64,000 nucleotides of DNA from NCBI RefSeq assembly GCF_032884065.1, contig NC_088863.1, positions 42,302,082 to 42,366,081 of the forward strand, written 5' to 3'. This DNA is from Artemia franciscana. Lineage: Eukaryota > Arthropoda > Branchiopoda > Anostraca > Artemiidae. The position numbers and the translations under genes were made by a program. Positions 1-64,000 of this stretch are shown piece by piece. The notes below the pieces were generated by a model. The model was given only the letters and a program-made list of their open reading frames with translations. It did no database searches and was not told the origin of the DNA. Numbering within the stretch: the first letter of the stretch is position 1; each line of letters starts with the position of its first letter.

Positions 1-313
1 GGTTACAGTACTGCTCTTAGTCAGCTTTCTCTTTTAAAAAATTCAGATATACAAATATAATGAATATTTACTTAAGACTATCGTCATAAAAAATATCTAG
101 AGTATTGCATTTACATGCTACTCGTATATAGAGAACGCTCTTTTTAGAACAGACTTAGTCAAATTTTCGGCTAAAAAAAATATTTAGCGCGTAATACCAA
201 AAGGTTTTTCATTATTTTATATTAACCCCTATTTTTAGGAATGTCTTTGGGACTGTATAAGGTAAAGACTTAACCAGGAGCTTTGGTACTTAGAACTCGC
301 AGGTAAATGTTGG
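1..313. other. AT-rich intergenic DNA
   Basis: I see no gene, RNA or recognisable repeat in this stretch. Confidence 0.5.
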
Positions 314-412
314 CAGGGCCGTATCCATGATTTTTTTGTGACGTTTTTACGAGTTGGAAAATCATTTTGGAGGCTCAAACTACCTACCCCCCCCCCTCTG
401 GATACAGCCTAG
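314..412. mobile_element. hAT-like MITE, 99 bp
   Basis: The ends form imperfect terminal inverted repeats, starting CAGGGCCGTATCCA on the left and reading TGGATACAGCCTAG on the right. They are flanked by an 8-bp near-duplication, AATGTTGG at 306-313 and AACGTCGG at 413-420, with six of eight bases matching. An 8-bp target duplication with CAG-starting ends is typical of hAT transposons. The interior contains an ACGAGTTGG-type segment that recurs at 32333-32518 and 33471-33635, so this looks like one family. It has no coding capacity. Confidence 0.6.
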
Positions 413-420
413 AACGTCGG

Positions 421-1099
421 CTTATGCTGAATTTTGAGACTGACCTGAGCTCAGCTTTAACTTCAACAAATATTTTATCAATGATATATATTATTGTAGA
501 AAAAATGTCCATTGCTTTAAAGACATATCAATGGATCTAAAAACCAAATGGTTTTAACCCAAATTTTCGTTATTTCAGTGAAGAGAAAAAATAGGTTTTG
601 AGTTGTTTGCTTGAACAATTATTTGTCGGGAGATTTAAGAGGAAAAATTGCGTTGCTTCGCTTGGGTATATAATACACACAATGATGACACCTTAAACGC
701 CCTATCGGTAACTGAACAATTCTCGACCATAATTTGGTCATTGAGACTGGTCTATAATTTTTTAATGGCCATAGACATAGAACCCCAATTTAAAACTGGA
801 AATGAGTCGTTCTGTGCAGCCAATATAGTCTCTTAAATTACCCTAACTGAATACATTCTAGCTTAACAACTTTCTCATGTCCCCAGATCTCTGCTCCGTA
901 ATGTAGAATTGGCATTATTTTCGATAAAAAACCCTTTTATGCAATGATATATTCTTTTTTCCCATCATGTTATTTATTGGCAGATTTATCCCAATCAATG
1001 GCTCTAGAGGATATTTATCCTTTTTTATTCTTTGACCTAGAAATACAGGGGCATATTTATCCCTATCATACCGGGTCTTATTTAATCATGGTCAGATTT
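421..1099. other. AT-rich intergenic DNA
   Basis: No coding signal or recognised repeat was found. The short open frames here have no recognisable domain or splice context. Confidence 0.4.
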
Positions 1100-1245
1100 A
1101 AGGGAAATAGGAACTTCCTGGAGGGATGTAAAGAGGGAGGCTTGAATAAATTGAGATGGAGGAGGAACGCGCGTAGCTTTCTTGGCCCCAAAGGGCCTTT
1201 TTCCTGTGACGTTTTGTTAGTAGTAGTTGTAGTATACCTAGTCTC
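1100..1245 (+). mobile_element. RTE-like LINE, 3' end fragment
   Basis: Translation near 1105-1210 gives a stretch containing LEGCKEGGLNKLRWRRNARS, which resembles the extreme C-terminus of the RTE-like reverse transcriptases whose other fragments lie at 50540, 55850 and 63020. It is followed by a short TAGTAG-rich tail (1216-1238), the kind of trinucleotide tail that RTE elements leave at their 3' end. Only the last few dozen codons remain, so this is a 5'-truncated copy. Assignment is by remembered family sequence only. Confidence 0.5.
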
Positions 1246-2681
1246 TCCTACTTCCTTTGCTAAACAGGGTAAAAAAATCCCTGTAAGACACTTCACAAGG
1301 GGGGGGGGGGTTACTGTTCAACAATTTAAGAAAAATCCCTTATTCAACATTCTTTCTGAATACAATATTTAGTGATGAGATAATATCAGTTCCAAATCTA
1401 ATTCCAATCAAATTCCTGCTTATAAGAATATTTATCTTTTCTTCTCGTTGGTATAGCATGAGTAGCTCCATTACCTAATTAGAAAACAAACATTTTCCAA
1501 ATTTATGTAAAGGCTACATCAAATAACATAAAATAGCTTCGTGAAATTTACGAAAAAAAAATTTACGAAATTTATTAAATTTTGTAAGATTTTAGTTTAG
1601 GTGAATGACTGTATTTGGCAACTCTGCGCAGATTTAAGAAGGAATTGAAGATAGAAAAGCAAAACCGTAAAATCGAATATTTGTAAACATTGGACCATCT
1701 TTAAATTGGGATACGCCACGCCTAGTAAGTAATAACGAAAAATAAAAATGATTTAGTTTAGCAAAAGTCTCTCCTACCTCCTTTTTCTAAACAGGGTAAA
1801 AAAAAATCTCTCTAAGACACTTCCTAGTATATTAGCTTATGTTCTAAATTGATGAGATTTGGTCTTTGATTTTGGGCAACAATTTATGATCTTGTCTTGT
1901 TGAAACAAGAAAAACCAAACATCATTAAGGGGTTGTCAAAGCAGCGGTAGGGTTTTTATGTAATACCCAAAGATTGCCAAACATCGGCAATCTTATCTAA
2001 TTTATGTAATAGGGTTTTAATGTAGTTAACTTGAGTGCTCGAATATGTAAGCAAATTTTTGTGTTTTAAGTGGTCATGTAAGAAAAACTGTGATTTATTT
2101 CGTGCGTGTGTTTTTTTTACTATTATTGATAAATATATGTATGCATATAATTTTTTCACTTTTAAGTTTTTATGTTAACCAAAGACCTCATATCAACTAG
2201 ACTACAAAAGCTGGTGAAATAACATAAATAAAACGCGAAACTAGTGGGAATCCTCCTGGATGGCAAGTACAAGAAAATGTGTAGTACTGTCCCACTTCCG
2301 TTCATAGTTTTAAAACATACGATGGTTCTAATAAAGGGGGGGGGGGGGTTGTTGTGACAAGTCGTGTCTTAGCGGCACAAAAAGAGCCAGTCGCGAAAAA
2401 TCAATGGAAAGGAAAAAAGTATTGTTTCGATGGGAATACTATCATGTCATGGCATAATATGCCCCACGACTCCCATTGTAAGCCACTAGCCAGAAACAGT
2501 TTTCACTAGCTTTCTGGGCTTGCTTCCCAATTCTTGTCTTCTTGCGAATAACAGTTTGGCAACCTTCTGCTAGTCATGAACAATGTAAATAGAGTATGAC
2601 AAGTTAAGCCGGCTTCGCTTTACAGCTCATGAAAAAAGGTCTTCAAGTGTCGCAAGTGCAAGTTGGGTAATAAGGTCTTTA
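1246..2681. other. AT-rich intergenic DNA with G-runs
   Basis: No gene was found. Two pure G runs stand out, at 1299-1310 and 2336-2348. A short segment around 1235-1290 (tctctcctac followed by aaacagggtaaaaaaa) recurs at about 1768-1825, probably as part of the LINE 3' region or a neighbouring repeat. Confidence 0.4.
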
Positions 2682-3085
2682 TCAAACAGTTCGTGGTAAC
2701 GAACTGTAGTAAGGAGCGACCCAGCTTAATAGTAAACGAAACTCTAAAAAACAAAATTTTGATACTGATAGATACATCAAAGAATCAGATTTTTATGGTG
2801 ATTTTAAATATATATGTTTCATCGAATTTAGTCTTAACCATCAAAAGTTACGAGCCTAAGAAAATTTGCCTTATTTAAAAATAGGAGGAAACACCCCCTA
2901 AAAGTAATATAGTCTTAATGAAATCACACCATCGCATTCAACGTATCAGCGAACCCTACTGTAGAAGTTTCAAGCTCCTATCTACAAAAATGTGGAATTT
3001 CGTATTCTTGCTAGAAGGCCGATCACGAATGCGTGTTTATTTATCCTTTTTTTTTCCAGGGTTGATTATATCGATCAGCTTTGTC
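2682..3085 (+). mobile_element. Helentron-like repeat family 1, truncated copy a
   Basis: It begins with TCAAACAG and the perfect hairpin CAGTTCGTGGTAACGAACTG (8-bp stem, GGTA loop), then GTAAGGAGCGAC and the same non-coding sequence as the full copies at 29897, 40824, 53013 and 60044. Similarity fades after about 3085, so only the hairpin-side quarter is present. Confidence 0.75.
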
Positions 3086-3747
3086 AACACTACCATCATA
3101 GTCTTCTTGATCGGCCAAAAAGATACGTCTACTTATATTTTTGGAAGAGGCGGGGGGATGGGTGTTCAAGGCTGCTAAATATGAATGTTCGTTAGTTAAT
3201 TAAAGATAAAATTGCCAAATATTAGAATTTCTAGGGATGTAAAAGCCTTACGTGCACGTATTGAATTTTTTCTAGCGGTCAAAAGCACAGAAAAGTAATT
3301 TTTTAAGTAATATATTATCATTTGAGAAGGTCCTTTGAGTCAATCCGGGGGAACTCCTTTTCCCAACCTTTGCGTGCAGGTAGGATATTTTTTTTCACTT
3401 TCTAGTGTATTGAAACTTTCCAACTCATGGAACAGTTCATCAGTTGACAGATTAATTATAACGTGTATCATAAAAAAAAGCGAAATTGTACGTGCGTAAA
3501 CTTAATGTTACATGATTTTTTTGTATAATTTCTAGCTTTTAAATAAATAAGGAAAAGAGAGCAGCAGCCAGAAGCCGACAAATTGGACCAGTAAGAAATA
3601 ATTAAAACAATTTATTTGAAATTTATGTGACATTTTAGGAAATCTTCGAGAAAAAAAAGTCAAATTGTGATTGTTTGATTTTTTGGTCATATAAAAGTGT
3701 TTATACTATGTTTATTTCCTGTGTAAAATAAAACCAAGCTTTTGTAT
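3086..3747. other. AT-rich intergenic DNA
   Basis: No gene or recognisable repeat was found. Confidence 0.4.
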
Positions 3748-3860
3748 TCCAGGAATTATTTCCCCTTTATTACTTGTGTGGTCCAGGATCTTCTTCAGTT
3801 GCTAAGCATGATTCATTTCTATAGGCCAGTGATGATTACTTAACTGTACTTTTTTCAGGG
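3748..3860 (+). repeat. 110-bp dispersed repeat, copy 1
   Basis: This segment, beginning attccaggaatt, is about 90 percent identical by eye to 4851-4963. Both copies run through a shared cttgtgtggtccaggatctt stretch. Its origin is unknown. Confidence 0.7.
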
Positions 3861-4214
3861 GAAGGGGCATTTTCGTAATGAATTATAGTATCGTGGATTA
3901 AAGCAATGTTGTGTTTAATAATATTTTATTGCAACTATCCCAGTTTTAGAGAAGCCCCAATGCATGCTTTGAGGCTATTTTCACTGACTTAGATGTTGAC
4001 TATTTTTTATGCCTGGGTTTCTTTTTCCTCTATTCGGTTTTGCCCTAAATGTCATATCCCATTAAGTAAAGAAACAAAAGCATTTAGCTTAGTTAAGAGG
4101 CGGTTCCAGGATATTTGTAGAAAGAGCAACCAAGACAAGGGGAGGAGACCCCTCTACTTGAATCCACTGTAGAATAGTTAATCATATAGGGCTTCGAATT
4201 ATGTTGAGCTCCAA

Positions 4215-4257
4215 AGGATATGAGTAACCTAAAAGTAAAAGCTGGTGCTAGAGCCGA

Positions 4258-4316
<59 letters not shown>
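4215..4316 (+). repeat. A-tailed retroposon-like 3' end, copy 1
   Basis: A 44-bp sequence that ends in GGTGCTAGAGCCGAC runs straight into 58 uninterrupted A residues (4259-4316). The same 44 bp followed by an A tract occurs at 5046-5141. A shared end joined to a pure A tail suggests a SINE or truncated LINE. No RNA polymerase III boxes are visible in the short body. Confidence 0.55.
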
Positions 4317-4321
<5 letters not shown>

Positions 4322-4850
4322 GCCCATCTTCTAAATTTAATCTGTGAAGTTTCTGTTTGTAAATGGGCTATTTCAACGATTTACCCTACTTGTCCTCACA
4401 CAAAGACACAAATCATCACACAAAGAGATATATTTTAAAGACTTTTGACCTACAGAAATTCTGGAAACTTGATTTGATAGTACAAGGGTTGAGAGCAGAA
4501 AAGGTGGACGGGGGCCCTTGGATCCCCCCTGTCATTTAAATCTGCACTATAACTTAGAATTCGATACCGAATAATCCCTCTGGGATCTTAAAATGTAAGT
4601 GCAGTAAGTTCGGTGTTCTAACAAAAAGTAAATTTTCATTTAACAGCTTCTAAAAAAATCGTACTTGGGTGTGGGGCATAACTAATTAGATTTAATGAAC
4701 CATCCAACAGCAATCCCAAAAACTGTTGGCAATAGCATTTCGCAAAGACCAGATTTGAAATTCGGGTATAAGGCGTCCCATTATGCACGCTTTTACGAGC
4801 TTTTTCAAATGTAATAATAATAATCGATTCCACTAATAATAATACCAATA

Positions 4851-4963
4851 TTCCAGGAATTCTTTCCCCTTTATTACTTGTGTGGTCCAGGATCTTCTTC
4901 AGTGGCTAAGCATGATTCATTTCTATAGGTCAGTGAAGATTATTTAACTGTACTTTTACAGTT
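4851..4963 (+). repeat. 110-bp dispersed repeat, copy 2
   Basis: Second copy of the segment at 3748-3860. The two lie in the same orientation 1,103 bp apart, without the intervening DNA being duplicated. Confidence 0.7.
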
Positions 4964-5045
4964 AAGTAACAGTTATTGGATTCCAGTAATACCAATAATA
5001 ATAATAATGTAAAACTTATCCTTTGGATAAGTTTTTCATATCCAA

Positions 5046-5088
5046 AGGATATGAGTAACTTAAAAGTAAAAGCTGGTGCTAGAGCCGA

Positions 5089-5141
<53 letters not shown>
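5046..5141 (+). repeat. A-tailed retroposon-like 3' end, copy 2
   Basis: The body matches 4215-4258 and is followed by 52 A residues (5090-5141). Just upstream a CCTTTGGAT / ATCCAAAGG inverted repeat (about 5019-5050) could form a hairpin. Confidence 0.55.
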
Positions 5142-5144
<3 letters not shown>

Positions 5145-8100
5145 AATATTAGGCATTTCTTAGCTTTTTAGAGGAATAATACGGCAAAAATTTGTGTAGT
5201 AATAAGTGTGTGATCTCAGGCTCTGAGAAAAACACAATTAGGAAGCTTACAAATATGGCAAGAAACGTCCAAGGTAAATGGTGTTTGTGATTTTTTTTTT
5301 GTCGATACTAGTGGAAGTTCACACTCTTAAAAGTTCTGCAATACTTTATTGAACCTTTTAAGTACAATAGTGAAATAAACTGTGTCAACGAAACTTGCCA
5401 TTGCTTTTTTTTTTTTTTTTCACACCACGCTTTCATAGAAAAATTAATAAAAGCTGTTACAAAAAACCGGTCTCAGAGAGAATAATTTGAATAATCTTAG
5501 GTCATTAGCTGTGTTATTTACCACAAGTTTAACATTAACAAAAGCAAATGTTTACATTGATCTAATTTAGTATGTTTGCCATAGCTAGTTGAAAAGGAAC
5601 GACTTCCAACCTGCCTACTCTTTCAAATAATTCCATTTAAAAAAAAGCAATAAAAATAAACCAATCGTATACAATCTTTATGTCAAGTATTGACTATTTT
5701 GTTGCTTTTTTCCCATTTTGATTCATGATAGATCTCAATATGCAAATAAACTGCACACATATTAGTCCCCTGTGTGATGTCCCCCTCTGTGGAGGCATGT
5801 AGACAGAGTTAAATCTAAGCGGGTAGAGGCAACCCCCCCCCCACACAAAAAAAGAAGACAGAAGCAACCTGCTCCCCCTCCCCAAAAATTATATATTGTT
5901 ATATATATAGTGTATAATAGTTATGGTGTATTATGCATTGATTTTTGTCACAGATAAACTGGCCGAAAACAAAAAACATAGTATTGTTAGTCCAATAGTG
6001 TGTAAGATAGTTAGTTACATTCAGAGCTCTCCCAAACTTGACTTGGGATCTTTGCCTCCGTGTAAATCCCTGCTGACTATTTTTTACAACTCATTGCCTA
6101 GTATAAACGATAATCAAGAAACTACACACTAACTCATAAAATTTAAGTGACTTCAGTTAAATATCAAGGATTTGAACATAGACCAAGGATTAAACAATAA
6201 ATATCTAGACTAAATTGGTATATTCAGAATCTTACAAAAACAATAGTCATACAGGAAATATGAAATAATAATAAAAATAAAAAATTAATATAAAAAATTA
6301 TAAAAACATATAAAAAATATGATATAAAAAATATAATAATAAAAAATAATGAAAATAATTAAACATTCTCGATTTGCTGAAATTCCATCTATTGAAGAGG
6401 TCTCAAAATACAAAAGTAGGCACAGATGGACGATTTCTGGAGTCATCACCAATTCCAATTATAAGACAATGTTATCAAGTATAAACCAATGCCTATTCAG
6501 ATATGGTATAATTCCTTCAGTTAAGTGATGAGAGGTGTAGACATCAAATCACTTAACTCCACGGATGAAATGTAGAAAAAAAGTTGTAAAAACGGTAATC
6601 TGCATTGCTAGTTTAAAGTAATCACGTATTGAAGCAACGTCAGAGGTTGAGATTTACTTCTGGAATCGTAAATCCACCTGTTTTTAAGTTTCAGGTTGGT
6701 CAATATTCCAAAATTCAATCTCCTTTTACAACTTCCTTATTTTCTAAAAAAAAAAAAACTCTAGTATGATAATCAATACACAAGTGTGTTGTAGTGAAAA
6801 TAAGCAAATTAATATATCCAAATTGCAAATGTAAATTTAATTATGTAATTAAACAAAAATGCAATAAAAAATGGTTGATGCAGAAATACCAGATTCACTG
6901 CAAATTCAAATATCTTTGTTGTATTGGGATTGACAAATACAGGGCGTCCCAAAAATCATTAAATCGAAGCAATAAGCTTCAAATTAGTTTTCAACTTGTT
7001 TTTCAAGATTAGGACCTATGATTACTACCATGTATCTGTGTTTTCGAGCCCAGAGCTAGGTTCTTTCCAGTAATTCTTGGCAATTTGGCCACTCGTCAAC
7101 TTCAAGTACCAAGCAGATAACATAAATTAACATTTAGACCTATTAAAGGATTTTTGTTTCATAATATGGATTTTTTTACCTAAGGAAAAAAGGCTAAATT
7201 GAGGCACATTGCAGAAAAAGCATAACATTTTAGTTTTTATTTCAAAATTATTGACTCAACCAATAAAGTAATACTATTGCTAAAAACTCATGTGTCTAGT
7301 GAAGATGTAAAACCCTATAACAGCAAATTTTGGTTCAAAGCTCTGTTGACTAGCGACCAAGCTTTAACTCAAGAACCAAGCTTTAAACTCAAAAGTGTCG
7401 TAGGCTCCAACACAAAGGCTCTGCTAAAAAATTATCACACGATAAATCCTATATATTAAAAACAACGAATTAAGTTAAGACTTCTTAACATCTATTTATT
7501 AATTCATGAACTAGCATGAATATCCTGACAAAATATGTGGAAAGAGGAAGATAAAACTCCCAAAGCGATTTCTTTATACACGGACAGGACTAAAATATAA
7601 ACCAAGCCATCAAATACATGCTAGTCATTAGTGAACTCTAATCTTTTGGCTATAAACTACGAAGGATTTTGTTTCCAATATAAACACAGGTCTTGTTTTC
7701 TTTTTTTGCACTCACCCATGACTACAAAAATTACTGCCTCAAATGGCTTCATACTCCAAGACTATGAGTGAAAAAAAAGAAGAAAATATGTTGTCCATCC
7801 ACCTACCAATACAAGAGCTTTGATGAAACTCTCCCCAAACTTCTTATTTCTTTGGTTTGAAAAAACTTACTGAAATCTAAAAAATACTGGGTGCCTTGTA
7901 ATTGCACAGTAAATCATGCCTATACACCAGGAGAAAGGAGTCTATCCCTCTATTGCCCCAACCAACAAAAAAGGAATTTCGAAATTTTCCTTATAAAAAG
8001 TTGAAACACCTCAGAATAAAAGCCAAAATGGCATTATCTTGTGATTTTGACTCAGGTCCTCTAGTTTCTCTTATAGTCTGGTTCTTTTCAATTCTTTAAC

Positions 8101-8185
8101 TATAAAGTGATGGATAGATCATTGATTAGCTCTTCCCATTATCAGATACTTTACCGTTCAATATTTGCATATGTACATCTATGCC
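5142..8185. other. AT-rich intergenic DNA
   Basis: I see no gene. Low-complexity A and T runs (for example 5405-5420 and 6745-6757) and an A/T-rich stretch at 6265-6360 are present. Short open frames in this interval lack homology signals and splice context. Confidence 0.4.
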
Positions 8186-8454
8186 CAGTGGCGTCAATTC
8201 GCGGAAATTAGGGAAGGGAAAAGTATATTTCTCAATGGCTAGAAGGGCAATTTTTTTTTCAATTTGTTTAATTGAACATTTCAAGAAAAATCTTTTTTCA
8301 GTGAAAAATAATAAGAAAGCCAAATCAAAGTATAAAATCCTCCAGCAGCGGCACCCCCAGCTGTGGTGCGGGGTGTGTAAAAATATTAAAACCGGCATTT
8401 TCCAAATTTGACGGGGGATCCTGGGGCCGTATGCCCCCTCAATAGACGCCACTC
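8186..8454. mobile_element. hAT-like MITE, 269 bp
   Basis: The left end reads CAGTGGCGTC and the right end GACGCCACTC, a 9-of-10 terminal inverted repeat. The flanks TCTATGCC (8178-8185) and CATATGCC (8455-8462) agree at six of eight positions, consistent with a decayed 8-bp hAT target duplication. The interior has no transposase and is probably a non-autonomous deletion derivative. Confidence 0.6.
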
Positions 8455-9101
8455 CATATGCCATGAAGAAAATTGTGGGAATGCCAAAAAACCTATACGC
8501 CACCAGTTTTTTTCTGGCATGAAATTAGAGTGAGCAGAATATTGAGAACTTTTAACATAAATTTCAAGGAAATGCAAACTATCCTTCTTAATATCTTGGG
8601 TGTTAGCCAGGGATGGTTACAGAATTAACGTCTAAGGGGCACTAATAAAGATTTGACCACCCCATTGACATTTATTAACCCTCCAGCTCTCTAATTAGTG
8701 CAATTATTCACCCTCTGGGAGGGCACATGCCCCTAAACCATCCCCTGGATCCAGCCCAGGTGGTTGTAGTCACAACAAATAGGAGGAAAGAGTCGAAATA
8801 TCTCTCCGTGAGACCTCCCTACCCTCCTAATAAATCTTCTCTTATTGTTTGACTTAGTAAGGCCATGCTCAATATCTTAACTCAACAGGTAAAGAAATCA
8901 TTGCTAAATTGAGGTTCATATGTTTATCATTGCTAAAATGATAAACATAAATTAGCTTCAAAATATTTTATATATTATTAAATTATTTAAATTATTAAAT
9001 TATTAAATATTAAAATATTTTAGACGACTATATATGAAGATGAAACAACCTGATTAAGAAGACACTGGGAATTAAACTTAAAATTATATGGAGATTTTCT
9101 G
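8455..9101. other. Intergenic DNA downstream of the 9123 exon
   Basis: No gene was found. An A/T-only stretch occurs at about 8970-9020. Confidence 0.4.
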
Positions 9102-9107
9102 TTTATT
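9102..9107 (-). terminator. Polyadenylation signal AATAAA
   Basis: On the minus strand AATAAA lies about 16 bases after the TGA stop of the exon at 9123-9503. This supports that exon being the last one of its transcript. Confidence 0.55.
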
Positions 9108-9122
9108 GCCTTTTGTGAAAGT

Positions 9123-9503
9123 TCACCATACAATTTTTGTCCATTTCTTTTTCTTGGTTGATGAGGTTTCTTCCTTCAATTTGGTATCTTCATTGTGTTC
9201 CATTTTGGCCGCTTTAGAAGGCACTGGTGACTTTTCTGGTTCTCTCTTAATTCTCTTAGTTAATGATATAATTGTACTTTTTTTAGAAACCTCTATATTG
9301 CTGTCAGCTTTTCCTGTATTTATATCACTGGATACCTCATTCACTGACTTCACAACTCTCTTCTCAGTTAAAGATACCGAAATACCACTTTGCTTGCTTT
9401 TGCGTTTGGTACCTCTACACGTGAGAGGTTTAGCCACTCTTTCAAAGATTTCAACAAGTTCATCTTTTCCTTTATCAATCAGGAGGTCTTTAGAAATACA
9501 CCT
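9123..9503 (-). CDS. Terminal exon of a basic nuclear protein, possibly ashwin-like
   Basis: On the minus strand a pyrimidine-rich tract ending in ttccag leads into an open frame of 126 codons, ending in TGA and followed by AATAAA. The exon begins in phase 0 with RCISKDLLIDKGKDELVEIF and ends in KKKKWTKIVW. The middle is serine, lysine and glutamate rich, as in disordered nuclear proteins. The stretch KDELVEIFERVAKPLTCR can be aligned by eye with the KDSLTDLYVQHAIPLPQR segment I recall from vertebrate ashwin (C2orf49), which also ends in a basic-aromatic tail. The match is only about seven identities in nineteen, so the name is a suggestion. Upstream exons must lie beyond 9504 and were not found. 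The open frame on the opposite strand is a shadow of this exon. Confidence 0.5.
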   Translation of the reverse strand, partial: RCISKDLLIDKGKDELVEIFERVAKPLTCRGTKRKSKQSGISVSLTEKRVVKSVNEVSSDINTGKADSNIEVSKKSTIISLTKRIKREPEKSPVPSKAAKMEHNEDTKLKEETSSTKKKKWTKIVW

Positions 9504-10324
9504 CTGGAAAGGAAAGAAAATACTTACAGTGACAGTAATTAATTATTTTGAAATTATTTCTAGCAATAACTAAGTTAAAGCCACAAAATAAGAATGGTAG
9601 TTTTTGTGTAACTATTGGGGGAAGTTACTTCGGACTAAAAATAGCCTAGGAACTATCCGCCAAAAAAATTCACTGAGTAACTCCAGCACCAGTTAGTGAT
9701 GTGACTTAAAATGTATCAGAGAAAATTGGAAACAGATACTAGCATATTGTAAATTCTGTAAAAATCAATTTAGGAAACTCTAGTCAAACTCATATTTTGG
9801 GACAAAATTTATGATTTCTTTGCATATTTATTCATAAAAACCTTCTATTTGAATTTAATTCAAAGTTTCGAACTTGCAACAGAATTACAGTTCATTTAAT
9901 CCTACTTGATTGACTCCAAATATTACATAGAAGGTCAAATCATATGACAATGCATTCTTATGCAAAAAAGAAAAAAAAACGAAAAACTTCAAAATCTTGC
10001 TGAAGGGCATATTTGATAATTATTGTCTTGAAACATCTTGCTTCCTTTTTTTCAGTTACTTATGAGTTTTTGATGACAATAATGCATAAAGTTTCAGTTA
10101 TTTTTTTATTTTGAACTCATTGGAAGAAATTCTGTATTTAGTGGTTAAATTGCAAGTTGAATTTCATTGATTCTCTTTCCTAGCTCTATATTTAATGAGA
10201 TAAAACCAATTCAAAAATGTCGTGCATGAGGGGTGGGGGGTGGGGATGGTCTACCCTCACCCAAGTGAGTTTTATTTGGTTTTAGCCCTTCCCTGACAAC
10301 AACTGGTACTGAGATGACTCATAG
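9504..10324. other. Probable intron of the 9123 gene
   Basis: No exon was recognised here. The stretch is A/T rich with no repeat that I could match elsewhere in the window. Confidence 0.35.
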
Positions 10325-12989
10325 ACATGAATATTTGCTTGCACTCGCTTGCTTGAAGTATGTGTGTGTGCTGTGTATTGTATTACTTATGCTTTTGCTT
10401 ATTGTATTATTACAGGTTTGTGACCTGGGTTTTTGTAAAGTAAATGCTTAAAAAGGGACTTCTCTACATGGTGTTAGAGTAGGAGATGGATACAACTGTT
10501 CCATATCCTGAGCTGAACTGGAAATCAGAAAACCTAAAAAAAAAGGCTTGGACCAGATTCAAGAACCATGCCAATCTGATGTTTGATGGACCCTTGAGTA
10601 GAAAAAGCGAGAAAATAAATTGTGCATAACTACTAATTTGGCTCTATCCTTGGCTTCTGTGCAAGTTTTGAGACTTGACATTGATGTACTGGGACACTAG
10701 ACACAGCAGTACTGATGACATACTCATCAATTTTTCCGGCCTGTTTGAGATGGTTCAAAAACTGGAAGGTGAATTTAATATACTACTCAAGGAATGTGCA
10801 CAACCATCCATTCCAGCCCATAAGACGAATTCCCTGACTCTTCAGTCCAAGGAAAAACTAGACGTATGAAGAGCCTAGAAGTCATTGAGAATCTGACCCA
10901 ATCAACTGATTAGATAAACTCAACTGTAGTTGCCAAGAAACCAGATGGAACCTTGAGAGTAACAAAATTATAAAGAGACCCTACCATCCTATGCAAACTT
11001 TTGAGGAAGCTATCCAAAAGTATGAGGGTGCTAAGTACTCCTCTAACCTAGATGGCCAGACAAGCTATTGGAGCTTATATCTTGATGAACATTCCAAACT
11101 GACAATGATCTCAACTTCATGTGGGTAAATTCAGATATTACAAATTCCCATGTATACTATTCGGATTTAAGTCTGCATAAGATACGTTTCGATGCCACTT
11201 GGAAGAGGCCTTCAGCAACCTCAAGAGATTCTCAGTAATTTCAATCGTATGATCACTTCTGGTGTTTCTGAAGAGAATCATGTGAAGAACCTTCAAAAAA
11301 CCCTTTTAAGAACTAGAGAGAGAAGAGAGTGAAGCTTAGCAAAGATAAGTGTATTGTCAAATTGATTATGATACCTTGCTTCGGGGAAATTTTTTTCCAA
11401 AAAGGGAATCCATCTAGACTCTATGAAAGTACAAGCAATAAAAGATATGTCATTATCTAATCAAAGGAAGAATTATAAACAGCCCTTGGAATGTCAAACT
11501 ACCTCTCACAATTTATCCAAAACCTCTCAAGCTTTCATGAGCCTCTTAGGACCTTAGCTAAGTAGAGATTCAAATGGACAGATGAACACAAAGACACCTT
11601 CATAAAAATTAAAGCATAAATCATAAAGACAATTCTTCTGCCTGATCCTGCAAATAGTTTGGTATAGATCCAAGTTGATGCTTCCAAACCAAGACTTGGT
11701 ACTATCCTACTTCAAGAGAATAGAGTTCTTGCATTTGTATCAAAATTGCTCAATGGAAAAGAGAAGAGATATTTACAAATTTAAAAGAAGTTATATGCAA
11801 TTGTCTTTGGCTGTCACCATTTTCACCAAAATCTCTGTGGCCGCCCCTTCCAAGTCATCAGTGACCATAAGTTACTGGAGACAATCCTCAATAGGCTAAT
11901 CAGTAAGTCGCCCCCAAGACTTCAAAGGATGCTATTACATCCATAAACCTATATCTAAAATATTTACCTGGCACTGAAATACCAATCCCAGATAATCTCA
12001 CCAACTCCCTTTAGAACAAAAAAACCATTGCTCCACAGAGAAACTGAGTACTATGTACACCCAATGAAACTACGACCAATCACCCAAGAAAAACCATCTG
12101 AACTGAACCAAGAAGCACTCAAAAGATCCAAATCTGAGGGTTCCATGGAAAATGAAAGAAGAAAGTTTGCATGAGAATAAAATGTATTGTTTCATCTTTG
12201 ATAGCCAAATTCTGCACAGTGGAAAGTAACCCTAGTGTTGCCAATGGCATCATTGTGAAAGATATCTTGTCATCCCATATAGCCAGAAAACCACAATATT
12301 GAAAAAATACCTGATTCACACCTTGGTATAGAGAAGACAAAAAGCAGAGTCAGATTGGTCCTCTTCTGGTGGAAGAAGTATAGAATTAGAGCTCAAAGAG
12401 TTAACAGCTAAATAAGTTTCCAATTCAAATGGATAAAACACTTGCTTAAATCTTGAAAGCTTGCATAACCAACTAGTTTAACTGCTATTGTGTATAAGTG
12501 AATTGTTATAGCTGTGACGTCAGAATCTTGAAATTAGAGAATTTTTGCAAGCAGGAGATGCAGGCAAAAAGTGTTAGCTAAATTTTTCCTGACAAATCTG
12601 GAGGAGCTGTTTGAAATTGGGGGGCCTTAGTAATACGAAAAAAAGCCCTCTTGCAAGTGAGTTTTCGTCTCATGCATTAAAAATTACTTAGCGTGCGGTA
12701 GATTGCAAAATTATTGCTTTAAAAACATGGTGATTGACACTATAACACTTGACCGAGCTGTCTGCAAAAATAGAGGCAAAATTCCAGTCAGTTATAATCT
12801 GTAATCAATCACTTTCAAACTAAGTCCGTCGTCTGACTAGCGAGATCCAGTCGCTATGCACTCAATTCTCTCAAAAAGACGAGAAAATTGCTGAGCCTGA
12901 GATTAAATTGGGTGTGCAAAGCCTAGGACTGGGCCGAGTGAATCTGAGGCTTCTACAGCTGGAAGTTAAAGATCGTTGACATAACCTTG

Positions 12990-13300
12990 TAGTACAGGAT
13001 CTGGAAGAAGAACAGCCAGGAGAGACTCTCGGAAAGAAAGCGAAAGATCTAATTGAAAATAACTTTCGGTATTGGAGAATATTGTCCTTTCTCGGTCATA
13101 CAGGGTGACCTCAAACCCGACAGTGTTTCTAGGGGTCCTTCGTCTGCTAGAAAACAAGCTCCTCCAGTTATAATGTCGTTTGCGTCAGAGCGTGATATAC
13201 AGACCATTTCAAAATCTGTCAGCAAACTGAAATATTTAGGCGTGAGAATAAGTACTTTTAAAGAAAATGAAAACAATCAACGACTCAAAAACTTATAAGT
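12990..13300 (+). pseudogene. LINE ORF1-like remnant
   Basis: The frame at 13053-13298 includes PPVIMSFASERDIQTISKSV, which resembles the RNA-recognition-like part of LINE ORF1 proteins, where a PxxVxFxSxxD pattern precedes a basic helix. An upstream frame carries a glutamate-rich segment typical of the region before that domain. The pieces lie in different frames, so the gene is dead. Assignment rests on position and pattern only. Confidence 0.45.
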
Positions 13301-14034
13301 TCGTTTGTCTGTGACAGAATGGGGCTGAATTAAGGCTCCAGGCAAAGAATAACGAGCGTGATGCTTGGGTCAGTATCGATAATGAGTGATGTATAGTATG
13401 CTTGATAAGTTAGTTTCAGTAAGTTGATATGAATATGTGTGGTTACATCCCATTTGTTAATTGCCACGGCAATTGAGTGAAGATGCAGAATGCATCTTCA
13501 TCTGTCCGTCATAAAGTGGGTGCAGTGGTTGAATATTCTAAAATTCCAGGATTGGGAAGTGTTTGCTGTCCTTGCGAATTTCCTTTTATCAATTTACTAC
13601 TATTTCTTTTGTGCCTGACTTCTATGTTTTTTTCTTCCTCATTTTTTGCATTACTCACGGTTCAGTTTTTGGGGTATATTTTCTTATTTTTTAGGAGCAC
13701 AGTATGATAGTGATAACGAGCCTTTGATGATATATCTATCATATCAACTATCTTTTTCACTCACTACTCCAGACACCCACCCAGGATATTTGGTAAGTTG
13801 ATTTTAATTAAAAGTAATTCAACTCGCCGGCAGGGGATCGAGAGGTTTGATTCTCTTCAGAATAGCATGCTTAATGAATCTTAACAAAAAAAATTTGTAA
13901 TTCGTGTTCTGAAACAGAATACCTAGATTTGGAAGTAATTAAGTCCCAAGTAACAAATACATTTTCCCCAATGATTTGTCTAGTACACATTATTTTCCGG
14001 GTGATTATCGGCTGGCGTTCCTGCACAGCCATGG

Positions 14035-14720
14035 TCTCATTGGTAAATTGGAACTTTTTTTCTTTTATTTCGTCTAGTGAATTGGACGTATTTGGTTTGT
14101 GTGAAAGATTTTTAAATCCTATAACTGAAATGTTACTTAATCTTCCTGGTTATAACTTAATGTGTAAGAACTGCCAGAATAATAAGCAAGGAGGACTTGG
14201 AATTTTTGTCAAGTCATCAACAACTGTTGAAATTATTAGTGATGTGGAACATTTGAACATGGAGATGCTGTTTGAAATATTAGCAGTAGAAATTGAAGTT
14301 AACAATGAGCCAATAGTTTGTTGTGTATGCTATCGTCCTCCAAGTGGAAGCATGAAAAGATATACTAAATTTTACAGGAATGTCCTGATATATGGTCACG
14401 TAAATACTGTAGGTCTATCATTATGGGTGACTTCAATGTTGATATATGTTTACTTTGCAACTGTAGCATGAGTAATTTACACACTTATGACGTAGCATCA
14501 GAAATGCTGTCTACATTTATAGCTGCAAGATGTCTCCCTGCATGTTGTATACTGACTGGAGTTACCAAAACTTCCTACTCTCTTATTGACAATTCATGTA
14601 CAAATATTCAAATTCGAACATGTAAGGTCATTGTAGAAAACACATCAGATCATTTTATGGTGGTGTGTGATCTAATTATTGGCGTTATGCCAACTGTTAC
14701 CAGGCAGCAGCAAACAGAAA
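14035..14720 (+). pseudogene. LINE apurinic-type endonuclease remnant
   Basis: Two overlapping frames (13929-14471 and 14423-14752) carry the endonuclease. The first has a GGLGIFVKSS block and the VCCVCYRPPSG motif. The second opens with GDFNVDI, the strand holding a catalytic aspartate and asparagine, and ends with a SDHFMVVCDL block holding the terminal catalytic histidine. The order matches the APE endonuclease of CR1/Jockey LINEs. A frameshift near 14430 separates the halves. This enzyme nicks the target to prime reverse transcription. Confidence 0.75.
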
Positions 14721-14971
14721 GAGTTATGGATACCACTAAACTAAAGGAGTAACTGAGGGATGCTGATTTTTCATCCTGTTATAAGTCCAAACACCTGGAT
14801 GACGCTGCAAGGAGGTTTACAGAAAACTTTAGAAATGCATTTGATCAGGCTTGCCCTTACTGTTGTATAGCAAACAGAAGACTTAAACAGCCTGCTAAAC
14901 CTTAGATTACATCAAGTATACTCAAGTCTACAAATGTAACAAATAAGCTGTATCAGAAATACTTATTAATT

Positions 14972-16020
14972 TTGACTGAAGAAGATAAGCAAAATTTCAA
15001 CGATTACAAAAATCCATTAATAAACTTAATTCAGGCATCAAAGCAGAGTTATTACAAACTAGCATTCATGGAGGCGGAAGGGTCACCAACAAAGACATGG
15101 AAACTAATTAATGATTGTCTAAATCAGATGAAACAAAATGAATTCCCCAAAGAAATGACAGCAACAGATGGGGCAACTGTGAAAGGGAAAAAAGAAGTAA
15201 TTACACTACTTAACTGCTACTTTGCTACTATCTGTGAAATGACTCTACGCCAACAGCTGTATTGCAGTCAGCTGAGGATACTGAATTCAAGAAGTATTTA
15301 CCTCCATTGGATGACCTATCAATATTTCTTTCTCCTGTATTGGTTTAATAATTGTTGGTAATTTCTAGGCTTTTGAAAACGGAAAGTCAGAAGGGCTGGA
15401 TGGATCTAGTACAAATTTACTGAGGATGACTATCCCAGAAAATGCAGAGTGCTTAGCTCATATTATTAAGCTTTGTTTTAAGCACAGAAAATTCCCTGAT
15501 TGCTTTAAAGTCACTAGAATAGTTGCATTATATAAAGGAGGTGATTCAAAAGATCCAAATAATTATCACTCAGTTTCAATTTATCAGCTTTTTTTGAACT
15601 TATTGAATGTTGTTTGTATAATTGTCTGGTTTCGTTTCTAGGGAAGATTAATTTCTTTCTCAAGTCACAATTTGGTTTCAGGAGACCATTCTACCCAACA
15701 TGCGGTTTTAGTTGTTTCCCAGTTTATTCATAACGTTTTAGATAAGGGTGATATTCCAACAGCCATGTTTTTTTTTACATAAAAAAAGCATTCAACTCAA
15801 GTTCTCATATTATTTTGGAACATAAACTGCATCATTATGGGGTAAGAGGACCAGTCTGCTCTTTAATTATGTCATAGTTACATTAGCGGCACAATTGGTT
15901 GACAATAGTTGATTTATATCAATGACTTGAGTGAGTTGTCAAAGGATCTCGGACTTACACTGTTGTTTGCTGATGATACAAGGTGTTGTGTCTCTGGATC
16001 CAATGATCTGATACTTTGGC
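14972..16020 (+). pseudogene. LINE reverse transcriptase remnant
   Basis: A linker with a KTWKLINDCL block (14972-15240) is followed by RT blocks: FKVTRIVALYKGGDSKDPNN near 15500-15560, then a QFGFRRP-type block near 15670, and the catalytic LLFADDT block near 15963-15983. The blocks sit in several frames with internal deletions. It closely resembles CR1/Jockey-type polymerases in order and spacing. The FADD box is intact although the gene is not. Confidence 0.75.
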
Positions 16021-17400
16021 AAACTATATGTCAGTCAATTGATAGAAGTTAGAGTTACCTATTGTTTTGTATTTTATTTTTGAGGGTAATTTGAAATAGA
16101 AAATTAAATATTTTGGTTTAAATATATATATATATCTGGAATATTAGTAGAGGTACAATTAATCAAATTTGTGTGTTGAGTGTTTTTTATTCCCAATTCT
16201 GTCAAGTTTTCTGTCTGTTGGGAATTTAATATGTTGTGTAAATATGGTATTAATAATAAAACCTTGATGAGCCAGACAATAGAAGATTTCATCAAGAAAT
16301 GTCATGCATGCCGCACTTATTCCAGACCAAATGCAAGTGAACCTTTGCTCCATCATGATATTCCAAGTTATCCTTGGGAATATGTTAGCATAGATCTTTT
16401 TCCAAATATGTGGAAGACAAAATCTTACTTCTAAAGATTTGGGATACCTGTGACAATTATATATGATAATGGGCCACAATTCACTTCAAAAACGTTCAAG
16501 GATTTTGTGAGGCAGTGAGGAATACAACACAAGACCTTTAGTCCAAACCATTCCCAGTACGATGGCCTAGCTATCTCTGCTCAAATACCAGCATACACCA
16601 ATTGATGGTCTAGTATCCCCAGCATAACTACTGAGGAGTGTAAACTTAAAAATCTTTAATGCCCTACACTACTGAGCACTTGTCTCCAAAGGTTGTATCT
16701 ATGCAGAAATTTCCTTAAAAGATAAAGAAAGACCACCTACAAGAAACACTACAACAACAAACACTACAAAAGCCTTAGTCCATTTCAGACAGGCCAAAAA
16801 GGTTACAGTACAAATATTAGACTTGGCAACAGTCCTTTTGAAAAGCCAATGTACCACAATTGTCTCTAGTGCAGACAAAAGCAAATAGTGTACTGTGAGA
16901 ATAGAAAGCATTTTAAAGCCATGCCTGTGGATAATATGACTCTGGTTCAGACACCAGCAATGTTTTGGTATTCAGTTCATGGTCTCAATCATAAGACTTG
17001 CCCCAAATAGAGAACACACAATACTGCAAAATCTGAAAGACTAAACCACCATCTACCATGACCCAGGAAAGTACTGCAGCTCTTGTGTCTCCAGAGATGG
17101 AAGTTGACAATCATCCTGGAAGTGCTATTGCCACAAAAAGTGGCTTATAAGTAAAGCCATCATCAAAACTAAAGCTATAACAAACAAGCTATTTCAAAAA
17201 GGAAAGGAGAATGTTATATTCATCGACATGAATATTTGCTAGGATTATGTATGTAAGCTGTATTTTGTATTGGCTACGCTTTTGCTTGCATTATTTTAGG
17301 TCTGTGCTCACCTTAACTTAACCTCTGTACACCTTAGCTTAAGATTTAAAACAGGACTTTTTCTTATTCTTCAAAATTTAGCAATGTAGATTAAGGAACT

Positions 17401-18270
17401 CTTAACTTCTCAACATTGACGTCCAGTTTTGTTTTTGTGTAGTGAGTACTAGCTATTCCAAGCACTGGAGAAGGGGGAGTTCCAACACTTATATAGGCCT
17501 AAGGTGAACACACTAATCAATGTCTTATTTTGTTCTATCAAAATATAGCATTTGTTTCACTTGTACACTCAATTTAAAACCCTAAAATGATACCTAATTC
17601 TGTACTTTTTTTCAGCTTGACATAAGTCAAGAGAAGTGGTTAAAACAATGTTAAAATGGTTAAAATAATGATTATCATATTTGGAAAGAGTAATATTTTT
17701 ACCTTGCCCCTATGTTAGTAATGAAAACATTTCCAAATTTGTATTTTGAAGCTATTGAACTCTGTGGATGAAAAATCTTAGGACTGGATCTAAAACTCAA
17801 AGATCTTTCCATGTACCCCACTGCCCCAACAATGGCTTAGTTCTGTTGCACTTGCATCTCAGTTACTTCCCCAGCTGAAATGTGCTTGGATGGCAGCACT
17901 TCAGAGTTGGTTTGTGTTTCTTCTCATAGAGCTGATAGAGACTGAAACCAGTTGTAGAGTAATATTGTAGAGGCACCATTATTCCAGAACTTTAAGAACC
18001 ATCTAGAAAATTTTATGTTTTGCAAGCATTAATACCAAATTTAAGAAAAGGCACAATATGATTAACCGGGTCTAACATATATTATACTGAGTTCCTGTCT
18101 TCTTTTTTTTTATTGCACTATGTGTGATCCTGAGGCTTTATTTTTGCTGTCACTATTATTTTTGATATGTGTTTATGGTATTTAAATATGTCTATATTTT
18201 TTCTTGTTGTTGTCACAACTTTAAACACTTTGTCACAACTTTCTTGTGCTATAGCCCAGGTCTACTTTAA
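17401..18270. other. AT-rich DNA between repeats
   Basis: I see no gene or recognised repeat in this interval. Confidence 0.4.
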
Positions 18271-19063
18271 GGCACAAATACATTTTCTAAATTTTGAAGA
18301 AAAAATTGGTATGGCTTAAAAGTCTACTCAAATAACAGGAATTGTATTTTCAGAACTAAAGCCAGAGAAAAAGAAACTGATAACTAAAAATTAAGGTAAA
18401 ATGTTGTTTTGTCAAAATTTCAATAGGTATACACTCTGGGAAACAGGTACTTCAAAATACCTTCCAGGACACACTTTAGTCTGTAGATCCATCTGCAAGA
18501 GTTTCATTTGGTAAATGTTTAGTTTTCTTCTAAGTGCCCTAAAGTGCATATTACTGCATATAGCAAGATCCTGATGATTGCATATTGTTCCTTGGTCATT
18601 CTCCTCCTCCATTGGGCAAACTAAAAATGTGTAAAGTGGGCTTGCTTACAGGTAAAACTACCTATAGAGCAAAGCACATTAGTCCATGAGCCCTGGGGAC
18701 AGCAGGGTAAGGTCTCTACTCTATATTTATTCTACAAAGAGTGATAAAGTTAAAGAAAAAACCTCAAGCAAGGTTTATTAAATAAATATAGAATTCAGAC
18801 CTTGCCCCACTGCCCACAGGGCTTGTGGACTAATACACTTCACTCTATAGGTAATGTTACCTGTAAGCAAGCCCACTTTATACATTTTTAGTTTGCCCCA
18901 TGGAGAAGGAGGGTTAGCCAGAAATGGATGTGCTTCTAAAATTAGCATTTCTAAGTGCTCTATGCTTCACAGCATAGTTTCCAGTTTAGAGCACTTGGAA
19001 CAAAACTAAACATTTACCTGTCATTTTCCTAACCCCCCTTCCAAGATAGCAAAAAGTAGCTAA
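18271..19063 (+). mobile_element. Family C element, 5'-truncated, split by a D element
   Basis: Left of 18509 and right of 19027 the sequence matches the inner half and right terminal repeat of the complete family C copy at 51159-51791. It ends near 19063 in a mutated AATTTTACC terminus. The left half is missing. The break at 18510 is a D insertion. Confidence 0.7.
18510..19018. mobile_element. Family D foldback element, 509 bp, inside family C
   Basis: The ends GGTAAATG and CATTTACC are inverted. The flanks TTTCATTT (18502-18509) and TGTCATTT (19019-19026) match at seven of eight positions, giving an 8-bp target duplication. The interior is a near-palindrome (about 18635-18885) with arms of roughly 110 bp around a short centre, so the transcript could fold into a long hairpin. 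No coding sequence is present. The same element occurs at 51057-52251 and 56971-57509. Confidence 0.85.
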
Positions 19064-19113
19064 ACTAGAATTTTATTGGAGCAGGGCTTGGATGCAACTA
19101 TGATAGCAGCTAC

Positions 19114-19727
19114 AGTAAAATTCTAGTTAATCAACTTCTTGCTATCTCAGAAAGGGTTTAGATTATGAAAATGAAACTTTCAGAGATGGTTCTATAGGCT
19201 AAAGTATGTCCTGGGAAGGTATTTTAAAGTAACCACCTCTACTTCTTCTCCTTCTAGAGGACCCTGAAATTTGCCTACATGACAGGTCTATACCTATTGA
19301 AATTTGGCAAAACAACATTTACCTTAATTTTCAGTTACTAACTGCTTTTTCTCTGCCTTTAGTTCTGAAAATGCAATTCCTGTTATTTGAGTAGAATTTT
19401 GAGCCATATCAGTTTTTTTCAATTTAGGAAATATATTTGCATATCTTTAAAACTGTATAACCTAAAATGGAATTGAGCAAAATTATGAAGCTGAAAACAA
19501 TGTTGTTGTGCTTTAATTAAGTAGAAGATCTATTTTGTAAGGTTTCACTATTATAACACATATTTTTAAAGGTCAGGGTCCTCTACAGGGAAAAGGAGTG
19601 GTGGAAGTTGCTTCAAAATACCTTCCTGGGACATACTTTAGTCTGTAGATTCATCCCTGAAAGTTTAATTTTCCCAGCCTAAACCCTTTCCGAGATAGCA
19701 AGAAGTCAATTAACTTGAATTTTACCG
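19114..19727 (-). mobile_element. Family C TIR element, 614 bp
   Basis: Long terminal inverted repeats (about 140 bp) begin with the consensus GGTAAAATTCTAGTTAATT, here with its first base changed, and flank a non-coding centre. The target duplication is GCAGCTAC (19106-19113) against GCAGCTAT (19728-19735), seven of eight. The centre is in the opposite orientation to the copy at 51159. There is no transposase, so it is non-autonomous. An 8-bp duplication suits hAT or P, but the GGTAAA ends fit neither well. Confidence 0.85.
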
Positions 19728-19735
19728 CAGCTATT

Positions 19736-20261
19736 ATTAATTTGGAAAGGAGGCTGAATAATGATACAGCTTCCAGCCCAGGGGCTAACAGCCCCACCTG
19801 GAAATCTTTTCATAGCCCACCTTTTCAATTTACTTTATTTTTAACGTTAGTCTAGGACAACAAATATATACCTCTATTAATATTTCAATTATCTGTTCCC
19901 TTGACAGTAATGAAGGTTGCAAAAAGCTGAAGATAGATTTGGAATCCATCCTTCACAAATTAAAGCACATGGGAAGATATTGAAAATTACTGGACGGTAA
20001 GGTACTTCCACATGGTTGCGTATTAACTAATGGTCCAGATGGTGAAAATGAGCCAGAAAAGATTGATTCTGGCAAAAAAAAGTAAAGTAGAAATCAGGGT
20101 GACAGAAAAGCTGAAAAGTGAAAATATTGGAAAAAAGATCTGAATACTGAATTCTAGATAAGAAATATTGAGTCTGAATAGAAATATTGGAATCTGAGGC
20201 TATATGGGATTAGCTTTTAAATCGAATAGGAATAAAATAATTCTGTTCTCAAATAAAATTA
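19736..20261. other. Intergenic DNA
   Basis: I see no gene. A purine-rich stretch at about 20040-20220 has no recognisable origin. Confidence 0.35.
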
Positions 20262-20303
20262 GAGAGTGACACTAAAACTTAAAAGGAACAGAAATTATTC
20301 TAT
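20262..20303 (+). repeat. Fragment of a family 1 foldback arm
   Basis: The sequence gacactaaaacttaaaagg and what follows matches the arm of the family 1 foldback (for example 42270-42305). It abuts the 3' tail of the LINE at 20307, which suggests that the LINE landed in a family 1 copy or relic. Confidence 0.6.
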
Positions 20304-20306
20304 AAA

Positions 20307-21890
20307 TGAATGAATGAATGAACTTTATTACCCGTAAAAGTATAAAAAAACACAAAGTGCGGAATATTATAAATAAGCAAAAACAAAAACGATAAACAGC
20401 GAAGAAAAAAAATTTAAACTAACAAAACACAACATGGACTAATTAGCCAGTATCAATACGGAAAAAAGACTGCAGAGGATCATAAACGTGAATAAAGTTG
20501 TTTTACATAAATCATCACTGGAAGACCGAATTCGAGAAGGCACGTATATTGAACCAAATCGAGGAATTATTTTTTTTTATTTCGGTGCCACCTAGGAAGC
20601 CAGAGGAGGAATTTGCAATATCTGAAATAAGCCACACGTAGAGTATGGCGATCTTTCTTACGAAACAGATGAGTCATGCCTGATAAAAACAAAAGCACAG
20701 GGGCGAAATAAGCGTTATAAATCATACACGGGTAGTAACGGGTAGTGAAAAGTGTCGGGCCAAAGCACAGACCAAGCCTACTGACTAAAGAAGAATATAG
20801 CAGAACTGCAGTCCCAGCAACGAATGGAGCGACCGCATAAGAGTTGTTAAAACAAATAAACTCGCATTTAGGCGCGTTAACTGACAGTCCAATCTTAAAT
20901 TGTTCAGTGGTTAAAATGGTAAAATTGGAAAGCAATCCATGACGAGTCCGGGCAACAAGAAGAACGTCGTCTGCATATGCAAAAGAAGACAAACCAATAT
21001 TGCCGTAAAAAACAGTACTTTTAAGGGGACGCAGGTACGATGAACGCACACATTTAAATATACTAGGAGACAACACGGCACCTTGCCGAACTCCCTTATT
21101 ATTTTTTACCGGGTCAGATATTTGGCCATTCCAGGTAACTTGAATTTTAGACTTTGAATGCCAAGAAGACAATAAACATAGTACAGAAGGATTAACACCT
21201 GAAGACGCAAGGGAAAATAGAGCCTGAGAGTGTACAATATTATCGAAAGCCCCAGAAATGTCAACAGTAAGACAGTATAAACAGATTTTAGTTTTTACGG
21301 CATCTTTCATGAGTCGGCTTAAAACATGATGTGCATGGAAGAAACCGAAACTTATCCTAAAACCAAACTGAAAAGGCGTAAAATCACAATTCGACTCAAT
21401 TTCTGGTAGTAATAAATGTTCAAGCAGCTTACTTAAAAAACGCGGTACTGTAATGGGACGATAATTTACACATGACGTGGGGTCCTTGCCTCGCTTTTGA
21501 ATAGACGTTACACGGTCATGAAGGAAACTATCAGAAACAAGCGACTGAGCTAAGCAAGGCTGGAAAAACATTTGTAGATGGTTAAGTAGCGCAGGATACC
21601 TGTAGGCCCAAGCGTTTTTGCCGCTTCGCGCGTCATATACATACCATAAAAGGGAGAGTCAATATACCTTGAGAAAATAATCTTTATAAGGATAGTTTTT
21701 ATTTTATCACAAAATAAATTCACTGACGATAATAATTTAAGAATCAAATATTCGTACACCAGGGACATTAAGTAAACTGAACTGGCCTTCAAGGTATTGG
21801 AAGTAAATTTAATCCATTCGTAGATAGCAAAACATAAATACATGTACGCATTATACACGAGTCTGTGAGTAGGACTATTTATCTTCAAAG
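20307..21890 (-). mobile_element. 5'-truncated LINE with reverse transcriptase
   Basis: Read on the minus strand, this ends in AATAAA (20324-20329) and a short TTCA repeat tail (20307-20322), a normal LINE 3' end. The polymerase frame occupies 20567-21571. The 5' end at about 21890 lies next to a hAT remnant, so the copy may have inserted beside or into it. No endonuclease remains. Clade is uncertain; it belongs broadly with the CR1/Jockey/I group. Confidence 0.8.
20567..21571 (-). CDS. LINE reverse transcriptase, long open frame
   Basis: This 334-residue open frame carries the reverse transcriptase blocks in order: VNYRPITVPRFLSKLLEH near residue 35, FQFGFR near 66, TVDISGAFDNIVHSQAL near 101 with the first catalytic aspartate, GVRQGAVLSPSIF near 159, and the catalytic FAYADDVLL near 192. 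A C-terminal arginine-rich segment follows. The methionine at its start is not the true beginning, because the polymerase N-terminus continues in another frame (21550-21888, with REAAKTLGPTGI) separated by a one-base shift near 21600. The enzyme would copy LINE RNA at a nicked target. Apart from that shift the catalytic core looks intact, so this copy is fairly young, but its missing 5' half makes it unable to move itself. Confidence 0.85.
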   Translation of the reverse strand: MFFQPCLAQSLVSDSFLHDRVTSIQKRGKDPTSCVNYRPITVPRFLSKLLEHLLLPEIESNCDFTPFQFGFRISFGFFHAHHVLSRLMKDAVKTKICLYCLTVDISGAFDNIVHSQALFSLASSGVNPSVLCLLSSWHSKSKIQVTWNGQISDPVKNNKGVRQGAVLSPSIFKCVRSSYLRPLKSTVFYGNIGLSSFAYADDVLLVARTRHGLLSNFTILTTEQFKIGLSVNAPKCEFICFNNSYAVAPFVAGTAVLLYSSLVSRLGLCFGPTLFTTRYYPCMIYNAYFAPVLLFLSGMTHLFRKKDRHTLRVAYFRYCKFLLWLPRWHRNKKK

Positions 21891-21896
21891 CCAGTT

Positions 21897-22330
21897 GATC
21901 AAGCCTTCCTCCTGGCTTTTTTTCGTGTGAAGGTGTCTATAATGTCATCGCATGGTATCTCTTGACTCAGCCTTCTCTCAATAGTGAGCAGGGATAATTA
22001 TGTCAATGTTCCAAGGTTGACTGAAGATCTTAAGTAGTTATTTATCCGACGAAGGGTGAAGAAGGATCTTTCTCCTGTGCAGTTTGTGGCAGACACACTA
22101 AGAACCATATTTAAGGCAATGTCAATATTTTGATAGATGACGACAACATTTGGATAGATCAAAATGACGCAAAACCTTGCTAACCTCAGTCAAAGTCATG
22201 CTTTTTTCCCTTCGTCAGTATTTTGTACCAAGAAAGGTTTCAAATGTAAAGATTCATCTACAATCATAGGCTTAAGAACATTGGGATAAAAACTTAAAAG
22301 TTCACATGCATGGTTCGTGATTTTTGAGGC
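21897..22330 (-). pseudogene. hAT transposase C-terminal remnant
   Basis: Minus-strand translation from about 22130 to 21900 gives a stretch with CTGERSFFTLRRINNYLRSS followed after an in-frame stop by LSLLTIERRLSQ and a basic end (TRKKARRKA). This is the dimerisation region at the C-terminus of hAT transposases, where a CxxERSFSxLRRIKxYLR pattern is characteristic. Upstream codons to about 22320 encode a segment with FYPNVLKPMIVDESLHLKPF in a shifted frame. Zinc-finger and catalytic parts were not found. The copy is dead. It resembles the ZMYM/DUF4371 type more than short hAT proteins. Confidence 0.75.
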
Positions 22331-22650
22331 GTGGATTTGGGAGGTGATGGAGTACACCTGGCACCTTAACGATAGATCACATTAGTGATTAGTCCAGTTA
22401 GTGTTAAGAAAAAGATGGCTCAGTGATAATCTATTCCCCCCCCCATGTCATTATGCGCCCCTAGGCATGCCTACCTTGAATACAAAATACAATCACTATT
22501 TCGAGCTGAATTTTCTATTTCTCATAATATTGCAAAAAGTAAATAATAAAAAACACTGTCGAAGCCAAGACTACTGAAAAAAACAAATAAATGAATAATT
22601 TGGGTTTATTAAATTTGAAAAAAGAAAACATTTTGAATGTATTTTGTATT
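22331..22650. other. Intergenic DNA
   Basis: No gene was found. A run of C residues near 22435-22444 is the only distinctive feature. Confidence 0.35.
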
Positions 22651-22910
22651 CAGCAAAGAGCAGATTATATTCTGGTTTTCAGAAAACATGGGGGTCGGCA
22701 TCGCGTCAGCCCTACTCATCTTAGTTTCAGCTTGTTTTGAGCATGACGTGGTTATTTATTGTGATATCTGTCCGCATTGGGGTTTCATTTATCCATTGAT
22801 GGTGTTTTGTGGTAGTTTAATGTTCGGAAAAATAATTAACATTATTTCTGCCCTTTTGTTTGTTTGATGTAGCTCTCTACTTTTCTTTGAAAGCTTACTT
22901 TGTTAAGTTT
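22651..22910 (+). repeat. Dispersed repeat shared with 62090-62345
   Basis: The order of blocks (gcagat, then actcatcttag, then tttggtagttttacg-like, then ctctttacttttctttgaaa) is the same here and at 62090-62345, with many substitutions. This explains the open frame at 22637-22867, which is not conserved in the other copy and is unlikely to be coding. Confidence 0.55.
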
Positions 22911-23371
22911 CTTTAGTTAATTTCTGTTTGTTTTTATTTGCAAAGTCTTTTTAGTACAGAAAAGAATTTTCGATTTTTTTCGTTTTTTCTATAAGAATCC
23001 ATATTTTGTCTTCCCATTTAAATGTTGGACAAAATTTTTTAACAATTTTCAATATTATACACCTTTCTAAAAGTATTAACACACTTAGTATACTTTGATT
23101 TAGTTGTACAACTCCTTAAGTTTCCCTGAAAATTAAAACTTCATCCTTTTTAAAATATTGCAAAACAACTGCCCAAACATAAGAGGTGTTTACAGGAATC
23201 ATAAGCATTTTTAAAGCACTATAAAACTTTTAGTATTTAATTTTAATTTTAGTGTAATTTTAATTTTAGTATTTAGTTTTTAAACATTATAAAACAAAAT
23301 AATACGGAAAAATATTTGTTTGTTCTAAGTTTGAATGTCACTCTCTACTTTTGTGCAAGTGCATCTGGACC
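22911..23371. other. AT-rich intergenic DNA
   Basis: No gene or recognised repeat was found. Confidence 0.4.
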
Positions 23372-23530
23372 ATCAGGTAACTGAACCCCAAGCAACTGAA
23401 CCACTGTAACTGAACCAACGGGGAACTGAGCCACCGTGAAACTGAGCCACAGTACAACTGAACACCCCTGCAACTGAATCCTCGTGTAACTGAACCCTCG
23501 TGTAACTGAACCCTCGTTCGACTCAACCTC
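23372..23530. repeat. Minisatellite, period about 19-20 bp
   Basis: About eight degenerate units built on AACTGAACCCTCGTGT run head to tail. The units at 23477-23515 are nearly identical and those to the left are diverged. Open frames on the minus strand here are repeat translations rich in GSV/FSC and are not genes. Confidence 0.75.
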
Positions 23531-24861
23531 CATGCTTACATTCAGTAAAACCAAGTTAGAATCTTTGTATATCCAACCTTGTTGGAATTTTTTGCTTTTT
23601 AAAGTCATGATATAAATGATTGTAAAGATGATTAATAAAAAAGATCTGTTTTGTTTTCACATAAACAAAGAAAATCGGACGTCACAAACTCTTTAAAGCC
23701 AGATTTATTTCTCCTTTTTTTATGTCTATTAATGGGGATTCCCTTCACCCTGTCCCTGTCTACGGGTCTTAGCGTTTACCCCCCTCAACTGCGGAAAATA
23801 TCCGCCCACGGAAAACTCTCACCGGGAAAAAAAATCTCGCGGAAAACAATTTTTTCAAAATTTTAAAAGCTTATTTGAGTTGTGTTATTTTTTAGTTTAA
23901 TTGAGAAGTGCTAAGAAAAGTGGAAAAGAGGAATTCCTGTATGTCTTGCCCCCATCCTCCTTGCAAAAACTATCTTCTAGTGGAAAATCCTCCAAAAGCA
24001 CTTCAGAAAACCCCACGCGAAAAACGTCCGTATATTTCCCAATGACAAGTACTATCTGTAAGAAATAGACAAATTACAAAACTTAAAAAGGAAGAGAAAG
24101 TTCTCCAATGGGGTAATCTGATTGTTTTGTAGCTAGGGAGAGAGGGAAATGCTCCAAAGGGTGCATTTTGATGCCAAAACATCCCAGCTCTCATTGAGCC
24201 TTCAGACAAATACAGAATTAGCTGTAAGGGAGAGACGAGAGGAGGATGGTGGCAGAAATTGTTTGATAACCCCCAGGTATTTCTAGTCTTTTTTATAAGC
24301 CGAAAGTGATTGGAGACTAACCAACCACAGAGGATAAGTATCCTCTATGTTCGGGGGAGATTTTCCAGGGATATGTATTTTTTTTGGGAGTGGGGTTTCT
24401 ATGAGGTTGTATTTCCCATGGAGTATTTTCACAGGAAATGTTTTTCACGAGGGGGGGGGGGTTAAACACTGGCTCCCACCGTCTACATACTGTATAGCAC
24501 TTTGCTTATTTTGTTGTTTTCATTTTGTGATATTTTCTACGGTCATAGTTGGTTATTGTTTGGTTTGAAAAGATTAATTCCCTGCTTTGATGGAGTCGAC
24601 AGAAAAGCTTTTTTCGCTTTGTGTTTGGAAACTTTTGGTTTAAAATTTTTTTTCTTAGATGAATCAGACCTTTCCTGAACGTTGAGCAATAAAAATCTGT
24701 GTAGAAAATATGGAAGGTTTGAGAATTTAGATAACAAAAAGGTCGCTTTTTGTTGCATTTTCTGTTTATTAATTAAAAAGATTCTTTCGAAAAACAATTT
24801 TTCAAAGAAAAGTAAAAAGCCATATTAAACCAAAGAATAACATAGACTAGCAAAGACTAGC
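23531..24861. other. Intergenic DNA, one weak exon candidate
   Basis: No secure gene was found. Purine-rich segments around 23790-24040 and 24345-24460 (the latter with a G run at 24451-24461) faintly resemble the interior of family 1. A minus-strand frame at 24543-24696 preceded by ttctacacag is discussed as a weak exon candidate. Confidence 0.35.
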
Positions 24862-25110
24862 ATTCTCGATCCTACAGACTGTTTTACAGTATTTCGGGAA
24901 AGGTCCAACGTTCATTGTCACGGAATTCGGACAAGTGGAGATTTTAAGGTTCCTCGCCTAGTTTCCAGTAGAACTGCCTTTTCAGATATTGATAGAGGGG
25001 CTAAGCTTTGGAATAAGCTTGTCCCAAGTACCAAGGAATTACCCATTAGTTAATTTAAATCTGAGCTGCGTGTGGGGTTGCCTGGTAAGTTGCTTCGAAC
25101 CAGACTGAGA
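24862..25110 (+). mobile_element. LINE C-terminal remnant
   Basis: Plus-strand translation at about 24915-25075 gives RTSGDFKVPRLVSSRTAFSD followed by IDRGAKLWNKLVPSTKELPI. This matches the conserved end of CR1/Jockey-like reverse transcriptase proteins, where an FxVPR block precedes a GxxLWNxLP block. An in-frame stop follows. Only the last 70 or so codons are visible. Confidence 0.65.
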
Positions 25111-25640
25111 TTGATGAAATTAAAATTGACAATAATTGTTTAATGTTTTTTTTTTTGCTTCGGGATCATAATATCACGTAGTTTTATTGTGTGTGAATTA
25201 CTTATGTAAGTCTTTTTTCGGTGCACAGTTTCACCCTTCTGCTTATTATAGATTAACTTGTTTTTTTTTTGTTCTTTGCTTTTATTATTTTCTTCTCTTC
25301 TATTTTTGTCCTTTTTTGTTAGTAGCACACCCTCGCAAGCGACACTTTTACTGTGCCACCCATTGATTTTGTCTCTGTTTTTTTTTTTTTATAAATTGCG
25401 ATTACTGCTATTATTACCAAGTGCCATAAAAACTTTAAATTTTAACAACGAGTAACTTGCAATAACATACAGTTTGCTGATACAGGCGTATCACAATTTT
25501 TTTGGAATGGCTTAGCGCATCAAGATGAAACTTCTGGGGCATCACGAGAGAGAAGTTCAACTGACCAAAAGACAACATGTACCTGCCGATGCTGTTAATA
25601 CTGCTGCTACTACTGTTACTACTACTACTACTAATTTAAC
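25111..25640. other. T-rich DNA and ACT-rich tract
   Basis: No gene was found. T runs occur at 25147-25156, 25260-25270 and 25377-25391. At about 25418-25435 the sequence taccaagtgccataaaaa equals the 3' end of the hairpin-ended element at 33941-35842. From 25596 to 25634 there is a degenerate TAC/ACT tract leading into the tandem array. Confidence 0.5.
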
Positions 25641-27459
25641 ACTATAATTACTACTACTGCTCCTACTGCGACCTCTACCACCATTAAACTAGTACTAATA
25701 AGGCTACGCATATCAAGTTGAAAATTTGACAGAACAGAGAATTTGAGTGAGAATTTGAAATAAATTAAAGGACACTATGTGCATGCAGATTGCCAATATG
25801 GTTTATCTCAAAAAGGGATTTGGGTATTAAGTTGGAACTTCCAGAGAATGCTGAAGGGAAAGTCAATCCACCAAAAGGAAATATGTGCAGGCTCAGGCCT
25901 GGGTTTACCACTAGGTCGCTAGGCCTGGACCTAGGGGTGCATAATACCAGGGGACGCAATGAATTATCGCTGATTTTTTTTCCTGGCAAAACTGGACTGA
26001 AGTACCTTATTGTCGCCAAGTGTACTCTGCCGCCTTACTGCCTATTCACAGAATTACAACTGTGAATAGTGTACCGCCATACTGCCTATTCACAGAATTA
26101 CTACTGTGAATAGTGTGAAAAACACTATTATTACTACTGCTCCTACTGCGACCTCTACCACCATTAAACTAGTACTAATAAGGCTACGCGAATCAAGTTG
26201 AAAATTTGACAGAACGGAGAATTTGAGTGAGAATTTGAAATAGATTAAAAGACACTATGTGCATGCAGATTGTCAATATGGCGTATCTCAAAAAGGGATT
26301 TGGGCTTAAGTTGGAACTTTCAGAGAATGCTGAAGGGAAAGTCAATTCACCAAAAGGAAATATGTGCAGGCTCAGGCCTGGGTTTACCACTAGGTCGCTA
26401 GGCCTGGACCTAGGGGTGCATAATACCAGGGGACGCAATGAATTATCGCTGAGTGATTTTTTTTCCTGACAAAACTGGACTGAAGTACCTTATTGTCGCC
26501 AGGTGTACTCTGCCGCCGTACTGCCTATTCACAGAATTACTACTGTGAATAGTGTACAAAAACACTATTATTACTACTGCTCCTACTGCGACCTCTACCA
26601 CCATTAAACTAGTACTAATAAGGCTACGCGTATCAAGTTGAAAATTTGACAGAACGGAGAATTTGAGTGAGAATTTGAAATAGATTAAAAGACACTATGT
26701 GCATGCAGATTGTCAATATAGCGTATCTCAAAAAGGGATTGAGGCTTAAGTTGGAACTTTCAGAGAATGCTGAAGGGAAAGTCAATTCACCAAAAGGAAA
26801 TATGTGCAGGCTCAGGCCTGGGTTTACCACTAGGTCGCTAGGCCTGGACCTAGGGGTGCATAATACCAGGGGACGCAATGAATTATCGCTGAGTGATTTT
26901 TTTTCCTGACAAAACTGGACTGAAGTACCCTATTGTCGCCAGGTGTACTCTGCCGCCGTACTGCCTATTCACAGAATTACTACAGTGAATAGTGTACCGC
27001 CGTACTGCCTATTCACAGAATTACTACTGTGAATAGTGTGAAAAACACTATTATTACTACTGCTCCTACTGCGACCTCTACCACCATTAAACTAGTACTA
27101 ATAAGGCTACGCGTATCAAGTTGAAAATTTGACAGAACGGAGAATTTGAGTGAGAATTTGAAATAGATTAAAAGACACTATGTGCATGCAGATTGTCAAT
27201 ATGGCGTATCTCAAAAAGGGATTTGGGCTTAAGTTGGAACTTTCAGAGAATGCTGAAGGGAAAGTCAATTCACCAAAAGGAAATATGTGCAGGCTCAGGC
27301 CTGGGTTTACCACTAGGTTGCTAGGCCTGGACCTAGGGGTGCATAATGCCAGGGGACGCAATTAATTATCGCTGAGTGATTTTTTCCTGACAAAACTGGA
27401 CTGAAGTGCCTTATTGTCGCCAGGTGTACTCTGCCGCCGTACTGCCTATTCACAGAAAA
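25641..27459. repeat. Four-unit tandem array, 440-482 bp period
   Basis: Four units share more than 90 percent identity by eye. The landmark gcatgcagat recurs at 25781, 26261, 26701 and 27183, giving periods of 480, 440 and 482. The 40-bp difference is a sub-repeat (gcctattcacagaatta and flanks), present twice in units 1 and 3 and once in unit 2. Each sub-repeat contains the 10-bp inverted repeat CTATTCACAG/CTGTGAATAG around an 8-base loop, and each unit also has a CTAGGTC/GACCTAG stem. Open frames occur on both strands in every unit because the units are alike. Their protein sequence has no recognisable domain, so I do not call genes. Confidence 0.9.
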
Positions 27460-28087
27460 GTAACTTTAAAACAACATAGGAATTCCATGATCACTCATAA
27501 ACTGTCAGATATCTTCCAAGAATGGCAGCTCAGAGTTCGGTATTACCCCACCCTCACCACTTTTCGTAGATCAGTTGTGTTTTGTTAATCGCTCCCTTTA
27601 ACCTAAAATTTTTGGGAATAACCCCAAAAATCTTGCAAAAACGGAACGGTATAAACGCTTGATTCTAAAAGCGTCAAAGTTTCAAATCCGGCCCTGTGCA
27701 TACTACTGCTAATACGTTTAGTATTTTAATGATATTTACTACTAATACTACTACAACTACTAATACCGCTACTACTACTACCACTACTAGTTCGACTACT
27801 ATTTCTATTGCAACCACTTGTAAGTTAAAAGCATTAAAATACAAAATTAAGGAACTGTGTGGATATATTGGTTATCAAAAAGATATATCGGCAATGAGAT
27901 AGCAACAGCAAATTGTATTAAGCTAATACTTCTAGAACTTGATTAGAGGATTCTTCAGCTGATCAAAAGGCAATATGTTAATACTAATGCTGCTACTAGT
28001 ACTTCTAACGGTATGAAGGTGGAATTTCCAGGGAATGTTGAGGGTCGAAGGTAAACTGAATAAAATCAAGCAATCTGTATACAGGTT
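27460..28087. other. ACT-rich microsatellite and spacer
   Basis: Between 27705 and 27815 is a degenerate ACT/TAC tract. The sequence after it (27955 onward) has the same aaaggcaatatgt / ACT-tract alternation as the DNA at 25560-25640, so both belong to one repeat family surrounding the array. No gene was found. Confidence 0.5.
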
Positions 28088-28300
28088 GTCAAAAGGGCGC
28101 ATCAGCAATGTCTTAGGAACAGTTTGGTGTGTTGAAGAGAATGTTGAAGAAAACAAAAGGTTTCGGAATGGCGCATCAGCAATATCTTAGGAAAATTTTG
28201 GTGTTTTGAAGAAAATATTGAAGAAAACAAAAGGTTTCGGAATGGCGCATCAGCAATATCTTAGGAACAGTTTGGTGTGTTAAAGAAAACAAAATGTGCT
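28088..28300. repeat. Tandem repeat, three units of about 74 bp
   Basis: The core gcgcatcagcaat recurs at about 28097, 28171 and 28245, each followed by atcttaggaa(c)a and a ttttggtgt block. The units are 85-95 percent alike by eye. Confidence 0.85.
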
Positions 28301-28579
28301 ATGTGCATACTGCTACTAATTCTACTACTGTTACTGCACAAGCTAAGGGTAATAAGGTGAAGCTGTCAAGGAATATTTCGTTGGATACTGAACAGAATCA
28401 AATTCACTTGAATTGTGCACATTCTCAAAAGGGTTACACAGCAATATCTCAAGAACGGCTTCCATTAATGAGTTAGACCTTTTAGGATAAGTTGTGGGGG
28501 ACTTCAAACTAGCCAGAAGGCAACATGTATAAGCTACAAATACTACTACTATGATTACTGTAACTAATGACGCGTGCAT

Positions 28580-29640
28580 TTGCCTCTGAACGCCGATGTC
28601 ACTTTCATTCCTTCAAATAATTTCCAAACACCTGGGTGACAGCAACAGAGCATAGCGTTTAAGGCATGGTGAAAGCCTTCTGTAGCATTAGTATTTTTGG
28701 TTCACAAACTAGTGCATCGTTTGTACGATTCCAAAAATCAGGTGGGAATCTAGGTCTTGTCCTAAGGCCTTGTATCTGGACTCCCCTTATATATGTTCGT
28801 CAAAATAAGACAGTAACTCTGTGCAGTCATCATGATCCGGAAACTACCCATAATATAACTCAAATATATTTGCTATGTCATCAGTTGGAACGAATGCCAT
28901 ATCACACAAACATTTCACAATCATATTAAAGTGGACAACAGTTTCATATTCATTTTTTAAACCTGTAAAACAAAATATTTGTATACTCTGGCTAATATGG
29001 AAAAAGCATCCAGATTTTTGAATTTTGAATCAATTGCTACTGCCTCAAAATCCAGCAATATTTTACTCGGATTGGTTAGAGGAGCTACTTGCTTAAAATA
29101 TTCAACCACACTTTTGTAGGTTTTCTTCTGTCTTGTTAGTTAGAAGGAGATATAGACAAGGGGGGCAAGCATCTCCATCTCCTAATTTTCCATCTATAGT
29201 GTCGAGCTGGAAGAATACACGTGGTACGCATTTAAAGGTTCCATCATAGAGCATTAACTCCGATCTTTCACGAAGTTTCTCCATATTGTTGCTTCCCAGA
29301 ACCAATATTCCTTTGTCATAATTTTCTCCTGCGTCAATGAGAAATAAATCTACATTTTTGAGGAATAATGGAATAGATCGAGGAATGGTGGAATAGAGGA
29401 ATAGGCCGTGGCTCTGTTTGATCAAATCTTTTGTTCCGACTCTCCCTGCAAATAGTTGATTCAATTAAGCTTTTTTTGGTAATCTAGACATTACATCTTC
29501 ATTTAAAGTTCTCAAGTGTACACCTAGGCCATTTCTAGCAGAAACACTTGTTGCTCCGGCTCCACCTTTAATTTCAGCTAGAATCTGGTTCTTTTGTATG
29601 TTTAATGGGTCACTAGAGTGTAAGTGGTCACGTGGCTGCG
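28580..29640 (-). mobile_element. MULE (Mutator-like) transposase remnant
   Basis: The best frame (29102-29464, minus) contains LMLYDGTFKCVPRVFFQLDT followed by ACPPCLYLLLTNKTEE. This is the start of the MULE catalytic domain, where a DGTFK block holds the first catalytic aspartate and a P(C)xYxLLxxKTxxxY block follows. Upstream codons (29460-29600) continue the same protein after a stop. Downstream, different frames hold ILLDFEAVAIDSKF (second acidic block) and, at about 28640-28600, a degenerate version of the EGFHHALNA and WKLFEGMK blocks seen at the end of FLYWCH-type MULEs. Several stops and shifts make it inactive. Terminal inverted repeats were not located. Confidence 0.75.
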
Positions 29641-29896
29641 CACAGTTTGTTCATTTTTGTTGTTATAATAGCTGGACATTTATATGTAACATACTTGCGG
29701 TACCTCCATAAGATGGAGCCATTGTTGAAGTTCCTATGGAAAATGTACTACTCATGTCCATCCAATGTTATAACATTCCCACCACGTCGAGATTTAGTTA
29801 TTTATACCAAATTCAGATATCAGAATGACACAGACACAAGATAATGCTTTTACATAACTTCAAAAGTTAAACTGAAAGAGCTTTGGGAACCGGTTG

Positions 29897-31596
29897 TCAA
29901 ACAGTTCCTGGTAACGAACTGTAGTAAGGAGCGACCCGGCTCAATAGTAACCGAAACTCTAAAAACGCAATTTTGATACCAATAGTTACATCAAATGAAT
30001 CGTATTTTTATGCTGATTTTAAATATATAAGTTTCATCAAGTTTTGTCTTACTCGTCAAAAGTTACGAGCCTGAGAAAATTTGCCTTATTTTAGAAAATA
30101 GGGGGAAACACCCCCTAAAAGATTTTCCTAACAAAAATCACACCATCAGATTCAGCGTATCAGAGAACCCTACTATAGAAGTTTCAAGCTCCTATCTACA
30201 AAAATGTGGAATTTTGTATTTGTTTTGCCAGAAGACAGATCACGGATGTGTGTTTATTCGTTTTTTTGTTTTTTCTCCAAGGGTGATCGTACAAACCCAG
30301 TGGTCCCAGAATGTCGCAAGAGGGCTCATTTTAGCGAAAATTAAAGTTCTATTTCCCTTGTTAAGTGACCCAAAAATTGTAAGGCCCCTATCCCCCTCCC
30401 ACGCTCTTTTTTTCCCAAAGTCACCGATTTGATTTTTTTCCAAAATCAAAATTTTGAGATGGCCATTTTGTTCAACATAGTCAAATAATCTAATAATTAT
30501 GTCTTTGGGGACGACTTAATCCCCCAGGGAGGGGCTGCAAGTTACAAACTTTGACCATGGTTTACATACTGTAATGGTTATTGGGAAATGTACAGACGTT
30601 TTCAGGGGGGACTTTTCGCGTTGGGGGTAGGGTGATTAGTCAGGGGGAGGGGGTTACATGGGAGGATCTTTCCATGGAGGAATTCATCAAGAGAGAAGAG
30701 AATTTCCATAAAGGGGGTGCTGGATTTTGTTGCATTATTGAAAAAAAATAAGAAAATATATAAAAAAAGTTTTTCTCAACTGAAAGTAAGGAGCAGCATT
30801 AAAACAAAACGAACAGAGATTATTATATATAAAGGCGGTCGTCTCCTCCTCAGTACCTCGCGTTTTACGCTAAGGCATTCTTAGTAATTTCAACTATTTA
30901 TTCTGCGTCCTTTGCGATTCAGGGGCCATTCTTCAAGAATTGGGACAAAATTCAAGATTTAGTGTAAAGAATGAGGTATTGAAGAGGGAGAGGGGGGAAA
31001 ACACTCATATACGTAATAAAAATATACAAATATAGAAGTTCGTTACGTGAGTTAATTCGTAGGCTACGTATATTTATGACTAATAAAATATTTCGTAAAT
31101 AAGTTCTAGGTGCATTTTTAAGTAACCAAAAATTGGATGGCCAATAGGCCTCCTCCGCAACCTCTTTTTTTATCAAAATTGTCCGATCAAAACCATTAGA
31201 AAAATTTAGCCAAGAAAAAAAAATATGCAAATTTCGTTTTAATTAATCATGTGCAGTGAGCCAAAATCAAAACATATATTAATTAAAAAACTTTCAGAAA
31301 TTAAATAAAAAGACAAGATTTTTCAATTGAAAGTAAGGAGCGACATTTAAAATTAAAACGAACAGAAATCACTTCGTGTATGAAAGGGGCTGTCCCCTCC
31401 TCAACGTCCCGCTCTTTATGCTAAAGTTTTTTATTGTTATAAAAAGTAGAACCGTGATAAAGTCAAACTTTAGCCTAAAGAGCGGGACGTTGAGGAGGGA
31501 ACAGCCCCTTTCATATACGGAATAATTTCTGTTCGTTTTAAGTTTTAATGTCGCTCCTTACTTCCAGTTGAAAAAGCTTGTTTTTTTTTTATTTAA
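29897..31596 (+). mobile_element. Helentron-like repeat family 1, copy b, 1,700 bp
   Basis: This is a near-full-length copy. It opens with TCAAACAG and a hairpin that has one mismatch here (CAGTTCCTGGTAACGAACTG), followed by TAGTAAGGAGCGAC. It closes with a foldback of about 250 bp (31325-31570) and a TTTATTTAA end. The foldback begins with a relative of AACTGAAAGTAAGGAGCGAC. That is nearly the same as the sequence just inside the hairpin, which gives the element inverted subterminal repeats. A second, smaller palindromic region lies at about 30790-30960. There is no open frame of note. One-sided hairpin, subterminal inverted repeats and lack of a target duplication are features of helentrons and their non-autonomous HINEs. 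The family name is my inference. Confidence 0.8.
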
Positions 31597-31810
31597 TAGC
31601 TTGAAAATCGATGTGTTTATTTGCCCCTTGAGTAAGGCATATCCTTACTCATGCCCTAATTGAAAAGTTCCTAGTTTGCAATAAAACCAAAACAAATCAA
31701 TTGGCTAATCAGAATTCCCAATTGATAGGAAATTGGTCCTCTTTGTGGCAAAATCATAGTTTATCACCACAAAATGGCAGATAATGCCGCTTTCCAGTGG
31801 CACAATGCTT

Positions 31811-31840
31811 TCTTACAGTTCGTCACTACGAACTGCTTGA
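31811..31840 (-). repeat. Orphan hairpin terminus of a family 1 relative
   Basis: CAGTTCGTCACTACGAACTG has the same 8-bp stem as the family 1 hairpin but a CACT loop, followed by CTTGA instead of TTTGA. It is oriented opposite to copy b and lies 215 bp past its end, so it belongs to another, mostly lost copy or a sister family. Confidence 0.6.
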
Positions 31841-32117
31841 AAAGACGCAATTTACTAAAGGTAATTCCAAACAAAAGTAGCTTTTGCAAAAGCAAAGAAG
31901 TAACTAGATAGGCATCACAGAGTATTCGTAAAAGTTAAAGCATTTTTGAAGGGCTGAAAACTAGAAGATTAGCTGTTTCTTGTCAAACCACTAATAAATT
32001 CAAAGAAAGGCTCTGCTAAGGTACTTGTTATAATTCACATTATAAAGAATAAAAATTAACATCTTTTTATATCTGATCCCAAAGCGAAACAAATATAAAA
32101 AGTTCCTTCGATGGGAT

Positions 32118-32242
32118 TTATTCTGATCTTCCAGTTTGTGGAACATTTTGCCTCGCATCTTGCCTGGATTCTCTCTGTTTCTCTCTAATCTGCATCCCTT
32201 CGGTTTCTGATCTCATCTTTTCTACGTCATCTACACTTTCTC
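32118..32242 (-). CDS. LEA/SMP gene, exon 4 (stop codon)
   Basis: The acceptor is tattattatag. Two bases complete the codon from exon 3, then 40 codons rich in E, R, Q and D end in TAA at 32120-32118. The stop overlaps an AATAAA hexamer, too close to serve as its own signal, and I see no other canonical AATAAA soon after, so the 3' UTR end is unknown. Confidence 0.7.
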
Positions 32243-35200
32243 CTATAATAATAAATATCGATAGATAAATATTCTAGGGACCGTCTAATCAGGTTGAAAC
32301 TGGGAGACAGATAAGAACAGAAAATTAACTAGCAGGGTACCCAGAGGTTTTTCCACAGGGTTGATTTTTGTTCAGAGAGAGGGTGTGTGAGGGTACCCAA
32401 AACTTTACGAAACGTAGCACAAGTTTGCTTATACACACTTCCGCTACTTGTACGAGTCGGCAAAATATTTCGGAGAGGGTTTGAGTCGGGTAGCCCCCTC
32501 CCCTGGACAAAAACTATTTTTTTATACGTTTGTTGGTTTATTTTAGTACCCCCCCCCCCCCAAAAAAAAAAAAATCCTCTCCTCTTCTCTTTCTTGTGAC
32601 CCCTCTCCTCTTTCCACAAAAAATTCCTAGATAAGGCCCAGCTCGTGATTATTAAAAATACGCTTTGCTTATTTTCTCGGCAATAATTTCGGAAGGAATG
32701 ACTGTTTTCTCACCTTCTCTCTTACTCGCTTCTTGCTCTTTTTTCCCTTTTGCTGTAGTTTCTTCAGACTTCCTGCCTTTCTTTATATATAATCTAGGTT
32801 TTCCTTCCTCTCTTGACTCTTCTGCCTCGTACTCCATGGAAATAAACATGCCTTGTACATTTTCTAATTCTCTCTTATCAATTACTTCATTCATATTTGC
32901 GGCTGACTAAAAATAAATGTCATTTGTTTAATAAGATTAAGTTTTTCATAGAATATACACAAAAACTGTCTAGAGTAAAAGAGCCTTTTATACTAAATTG
33001 CATTTTGCAATTTATATTGTTTTTATTATGATATTTTCAGAATTTTTTTTTGTCTTCAATGGTCAATTTAAAGTACGACTCCAGCAGAAGGCTAGATATG
33101 TCCTAGAGGTCTTTTACATAAATTCTAAAAAGAGTTATCTCACATACTGAAGTTTCACAGATAAACTGGAAAAGTGATAAATGGGCTCCATTTTTTTCTT
33201 ATTTTTATTATTTTCTGTGTAAAGGAGCTTATTCTAAAGGGTTTTCTCGGTCATAATTTTATTTGGTACAATTCTGAAGGATTGTCCTAGTTAAAATAAA
33301 AGTTAGTTGAATAACAAACTTATTGAATTAAATTATAGATTTAAAAATTTCAATGAATATTATACATATTCGCTTGAAAAGTTAAACTAACATACCGTTT
33401 AAGAAAAAAATAAATACAGAATTTCTATTCTCACTGTTGCGAACTGAAGGAAAATTTGTGGTGTCTGGAACAAGGTCGTATACAAAAATTTTCTCGGGGG
33501 GAGGGGAGGGACAAAAAAAAACTTTCCAAAGCACATAAAAAATTTCTTTATATGTACTCTTTTTTACTTTTTTACGAGTCGGACAAAAATTTGGGAGGAG
33601 AGTCTAACCGGGTAGCTCCTCTAGATACGGACATGGTTCGAGAAAATTTAAGGGCGTGATTCTTTCTGGAATAAATTAACCCCTCATTGAAGCAGTTCAG
33701 GTTTAATAAGGGTGCAAAGGGGACCATATCTGCGGAATAGTTTTACTAAATGTCCCAAACGAAGGAAGACCTAAGAATAGGCCAGAACAAGATAATCAAA
33801 GTTTTGAAATGCTGAGGATTTCAAATGAGATAAGAAAAGGTTAAACAAGGTGGGAAACAGGAAAAGTGTTTGCCAATCTTTCGACTTCAGTCAGCTTATG
33901 GATGCGACGAATTTAAAAGAAACAAGAGCTAAGAGCTCATATGGCACTTGTGACGAGACCGGAAGAGCCAAGAGTCAAGAACTGATATGGTATGAGCTCT
34001 AGCGAAATTCTAAGAATCATCAACAGACTGATTTACAAGGAAAATCAGAGGCTTAATGACGGTCGGGATTTAAAATAAGAGCTCTGAGTCACGAAGTCCT
34101 TCTAAATATCAAAGTTCATTAAGATCCGAAACACCTACTGGTAAGTTATAAATATCTCATTTTTTTCTTATTTTTCCTCGCGCTTCAGCCCACCAGATGG
34201 TCGAATCGGGGAAAACGACTTTATCAAGTCAGTTTGTGCAGCTCCCTGACACGCCTACCAATTTTCATCGTCCTAGCGTGTCAAGAAGCACCAAACTCGC
34301 CAAAGCACTGAACCCAGTCCCCTAAATCCCCCACACAGAGCGGATCCAATACGGTTACGTCAATCACGTATCTACGACATTGGCTTATTCTACCCACCAA
34401 GTTTCATCCCGATGTCTCCACTCTGAGTGTTTTCCAAGATTTCCAGTTTACCCCTCTAACTTCCCCCAATGTAAGCAGATCTTGTCGGGATTTGAAATAG
34501 GAGTTCCGAGACATGAGTTCCGTCTAAATATAAATTTAGATCCAGTCACCCATTCTTAAGTTAAAAATACCTCAATTTTTCTAATTTTTACAAATTAGCA
34601 CCCCCCAGCTCCCTCAAAGACAACGGATCCGTTCCAATTATGTCAATCGCGTATCTATAGCTTGTGCTTATTCTTCCTATCAAGTTTCATCCCGATCTCT
34701 CCACTCTAAGCGTTTTCCAAGATTTCCAGTTTCCAAGATTTCTGTCCCCCTTCCAACCCCCTATATCCCTGGATCCGATTCGAATTGAAAATCTGAGACA
34801 TAAGATCCTTCTATATATCAGGTTTCATTAAGATCCGATCACCCATTCGTAAAATAAAGATACCTCAATTTTCACGTTTTCCAAGAATTGTGGTTTCCCC
34901 CTACAACTCCCCCCAATGTCACCGGATCTCGTCGGGAGTTAAAATGATAGCCTTAAAGCACAAGATCCTTCTAAATGTCAAATTTCATTAAGATCTGGTC
35001 ACTCGTTCGTAAGTTACGAATACCTCATTTTTTCTAATTTTCCCGGATTACTCCCCCCTCCAACTCCACCAAACAGAGCGGATCCTGTCCGGTTATGTCA
35101 GTCATGTATATTGGACTTGTTTTTATTCTTCCCACCAAGTTTCATCCTGATCTCTCCGCTTTAAATGTTTTTCAGGATTTCCCGTTCCCCCCAACTCCCC

Positions 35201-38200
35201 CTTCCCCCCCAATGACGCTGGGTCCGGCCAGAATTCAAATTTGAGATCTAAGTTACGAGGTCCTTCTAAATATGAAATTTCATTAAGATCCGATCACTCC
35301 TTCGTAAGTTAAAAATACATCATTTTTCTAATTTTTCAGAATTACCCCCCACCCAACTCCCCCAAATAGAGCAGATCCATTCCAGTTATGCCAATCACGT
35401 ATCTAGGACATCTTTCTTATTTCCCCCACCAAGTTTTATCCTGATCCCTCCACTCTAAGCGTTTTCCAAGATTTTAGGTCCCCCCCAACTCCTTCCATTG
35501 TCACCAGATCCCGTCGGGATTTAAAATAAGAGCTCTGAGACACGATATCCTTCTAAATATCAAATTTCATTAAGTTCCTACCCCCCATTTGTAAGTTAAA
35601 AATACCTCATTTTTCTAATTTTCCAATTTATACCGTCCCCCCATTCCCCCTCATATGGTCGAATCGGGGAAACGACAGTTTATAATTTAATCATGTCTGG
35701 TTCTTGATACGCCTGCCAAATTTCATCATCCTAGCTTACCTGGAAGTGCCTGAACTAGCAAAAACCGGGACAGACAGACAGACTGACCGACAGAATTTGC
35801 GATCGCTATATGTCACTTGGTAGATACCAAGTGCCATAAAAATGTGTCAAAAAACGTGTAAAAATTATTCGTAATACAAACCAAAGCAACTGCAGCGATT
35901 CCATCCTTTGGATTTAATCCACCAAAAAGTTTACTCTCTGCTGACTGCAGTGCAGATGCCTCGTCTTTGGTAATAATGTCCAAATTTGCTTCAAAAGCTA
36001 TTGACCCAATCTCTAAAAAAAAGTTTCTTTTAATTTTTCGTCACCAGCTAGTGCATTTGAACAGTCAGAATAACAGGGATTTCCCTAAATTCATTTGAGA
36101 GACCTTTTCCCTATCACGAAATTTTTAAAGATCTAGGCTTAAAATGCACGTTTGAGTGAAAATAGACTTTAGACCAAACATCTCTCTGCTCTAGAAAAAT
36201 GCAGGTTAGATGTGGAAAAAGACATACAGACTGCAGAGAGCACTGCTCTCTCGTTATTTTAAGGGCTCGTTATTATTAACGTTAATTCCAGTTCTTTTTA
36301 GGCTTAACTTAGTCATTTAAGGGAATTGCTGATATTTTGTAGCTTGAATTGGTGGTTCACAAATTTCCTTTCCTTAAATTCCTTAAATTTCCTTTTCCTT
36401 AAGTCATTAAAGGGAATTGCTGATATTTTGTAGCTTGAATTGGTGGTTCACAAATTTCCTTTCCTTAAATTGCCTTTGGTTTATCTTATCAATTTTTCAA
36501 AGCTTTTTTTAATGAATTATCTGTTCATTTTTTTGTAATTGTCATAGCTTTAATATGTATTAATCGTAGGAATATTTGTGATTTTTGTGCAAGGAATAAA
36601 GCGTCGGAATAGTTTAAATCTTAGGTATTTAAATATTCAATTGAAATATTCAATCAGCCGTAGTTTTGTGTAATAACTTCAATAATATTTTTTTTTCTTA
36701 TTTCTAGAGTGAAATAGCTTGGAACCATACACAGTGCACCAGCGAATTCTTCTTGCCCAAACAACCCAAATATCTAAAAAGGCCCCCTTTCATGTGAAAA
36801 TTTAAATTTGATTTGAATTGTTTTTCTATTTTTATTTCAACAAATATTTTTTGGGAATTTTTTAAACGAGCTAAAAACTTCGCGAAAACGCGGGCGAATC
36901 GAACCAAAAAACGCACTATTAGAATCATCACGACTGAAAATAGTTAGCCCGAGGTGTACACTGTTCTATGTTGAAAACGTCTGCCCCGTCCTCATATCGA
37001 GAATAAGGTCTTTAGCACTTGAAACCGTTGTCTACAGCAACAAAAAAAAAAGAAAGAAGAAAAAAAAAAAAAAATTATGTACATACTCTCCTGGCGCTGA
37101 AATTTGACGTGCATAAATCATCACTTTAGATAATAGTTTTGATTTTGGATGGTATCAATTTTTTTTTATTTCATTATTTTACTTTTTCGATTTCTGTAGA
37201 AAAAATGTTTGTCAGTGTAGTACCTTCAGACTTGTTTATGCTTCACAGTTGACGCAGCAGCTACAGCCTAGTAGAGAGGAAACCGTGTTTTTTTGAAACA
37301 GGAAACTGAGAAACTAAATTTCAGAGATTGTTCCAATGTTGCCAGTTCCTTTTTGAATCTTTTTTTTTAACCAGAAGCTTCCCGATTCTGTAAGATTTTG
37401 GCTTTTAGTCCATGCCCCTGAAAAAATCTGTTTCTTGTTGGAGGGGAGATGGCACTCCTATATTAGAGACCATATTATGTTAAAATTTCAACTTGAAGAA
37501 AAAACTAATTTTGGTTCCAGAGACGTTAAAATTTTAGTCCGAAAATTTTTTCTTCCGATTGGCTTAAAATTGTAATTAAATAAAAAAAATAATTTTTTTT
37601 AACTGAAAGTAAGGAGCGACATTAAAACTTAAAATGAACAGAAATTACTCCGTATATGAAATGGATTGTCCCCTCCGCAATTCCTCGCTCTTTACACTAA
37701 AGTTTTTATTTGTTTTAAAAAGTAGAATTGTGGCAAAGAGTCAAACTTTAGCGTAAAGAGCGAGGGATTGCGGAGGGGAAAACCCATTTCTGTTCGTTTT
37801 AAGTTTTAATGTCGCTCCTTACTTTCAGTTAAAAAAACTAGTTTTTTATTTAATTTCTAAACGTTTTTGAATTAATGCATGTTTGATTTTGGCTCTCCGT
37901 ACATAAATTATTAAAATTAAATTTGCGTAATAATTCTATTTTTTTGGCTAAATGGCTTTCTCTTAGTTTTGATCAGACGATTTTGAGAAATAAGGGGTGG
38001 GGAAGGAGGCCTAGTTGCCCTCCAATTTTTCAGTTACTTAAAAAGGCAACTAGAACTTTTAATTTTTAACGAACATTTTTATTAGTAAAAATATACGTAG
38101 CTTAAGTATTAACTTACGTAACAAACTTTTATATTCTTATGTTTTTGATTATATGTATGATGGGGTTTGTCCCCTCGTTAATACCTTGCTCTTCACACTA

Positions 38201-38910
38201 AATCTTAAGTTTTGTCCCAATTCTTTAAGAATGACCCCTGAATCAGAAAGGCCGTAGAATAAATAGTTGAAATTACTAAAAATACTTTAGCATAAAGAGC
38301 GAAGTATTTATCTCCTCCTAAATACCTCGCTCTTTATGCTAAAGTATTTTTAGAACCCCTCATATGCGTAATAATCTCTGTTCGTTTTAAGTTTTAATGC
38401 TACTGCTTACTTTCAATTGAAAAAACTTTTTTATGTTTATATTTTCATTGTTTTGTTTTTTTAATAGTAATGCTAGAATTTCCTGTGCCCTTTTCATTAA
38501 ATTTCTCTTCCCCCATGAAATATTCCTCCAAGGAGAGATCCTCCCACATAGCCCCCTCCCCTCAACCCCACACCCAAAAAAAATCCCCTTGAAAACGTCG
38601 GTACACTTCCCAATAACCATTACTGTATGTAAACATTGGTCAAAGTTTGTAACTTGCATCCCCTCCCCCAGGGACTGTGGGGGAGTAAGTCATCCCCAAA
38701 GACAGTTACTAGGGTTTTCGACTATGCGGAACAAAATGGCTATCTCAAAATTTTGATCCGTTGACTTGGGAAAAAATGAGCGTGGGAGGGGGCCTAGGTG
38801 CCCTCCAATATTTTTGTTCACTTAAAAATGGCACTAGAACTTTTCATTTCCGTTAGAATGCGCCCTCTTGCAACACTCTAGGACCACTTGGTCGATACGA
38901 TGACCCCTGG

Positions 38911-38952
<42 letters not shown>

Positions 38953-40080
38953 ACGCACCCGTGATCTGTCTTCTGGCAAAAAATACGAAATTCCACGTTT
39001 TTGTAGATTGGACCTTGAAGTTTTTTCTATAGGGTTCTCTGATACTCTGAATGCGATGGTGTGATTTTTGTTAAGATTCTATAACTTTTAGGGGGTGTTT
39101 CCCCCCATTTTCCAAAATAAGGCAAATTTTCTCAGGCTCGTAACTTTTGATGACAAAGACTAAATTTGATGAAACTTATATATTTAAAATCAGCATAAAA
39201 ATCCAATTCGTTTGATATATCTTTTAGCATCGAAGTTCCGTTTTTTAGAGTTTCGTTTACTATTGAGCCGGGTCGCTCCTTACTACAGTTCGTTACCACG
39301 AACTGTTTGATGGGATGTAGCCTCTACTTGGAGGATTTCGATATCAAGAGTATATTTTATGTCTCCCTATGACCTTTTGATCAGACTGAGTGAGAAAGCT
39401 ATCTCAGACTTTCGAGCTGAAATCTTGAGATGTTATGGGGAGTGCCTAGGGGCAAGAAGTGCAGAAGAGGGGGATTGTTAACCTCAAATCACTTTCGGGT
39501 TTCGCAAAGAACATTTGATATTTGATAATTCTACACCAAGTGGAACTTCATTATATAAGATCTTAAACTTATAAGAAAAAAAAATACACAATAGGTCCAA
39601 TTATCTTTACTAATTCAACGTTACTGTGTCGAATATGACTGTACTTTTCAAAAACTATTTCAAAAACTTTTTTCTGACCAATAATGCATGTTAAGGACCC
39701 TTGTCACCGCTTAGTGCTCTGGAACACCTCCCAGGGATAAATAAGACCCAGTTTGGTAAACTAGCCTGGGTGCAGAGGTTAAACTGGGCTCTTCCTCAAT
39801 GTGGCATACATATAAATAAATTAGAAAATTTTAAGCTTCTACCTTCTCGAATTACATTTGATACGACAGGTCGTTTCTCAGGTGGTATGATAGCTGCAAC
39901 AAAAAACGTGTTTTCTTTTCCTACATGTGGTCGCATTTTATCTGTTTTACGTTCCCGTTCTTCACGTTTCTCTTGCTTCACTTCTTCTGGCACAGTTTTC
40001 CTCCTTCTTTCTTCGGCCTCTCTTAGTACTCTCTCTTCATTTCTCCTTACCTCTTCTCTTTTCGATCCTTTCATCTCCAT
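32118..40080 (-). CDS. LEA protein with seed maturation (SMP) motif, 228 aa, four coding exons
   Basis: Minus-strand exons 40080-39843, 36012-35882, 32906-32714 and 32242-32118 join through GT-AG introns of 3,830, 2,975 and 471 bp. Phases agree at every junction (1, 0, 1), giving 687 coding bases with no stop. Residues 1-55 are a K/E/R-rich, probably helical or disordered segment. Residues 56-90 include FFVAAIIPPEKRPVV. Residues 93-130 carry an SMP motif (ITKDEASALQSAESK, then GGLNPKDGIAAVALSAANMN) that intron 2 splits. Residues 140-228 are highly charged and end in QTGRSE. SMP proteins are group 6 LEA proteins, known from plant seeds and, among animals, from Artemia diapause embryos (AfrLEA6), where they are thought to protect against drying. 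There is one SMP motif rather than the two or three of plant proteins. No signal peptide or membrane segment is visible, so it is probably cytosolic or nuclear. Identity with AfrLEA6 was not tested. Confidence 0.8.
32333..32518. mobile_element. Possible hAT-like MITE in intron 3
   Basis: It begins cagggtaccc and has the interior ACGAGTCGGCAAAATATTT followed by TTGAGTCGGGTAGC, which matches the MITE at 314-412 and the copy at 33471. The right end is poorly defined and no clear target duplication was found. Confidence 0.4.
32714..32906 (-). CDS. LEA/SMP gene, exon 3
   Basis: The acceptor is ttatttttag and the strong donor is GAGAAG|GTGAGA. The exon starts with SAANMNEVID, completing the SMP motif, and continues into a lysine/glutamate-rich region (KKGRKSEETTAKGKKEQEAS). 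It has 193 bases and ends in phase 1. If the donor were ignored, the frame would run on to a stop at 32652. Confidence 0.75.
33471..33635. mobile_element. Possible hAT-like MITE in intron 2
   Basis: The ends CAAGGTCGTATAC and CTAGATACGGACATG are loosely inverted. The interior ACGAGTCGGACAAAAATTT and CCGGGTAGCTCCTCT matches the family of 314-412 and 32333-32518. The flanking 8-mers agree at only five positions. Confidence 0.45.
33941..35842. mobile_element. Hairpin-ended non-coding element with internal tandem repeats (family 2), in LEA intron 2
   Basis: The left end contains ATGGCACTTG and the right end CAAGTGCCAT, an inverted 10-bp repeat. At the right end CACTTGGTA-GA-TACCAAGTG (35814-35833) is a perfect 9-bp stem, followed by CCATAAAAA. 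Inside, degenerate units with an aagtttcatcccgatctctcc-like core recur at about 34399, 34681, 35138 and 35433, and a ttcattaagatccg core recurs between them. A GACAGACAGACAGAC tract precedes the terminal hairpin. There is no open frame. Hairpin, short subterminal inverted repeat and internal tandem repeats resemble HINE/DINE-1 elements. A fragment of the same 3' end is at 25418-25435. Confidence 0.65.
35882..36012 (-). CDS. LEA/SMP gene, exon 2 (first half of SMP motif)
   Basis: The acceptor is cttttttttag and the donor is TTTG|GTTTGT. The exon has 131 bases, beginning with two bases that complete a codon from exon 1 and ending in phase 0. It encodes IGSIAFEANLDIITKDEASA and the rest of the SMP core to GIAAVAL. 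The donor lacks a consensus purine at +3, which is the weakest splice signal in the gene. Confidence 0.75.
36013..37575. other. LEA intron 1, unique part, with a 91-bp tandem duplication
   Basis: At 36311-36480 a 91-bp unit containing gggaattgctgatattttgt occurs twice in tandem with few differences. A-rich runs lie at 37040-37074. No exon was recognised; the minus-strand frame at 36704-36931 has no usable splice context. Confidence 0.5.
37576..39310 (-). mobile_element. Helentron-like repeat family 1, copy f, 1,735 bp, in LEA intron 1
   Basis: A near-full-length copy on the minus strand: TTAAAT on the left, a foldback at about 37600-37840, and the hairpin with GTTTGA ending at 39310 on the right. 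The middle palindrome is well preserved (38280-38350, arms with CGCTCTTTATGCTAAAGT). A 41-base A run (38911-38951) corresponds to the T runs at the same place in other copies. The gene still has consistent splice sites despite this insertion. Confidence 0.85.
39311..39842. other. LEA intron 1, 5' part
   Basis: No recognised repeat or exon was found between the family 1 copy and exon 1. Confidence 0.4.
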
Positions 40081-40087
40081 TTTATTG
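39843..40087 (-). CDS. LEA/SMP gene, exon 1 (start codon)
   Basis: The exon begins after ttttctag at 40087 with seven leader bases and ATG at 40080-40078; a second ATG follows two codons later. It ends in CGAGAAG|GTAGAA in phase 1. The same frame stays open upstream to an ATG at 40158, but an ATGGTAAGG donor-like site at about 40147 and the acceptor at 40088 suggest a 56-bp intron there, so I prefer the inner start. Within the exon, GAGGTAAGG and ttttttgttgcag look like a donor and acceptor. Splicing them would break the frame into exon 2, so I treat the exon as continuous. Confidence 0.65.
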
Positions 40088-40823
40088 CTAGAAAAAGGTT
40101 TTCTATTTGAAATAAAGAAACTATACTCAACTACCATCCTTACCATAGAAAACTTCAATAAATTATGAATAAATTCTCAATAAATCCTTTTGTTGTTAAC
40201 GAGGCCTTAAATGGAGCCATTTATTGTAAGCTAAATAAAGTATTTTAAAACGGCTCAAGGGAAAGCTGTTTAAATGATTCATCCAATGCCCAGTCGATGA
40301 AATCACGAGCTACACAAGTAATTTGGGACATAGTCGCTACCCAAAAGAATATTCAAAACAAGATCATAACCTTCCGAAGCGTTGCCTTCAGAATATGTAA
40401 AAACACAAAATCAGAAATACTATACCGTTTTTTCCTTATTGCAAAATTGCCTACAATACTTTAGTAAATACACTTTCACATGAGGGGGAGGGGCAGGGGG
40501 TAGAGTCTTCAAATGATTTCCCAAAAATAACAATCTGCAGCTGAAAAATAAACATTACAACATAGAATAATCAAAAACTTTTCGAATGATATTCAGCTGA
40601 AGGCATGGGCTGCATAAAATTGAAGTGAGGGACCATTTGTCAGGACCAAAGGCATGACCTTCTGATTGCAGCAAGAGAAGTGAGCTCAGAAATATGATCC
40701 TGTATATGCATGGTATACTATAGTATGCAGGGCAACCAAGAGGAGAGCAAGGAGGGGGTAAATACCCAAGGAATAGGTATTCCAGAGGCCTGAGGTGACA
40801 ACATGTTAATTTTTTTTCCTTGA
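40088..40823. other. Upstream region of the LEA/SMP gene
   Basis: This interval should hold the promoter or a leader exon if the first coding exon is correct. I could not pick out a convincing TATA box or initiator. A purine run at 40483-40500 and A/T stretches are present, and a family 1 copy begins 736 bp upstream of the exon. Confidence 0.3.
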
Positions 40824-42524
40824 TCAAACAATTCGTGGTAGCGAACTGAAAGTAAGGAGCGACCCGGCTCAATAGTAACCGAAACTCTAAAAACCAGAAT
40901 TTTGATACCAATAGTTACATCAAAAGAATCACATTTTAATGCTGATTTTAAGCATATAACATTCATCAAGTTTAGTCTTACCCATCAAAAGTTACGATCC
41001 TGAGAAAATTGGCCTTATTTTAGAAAATAGGGAGAAACACCCCCTCAAAATAATACAATCTTAAAGAAAATCACACCATTAGATCCAGCGTATCAGAGAA
41101 CCCTCTTGTAGAAGTTTCAAGCTCCTATATACAAAAATGTGGAATTTCGCATTTTTTGCCAGAAGACAGATCACGGATGCCTGTTTATTGTTTTTTTTTT
41201 CTAGGGGTGATCGTGTCGTCCCAGTGGTCCTAGAATGTCGCGAGAGGACTCTAACGGAAATTAAAAGTTCTAGTGCCCTTTTTAAGTGACCAAAAAAATT
41301 GGATGGCACATAAACCCCCCCACCTCCCCGCTCATTTTTCCTCAAAGTCACCTGATCAAAATTCTGAGATAGCCATTTTATTCATCATAGTCGAAAAACC
41401 TAATAACTATATCTTTGGGGACGACTTACTCCCCCACAGTCCCCGTGGGAGGGGCTGCGTTACGAACTCTGACCGTTGTTTACATATACTAATGGCTATT
41501 GGGAAGTGTACAGACGTTTTCAGGCGAATTTTTTTGGTTTGAGGGGGGAAGTTGAGGGTGGGGGGAAGTTGAGGGGGGGCTGCGTGGGAGGATCTTTCCA
41601 TGGATGAATTTGTCATGGGAGAAGAGAATTTCAATGAAGGGGACGCAGAACTTCTAACATTATTTAAAAAAAAAAACAATGCAAAATAAGTAAGGAAAGT
41701 TTTTTCAACTGAAAGTAAGGAACAGCCATAAAACTTAAAATGAACAGAAATTATTATGCATATGAGGGTTTCACCTCCTCGTGATACCTCGCTCTTTACG
41801 ATAAAGTATTTTTAGTAATTTCGACTATTTATTCTTCAGCCTTTGTGATTCAGGGGTTATTCTTAAGGAATTGGGACAACATTCAAGTTTTAGTGTAAAG
41901 AGCGAGGTACTGACGAAGGATTGAACCCCCTCATATACGTAATAAAAACATACAAATATAGAAGTTCGTTACGTAAGTTAATTTGCAAGCTACGTATATT
42001 TTTTACAAATGAAAACGTCAGTAAAAAATTAAAAGTTCTAGTTGCCTTTTTAAGTAATCAAAAAATGGAGGGCAACTAGTTCTCCTTCCCTGCTCCTTTT
42101 TTTCAAAATTTTCCGATTATAACTATGAGAAAACCATTTAACCCAAAAAATTAATATGGAAATTTCGTTTAATTGTTTATGTGCAGAGAGCCAAATCAAA
42201 ACATTCATTAATTCAAAAAAGCTCAGAAATTAAAAAAAAAATTAGGTTTTTTTAACTGAAAGTAAGCAGCGACATTAAAACTTAAAACGAACAGAAATTA
42301 TTCCGTATATGAAAGGGCCTTCTCCTCCTCAATGCCCCGCTCTTTACGCTAAAGTTTGTTACTGTTTTAAAACATTGAGTTAACAGAAAGAGTCAAACTT
42401 TAGCGTAAAGAGCGGGCATTGAGGAGGAGAAACCCCTTTCATATACGGAGTAATTTCTGTTCGTTTTAAGTTTTGATGTCGCTGCTTATTTTTAGTTAAA
42501 AAAACTTGATTATTTTATATCTAA
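40824..42524 (+). mobile_element. Helentron-like repeat family 1, copy c, 1,701 bp
   Basis: Full-length by comparison with copy b (1,700 bp). The hairpin has decayed in this copy (CAATTCGTGGTAGCGAACTG). The foldback lies at about 42255-42500 and the middle palindrome at about 41700-41930. Open frames inside are out of register between copies and are not genes. Confidence 0.85.
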
Positions 42525-45354
42525 TAGCTTAACAGATTCGAAGGCTATGATATTCAGACACATAGGCCATCAAATACGTAAGCAAGAACTACCCAAAACT
42601 AAACTGCACCCAAACCTAGACTGGTGTTCGACTCCCTAAATTTGCAGCAAGCTCTGAAATATTATAACATCGCACTCTCAGTTTTACTATTAAAAATATA
42701 AATAATCCATTTATAAAGTTGTATTTAACACTAACAAGTAAGAGTAGACTTTTGGATCCGCAGGTTTTTAGATACTTCCCACCCCATTTTTTTTTGCTTT
42801 TATGCTACTGTCTAATATGTTCCATCTAATTCTAATTGCAGGGAAATAGACCAATTATATGATGTACAGGCAAAGCCAGAGTTAAGTTTTATTTCTCAAG
42901 GGGGGAGGCAAATGTTGACTTTGCCACCCCTTTCGCACCATCGATACCGTAAATACTACTATTTAAGCTTGTTTTAATTTAAGCTTGTAATTTAAGCTTG
43001 TTTTGCCACCCCGGATACTTTCCCCCTCTAGTCCCCTTAGATCTGGCCCTGTTTATTTGACAAGGCTGGGAGACTTGTCTGTTTTCATTAAATGAAAGCA
43101 AAATCTTAAAGGCCAGAAACTTGAAAGATTTGCAAAAAATCCTTTAAAGAGATCTTGAAACCATAAATATAGTTTGTTTCATTGCAAAGTCAGATTTAGG
43201 TTCAGCAGTTCAACAACTTTTTTTTCAAATCCAGGAGTGCAGACTAAGCCAGGTAGGTAATGCTTATATCTTTCTATCATCAACATTCACTCGACTAACT
43301 AGTATAAGAACATAACTTACTTTTGATTATAGTGTCATATAGAAAATCACTCAACAAAATTATCTGACCGATTTCTTTACCATTACCGCTATAGTTGAAA
43401 ATAACAAACTAATGGAATTTACAAGGAACATGCTTCAAAGCTACGCAACTTCAACGAATTTGTTGATTCCTTCACGAATCGCGTGTGCCAGAGATGATAG
43501 AAAATATTGTCAGGGTTTAGGAAAGTGCTCGCAATTGGTGGCATCAGAATCACCTTAGAGGAGACTTTTATGTATCAAAAAGTGCATTTTGAGACCACGA
43601 GCATAATTTGTTATGGGACAGGAGGGGCGAAACAGCCTGCCAAACCCCAGTTTGCCCTCCAGTTGAAATTTAGTGTTCAAAAATCTTGTCAAAACTAAAA
43701 TAGGTCCACAGAATTCAAGCATCAACAGAAGCAGATGATTATACCTTTGACTTTATGGGACTATATGGCTCATTTTTCAATTTTTCACTCGGTTATTTTC
43801 ACATGAATTTGGAAAATAGGTTCCACCCCCCCCCAGAATTTTGACGAAATTACGCCCCTTTAACTCAGACCTATTTTTGGTGGCGACAGAATATCCTTGG
43901 AGAGGGGATATTTTTTTCAGGTTTTCTCTGGGGTCTTTTAGAGATTTTATTTTGGATCACTGTAAGATTGCACCATTTGTTTTCACAAAGCGGGGTTATC
44001 CTGCAAAATTTTTGGTATGGGCCAAAGGTTTGAATAAGTTTTTTCCCCTGTAAAACTGTTATATTCTAAAAGTGTTTTGCAAAGCTTTGCCGTTTTTGTT
44101 GATTTTGGGTCCATCCAGGTGACCTAAAATAAATGAATACATTTTTAAAGATTCAAAACAGCAGAAATTGGGAGAGTAACACCACTTGGAAGTGGGATTC
44201 CACGTGGAAGATGTAAGGTGGTTTATTTCAATAATGGATTATCCTATGCCACTTGGAGAAAGAAGAAAACATTTGGAGGAGGGGGGAATTGGGTCATGGA
44301 GTCTTTATTTTGTCCAATGTGAGGGAGCAATGAAGATCTCAAGAATTAGGTGCTACTTGCAAGGAGCTGGAGGATTCAAAGCAGAAAATTTCTGGGATTT
44401 TCGTAAAAGAGGTGGTTAAATTGGTTGGTGAAAATTTAAAGAATAACTGCTACCAGAATATCAAGAATTTGGAGAAGTATGTCAATAAGAAAATGCATCA
44501 CAGAGAAAGGTTTTAGGCACACTGAAGATTAACAGGTTTAGGAAGAATCATTTTGAAAAAGGTAAGCATAATGTAACGGAAATTGGAAATGAATTGGCTT
44601 TAGGAAGTTTTATTTTTCTCGTTTGTAACGTTTTTTTGTGACATATTATCCTGCAGCCTGGACAGGGGCTCTAATTGGAGGGAAAACCATGTATCGCAAT
44701 TACCCCATTAATTTTTAGCCCCTCTTAGATTCTGAAAAATATCTCTGTTTGGTGTTTTCATGAATAAATATTATTTTACAAAATAATGACTAAAAAAAAA
44801 AAAAAAATGTTGTTGGGAATTAAAGTTTCTCTTTGCCTTCATTCGTTATAATACCGTTTCCAATTAAAAAACAATGCATAGCAGCCTCGATGACAAAACT
44901 ACAATCACAGCAATCACGATTTGACCATTTGAATTACAAAATACACATACGTTTAAATTCCAATTCTGTATTTTCAAAATTAATAAGAAGCAGAATATGC
45001 ATTCAACAGTTTATTATAACTTCGAAGACCACACTGCCTTTCCATGACGAAAGTAAAACAGTTCAAAATAGGGATGAAACCTTTTTATTGACAGTGAATA
45101 GATATAAAATTATTTAACTGGATATGTCTTAATACGATGTTGAATGTTCAATAATAAGAAAATATATGTCCCTAAATTAAGACTAGTTTCAGATCAAGAG
45201 AGGGAGGCAGTCCCTTATTAGTAAGATGTAGTTAAATTTAGGATAATTTCCAATGCTACAACAAAATGTGAATCTTAGTTGGCTATCTTGGAACTTCAAC
45301 CGGCTTGCATTTTGGTCATAATGAGGGTTTAGGGCTTGAAACTGCCAAAAACGG
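42525..45354. other. Intergenic DNA
   Basis: I see no secure gene. A G/C-rich segment around 42880-43060 (CAAAGCCAGAGTTAAG to CTTAGATCTGGCCCTG) could be a decayed MITE but lacks a matching target duplication. An A run lies at 44793-44807. Several open frames (43507-43698, 43841-44053, 44186-44419) have no recognisable domain. Confidence 0.35.
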
Positions 45355-46757
45355 TGCCCCGCTCTTTGCGGTAAAGTCTGACTCTTTCTCTCAACTCTAC
45401 TTTTTAATACAGTAGAAAACTTTAGCGTAAAGAGCGGGGCGTTGAGGAGGGAACATCCCCTTTGATATACGGAGTAATTTCTGTTCGTTTTAAGTTTTAA
45501 TGTCGCTCCTTACTTTGAGTTTAAAAAACTTGTTTTTTTTTATTTAATTTCTGGACGTTTTTGAATTAATGCATGTTTTGATTTGGCTCTACACACATGA
45601 ATAATTAAAACGAAATTTGCATATTTTATTTTTTTTGGCTCCATGGCTTTCTCTTAGTTTTGATTGGACGATTTTGAGATAAAAGGGGTAGGGGAGGAGG
45701 CCTAGTTACCCTCCAATCTTTTGGCTACTTAAAAAGGCAACTAGAACTTTTAATTTTTTACGAAAGTTTTTATTAGTAAAAAAAATATACGTAACTTACG
45801 AATTAACTTGCGTAACGAACTTCTGTATTCGTATGTTTTTATTATATATATGAGAGTGTTTTCCTCCTCGTTAATACCTCGCTCTTTACACTAAAGCTTA
45901 AATTTTGTCCTAATTCTTTAAGAATGACCCCTGAATCACAAAGGCCGTAGAATAAATAGTTGAAATTACTAAAAATACTTTAGCGTAAAGAGCGAGGTAT
46001 TGAGGAGGAGATGAGCTCCTCATATACGTTATAATTTCTGTTCGTTTTAAGTTTTGATGTTAGTTTTTACTTTCAGTTGAAAAAACTTTTTCATCTTTAT
46101 TTTTTCATTATTTTTTGTTTTAAATAATGCTAGCTAATTCTGCGCCCCCTTCATGGAAATTCTCTTAACCCATGAAAAATTCCTCCATGGAAAGATCCTC
46201 CCACGTAACCCCTTTGATCAACGCCCCCCCCCCAACCAAAAACATCTCCCTGAAAATGTCTGTACACTTCCTAATAACCATTACTATGTTTAAACACTCG
46301 TCAAATTTTGTAATTTGCAGCCCTCCCCTGGGGACTGTGAGGGAGTAACTCGTCCTCTAAGACATAGTTATTAGGTTTTCGACTATGCTGAAAAAATTGT
46401 TATTTCAAAACTTTAATTGGTTGACTTTGGGGGAAAAAGAGCGTGGGAGGGGACCTAGGTGCCCTCCAATTTTTTCGGTCACTTAAAAAGGGCACTAAAA
46501 CTTTTAATTTCCGTTAGTATGATTTTTGTTAAGATTCTATGACTTTTAGGGGGTGTTTCCTATAATAAGGCAAATTTTCTCAGGCTTGTAACTTTTGATA
46601 GTTAAGATTAAATTTGATGAAACTTACATATTTAAAATCAGCATAAAAATCTGATTCTTTCATGTATCTGTTAGTATGAAAATTCCTTTTTTTAGAGTTT
46701 CGTTTACTGTTGAGCCAGGTCGCTCCTAATTACAGTTCGTTACCACGAACTGTTTGA
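45355..46757 (-). mobile_element. Helentron-like repeat family 1, copy g, partial
   Basis: The hairpin side is complete, ending in GTTTGA at 46757. The other end is cut within the first foldback arm. Compared with copy f, about 190 bp that includes the poly-A segment are missing near 46518. Confidence 0.8.
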
Positions 46758-48139
46758 TTACACACACCCCTTAATTTGCAAATGTATAGCCCAGATTATA
46801 TAGTTCCCATACATTTTGGCATGCGTTGCTCTGGTTTCAACCCATGTAACCGTAAATTGAATCAATGCTGACAAAATGAAGAAACGGAAAAACTCACGAG
46901 GAATATACGTTTTGGGGTAAATACATTTGAAAAGGAAGTGTTTGAAAGGGATATACTGCGGATGAAATCAAGGACCAAAATAAAGTCATGTCAATTCCTG
47001 AAAGTCTTGGTACTTTCGATTTTTCAGCTGCATAATGATAAAAGAATTTTTAAAGGCTTATGAAGGTGGTAGTTACATCTTATTCATCGTAATTTGGGTT
47101 TGTTTTGCGTATGTTTGCACATGAGGGGATGGATGGGGGTTAAATCATAGTGGAAATGCCTTCAGGGGGTGTTAACGACAACTTTTCTGCATACTATGAT
47201 GTAAGAATTATTTTCTTAATATATTTTCTTCTCAATAACTTTAGGCTTATACTAAACATGTACTAAAATAGCCTATATCCTTCAGTTTAAATACACAAAA
47301 TTCTTGATAACTTGTTCACAAAATTATTTGCACAATATAAACAAAACAAAAATGAACGCGGGCTGAAAAAGCTTTATTTGCTTGCAATTAAAATTTGTAA
47401 ATTTTCAGACTTACAGGGTTTATACTGGGTTAGTATACATTAAGCATTATTTCATACTTGTTGCCTTATTTATAAAGTTACATTATATTTTTTTCCGTAA
47501 AATCATTTCATGGATGTTCAAACCCGTTCTTACGTGTTATCCAGAACACACTCAAGAAGTGAAGTTAAGCATAATACTTGAGTAATAAAATTATGGAAAC
47601 TACAACAAATAATTAGGTAAAGCAGGCCACCCAGAATACATTATATTAAACACCTAATCTAAACTAACCTAACCTAACTACCTCTGTATCCTAAATATTT
47701 GATTAAAATATGCCTGCATCGTAGTTTATTTTACAAAAGAATAAGCTAATTATAATCGAACGCGAGAGGATACTGATTTATTCCGTCCAAACAAAGCAAA
47801 TTTTCGAGTGTGTTCTGGATAATGTGCAAGAACCTTCAGACCTTTCGGAAGAAGGACTGCAAAATGATGCTCTTGGTCTCATCAGCTTCAATACCAATTG
47901 TGAGTAATAAACAATCTTAAATGATAAGAATTTAAAATTTTAGTATTATTAAAAAAAAAATGCTTTATTTGTATGCTGTAAAAAAGTAGCCTTAATTGGT
48001 TTACTTTTACTGTACAAAAACTCCTATATTGTTTTGTGTTCTCAGTAAAGCGCTAGTTTTCTATAATCCTAGAAACATAAGGAAATATGATTATTTGGTT
48101 TATTTGTTCTAGCTTCATTGATATATATTAGATAGACTG
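46758..48139. other. AT-rich intergenic DNA with a short inverted repeat
   Basis: The segment 47526-47560 and the segment 47805-47845 are inverted copies of about 30 bp (core gagtgtgttctggataa). They bracket 250 bp that include aacctaacctaac. No gene was secured here. Confidence 0.4.
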
Positions 48140-48395
48140 TGAAGCAACAATTTTTGTTCGTTTTAAGTTTCAACTTCGCTCTTTACTTCCCGCAGAAAAA
48201 CTTTGTTTTTAAAAATTAATCTTTGCCCATTTTTAATTTAAATTTAATGCAGAGGCAACGCTCCAGTGATGTTTTTAATTTTTTCCAAGGGGAGGGGCAA
48301 AACCCCCGTATACGGAATAATTTATGTTAGTTTTAAGTTTTAACGTCGCTCCTTACTTTCAGTTGAAAAAATATATATAATTTCTGATCGTTTTT
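48140..48395 (-). repeat. Decayed family 1 arm sequences
   Basis: Two diverged copies of the arm (cgctctttacttcc near 48178 and gtcgctccttactttcagtt near 48345) are present, each preceded by gttttaagttt. They are relics of family 1 foldbacks. Confidence 0.55.
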
Positions 48396-48657
48396 CAAAT
48401 AATGCCAAGAAATTCACGATACACAAAATGGTGTACACGATTTTTGAAGGTGGGTAACCTCAACAGTTAGGAAGGAGTAACTATTTTTCTAAATAAGATT
48501 TTTAAGGTTTTCAAACCTAAGTAAAATTTTGGTATGTCTAACTTATTTCACTAGACATCTCCCCTCTCCCCCTGATAAACACCAAAAAACATTAGGCATA
48601 CTGGTGTGGAATAATAATAAAAAAAAAGAAAAAGTTGGAAAGTAACCGGGCAACCAG

Positions 48658-50208
<1,551 letters not shown>

Positions 50209-50330
50209 GTAAAATTCGGTAAAATTCTAGTTAATTGACTTCTTGCTATCTCGCAAAGGGTTTAGGTTAGGAAAATGAAACTTTCAGGGATGGGTCTACA
50301 TGCTACTGTATATTTAGGGAAGAAATGTGG
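50209..50330 (+). repeat. Family C terminal repeat, solo fragment
   Basis: GGTAAAATTCTAGTTAATTG and about 100 bp following match the terminal repeat of family C at 51159. The rest of the element is absent. Confidence 0.7.
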
Positions 50331-50539
50331 GTAAACCTTTAAAATAGACAAGGGCGTCGCATGGGGCGCAGGCAAGGAGTCAGTTGCCCCCTAATAATAT
50401 GGAGAAAAAAATGTCATATGTTCCATGCCCCTTGACTATCTGGATACGGACCCCTCCCCCCGTAATAAAAAAGATGGAGATTTGCCCCTGAGAATAACTG
50501 CTCTTCAAAAGGAGACGGTTATTTTAGTTTGAATACTAA

Positions 50540-50932
50540 ACTTGGGAGTTTAAAATTTGACAATGTGGAAGATGATGAAATAACTTTAGGGAAACGATTT
50601 GTGAAGCTGCTGATGGTGTCTCGGGGAAGAAAGTTAGGACCATAGCTAGGAATATTAATGAAAAATTTTTGTTTAATTGAGAGGGGAAGGGGCTTGTGCA
50701 AGAATTATCTTAGTTATAGATCATATGAAAACAAAAGGAATGTAAAGAAAGTGGAGAAAGCTTTAAAATATGAATTACGGAGTTTTGAAGTGGAGGCCAT
50801 GGATAAAATTGCCGAGAATTTGGAAGATGCAGCTAGACGGCATAATAGTAGAATATTGTACTGGTATGTTAATAAATTGAGAAATAGTAGTCAATCTGAA
50901 CCTGTCCCAGTTCAATACTGCGTTTTCAGGTA
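50540..50932 (+). mobile_element. RTE-like LINE fragment (linker before reverse transcriptase)
   Basis: Translation gives SLKFDNVEDD, then in a second frame RSYENKRNVKKVEKALKYEL and DAARRHNSRILYWYVNKLRN. I recognise this as the region between endonuclease and polymerase of an RTE-like LINE common in invertebrates. A frameshift near 50640 separates the pieces. It stops near 50932, before the family D element at 51057. Confidence 0.6.
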
Positions 50933-51056
50933 CCAGATTCCAACACGGGTTAAAACTCAGCTCTGCACCAGTTGTTTTCAGAGGTCAGGGTTCTACACGA
51001 GTCTGCTATCATCTGTTTTCAGCCATCGCAATTTTTTTTTATCGTGTTCAAGCTCA

Positions 51057-52251
51057 GATAAATGTTTTGTTTCGTCACAACTGTCTAAATTGCATATTAC
51101 TGCATATAGCAAGATTCTGATGATCGCATATTGTTTCTTTGTCATTGTTAGAGAAGCGGGTAAAATTCTAGTTAATTGACTTCTTGCTATCTCAGAAAGG
51201 GTTTAGGTTAGGAAAATGAAACTTTCAGGGATGAATCTACAGACTAAAGTATGTCCCGGGAAGGTATTTTGAAGCAACTATCTCCACTCTTTCTCCCTCT
51301 AGAGGGAGACCTTTGATGACCCTTGACCTTTGATGACCTTTAAAAATATGTGTTTTACAAAAGTGAAACCTTGCAAAATAGATCTTCTGCTTAATTGAAG
51401 TACAACGAATTGTTTTCAGCTTCATAACTTTGCTAAATTCCATTTTATAAGGTTTTAAAGATATGCAAATACATTTCCTAAATTTTGAAAAAAAAAGCAT
51501 TGATATGGCTCAAAATTCTACTCAAATAACAGGAATTGCATTTTCAGAACTAAAGGCAGAGAAAAAGCAACTAGTAAACAGAAAATTGAGGTAGAATGTG
51601 GTTTTGTCAAAATTTGAATAGGTTATGTAGGCAAATTTCAGGGCCCTCTGGAGATAGAAGGAGTGGAGGTGGGTACTTTAAAATACCTTCCCGGGACGTT
51701 CTTTAGCCTGTAGACCCATCCCTGAAAGTTTCATTTTCCTAACCTAAACCCTTTCCGAGATAGTAAGAAGTAAATTAACTAGAATTTTACCGAGAAGCGC
51801 ATCCATTTCATTTAGCTTTCTGTATTTCCCCTCCAATATGACTAAAAATGCGTAAAGTGGACTTGCTTACAGGTAACATTGCCTATAGAGCGAAGCGCGT
51901 AAGTCCATGAGCCCCGAGGGCAGCGAGGCGAGGTCTGTATTCTATATTTATTCAGCAAAGAGTGACAAAACTAAAAAACAAAAAAAACAAAAACAAGGTT
52001 CGTTAAATAAATAGAATACAGACCTCGCCCCGCTGCCCGCGGAGCTCATGGTCTAATGCGCTTCGCTCTGTAGTAATGTTACCTGTAAGCAAGCCCACTT
52101 TATTCATTAGTAGTATGCCCCATGGACAGGGTCAACCAGAAATGAATGCGTTCCTAGAATTAGTATTTCTAAGTGCTATAGCATGGAAACTATGCGGCTT
52201 TGTAGCATAGTTTCCAGTTCAGACAGATTGTGATGAAACTAAACATTTACC
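51057..52251. mobile_element. Family D foldback element, split by a family C insertion
   Basis: The left end is a mutated GGTAAATG (gataaatg) and the right end is CATTTACC. The flanks CAAGCTCA (51049-51056) and CAAACTCG (52252-52259) match at six of eight positions. The palindromic centre is at about 51850-52110. Removing the C element leaves about 555 bp, close to the 509-539 bp of the other D copies. Confidence 0.8.
51159..51791 (+). mobile_element. Family C TIR element, 633 bp, complete, inside family D
   Basis: Terminal inverted repeats start GGTAAAATTCTAG and are flanked by a perfect 8-bp duplication GAGAAGCG at 51151-51158 and 51792-51799. The duplicated bases belong to the D element, which proves the order of insertion. 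The centre is non-coding and oriented opposite to the copy at 19114. Confidence 0.9.
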
Positions 52252-52789
52252 CAAACTCGGTTTTCTTAAATCTGGAACCTGCTTTAGTTCCAAGTTCGAA
52301 AAACGGGGTGCACAGTATTTGGCGCTAGGATTTAAAAATGAACTCCAAACCCGATTTTATAGTTAATGAATTTTGTTCATTAGAATCTGTTGTTCAATTT
52401 TTTGTGGCCTTTGCCATTGTGCTGAAAACTATCCATAAATTCAATCTTTCACAATATGACCAATGTATGAATCTCTTTAGTATGCGGTTGAAATGCAATA
52501 ATAAATATAAAATTTAAATTATCTTTATGAAAAACAGTAAAAATCAATGAAAACCTTAAGCATAGGAGCCTATATCAGATAAAACAGTGGTTCTCAACCA
52601 GGGTCCACATGGACCCTAGGGGTCCATGTAATATTTCCGGGGGTCCACAGACAAAGCACAACAAATTGAGGGTCCACAATGATATTTTGGGGGTCCATGA
52701 AGAAAACCAACCCAGAACGCTCTTTATTTTTAAGAATTCGATTTCTACTGTAATTTACATTATTTTGAATCGGTTTAGTGACCTACTCG

Positions 52790-53012
52790 GGATGGATATG
52801 CTGATTTGGGTTTCAATTCCTTTTGAAGTTAATGTTTCCGAAATAGACATATCTTTGCAAGAGCCCCTCAACAAAATACAAAGTGATGAAATAATGCGTG
52901 CAAAATTCAAAGAGGGAAAGTACAATATATGGAAAACAAATGATGTTGCTACAAAGTACCCTTTGCTCTGGGATAAAGCACAGTTCTACCTTATTGCTTT
53001 TCCTAAATCTTA
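52790..53012 (+). pseudogene. hAT transposase C-terminal part, before the insertion
   Basis: The frame reads MLIWVSIPFEVNVSEIDISL and continues through KIQSDEIMRAKFKEGKYNIW to YPLLWDKAQFYLIAFPKSY. This follows the W(V)xxPF, LxxLQxDxxxKxxF and YPxLxxxAxxxLxxFxxTY pattern of ZBED5/SCAND3-type hAT transposases. The frame is broken at 53013 by the family 1 copy. Confidence 0.8.
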
Positions 53013-54932
53013 TCAAACAGTTCGTGGTAACGAACTGTAGTAAGGAGCGACCCGGCTCAATAGTAACCAAAACTCTAAAAAATGGAATTTTGATACCAAT
53101 AGCTACATCAAAAGAATCGCATTTTAATGCTGGTTTTAAATATATAAGTTTCATCAAGTTTAGTCTTACCCATCAAAAGTTACGAGCCTGAGAAAATTTG
53201 CGTGATTTTAGAAAATAGGGGGTAACGCCCCCTAAAAGTCATAGAATCTTAACGAAAATCACACCATCAGATTCAGCGTATCAGAGAACCCTACTGTAGA
53301 AGTTTCGAGCTCCTATCTACAAAAATGTGGAATTTTGCATTTTTTGCCAGAAGGCAGATCACGGATGCGTGTTTATTTGTTTTTTTGTTTTTTTGTTTTT
53401 TTGTTTTTTTTTTTCTTTTCCCCAGGGGTGATCGTATCGACCCAGTTGTCCTAGAATGCTGCAAGAGGGCTCATTCTAATGGAAATGAAAAGTTCTAGTG
53501 CCCTTTTTAAGTGACCAAAAAAATTGGAGGGCACCTAGGCCCCCTCCCACGCTAATTATTTTCCCAAAGTCAACGGATCAAAATTCTGAGATAGCCATTT
53601 TATTCAGCGTAGTCGAAAAACCTTATAACTATGTCTTTGGGGACGACTTACTCCCCCACAGTCCCCGTGGGAGGGGCAACAAGTTACAAACTTTGACCTG
53701 TGCTTACATATAGTAATGGTTATTGGGAAGTATACAGGCGTTTTCAGGAGGATTTTTTTGGTTTGGGGGAGGGGTTGAGAAGAGGGGGATATGCTGGGGG
53801 AACTTTCCTTCGAGAATTTGTAATGGGAGAAGAAAATTTCCATGAAGAGAGAGCAGGATTTACTAGCATTATTTAAAAAAAACAATTAAAAAATAAAAGT
53901 GAAAAAGCTTGTTCAGCTGGAAGTAAGGAACAGCAATAAAACTTAAAACAAACAGAAATTATTACCCATATGAGGGGCTCACCTCCTTCTAATACCTCGC
54001 TCTTTACGCTAAAGTATTTTCAGTAATTTCAACTACTTATTCTACTGCTTTTGTGATTCAGGGGGTCATTCTTAATGAATTGGGATAAAATTTAAGCTTT
54101 AGTGTAAAGAGCGAGGTACTGACGATGGGGCGAATCCCCTCATATATGTAATAAAAACATGAGAATACAAAAGTTCTTATAGGCACGTGTGGCCGTACCT
54201 TATTTTGTAAATAACTCTACTCTAGATAAACTATGGTGGTCATGTCAGTGAACGTGTGGTAAACAGCGATGCAAAAATTTTGAAAATAAGAGCTGGGATT
54301 TTTATGGAAACTCCAAATATATACGTTGTCTAGACTGGAGAAACCTGAGAAAAGTTATTCGCACAAAATTCGAAACAAAGCTAATTTATAAGTTACGTAA
54401 ATCTTTTACCAATAAAAAGATTCGTAAAAAATTAAAAGTTCTAGTTGCCTTTTTAATTAACCAAAAAATCGGGGGGCAACTAGGCTTCGTCCCCCGCTCT
54501 TTTTTTCTCAAAATCATTCGATCAAAATTATGAGAAAGCCATTGAGCCAAAAAAAAAATATGCAAATTTCGTTTTGATTATTCCTCTGCGGAGAGCCAAA
54601 ATCAAAACATGCATTGATTCAAAAACGTTCAGAAATTAAATAAAAAAAACAAGTTTTTTTAACTGAAAGTAAGGAGCGACATTAAAACTTAAAACGCACA
54701 GAAATTACTTCGTATATGAAAGAGGCTGCTTCCTCATCAACGCCCCGCTCTTTACGCTAAAGTTTTTTACTGTTTTAAAAAGAAGAATTGAGAGAAAGAG
54801 TCAAACTTTAGCGTAAAGAGCGGGGCGTTGATGAGGAAGCAGCCTCTTTCATATACGAAGTAATTTCTGTGCGTTTTAAGTTTTAATGTCGCTCCTTACT
54901 TTCAGTTAAAAAAACTTGTTTTTTTTATTTAA
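53013..54932 (+). mobile_element. Helentron-like repeat family 1, copy d, inside a hAT transposase gene
   Basis: It starts TCAAACAG with the perfect hairpin CAGTTCGTGGTAACGAACTG and ends TTTATTTAA, with a well-preserved foldback at 54657-54910. It is 1,920 bp long; the excess over 1,700 bp is an insert of about 210 bp at roughly 54176-54390. The interrupted transposase reading frame lets the borders be placed exactly: the host bases are TCTTA before and TCTTG after, with no duplication. Confidence 0.9.
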
Positions 54933-55090
54933 TCTTGTTGGGATTTAGTCATGTTACTCAAATTTCATCAAAAGCTCGCAATAGACTTAACATTGTGAAA
55001 AGGTGATCTTCGATTATCATTAACATCGATAGAACCAAATATAAAGAAACTTGTTGAGAAGCATCAACCACAGGGATCTCATTGAATAAA
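54933..55090 (+). pseudogene. hAT transposase C-terminus, after the insertion
   Basis: Codons for GFSHVTQISSKARNRLNIVK resume here, followed in a shifted frame by a segment corresponding to the LTxIEPNIxxLxxxHQxQxSH end of ZBED-type hAT proteins. This is the direct continuation of the frame that stops at 53012. Confidence 0.75.
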
Positions 55091-55563
55091 CTTGCCTTTT
55101 CCTTCTTTTTTAATCACACACTTATTTCAACTGCTTTTTTTATCCAGTTTACATAGATTATGTTGGAGTGAATTAAACAGCCTGGGGAGCTCTACTGTCC
55201 ATGAGCATTAGCTGCTTGCCAATCGAAGAAACTTGTAGAAACTTGTAATATTGTAGTTATTATCACAATAATAGTAATAATAATAATAATTAATATTATT
55301 ATATTAGAATATTTTATTTGTATTAAATTAGTTTTCATTTAAAAATAAAGCTTTTTATTTTATAGATTTTATAAATCGTATAATTTTTAAATCGTATATT
55401 TTATAAATTTTGTAAATCATTTTATAAATCGTCTGCTATTTGTTCGATAATTAAAGCCTTAAAATTTATATTAGTGAAGAATAAAAAAATGTTCTTATGT
55501 CCAATAGCTATGAAGGATCCACCAAGATAAAAAGAAGGGAAAAGGGGTCCATGGGGGAAAAAA
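55091..55563. other. 3' non-coding part of the hAT element
   Basis: A/T-rich sequence with ATA/AAT repeats (55260-55450) lies between the transposase end and the right terminal repeat. No other feature is seen. Confidence 0.4.
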
Positions 55564-55849
55564 GGTTGAGAACCACTGGATTAAAAGTTCATACTATACA
55601 TTTTTGAATTCTTGCCTTCAATTCTACCCTAAGGTGTTTTTAGCAGAGAGGGTTTCAACCCTGTTCTTTGGTGGTAGAGCCCGTATTAAAAAAAAAAAAA
55701 AAAAAAAAAACAAAAAAAAACGCTTGTTGCACTGCACGCGTCCAGCCCGTGTTGAGACCTGCGGCGTCTGAAAACGCGGCTAAAAATAGGCACGGGCCAT
55801 AATTAATGATAAGGAAAGGGTTAAAGAGAGAAGGGCAGAATTTTTGAGA

Positions 55850-56643
55850 ATATGCTAAACCGAGATTGAGATGCATGAAAAGATCAAGAGGAAAATGAAA
55901 AAGCTCGTGGTACCTTTGATATGAAGGAAGATTTGTTTTGTGAGGAAGAATTAGCGACAGTACTAAAAGGATTGATAATAAGGCTCCAGTTGATGATAGT
56001 GTGGTAAATGAGTTTCTTAAATATGAGGCTCTGAGGTTAGAAATAAGTTACTGATGATTATGAATATTATTTTTGAAAAAGGGGAAGACCTAGTGATTTT
56101 AGAAAAACCGTAATCAAACCACTGTATAAGATAGGTGATAAGAGTGAGTGTGGTAATTATAGAGACAGAAGTCTGGTATCTATAGGTAGCAAATTGATTA
56201 GTAATATGATACTCTCTAGGCTGAGAGATGCTGTAAACAGTTTTAAGAGAAGAACAGAGCGGTTTTAGAAAAGGTAGAGGACGTGTCGACCAAATGTTCA
56301 CTTTCAGGTAATAATTGAGAAGTGTCTGAGTTATCAAACACATTTGGTCCTCAGTTTTATAGATTACGAGCAAGCGTTCAATTCTGTTGATAGAAGAGCT
56401 TTAGCAAAGGTTGTATTTTTGTATGGTATCAGACAAATACATGAAAGTGATTAGTGCTATGTACGAGAATAACATTGCAGCGGTTTAGGTAGGAAATAAG
56501 GTCAGCAGCTGGTTTCATATTAAATCAGGAGTTAAGCAGGGCTCTGTTTTATCTCTCTTTATATGGATTATTTATGTGGATTTTGTCTTAAGAAGTGCAA
56601 GAACGACATTAGGAAGTCACGGAATCAAATGGTTGTGTTGGGT
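55850..56643 (+). mobile_element. RTE-like LINE fragment (reverse transcriptase)
   Basis: Pieces in several frames encode EDLFCEEELATVLKGL, then an SGFRKGRGRVDQMFTF-type block, then IKSGVKQGSVLSLFIWIIYV and ARTTLGSHGIKW. The order matches the N-terminal half of an RTE-like polymerase. It stops just before the YADD block, where an AAGTACTT-rich sequence begins. Multiple shifts and stops are present. Confidence 0.7.
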
Positions 56644-56775
56644 CAAGTATTCTAAAAAAGTAATTAAGTATAAGTACCAAGTTCTCAACAGAAATTGTAA
56701 TTAAGTATCAGTACTAAGTACTCAAAGCAAATTGCACTTAAGTACTTAGTACATAAGTACAGAAGTACATGGCTT
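56644..56775. repeat. AAGTACTT-rich block
   Basis: Alternating AAGTATTAAGTA and AAGTACTTAAGTAC words fill this stretch. Similar sequence is known at the termini of some hAT-type elements, so it may be the end of an unrecognised transposon that cuts off the RTE fragment. Confidence 0.5.
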
Positions 56776-56970
56776 GAAGGCTCTTTTTGGCGGTAAGTTT
56801 TTCGCAGTTCATATAATTTACGTACCAATAAAGTGAGCATACCACTCGATGCCTTTTCTTATGTCCTTTACGAATATAATAATCTACCGCTTCTACCACA
56901 AATTCCATTTTAAGCACTTTTTGACCTAACTCAGCCTAACCAACCCTAAACTAACCCCATAATAAATAGT

Positions 56971-57509
56971 GGTAAATGTTTACTTTCGATCCAAGTGCTC
57001 TAAAGCGCGTATTACTGCATATAAGAAGATTCTGACGATCACATATTGTTTCCTTGTCATTATTAGAGAAGCGCATCCATTTCTGACTGACCCTCCTCCT
57101 CCATGGGGCAAACTAAAAATGTATAAAACGGGCTTGCTTACAGGTAATATTACCTATAGAACGAAGCGTACTAGTCCATGAGCCCCGCGGGCAGTGGGGC
57201 GAGGTCTGTATTCTATATATATATTCAACAAAAAGTAATTAAACTTAAAAAAACGAAAAAACGAGGTTTATTAAATAAATATAGAATACAGACCTCGCCC
57301 CGTTGTCCGCGGGGCTCATGGGCTAATACGCTTCGCTCTATAGGTAATGTTACCTGTAAGCAAGCCCACTTTACGCATTTTAAGTTGTCCTATGGAGGAG
57401 GAGGGTCAACCAGAAATGGATGCGCTTCTAGAATTAGCATTTCTAAGTGCTCTAAACTGGAAACTATGCTGTGAAACAGCAGCACTTGGAACGAAAGTAA
57501 ACATTTACC
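56971..57509. mobile_element. Family D foldback element, 539 bp, complete
   Basis: Ends GGTAAATGTTTA and TAAACATTTACC are inverted and are flanked by a perfect 8-bp duplication TAAATAGT (56963-56970 and 57510-57517). The near-palindromic interior spans about 57115-57375 with arms of about 115 bp. Open frames across it simply mirror one another. Confidence 0.9.
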
Positions 57510-57517
57510 TAAATAGT

Positions 57518-57827
57518 TTTTCCACTGAGAAAATGTAGTATTATTTTGTTGGAAATGAACAAGAAAACAGCACTGAGAAAACTTAATATTATTTTGTCGA
57601 AAACCACTGATAAATCATACTTTAATTGAAAATTTGTCATTTTTAATTGTGTCATTTTTCAAAAATTTAAGGCCTTGAGTGGTATTTTCAATTTATTGGT
57701 AAGTCAATTATATGAACTGTGAAAAATTTATCTTTTTGGCTTGGTAAAGAATATGGTTAGCTCGTCAGGGAACTGACATTAGTTGTTCCATTATTTCTAG
57801 TGGAGAAGTAAAAATGAACTCTATTCT
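57518..57827. other. Intergenic DNA
   Basis: No gene or repeat was recognised. Confidence 0.4.
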
Positions 57828-57835
57828 AGTACCAT

Positions 57836-58036
57836 CAGGGCCATATCCAGTTCGGCGGGCTCCCAAGTTGGACCCCCCCCCGCGAAATGCTTCTTCGACT
57901 TGTAAATTCATCTAAAAAATACCCTAATCTTACTCGAGACGGTTAGAAAAAGTTTATGGTAGGGCATTTTTGGTACCCCCGAACAAATTTCTTTCGGTAA
58001 AGCCCCTCCCGAACGAGAATCCTGTATGCGGCCCTG
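57836..58036. mobile_element. hAT-like MITE, 201 bp
   Basis: Ends CAGGGCCATATCCAG and CTGTATGCGGCCCTG are imperfect inverted repeats. Flanks AGTACCAT (57828-57835) and AGTACCAC (58037-58044) match at seven of eight positions. Non-coding. Confidence 0.75.
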
Positions 58037-58213
58037 AGTACCACCCACAACAATTCAGCTTCAACCCTATTAAAACTTTTACAGCAAACAAAAACACAAA
58101 AAATTGGCTTCTAATCTATAAAAATAAGTTGTTTGTTTGTGTGTCTGTCTGTCTGTCCGCATATGACGTCTGAATTATTTTGTCATATACCAATTCAAAA
58201 CAAATGTATTCAA

Positions 58214-58293
58214 GCCGAAGTAGCTGAGTTGGTAAGGCGTTATGTTCCAGGTTCTATGTCCGAGAGGTTCCAGGTTCGAACCTTGGCTTTAGC
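58214..58293 (+). tRNA. tRNA-like sequence inside the Helitron, probable pseudogene
   Basis: TAGCTGAGTTGG fits the A box exactly and GGTTCGAACC fits the B box of RNA polymerase III promoters. The ends GCCGAAG and CTTTAGC can pair at six of seven positions, and CCAGG/CTTGG closes a T-arm around TTCGAAC. No good anticodon stem forms in the middle, where a GTTCCAGGTTC word is repeated. It is therefore a tRNA relic or the head of a tRNA-derived SINE captured by the Helitron. Confidence 0.6.
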
Positions 58294-59013
58294 ATTAATA
58301 CAAAAGAAGAAAAAAAATAAAAAAGGTAAAAACTACAAAAAAAACTAAAAAGAAAATCATATACCAATTCAAAAACGAATGTATATACAGACCGGGACAC
58401 AGGGAATAAAAAAAAACTAAAAAGAAAATACTAAAAAAAGTAAAAAAGCTAAAAAACTAAAAAAAAACTAAAAAAAGGTAAAAAACTAAAAACCAGAAAA
58501 GAAAAAACTAAAAAAACTAAAAAAGGTAAAAAGTACAAAAAACTAAAGAAAAAAAAACTAAAAAACTAAAAAAACTAAAAACTGAAAAATAAAAAAAAAT
58601 AAAAAATAAAAATAAGAAAAAACTAAAAAAGGTAAAGACTACCAAAAAAACAAAAAAGAAAAAAAAACAAAACAAAAAAGCTAAAAAAAGGAAAAACCAA
58701 AAAAAAAGAAGAAAAGGAAAAAAAGCAAAAAATTTATTTCATCACATACCGATTCAAAACCAAATGTATATACAGACCGGGACACAGGGAATATAAATGA
58801 CGACCGGGACACTCAAAGAGAAATTACAGACTGGGACACCGGGACACACATGACGACTGGGACGTGTGTATCGACTGACATCATGTTTGTGTGTCGACTG
58901 ACGTCATGTTTGTCGACTATAAATGACGACTGGGACACAGGGACACAACTACAACGGGGACGCCGGGGGCACAGGGGGGATACATAAATGACGATGGGGA
59001 CACAGGTAATGTT

Positions 59014-59195
59014 TGATTAGCAATCATCATCAACAAAGCTCAAGGACAATCAAGGATTGTCCAAAGCTCGAGGATTGTTTTTCCCATGGACAATTATATG
59101 TTGCATGTTCAAGAGTCGGTAAACCTGACAATCTATTTATATGTACAGACAATGGGACAGCAAAGAATGTTGTATATTCGCAAGTTTTACGTAGT
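59014..59195 (+). pseudogene. Helitron helicase C-terminal remnant
   Basis: One frame gives IINKAQGQS and, after a shift, another gives FSHGQLYVACSRVGKPDNLF with TAKNVVY near the end. These are the last conserved motifs of the Pif1-type helicase in Rep-helicase proteins of Helitrons. They lie just upstream of the 3' end, as in autonomous Helitrons. About 60 codons remain of a protein normally over a thousand residues long. Confidence 0.85.
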
Positions 59196-59199
59196 TAAA

Positions 59200-59202
<3 letters not shown>

Positions 59203-59280
<78 letters not shown>
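59203..59280. repeat. (AT)39 microsatellite
   Basis: 78 bases of AT dinucleotide lie between the helicase remnant and the Helitron 3' end. Confidence 0.95.
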
Positions 59281-59283
<3 letters not shown>

Positions 59284-59431
59284 CAGGTGGGACAAAGGGA
59301 CACAACTACAATGGCGCATAACTAATATGGCGCGTAACGACTTACGCGCGCTGGGGGGATTTGGGGGGTGGGCGCGAAGCGCCCCCACCAACTAGGTGTG
59401 GGGTGGCGCGAAGCGCCACCCCAACAGCTAG

Positions 59432-60043
59432 TTCATTATAATAATATAAACTGTCTAAAAATTATGCCGATATAGACTTTCATAGTGGCTTCATTGGGTG
59501 AACATGACGGGTGACTTAACAAGCATGGCATATCCAATTCTTTTGTCAAATAGGCTTGTCTACCTTTTCAGAATTTTTTTTTTTTATGTCGCCCGTCTGA
59601 ACGCCAAATTAAGCATTATTCATATTGGTGTGATAAAAGAATAAGGAAAATAAAGCTTGGTTCTGTTTTCTCGAAGTCAAAATGGACAAAATATTAGCTT
59701 TGCGTGGCTGTTTTTTTAAATATTCGAATGTAGTAAGGTAACCTTGCTTACCATCCCATGTAAACAATGCACTACATTTACAAGATTCACTGTAATACCC
59801 TAAGTACTATTTGTACTAGTGGTGGTAGTCTTAGCAGTAGCAGTAGGCGTAGAATAGCAGTAGTAGTAGTAGTAATAGTAAAACCGACTACGTTTTAAAT
59901 ATATTCACTTTATGAATTTAATATATCTAAAATGATTGAGACTTTAAGGAATTATTATATTAAATTAACCTGTCCATCCACATTCATTTGTTGTTTTCTT
60001 CAGTAATCTTGGTTATAAATATTTTTCTTGTTTTTTTTTCTTT
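59432..60043. other. Intergenic DNA with AGT microsatellite
   Basis: A degenerate AGT/AGC trinucleotide tract lies at 59818-59884. No gene was found. Confidence 0.5.
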
Positions 60044-62081
60044 TCAAACAGTTCGTGGTAACGAACTGTAGTAAGGAGCGATCCGGCTATATAGTAACCA
60101 AAACTCTAAAAAATTGAATTTTGATATCAATAGCTACATCAAAAGAATCACATTTTAATGCTGACTTTAAATATATAAGTTTCATCAAGTTTAGTCTTAC
60201 TCATCAAAAGTTACGAGCCTGAGAAAATTTGCCTTATTTAAGGAAATAGGGGGAAACACCCCCTAAAAGTTGTAGAATCTTAACAAAAATGACACCATCA
60301 GATTCAGCGTATCAGAGAACCCTACTGTAGAAGTTTCAAGCTCCTATCTACAAAAATGTGGAATTTTGTATTTTTTGCCAGAAGACAAATCACGGGTGCG
60401 TGTTTATTTTTTTTTTTTTTTTATTTTTTTTTCTTTTTCCCAGGGGTCATCGTATCGACCAAGTGGTCCTAAAATTTCGCAAGAGGGCTCATTCTAAGGG
60501 AAATGAAAAGTTCTAGTGCCCTTTTTAAGTGACCAAAAAAATTGGAGGGTATCTAGGCCCCCTCCCATGCTCATTTTTTCCCAAAGTCAACGGATAAAAA
60601 TTTTGAGATAGCCATTTTGTTCATCATAGTCGAAAACCATAATAACTATGTATTTGGGGATGACTTACTCCCCCACAATCCCTGGGGGGGCTGCAAGTTA
60701 CAAACTTCGACCAGTGTTTACATATAGTAATGGTTATTGGGAAGTGTACAGACGTTTTCAGGGGGATTTTATTTTGTTTAGGGGTGGGGCTGAGGGGAGG
60801 GAGCTATGTTGGAGGATCTTTTCTTGGAGGAATCTCATGGGGGAAGAAAAATTCAAGAAAAAGGTTGCAATATTTTCTAGCATTACTATAAGAAAACAAT
60901 GAAAAATAAACATGAAAACGTTTTTTCAAATGAAAGGAAGGAGTAGCTTTGAAACATAAAACGAACATAGATTATTACGCATATGAAGGGTTCTAAAAAT
61001 ACTTTAGCATAAAGAGCGAGGTATTTAGGAGGACATAAATACCTCGCTCTTTATGGTAAAGTATTTTTAGTAATTTCTACTATTTATTCTACGGCCTTTG
61101 TGATTTAGGGGTCATTCTTAAAGAATTGGGACAAAACTTACGATTTAGTGTAAAGAGCGAGGTATTAACGAGGGTGCAAACCCCCTCGTATACATAATAA
61201 AATATAAGATTATGAAAGTATGTTTTACGTAAGTTAATTCTTAAGTTACGTATATTTTTTACTAATAAAAACGTTCGTTAAAAATTAAAAGTTCTAGTTG
61301 CCTTTTTAAGTAACCAAAAAATTGGAGGGCAACTAGGCCTCCTTCTCCACACCTTGTTTCTCAAAATCGCCTGATCAAAACTAAGAGAAAGCTATTTAGC
61401 CAAAAAAAGAATTAATATACAAATCTCATTTTAATAATTTATGTGCGGAGAGCCAAAACCAAACATGCATTAATTCAAAAACGTTCAGAAATTAAATAAA
61501 AAAAACTATTTTTTTTTTAGCTGAAAGTAAGGTGCGACATTAAAACTTAAAACGAACAGAAATTACTCCGTATATGAAATGGGTTGTCCCCTCCGCAATC
61601 CCTCGCTCTTTACGCTAAAGTTTGACTCTTTGCCACAATTCTACTTTTTAAAACAATTAAAAGCTTTAGCGTAAAGAGTGAGGGATTGCTGAGGGGACAA
61701 CCCATTTCATATACGGAATAATTTCTGTTTATGTGCGGAGAGCCAAAACCAAACATGCATTAATTCAAAAACGTTCAGAAATTAAATAAAAAAAACTATT
61801 TTTTTTAGCTGAAAGTAAGGAGCGACATTAAAACTTAAAACGAACAGAAATTACTCCGTATATGAAATGGGTTGTCCCCTCCGCAATCCCTCGCTCTTTA
61901 CGCTAAAGTTTGACTCTTTGCCACAATTCTACTTTTTAAAACAATTAAAAGCTTTAGCGTAAAGAGTGAGGGATTGCTGAGGGGACAACCCATTTCATAT
62001 ACGGAATAATTTCTGTTCGTTTTAAGTTTTAATGTCGCTCCTTACTTTCAGCTAAAAAAATCAAGTTTTTTTTTTATTTAA
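60044..62081 (+). mobile_element. Helentron-like repeat family 1, copy e, 2,038 bp
   Basis: It starts TCAAACAG with the perfect hairpin and ends in TTTATTTAA. The extra length over 1,700 bp is mostly an internal 290-bp tandem duplication that includes the terminal foldback. The middle palindrome is at about 60995-61060. A T run at 60408-60422 sits where copy f has its A run on the other strand. Confidence 0.85.
61441..62020 (+). repeat. 290-bp tandem duplication within copy e
   Basis: The units 61441-61730 and 61731-62020 are almost identical; the visible differences are a couple of T-run bases and one gtgcgac/gagcgac change. Each unit contains one foldback. Confidence 0.9.
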
Positions 62082-62089
62082 TTTCAATA

Positions 62090-62345
62090 AAGCGCAGATC
62101 ATGTTCTAAGCTTCAGAAGGCGATGGGGCGGGGTTCATCCTAACTCATCTTAGTTCTTGGCTGTTTTAAGTTTCTCTCGATTAATTATTGTTCTTTCTCT
62201 GGTTCTTTTCCAATTAGGTTACATTCATTTACTGTTAGTTATTTTTTGGTAGTTTTACGCTTGGAAAAGTATTTATCCTTGTTTCTTCCCATTTTTGGTT
62301 TGACATATCTCTTTACTTTTCTTTGAAAAATATATTTAGAAAAAC
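62090..62345 (+). repeat. Dispersed repeat shared with 22651-22910
   Basis: Diverged second copy of that repeat, with the same order of blocks ending in ctctttacttttctttgaaa. Confidence 0.55.
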
Positions 62346-62356
62346 AGTTTTTTAAT

Positions 62357-63010
62357 TAATCAAAAAGTTTGTGACAATAAACTGTAAGTAAGGAGCGACT
62401 TAGCCCAATAGTTACATAAACTATAAAAACAGGGTTTTAATACCAATAGATATATCAAATGAATTGGCTGATTGTGGTGCTTCCAAATGTATAAGCCTTA
62501 TTAAGTTCAGTGCTACCCGTCAAAAGCTACAAGTCTGAGAAAATTTGCTTCATTCTTGAAAAAGGGGGACAATACGCCCTAATTGTCAAGCAATCTTAAT
62601 AAGAATCACCATCACATTCAGCGTATCAGATAAACCTTCTGTAGATGTTTCACGCATCTGTAAAAATGTGGAATTTTTTTTATTAGTTGCCAGAAGAATC
62701 ACAGGTCCGTGTTTTCCCCCCATGGGTGATTATAAAGAACCAACTGTCCTAGGGTATCGGGAGAGGGCTCATTCAAACGGAAATAAAAAGTTCTAGAGCT
62801 ATTTTAAGTAACCATTGGAGCAATTAAGCAAACATTGGAGGGCAGCTAGCCCCCTTCTATACCCCATATCTCCCCAAAGTCGCCCGACCACAATTTTAAG
62901 ATAGTTATTTTTTTCAGCATAATTAAAAAGGTCCAATAAATAATCCTTTGGAAATAATATGGCCGCACTCACAGCTTTTGGGGAAAAGGCTGTAAGTTAT
63001 GAAATTTATT
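62357..63010 (+). mobile_element. Old, diverged family 1 copy
   Basis: The start AATCAAAAAGTTTGTGACAATAAACTGTAAGTAAGGAGCGAC is recognisable in pieces (AGTTTGT/ATAAACT hairpin, then GTAAGGAGCGAC). The interior follows the family order to ggctgtaagttatgaaat near 63005. Divergence is clearly higher than in the other copies, so this is an older insertion or a sister subfamily. Confidence 0.65.
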
Positions 63011-63019
63011 ATATACTGA

Positions 63020-64000
63020 AGACTACGGAAGATTATCAATATGATTTTTTAAAAAGGGGAAGTACCTAGCGATTTTACAATAATCTTAATCAAACCAGTG
63101 TATTAGAAAGGTGATAAGAGTGAGTGATGATTATCGAGGTATTAGCTTAATCTCTGTAGCTTGGTAATATGATAATTTTTAGACTAAGAGATGCTTTAAA
63201 CATAGTAATAAGAGAAGATTAGCGTGGTTTCAGAACAGGTAGACGAAGTGTCGACTAAACTTTCACCCTTAGGTTAATAATTGAGAAGTTTCTGAATTAT
63301 CAAACACCTTTGGTCCTCGATTTTATAAATACTGAGCAAGCGTACGATTCTGTTGCAAGAAGGTCTTTAGCGAAGTTATTATTCTTGTATGGTATACCAT
63401 ATAATTACATTAAAGTGATAAGTGCTATGTACGAGAATAATTTTGCTGAAGTGAAGGTAGGAAATGAGGTTAACAGCTGATAAATATGAATCATTTTGAT
63501 GGACTATGTATTAAGGAGCAGAGGAAAGGCAATGGGAGACCACGGAATCAAATGGGGAGGAAAAACTCTCCTGGACATGGATTAGGCTAATAATTTAAAG
63601 ATCCTAGGTGAAAGTGTGAGCAAAATGAATGAACTTCTAGAGGTTTTGCGAGTTCAGGGTGCTAGAATAGGTTTGAAAAACAAATTCTAAGAAGTCACTA
63701 AAGCTAGGAATAAGTAAAGCTGAAAAGGTGACGTTGGGTAACGAAAAGAGTGACCAGGTGGACAGCTTCACTTACCTTGGTAGTATCATTAGTAAGGGCG
63801 GTGGGAACAGTGAAGATGTTAAAAGTAGAATAGCCAAAGCTGAGAATATCTTTTCACAGTTAAAAAAAAGTTCGGAAGAATAGGAAAGATAAGTCTGGAA
63901 GCCAAATTTAGAATATTGGAAGCTAAAGTGATGACAGTAGTCAAAATATGTCTCTGAAGCATTGGCGCTCCGAAAAGCGGATGAAGATTTGCGAGATGCT
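63020..64000 (+). mobile_element. RTE-like LINE fragment (reverse transcriptase), runs off the window
   Basis: Pieces in several frames match the same RTE-like polymerase as 55850-56643 and extend further. They include MYENNFAEVKVGNEV, then ESVSKMNELLEVLRVQGARI, then SDQVDSFTYLGSIISKGGG and EDVKSRIAKAENIFSQLKK. The catalytic YADD block is degraded near 63580. Many stops and shifts make it inactive. Confidence 0.75.

Follow-up and report, generated by a model that had tools for sequence, protein, structure and literature searches.

Group 3 LEA proteins are expressed by most of the anhydrobiotic animals investigated, and Artemia franciscana is described as the only exception, having groups 1 and 6 as well, for a reason described as unresolved (PMC8946055). 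Two further reports describe condensates of AfrLEA6 in fly cells with a rise in viscosity on drying (PMC11061232) and the upregulation of five group 6 LEA genes by high salinity (PMC8406910). The plant counterparts are seed maturation proteins (D-34 or group 6; e.g., P0004 of Rehmannia and P0010 of Salvia).

In this work, we analyzed a stretch of 64,000 nucleotides of the A. franciscana genome (the window), in which an SMP gene is found. Group 6 LEA proteins were known from this animal before, so the gene does not add a second animal lineage that has them. The plant proteins share SMP positions with the window protein along the length of the motif; they are less charged than it is, and all four that were scanned have three SMP stretches. 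Within the same animal and Pfam family, P0003 (gene on C19) was the only other annotated Artemia SMP protein returned by our protein searches, and its motif is split between two exons, E2 and E3, in the same way as in the window gene.

Gene structure

The gene spans C1:42334199-42342161. Its four minus-strand exons (238, 131, 193, and 125 nt; Table 1) splice into 687 nt, i.e., 228 codons plus TAA, with agreeing phases (0, 1, 0, and 1 at the exon starts). The introns measure 3830, 2975, and 471 bp, with donors GTAGAAGC, GTTTGTAT, and GTGAGAAA and acceptors TTTTTTAG, ATTTTTAG, and TATTATAG. The original prediction of four minus-strand exons with GT-AG borders, agreeing phases, and an open reading of 228 residues was correct in every coordinate, and the same protein is present at NCBI, where the unnamed A. 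franciscana LOC136040183 is identical at 228/228 residues. LOC136040183 is a real, intact protein-coding gene of A. franciscana.

Table 1. Positions of the window gene, its SMP motif, and the neighboring paralog (window positions, except where C1 is given).
Feature	Position	Strand	Description
Exon 1	39843..40080	-	Residues 1-79 and first base of codon 80; charged N-terminal segment
Exon 2	35882..36012	-	Phase 1 start, phase 0 end; first part of SMP motif; E2 exon of the family
Exon 3	32714..32906	-	Phase 0 start, phase 1 end; end of SMP motif (SAANMNE) and charged tail; E3 exon of the family
Exon 4	32118..32242	-	Charged C-terminal segment and TAA stop
SMP motif, residues 92-123 (profile ~18-49)	35882..35977	-	Coordinates derived from exon map
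SMP motif, residues 124-130 (to profile 57)	32886..32906	-	Coordinates derived from exon map
Phase-0 intron splitting SMP motif	32907..35881	-	Site common to 26/26 E2 places in the genome
Neighboring paralog	C1:42383901 to about 42390113	+	42 kb from start of window gene, head to head

The SMP motif

The Pfam profile PF04927 matched residues 92-130 of the window protein (profile positions 18-57 of 59) with 24.0 bits (E 4.9e-5), which is just 2 bits over the curated cut-off of 22 bits. This single SMP stretch retains the hallmarks ALQSAES, NPKDG, and SAANMNE; several stretches per protein are typical of the plant members examined, but Pfam does not demand them. Exon 2 scored 14.9 bits alone and 13.8 bits when extended into its own intron, and exon 3 alone gave no PF04927 match in the Pfam profile scan; the match above the cut-off therefore requires the splice between exons 2 and 3. 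These results bear out the earlier claim that the motif is readable only with the two exons joined, and the proposed comparison of the protein with PF04927 gave the match anticipated. The accompanying description, of an intact animal gene whose N-terminus is charged and whose only motif is interrupted by an intron, is also supported.

The exon 2 of the window gene was absent from the matches listed by the whole-genome PF04927 search, and the protein was missing from the eight hits of the family-wide protein search, though its length was within range. At E ≤ 10, protein searches with the whole protein and with the motif only returned the self-match alone (486 and 12 candidates, respectively). 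Within the window, one tblastn match (8757-8719, GLDPGDGLGACAL, E 0.23) was considered as a further SMP exon and rejected, as no surrounding motif was present in the three frames read.

The Artemia SMP family

Genome searches located the exon-2 half of the motif (E2) at 26 places on four contigs, and each of them carries a GT at one common phase-0 site of the motif. The exon 2 of the window gene has the ends typical of the family, starting in phase 1 and ending at this phase-0 GT. Because this site is common to all E2 exons, the intron that splits the motif belongs to the family and is older than the spread of its copies. The SMP motif in this family is a two-exon cassette: E2 is followed by E3, a phase-0 intron separates them near motif position 50, and both outer ends are in phase 1.

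Eight such cassettes alternate in tandem at C1:67.38-67.43 Mb and can be joined into a reading without a stop. Among the six equally long E2 exons of this array, the 15 pairs differ at 81/55/313 sites for codon positions 1/2/3. The joined motifs of other Artemia members scored 45.1 and 35.5 bits, and P0003 reached 62 bits with two SMP stretches. BLASTP aligned the window protein with P0003 across the motif (25/53 identical, E 1e-9 for that single comparison). Two places of the family appear to be broken, namely, C17:39.44 Mb (TAA) and C2:9829008 (degenerate 5' end).

The closest relative lies next to the window gene. Their second exons, 46 kb apart, have the same ends and are 61% identical, and in a tree of E2 exons they pair with support of 93/98, rather than the window exon pairing with the C19 or C2 exons. 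Over 43 codons, the two exons differ at 15/12/31 sites for codon positions 1/2/3, and this excess at third positions shows that exon 2 is under coding constraint. The paralog shares the intron phases 1, 0, and 1 with the window gene, whereas its exon 3 is longer and glutamine-rich, and its C-terminus ends in RMD, as does that of P0003 but unlike that of the window gene. Its motif had no Pfam SMP match, and two scans for its exon 1 gave no convincing candidate.

The window gene is a diverged single-cassette outlier of Artemia's own SMP family (group 6 LEA, PF04927). Neither P0003 nor the array cassettes at C1:67.4 Mb show its single motif and very charged flanks, which look derived. We tentatively suggest, as a reading on the less probable side, that the Artemia SMP motif may be a mobile cassette, whose matching phase-1 ends allow it to be repeated, or inserted into other genes, in frame. 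The array would then be a gene with at least eight motifs, and the window gene would encode a new kind of hybrid LEA protein, a lone cassette having been inserted, or having stayed behind, between highly charged exons unrelated to it.

Charge, hydropathy, and predicted structure

The window protein has one motif, a charged N-terminal exon, a GRAVY of -1.20, and 43% charged residues, whereas P0003 has two motifs and a GRAVY of -0.40; across P0003 and seven plant SMP proteins, GRAVY ranges from -0.21 to -0.47 and charged residues from 19 to 23%. The exon 1 segment has an FCR of 0.52 and a pI of 9.9. The structure model predicts helices at residues 4-28 and 32-48 in this segment and at 95-108 and 118-145 over the motif, with pLDDT of 73-79 in the blocks covering residues 91-130. 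Outside the motif and the N-terminal helices, model confidence is low; over the whole model, the mean pLDDT is 53, and 126/228 residues are predicted with pLDDT under 50. The protein is thus predicted to be hydrophilic and mostly unfolded in water, as expected of a group 6 LEA protein, with a GRAVY beyond the range of plant SMP proteins.

Since its hydropathy and charge are unlike those of P0003 and the plant proteins, the window protein may have lost the group 6 action and may act unlike a group 6 LEA protein. A former SMP protein could have taken a new role, in which the motif fades and the charged helical arms do the work (e.g., as a group-3-like LEA protein, in binding nucleic acids, or as a structural coil). 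The high charge, the confidently predicted N-terminal helices, and a motif that scores just 24 bits and is undetected by Pfam in the nearest paralog are all consistent with this. However, exon 2 has kept its coding constraint together with the three hallmark segments, and it differs from the neighboring copy chiefly at third positions, so that we regard such a change of role as rather unlikely.

Exons 1 and 4 had no relative in the genome at E ≤ 0.001, nor in the individual regions that were compared. Together with the two broken-looking family places, this would suit a gene that died recently or is unexpressed, its frame open by chance. Such a reading is improbable, given that the four exons agree in phase and have no stop, that the NCBI model is the same, and that the exon 2 pair shows a third-position excess.

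Origin of the SMP motif

In the single search that reached other species, only angiosperm proteins were found beyond Artemia at E ≤ 10. This pattern, a short motif with a weak score in the window gene, and the capacity of repeated weak matches to mislead (when joined, the eight cassettes also exceed the whole-protein cut-offs of PF06140 and PF12417, two unrelated families, although no single stretch does so) could point to convergence on a short alanine/glutamine-rich helix instead of common descent with plant SMP, but the higher scores of the other Artemia joined motifs and of the two-stretch P0003, and the matching positions in order in plant proteins, make this very improbable.

The intron and layout of the window gene had been proposed to inform the choice between transfer and independent origin. 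As stated for the gene itself, this was not supported; the intron site is family-wide, and the single motif and charged flanks look derived. We built a tree from 24 E2 exons of Artemia and 11 motifs of plants, with 44 columns retained. It covered every E2 place except those at C17 and C2:9829008, and five of the seven plant proteins, minus four motifs that the search pattern missed. Artemia fell to one side of a branch with support of just 79/51, which is too weak to decide between transfer from plants and independent origin. A scan of genome contigs for a prokaryote source with the plant alignment, in the form of two short plant peptides, gave 298 pattern matches, none of them confirmed, and provides weak evidence of absence.

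Putative role and implications

Taken together, the window gene is very probably a real, intact Artemia gene and a diverged single-motif member of the SMP family, most likely a stress protectant of the AfrLEA6 kind. We infer this role, and with it expression in the cyst and self-association of the protein. The family grew through duplication of genes and cassettes, and the window gene has a single cassette flanked by very charged exons. The product would be a hydrophilic, mostly disordered protectant, in which the SMP motif may fold into a short helix-turn-helix through which the molecules self-associate as water is lost, and the charged arms would maintain solubility.

The single-motif, highly charged window protein offers a natural test of one SMP motif without repeats. 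If the eight-motif array is one gene, it has more SMP motifs than the three found in the plant proteins scanned. An intron at one motif site throughout the family is a clean marker for the origin of SMP in Artemia: a shared intron site and phase in plant SMP genes would favor transfer of genomic DNA or deep common descent, and plant genes with no intron at this site would mean that the Artemia lineage acquired it before the family expanded.

Structure and public record of the SMP gene

All four exons of the original prediction proved exact in their coordinates, and splicing gives 687 nt encoding 228 residues followed by TAA, with GT-AG at the exon borders, phases of 0, 1, 0, and 1 at the exon starts, and introns of 3830, 2975, and 471 bp. 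The gene carries one SMP motif (seed maturation protein, PF04927, group 6 LEA) at residues 92-130 (24.0 bits, E 4.9e-5; curated cut-off 22); the sole further Pfam row, YidC_periplas, scored far below its own cut-off. As had been proposed, the motif needs the junction of exons 2 and 3. Because exon 2 by itself scores 14.9 bits (13.8 bits when extended into its own intron) and exon 3 by itself has no match, the match above the cut-off is a product of the splice. A diverged 287-bp tandem repeat (2.6 copies, window 34874-35625) lies within the motif-splitting intron; of the 2-kb blocks in the window, the one that holds it has the strongest GC skew (-0.297).

A prediction of this gene exists in the public annotation, without a family name or precomputed Pfam domain. 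In a search against some 5.8 billion proteins, in which 486 candidates were scored, the single match at E <= 10 was 'uncharacterized protein LOC136040183 [Artemia franciscana]', identical at 228/228 residues. In the open-licence PMC papers searched, LOC136040183 was not found by name, and there was no report of the gene, the common intron site, or the array of SMP exons on contig C1 (67.4 Mb).

An SMP exon family with a common intron site

The window is C1:42302082-42366081 of a 1.27-Gb assembly. A PF04927 profile search of this genome (three candidates scored) found two further exons, namely, C19:12895329 (28.6 bits, above the cut-off) and C1:67422394 (20 bits, below it), and did not return exon 2 of the window gene. 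The same profile had matches in 0 of 14 control genomes. When joined across the splice, the C19 and C1:67.42 Mb motifs scored 45.1 and 35.5 bits, respectively. Exons encoding the first part of the motif (E2) were then counted. The C19 cassette (E2 plus E3, the exon with the motif end) gave 21 rows, 20 of them E2-type exons; P0003, the annotated protein of the C19 gene, added four E2 places; and scanning C1:67366494-67436493 by pattern gave two more, both of which recurred in a later search that gave no new places. The genome thus holds at least 26 E2 places (14 on C1, 9 on C2, 1 on C17, and 2 on C19), a lower bound that includes rows up to E 10 in every search after that with the window protein. 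Two are weak by E-value, C1:65110004 (1.82) and C1:67371916 (2.8), and were retained on motif and exon ends. An internal stop interrupts the C17 place, apparently a dead segmental copy, and C2:9829008 has a degenerate 5' end. Similar intron sequence follows the C17 copy and the C19 exon, and the other C2 copies lie on the strand opposite to the degenerate one.

The intron through the motif, which had been singled out in the original prediction, is present but is not special to the window gene. A GT occurs at the same phase-0 site, directly after the residue preceding 'SAA..NE', in 26/26 E2 places (19 judged by motif pattern, 7 by eye in translations). The site is therefore the family's and older than the spread of the copies. 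The phase-1 AG start of E2 covers 20/26 places, being a pattern requirement for 19 and judged by eye for C1:65110141. E3 exons start in phase 0 and end in phase 1, so E2 plus E3 forms a cassette that can be repeated with the frame kept.

Searching the genome with the window protein gave its own four exons and a fifth place on the opposite strand, 17.8 kb outside the window (59% identity across residues 78-123). This place belongs to a head-to-head neighbour whose exon 2 ends as that of the window gene does. Its exon 3 has a good acceptor followed by AAALRNE and a phase-1 donor at its end, and its last exon finishes with GATTGA, shortly before AATAAA. In a Pfam scan, its motif was below detection for SMP. 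On 44 columns, the two exons 2 pair at 93/98 in a tree that is otherwise poorly resolved. Over 43 codons they differ at 15/12/31 sites of codon positions 1/2/3, with a dN of 0.39 and synonymous change too high for an estimate.

Features of the window and of the SMP exon family in the Artemia genome
Location	Strand	Locus	Feature
Window 9123-9542	-		Lysine-rich 139-aa open frame, no Pfam match at 0.01; resembles a cellular-gene exon
Window 20567-21658	-		LINE-like element; its open frame encodes a reverse transcriptase domain (RVT_1, 95.8 bits)
Window 26074-27457			Tandem array, 440-bp unit, 3.1 copies
Window 32118-40080	-		Window gene, LOC136040183
Window 58214-58294	+		tRNA match (33.9 bits, E 0.0027, above Rfam gathering score); tRNA gene or tRNA-derived repeat
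C1:42383901 to about 42390113	+		Neighbour paralogue
C1:67382507-67427410	-	L039-L042, L015-L017	Eight E2+E3 cassettes in perfect alternation, compatible phases
C2:9689465+9703082			E2 pair
C2:9757853+9764173			E2 pair
C2:9791562+9811592			E2 pair
C2:13094862+13107343			E2 pair
C2:9828940-9829190	-	L045	Degenerate copy of type B E2 exon
C17:39436472-39436555	+	L024	5'-truncated copy of C19 SMP exon, TAA inside

Annotated and possible multi-motif genes

The eight C1 cassettes join into 751 residues without a stop, of which 12 are spurious, as one E3 apparently ends at a GC donor that was read past. Six stretches of this reading individually pass as SMP (115.5 bits in total). It also exceeds the whole-protein cut-offs of PF06140 (55.7 bits) and PF12417 (22.9 bits), for which no single stretch passes. 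The array may be a single gene carrying eight or more SMP motifs. Among its six E2 exons of equal length (15 pairs), differences of 81/55/313 at codon positions 1/2/3 indicate strong coding constraint. An extra E3 lies upstream at 67431557, and two extra E2 lie downstream at 67371916 and 67370318.

The C19 gene (P0003, 255 aa) has two SMP stretches, with exons spread across 40 kb. Eight of the nine E2 exons on C2 can be sorted into two subtypes whose members pair up, and these four pairs and the C19 gene would make five two-motif genes. LeBlanc and Hand reportedly described a second group 6 protein in 2020. According to De Vos et al. (PMC8406910), five group 6 LEA genes, of nine LEA genes in total, are upregulated by high salinity. 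We infer that these are the five two-motif genes found here. With five genes and a second protein in the literature, Artemia group 6 was therefore already known to be multi-gene.

Origin and possible function

Beyond Artemia, relatives at E <= 10 were limited to seven SMP proteins from angiosperms (E 2.8e-5 to 1.5e-2), found with a chimeric query among 6523 candidates restricted to proteins of about 148-472 aa. The search missed the window protein itself; with its reach thus limited, little can be read into the absence of other animals. A single scan of prokaryotes for a source gave no confirmed match. Transfer from plants and independent origin both stand as readings.

The window protein has a GRAVY of -1.20 with 43% charged residues, compared with -0.40 and 21% in P0003 and -0.21 to -0.47 and 19-23% in the seven plant proteins. 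Exon 1 is 52% charged and forms long helices in the predicted model, in which the motif appears as two helices and a turn. Mean pLDDT is only 53 (alignment of 7), with 73-79 in blocks for residues 91-130. Beyond this structure and kinship, the mechanism is one that we infer: the SMP hairpin may provide weak self-association, and the charged arms may provide solubility. The fading motif and extreme charge would allow for a changed role. AfrLEA6, a known Artemia group 6 protein, is reported to form condensates in fly cells and to raise viscosity upon drying (PMC11061232). By kinship, the window protein is most likely a drying- or salt-induced protectant.
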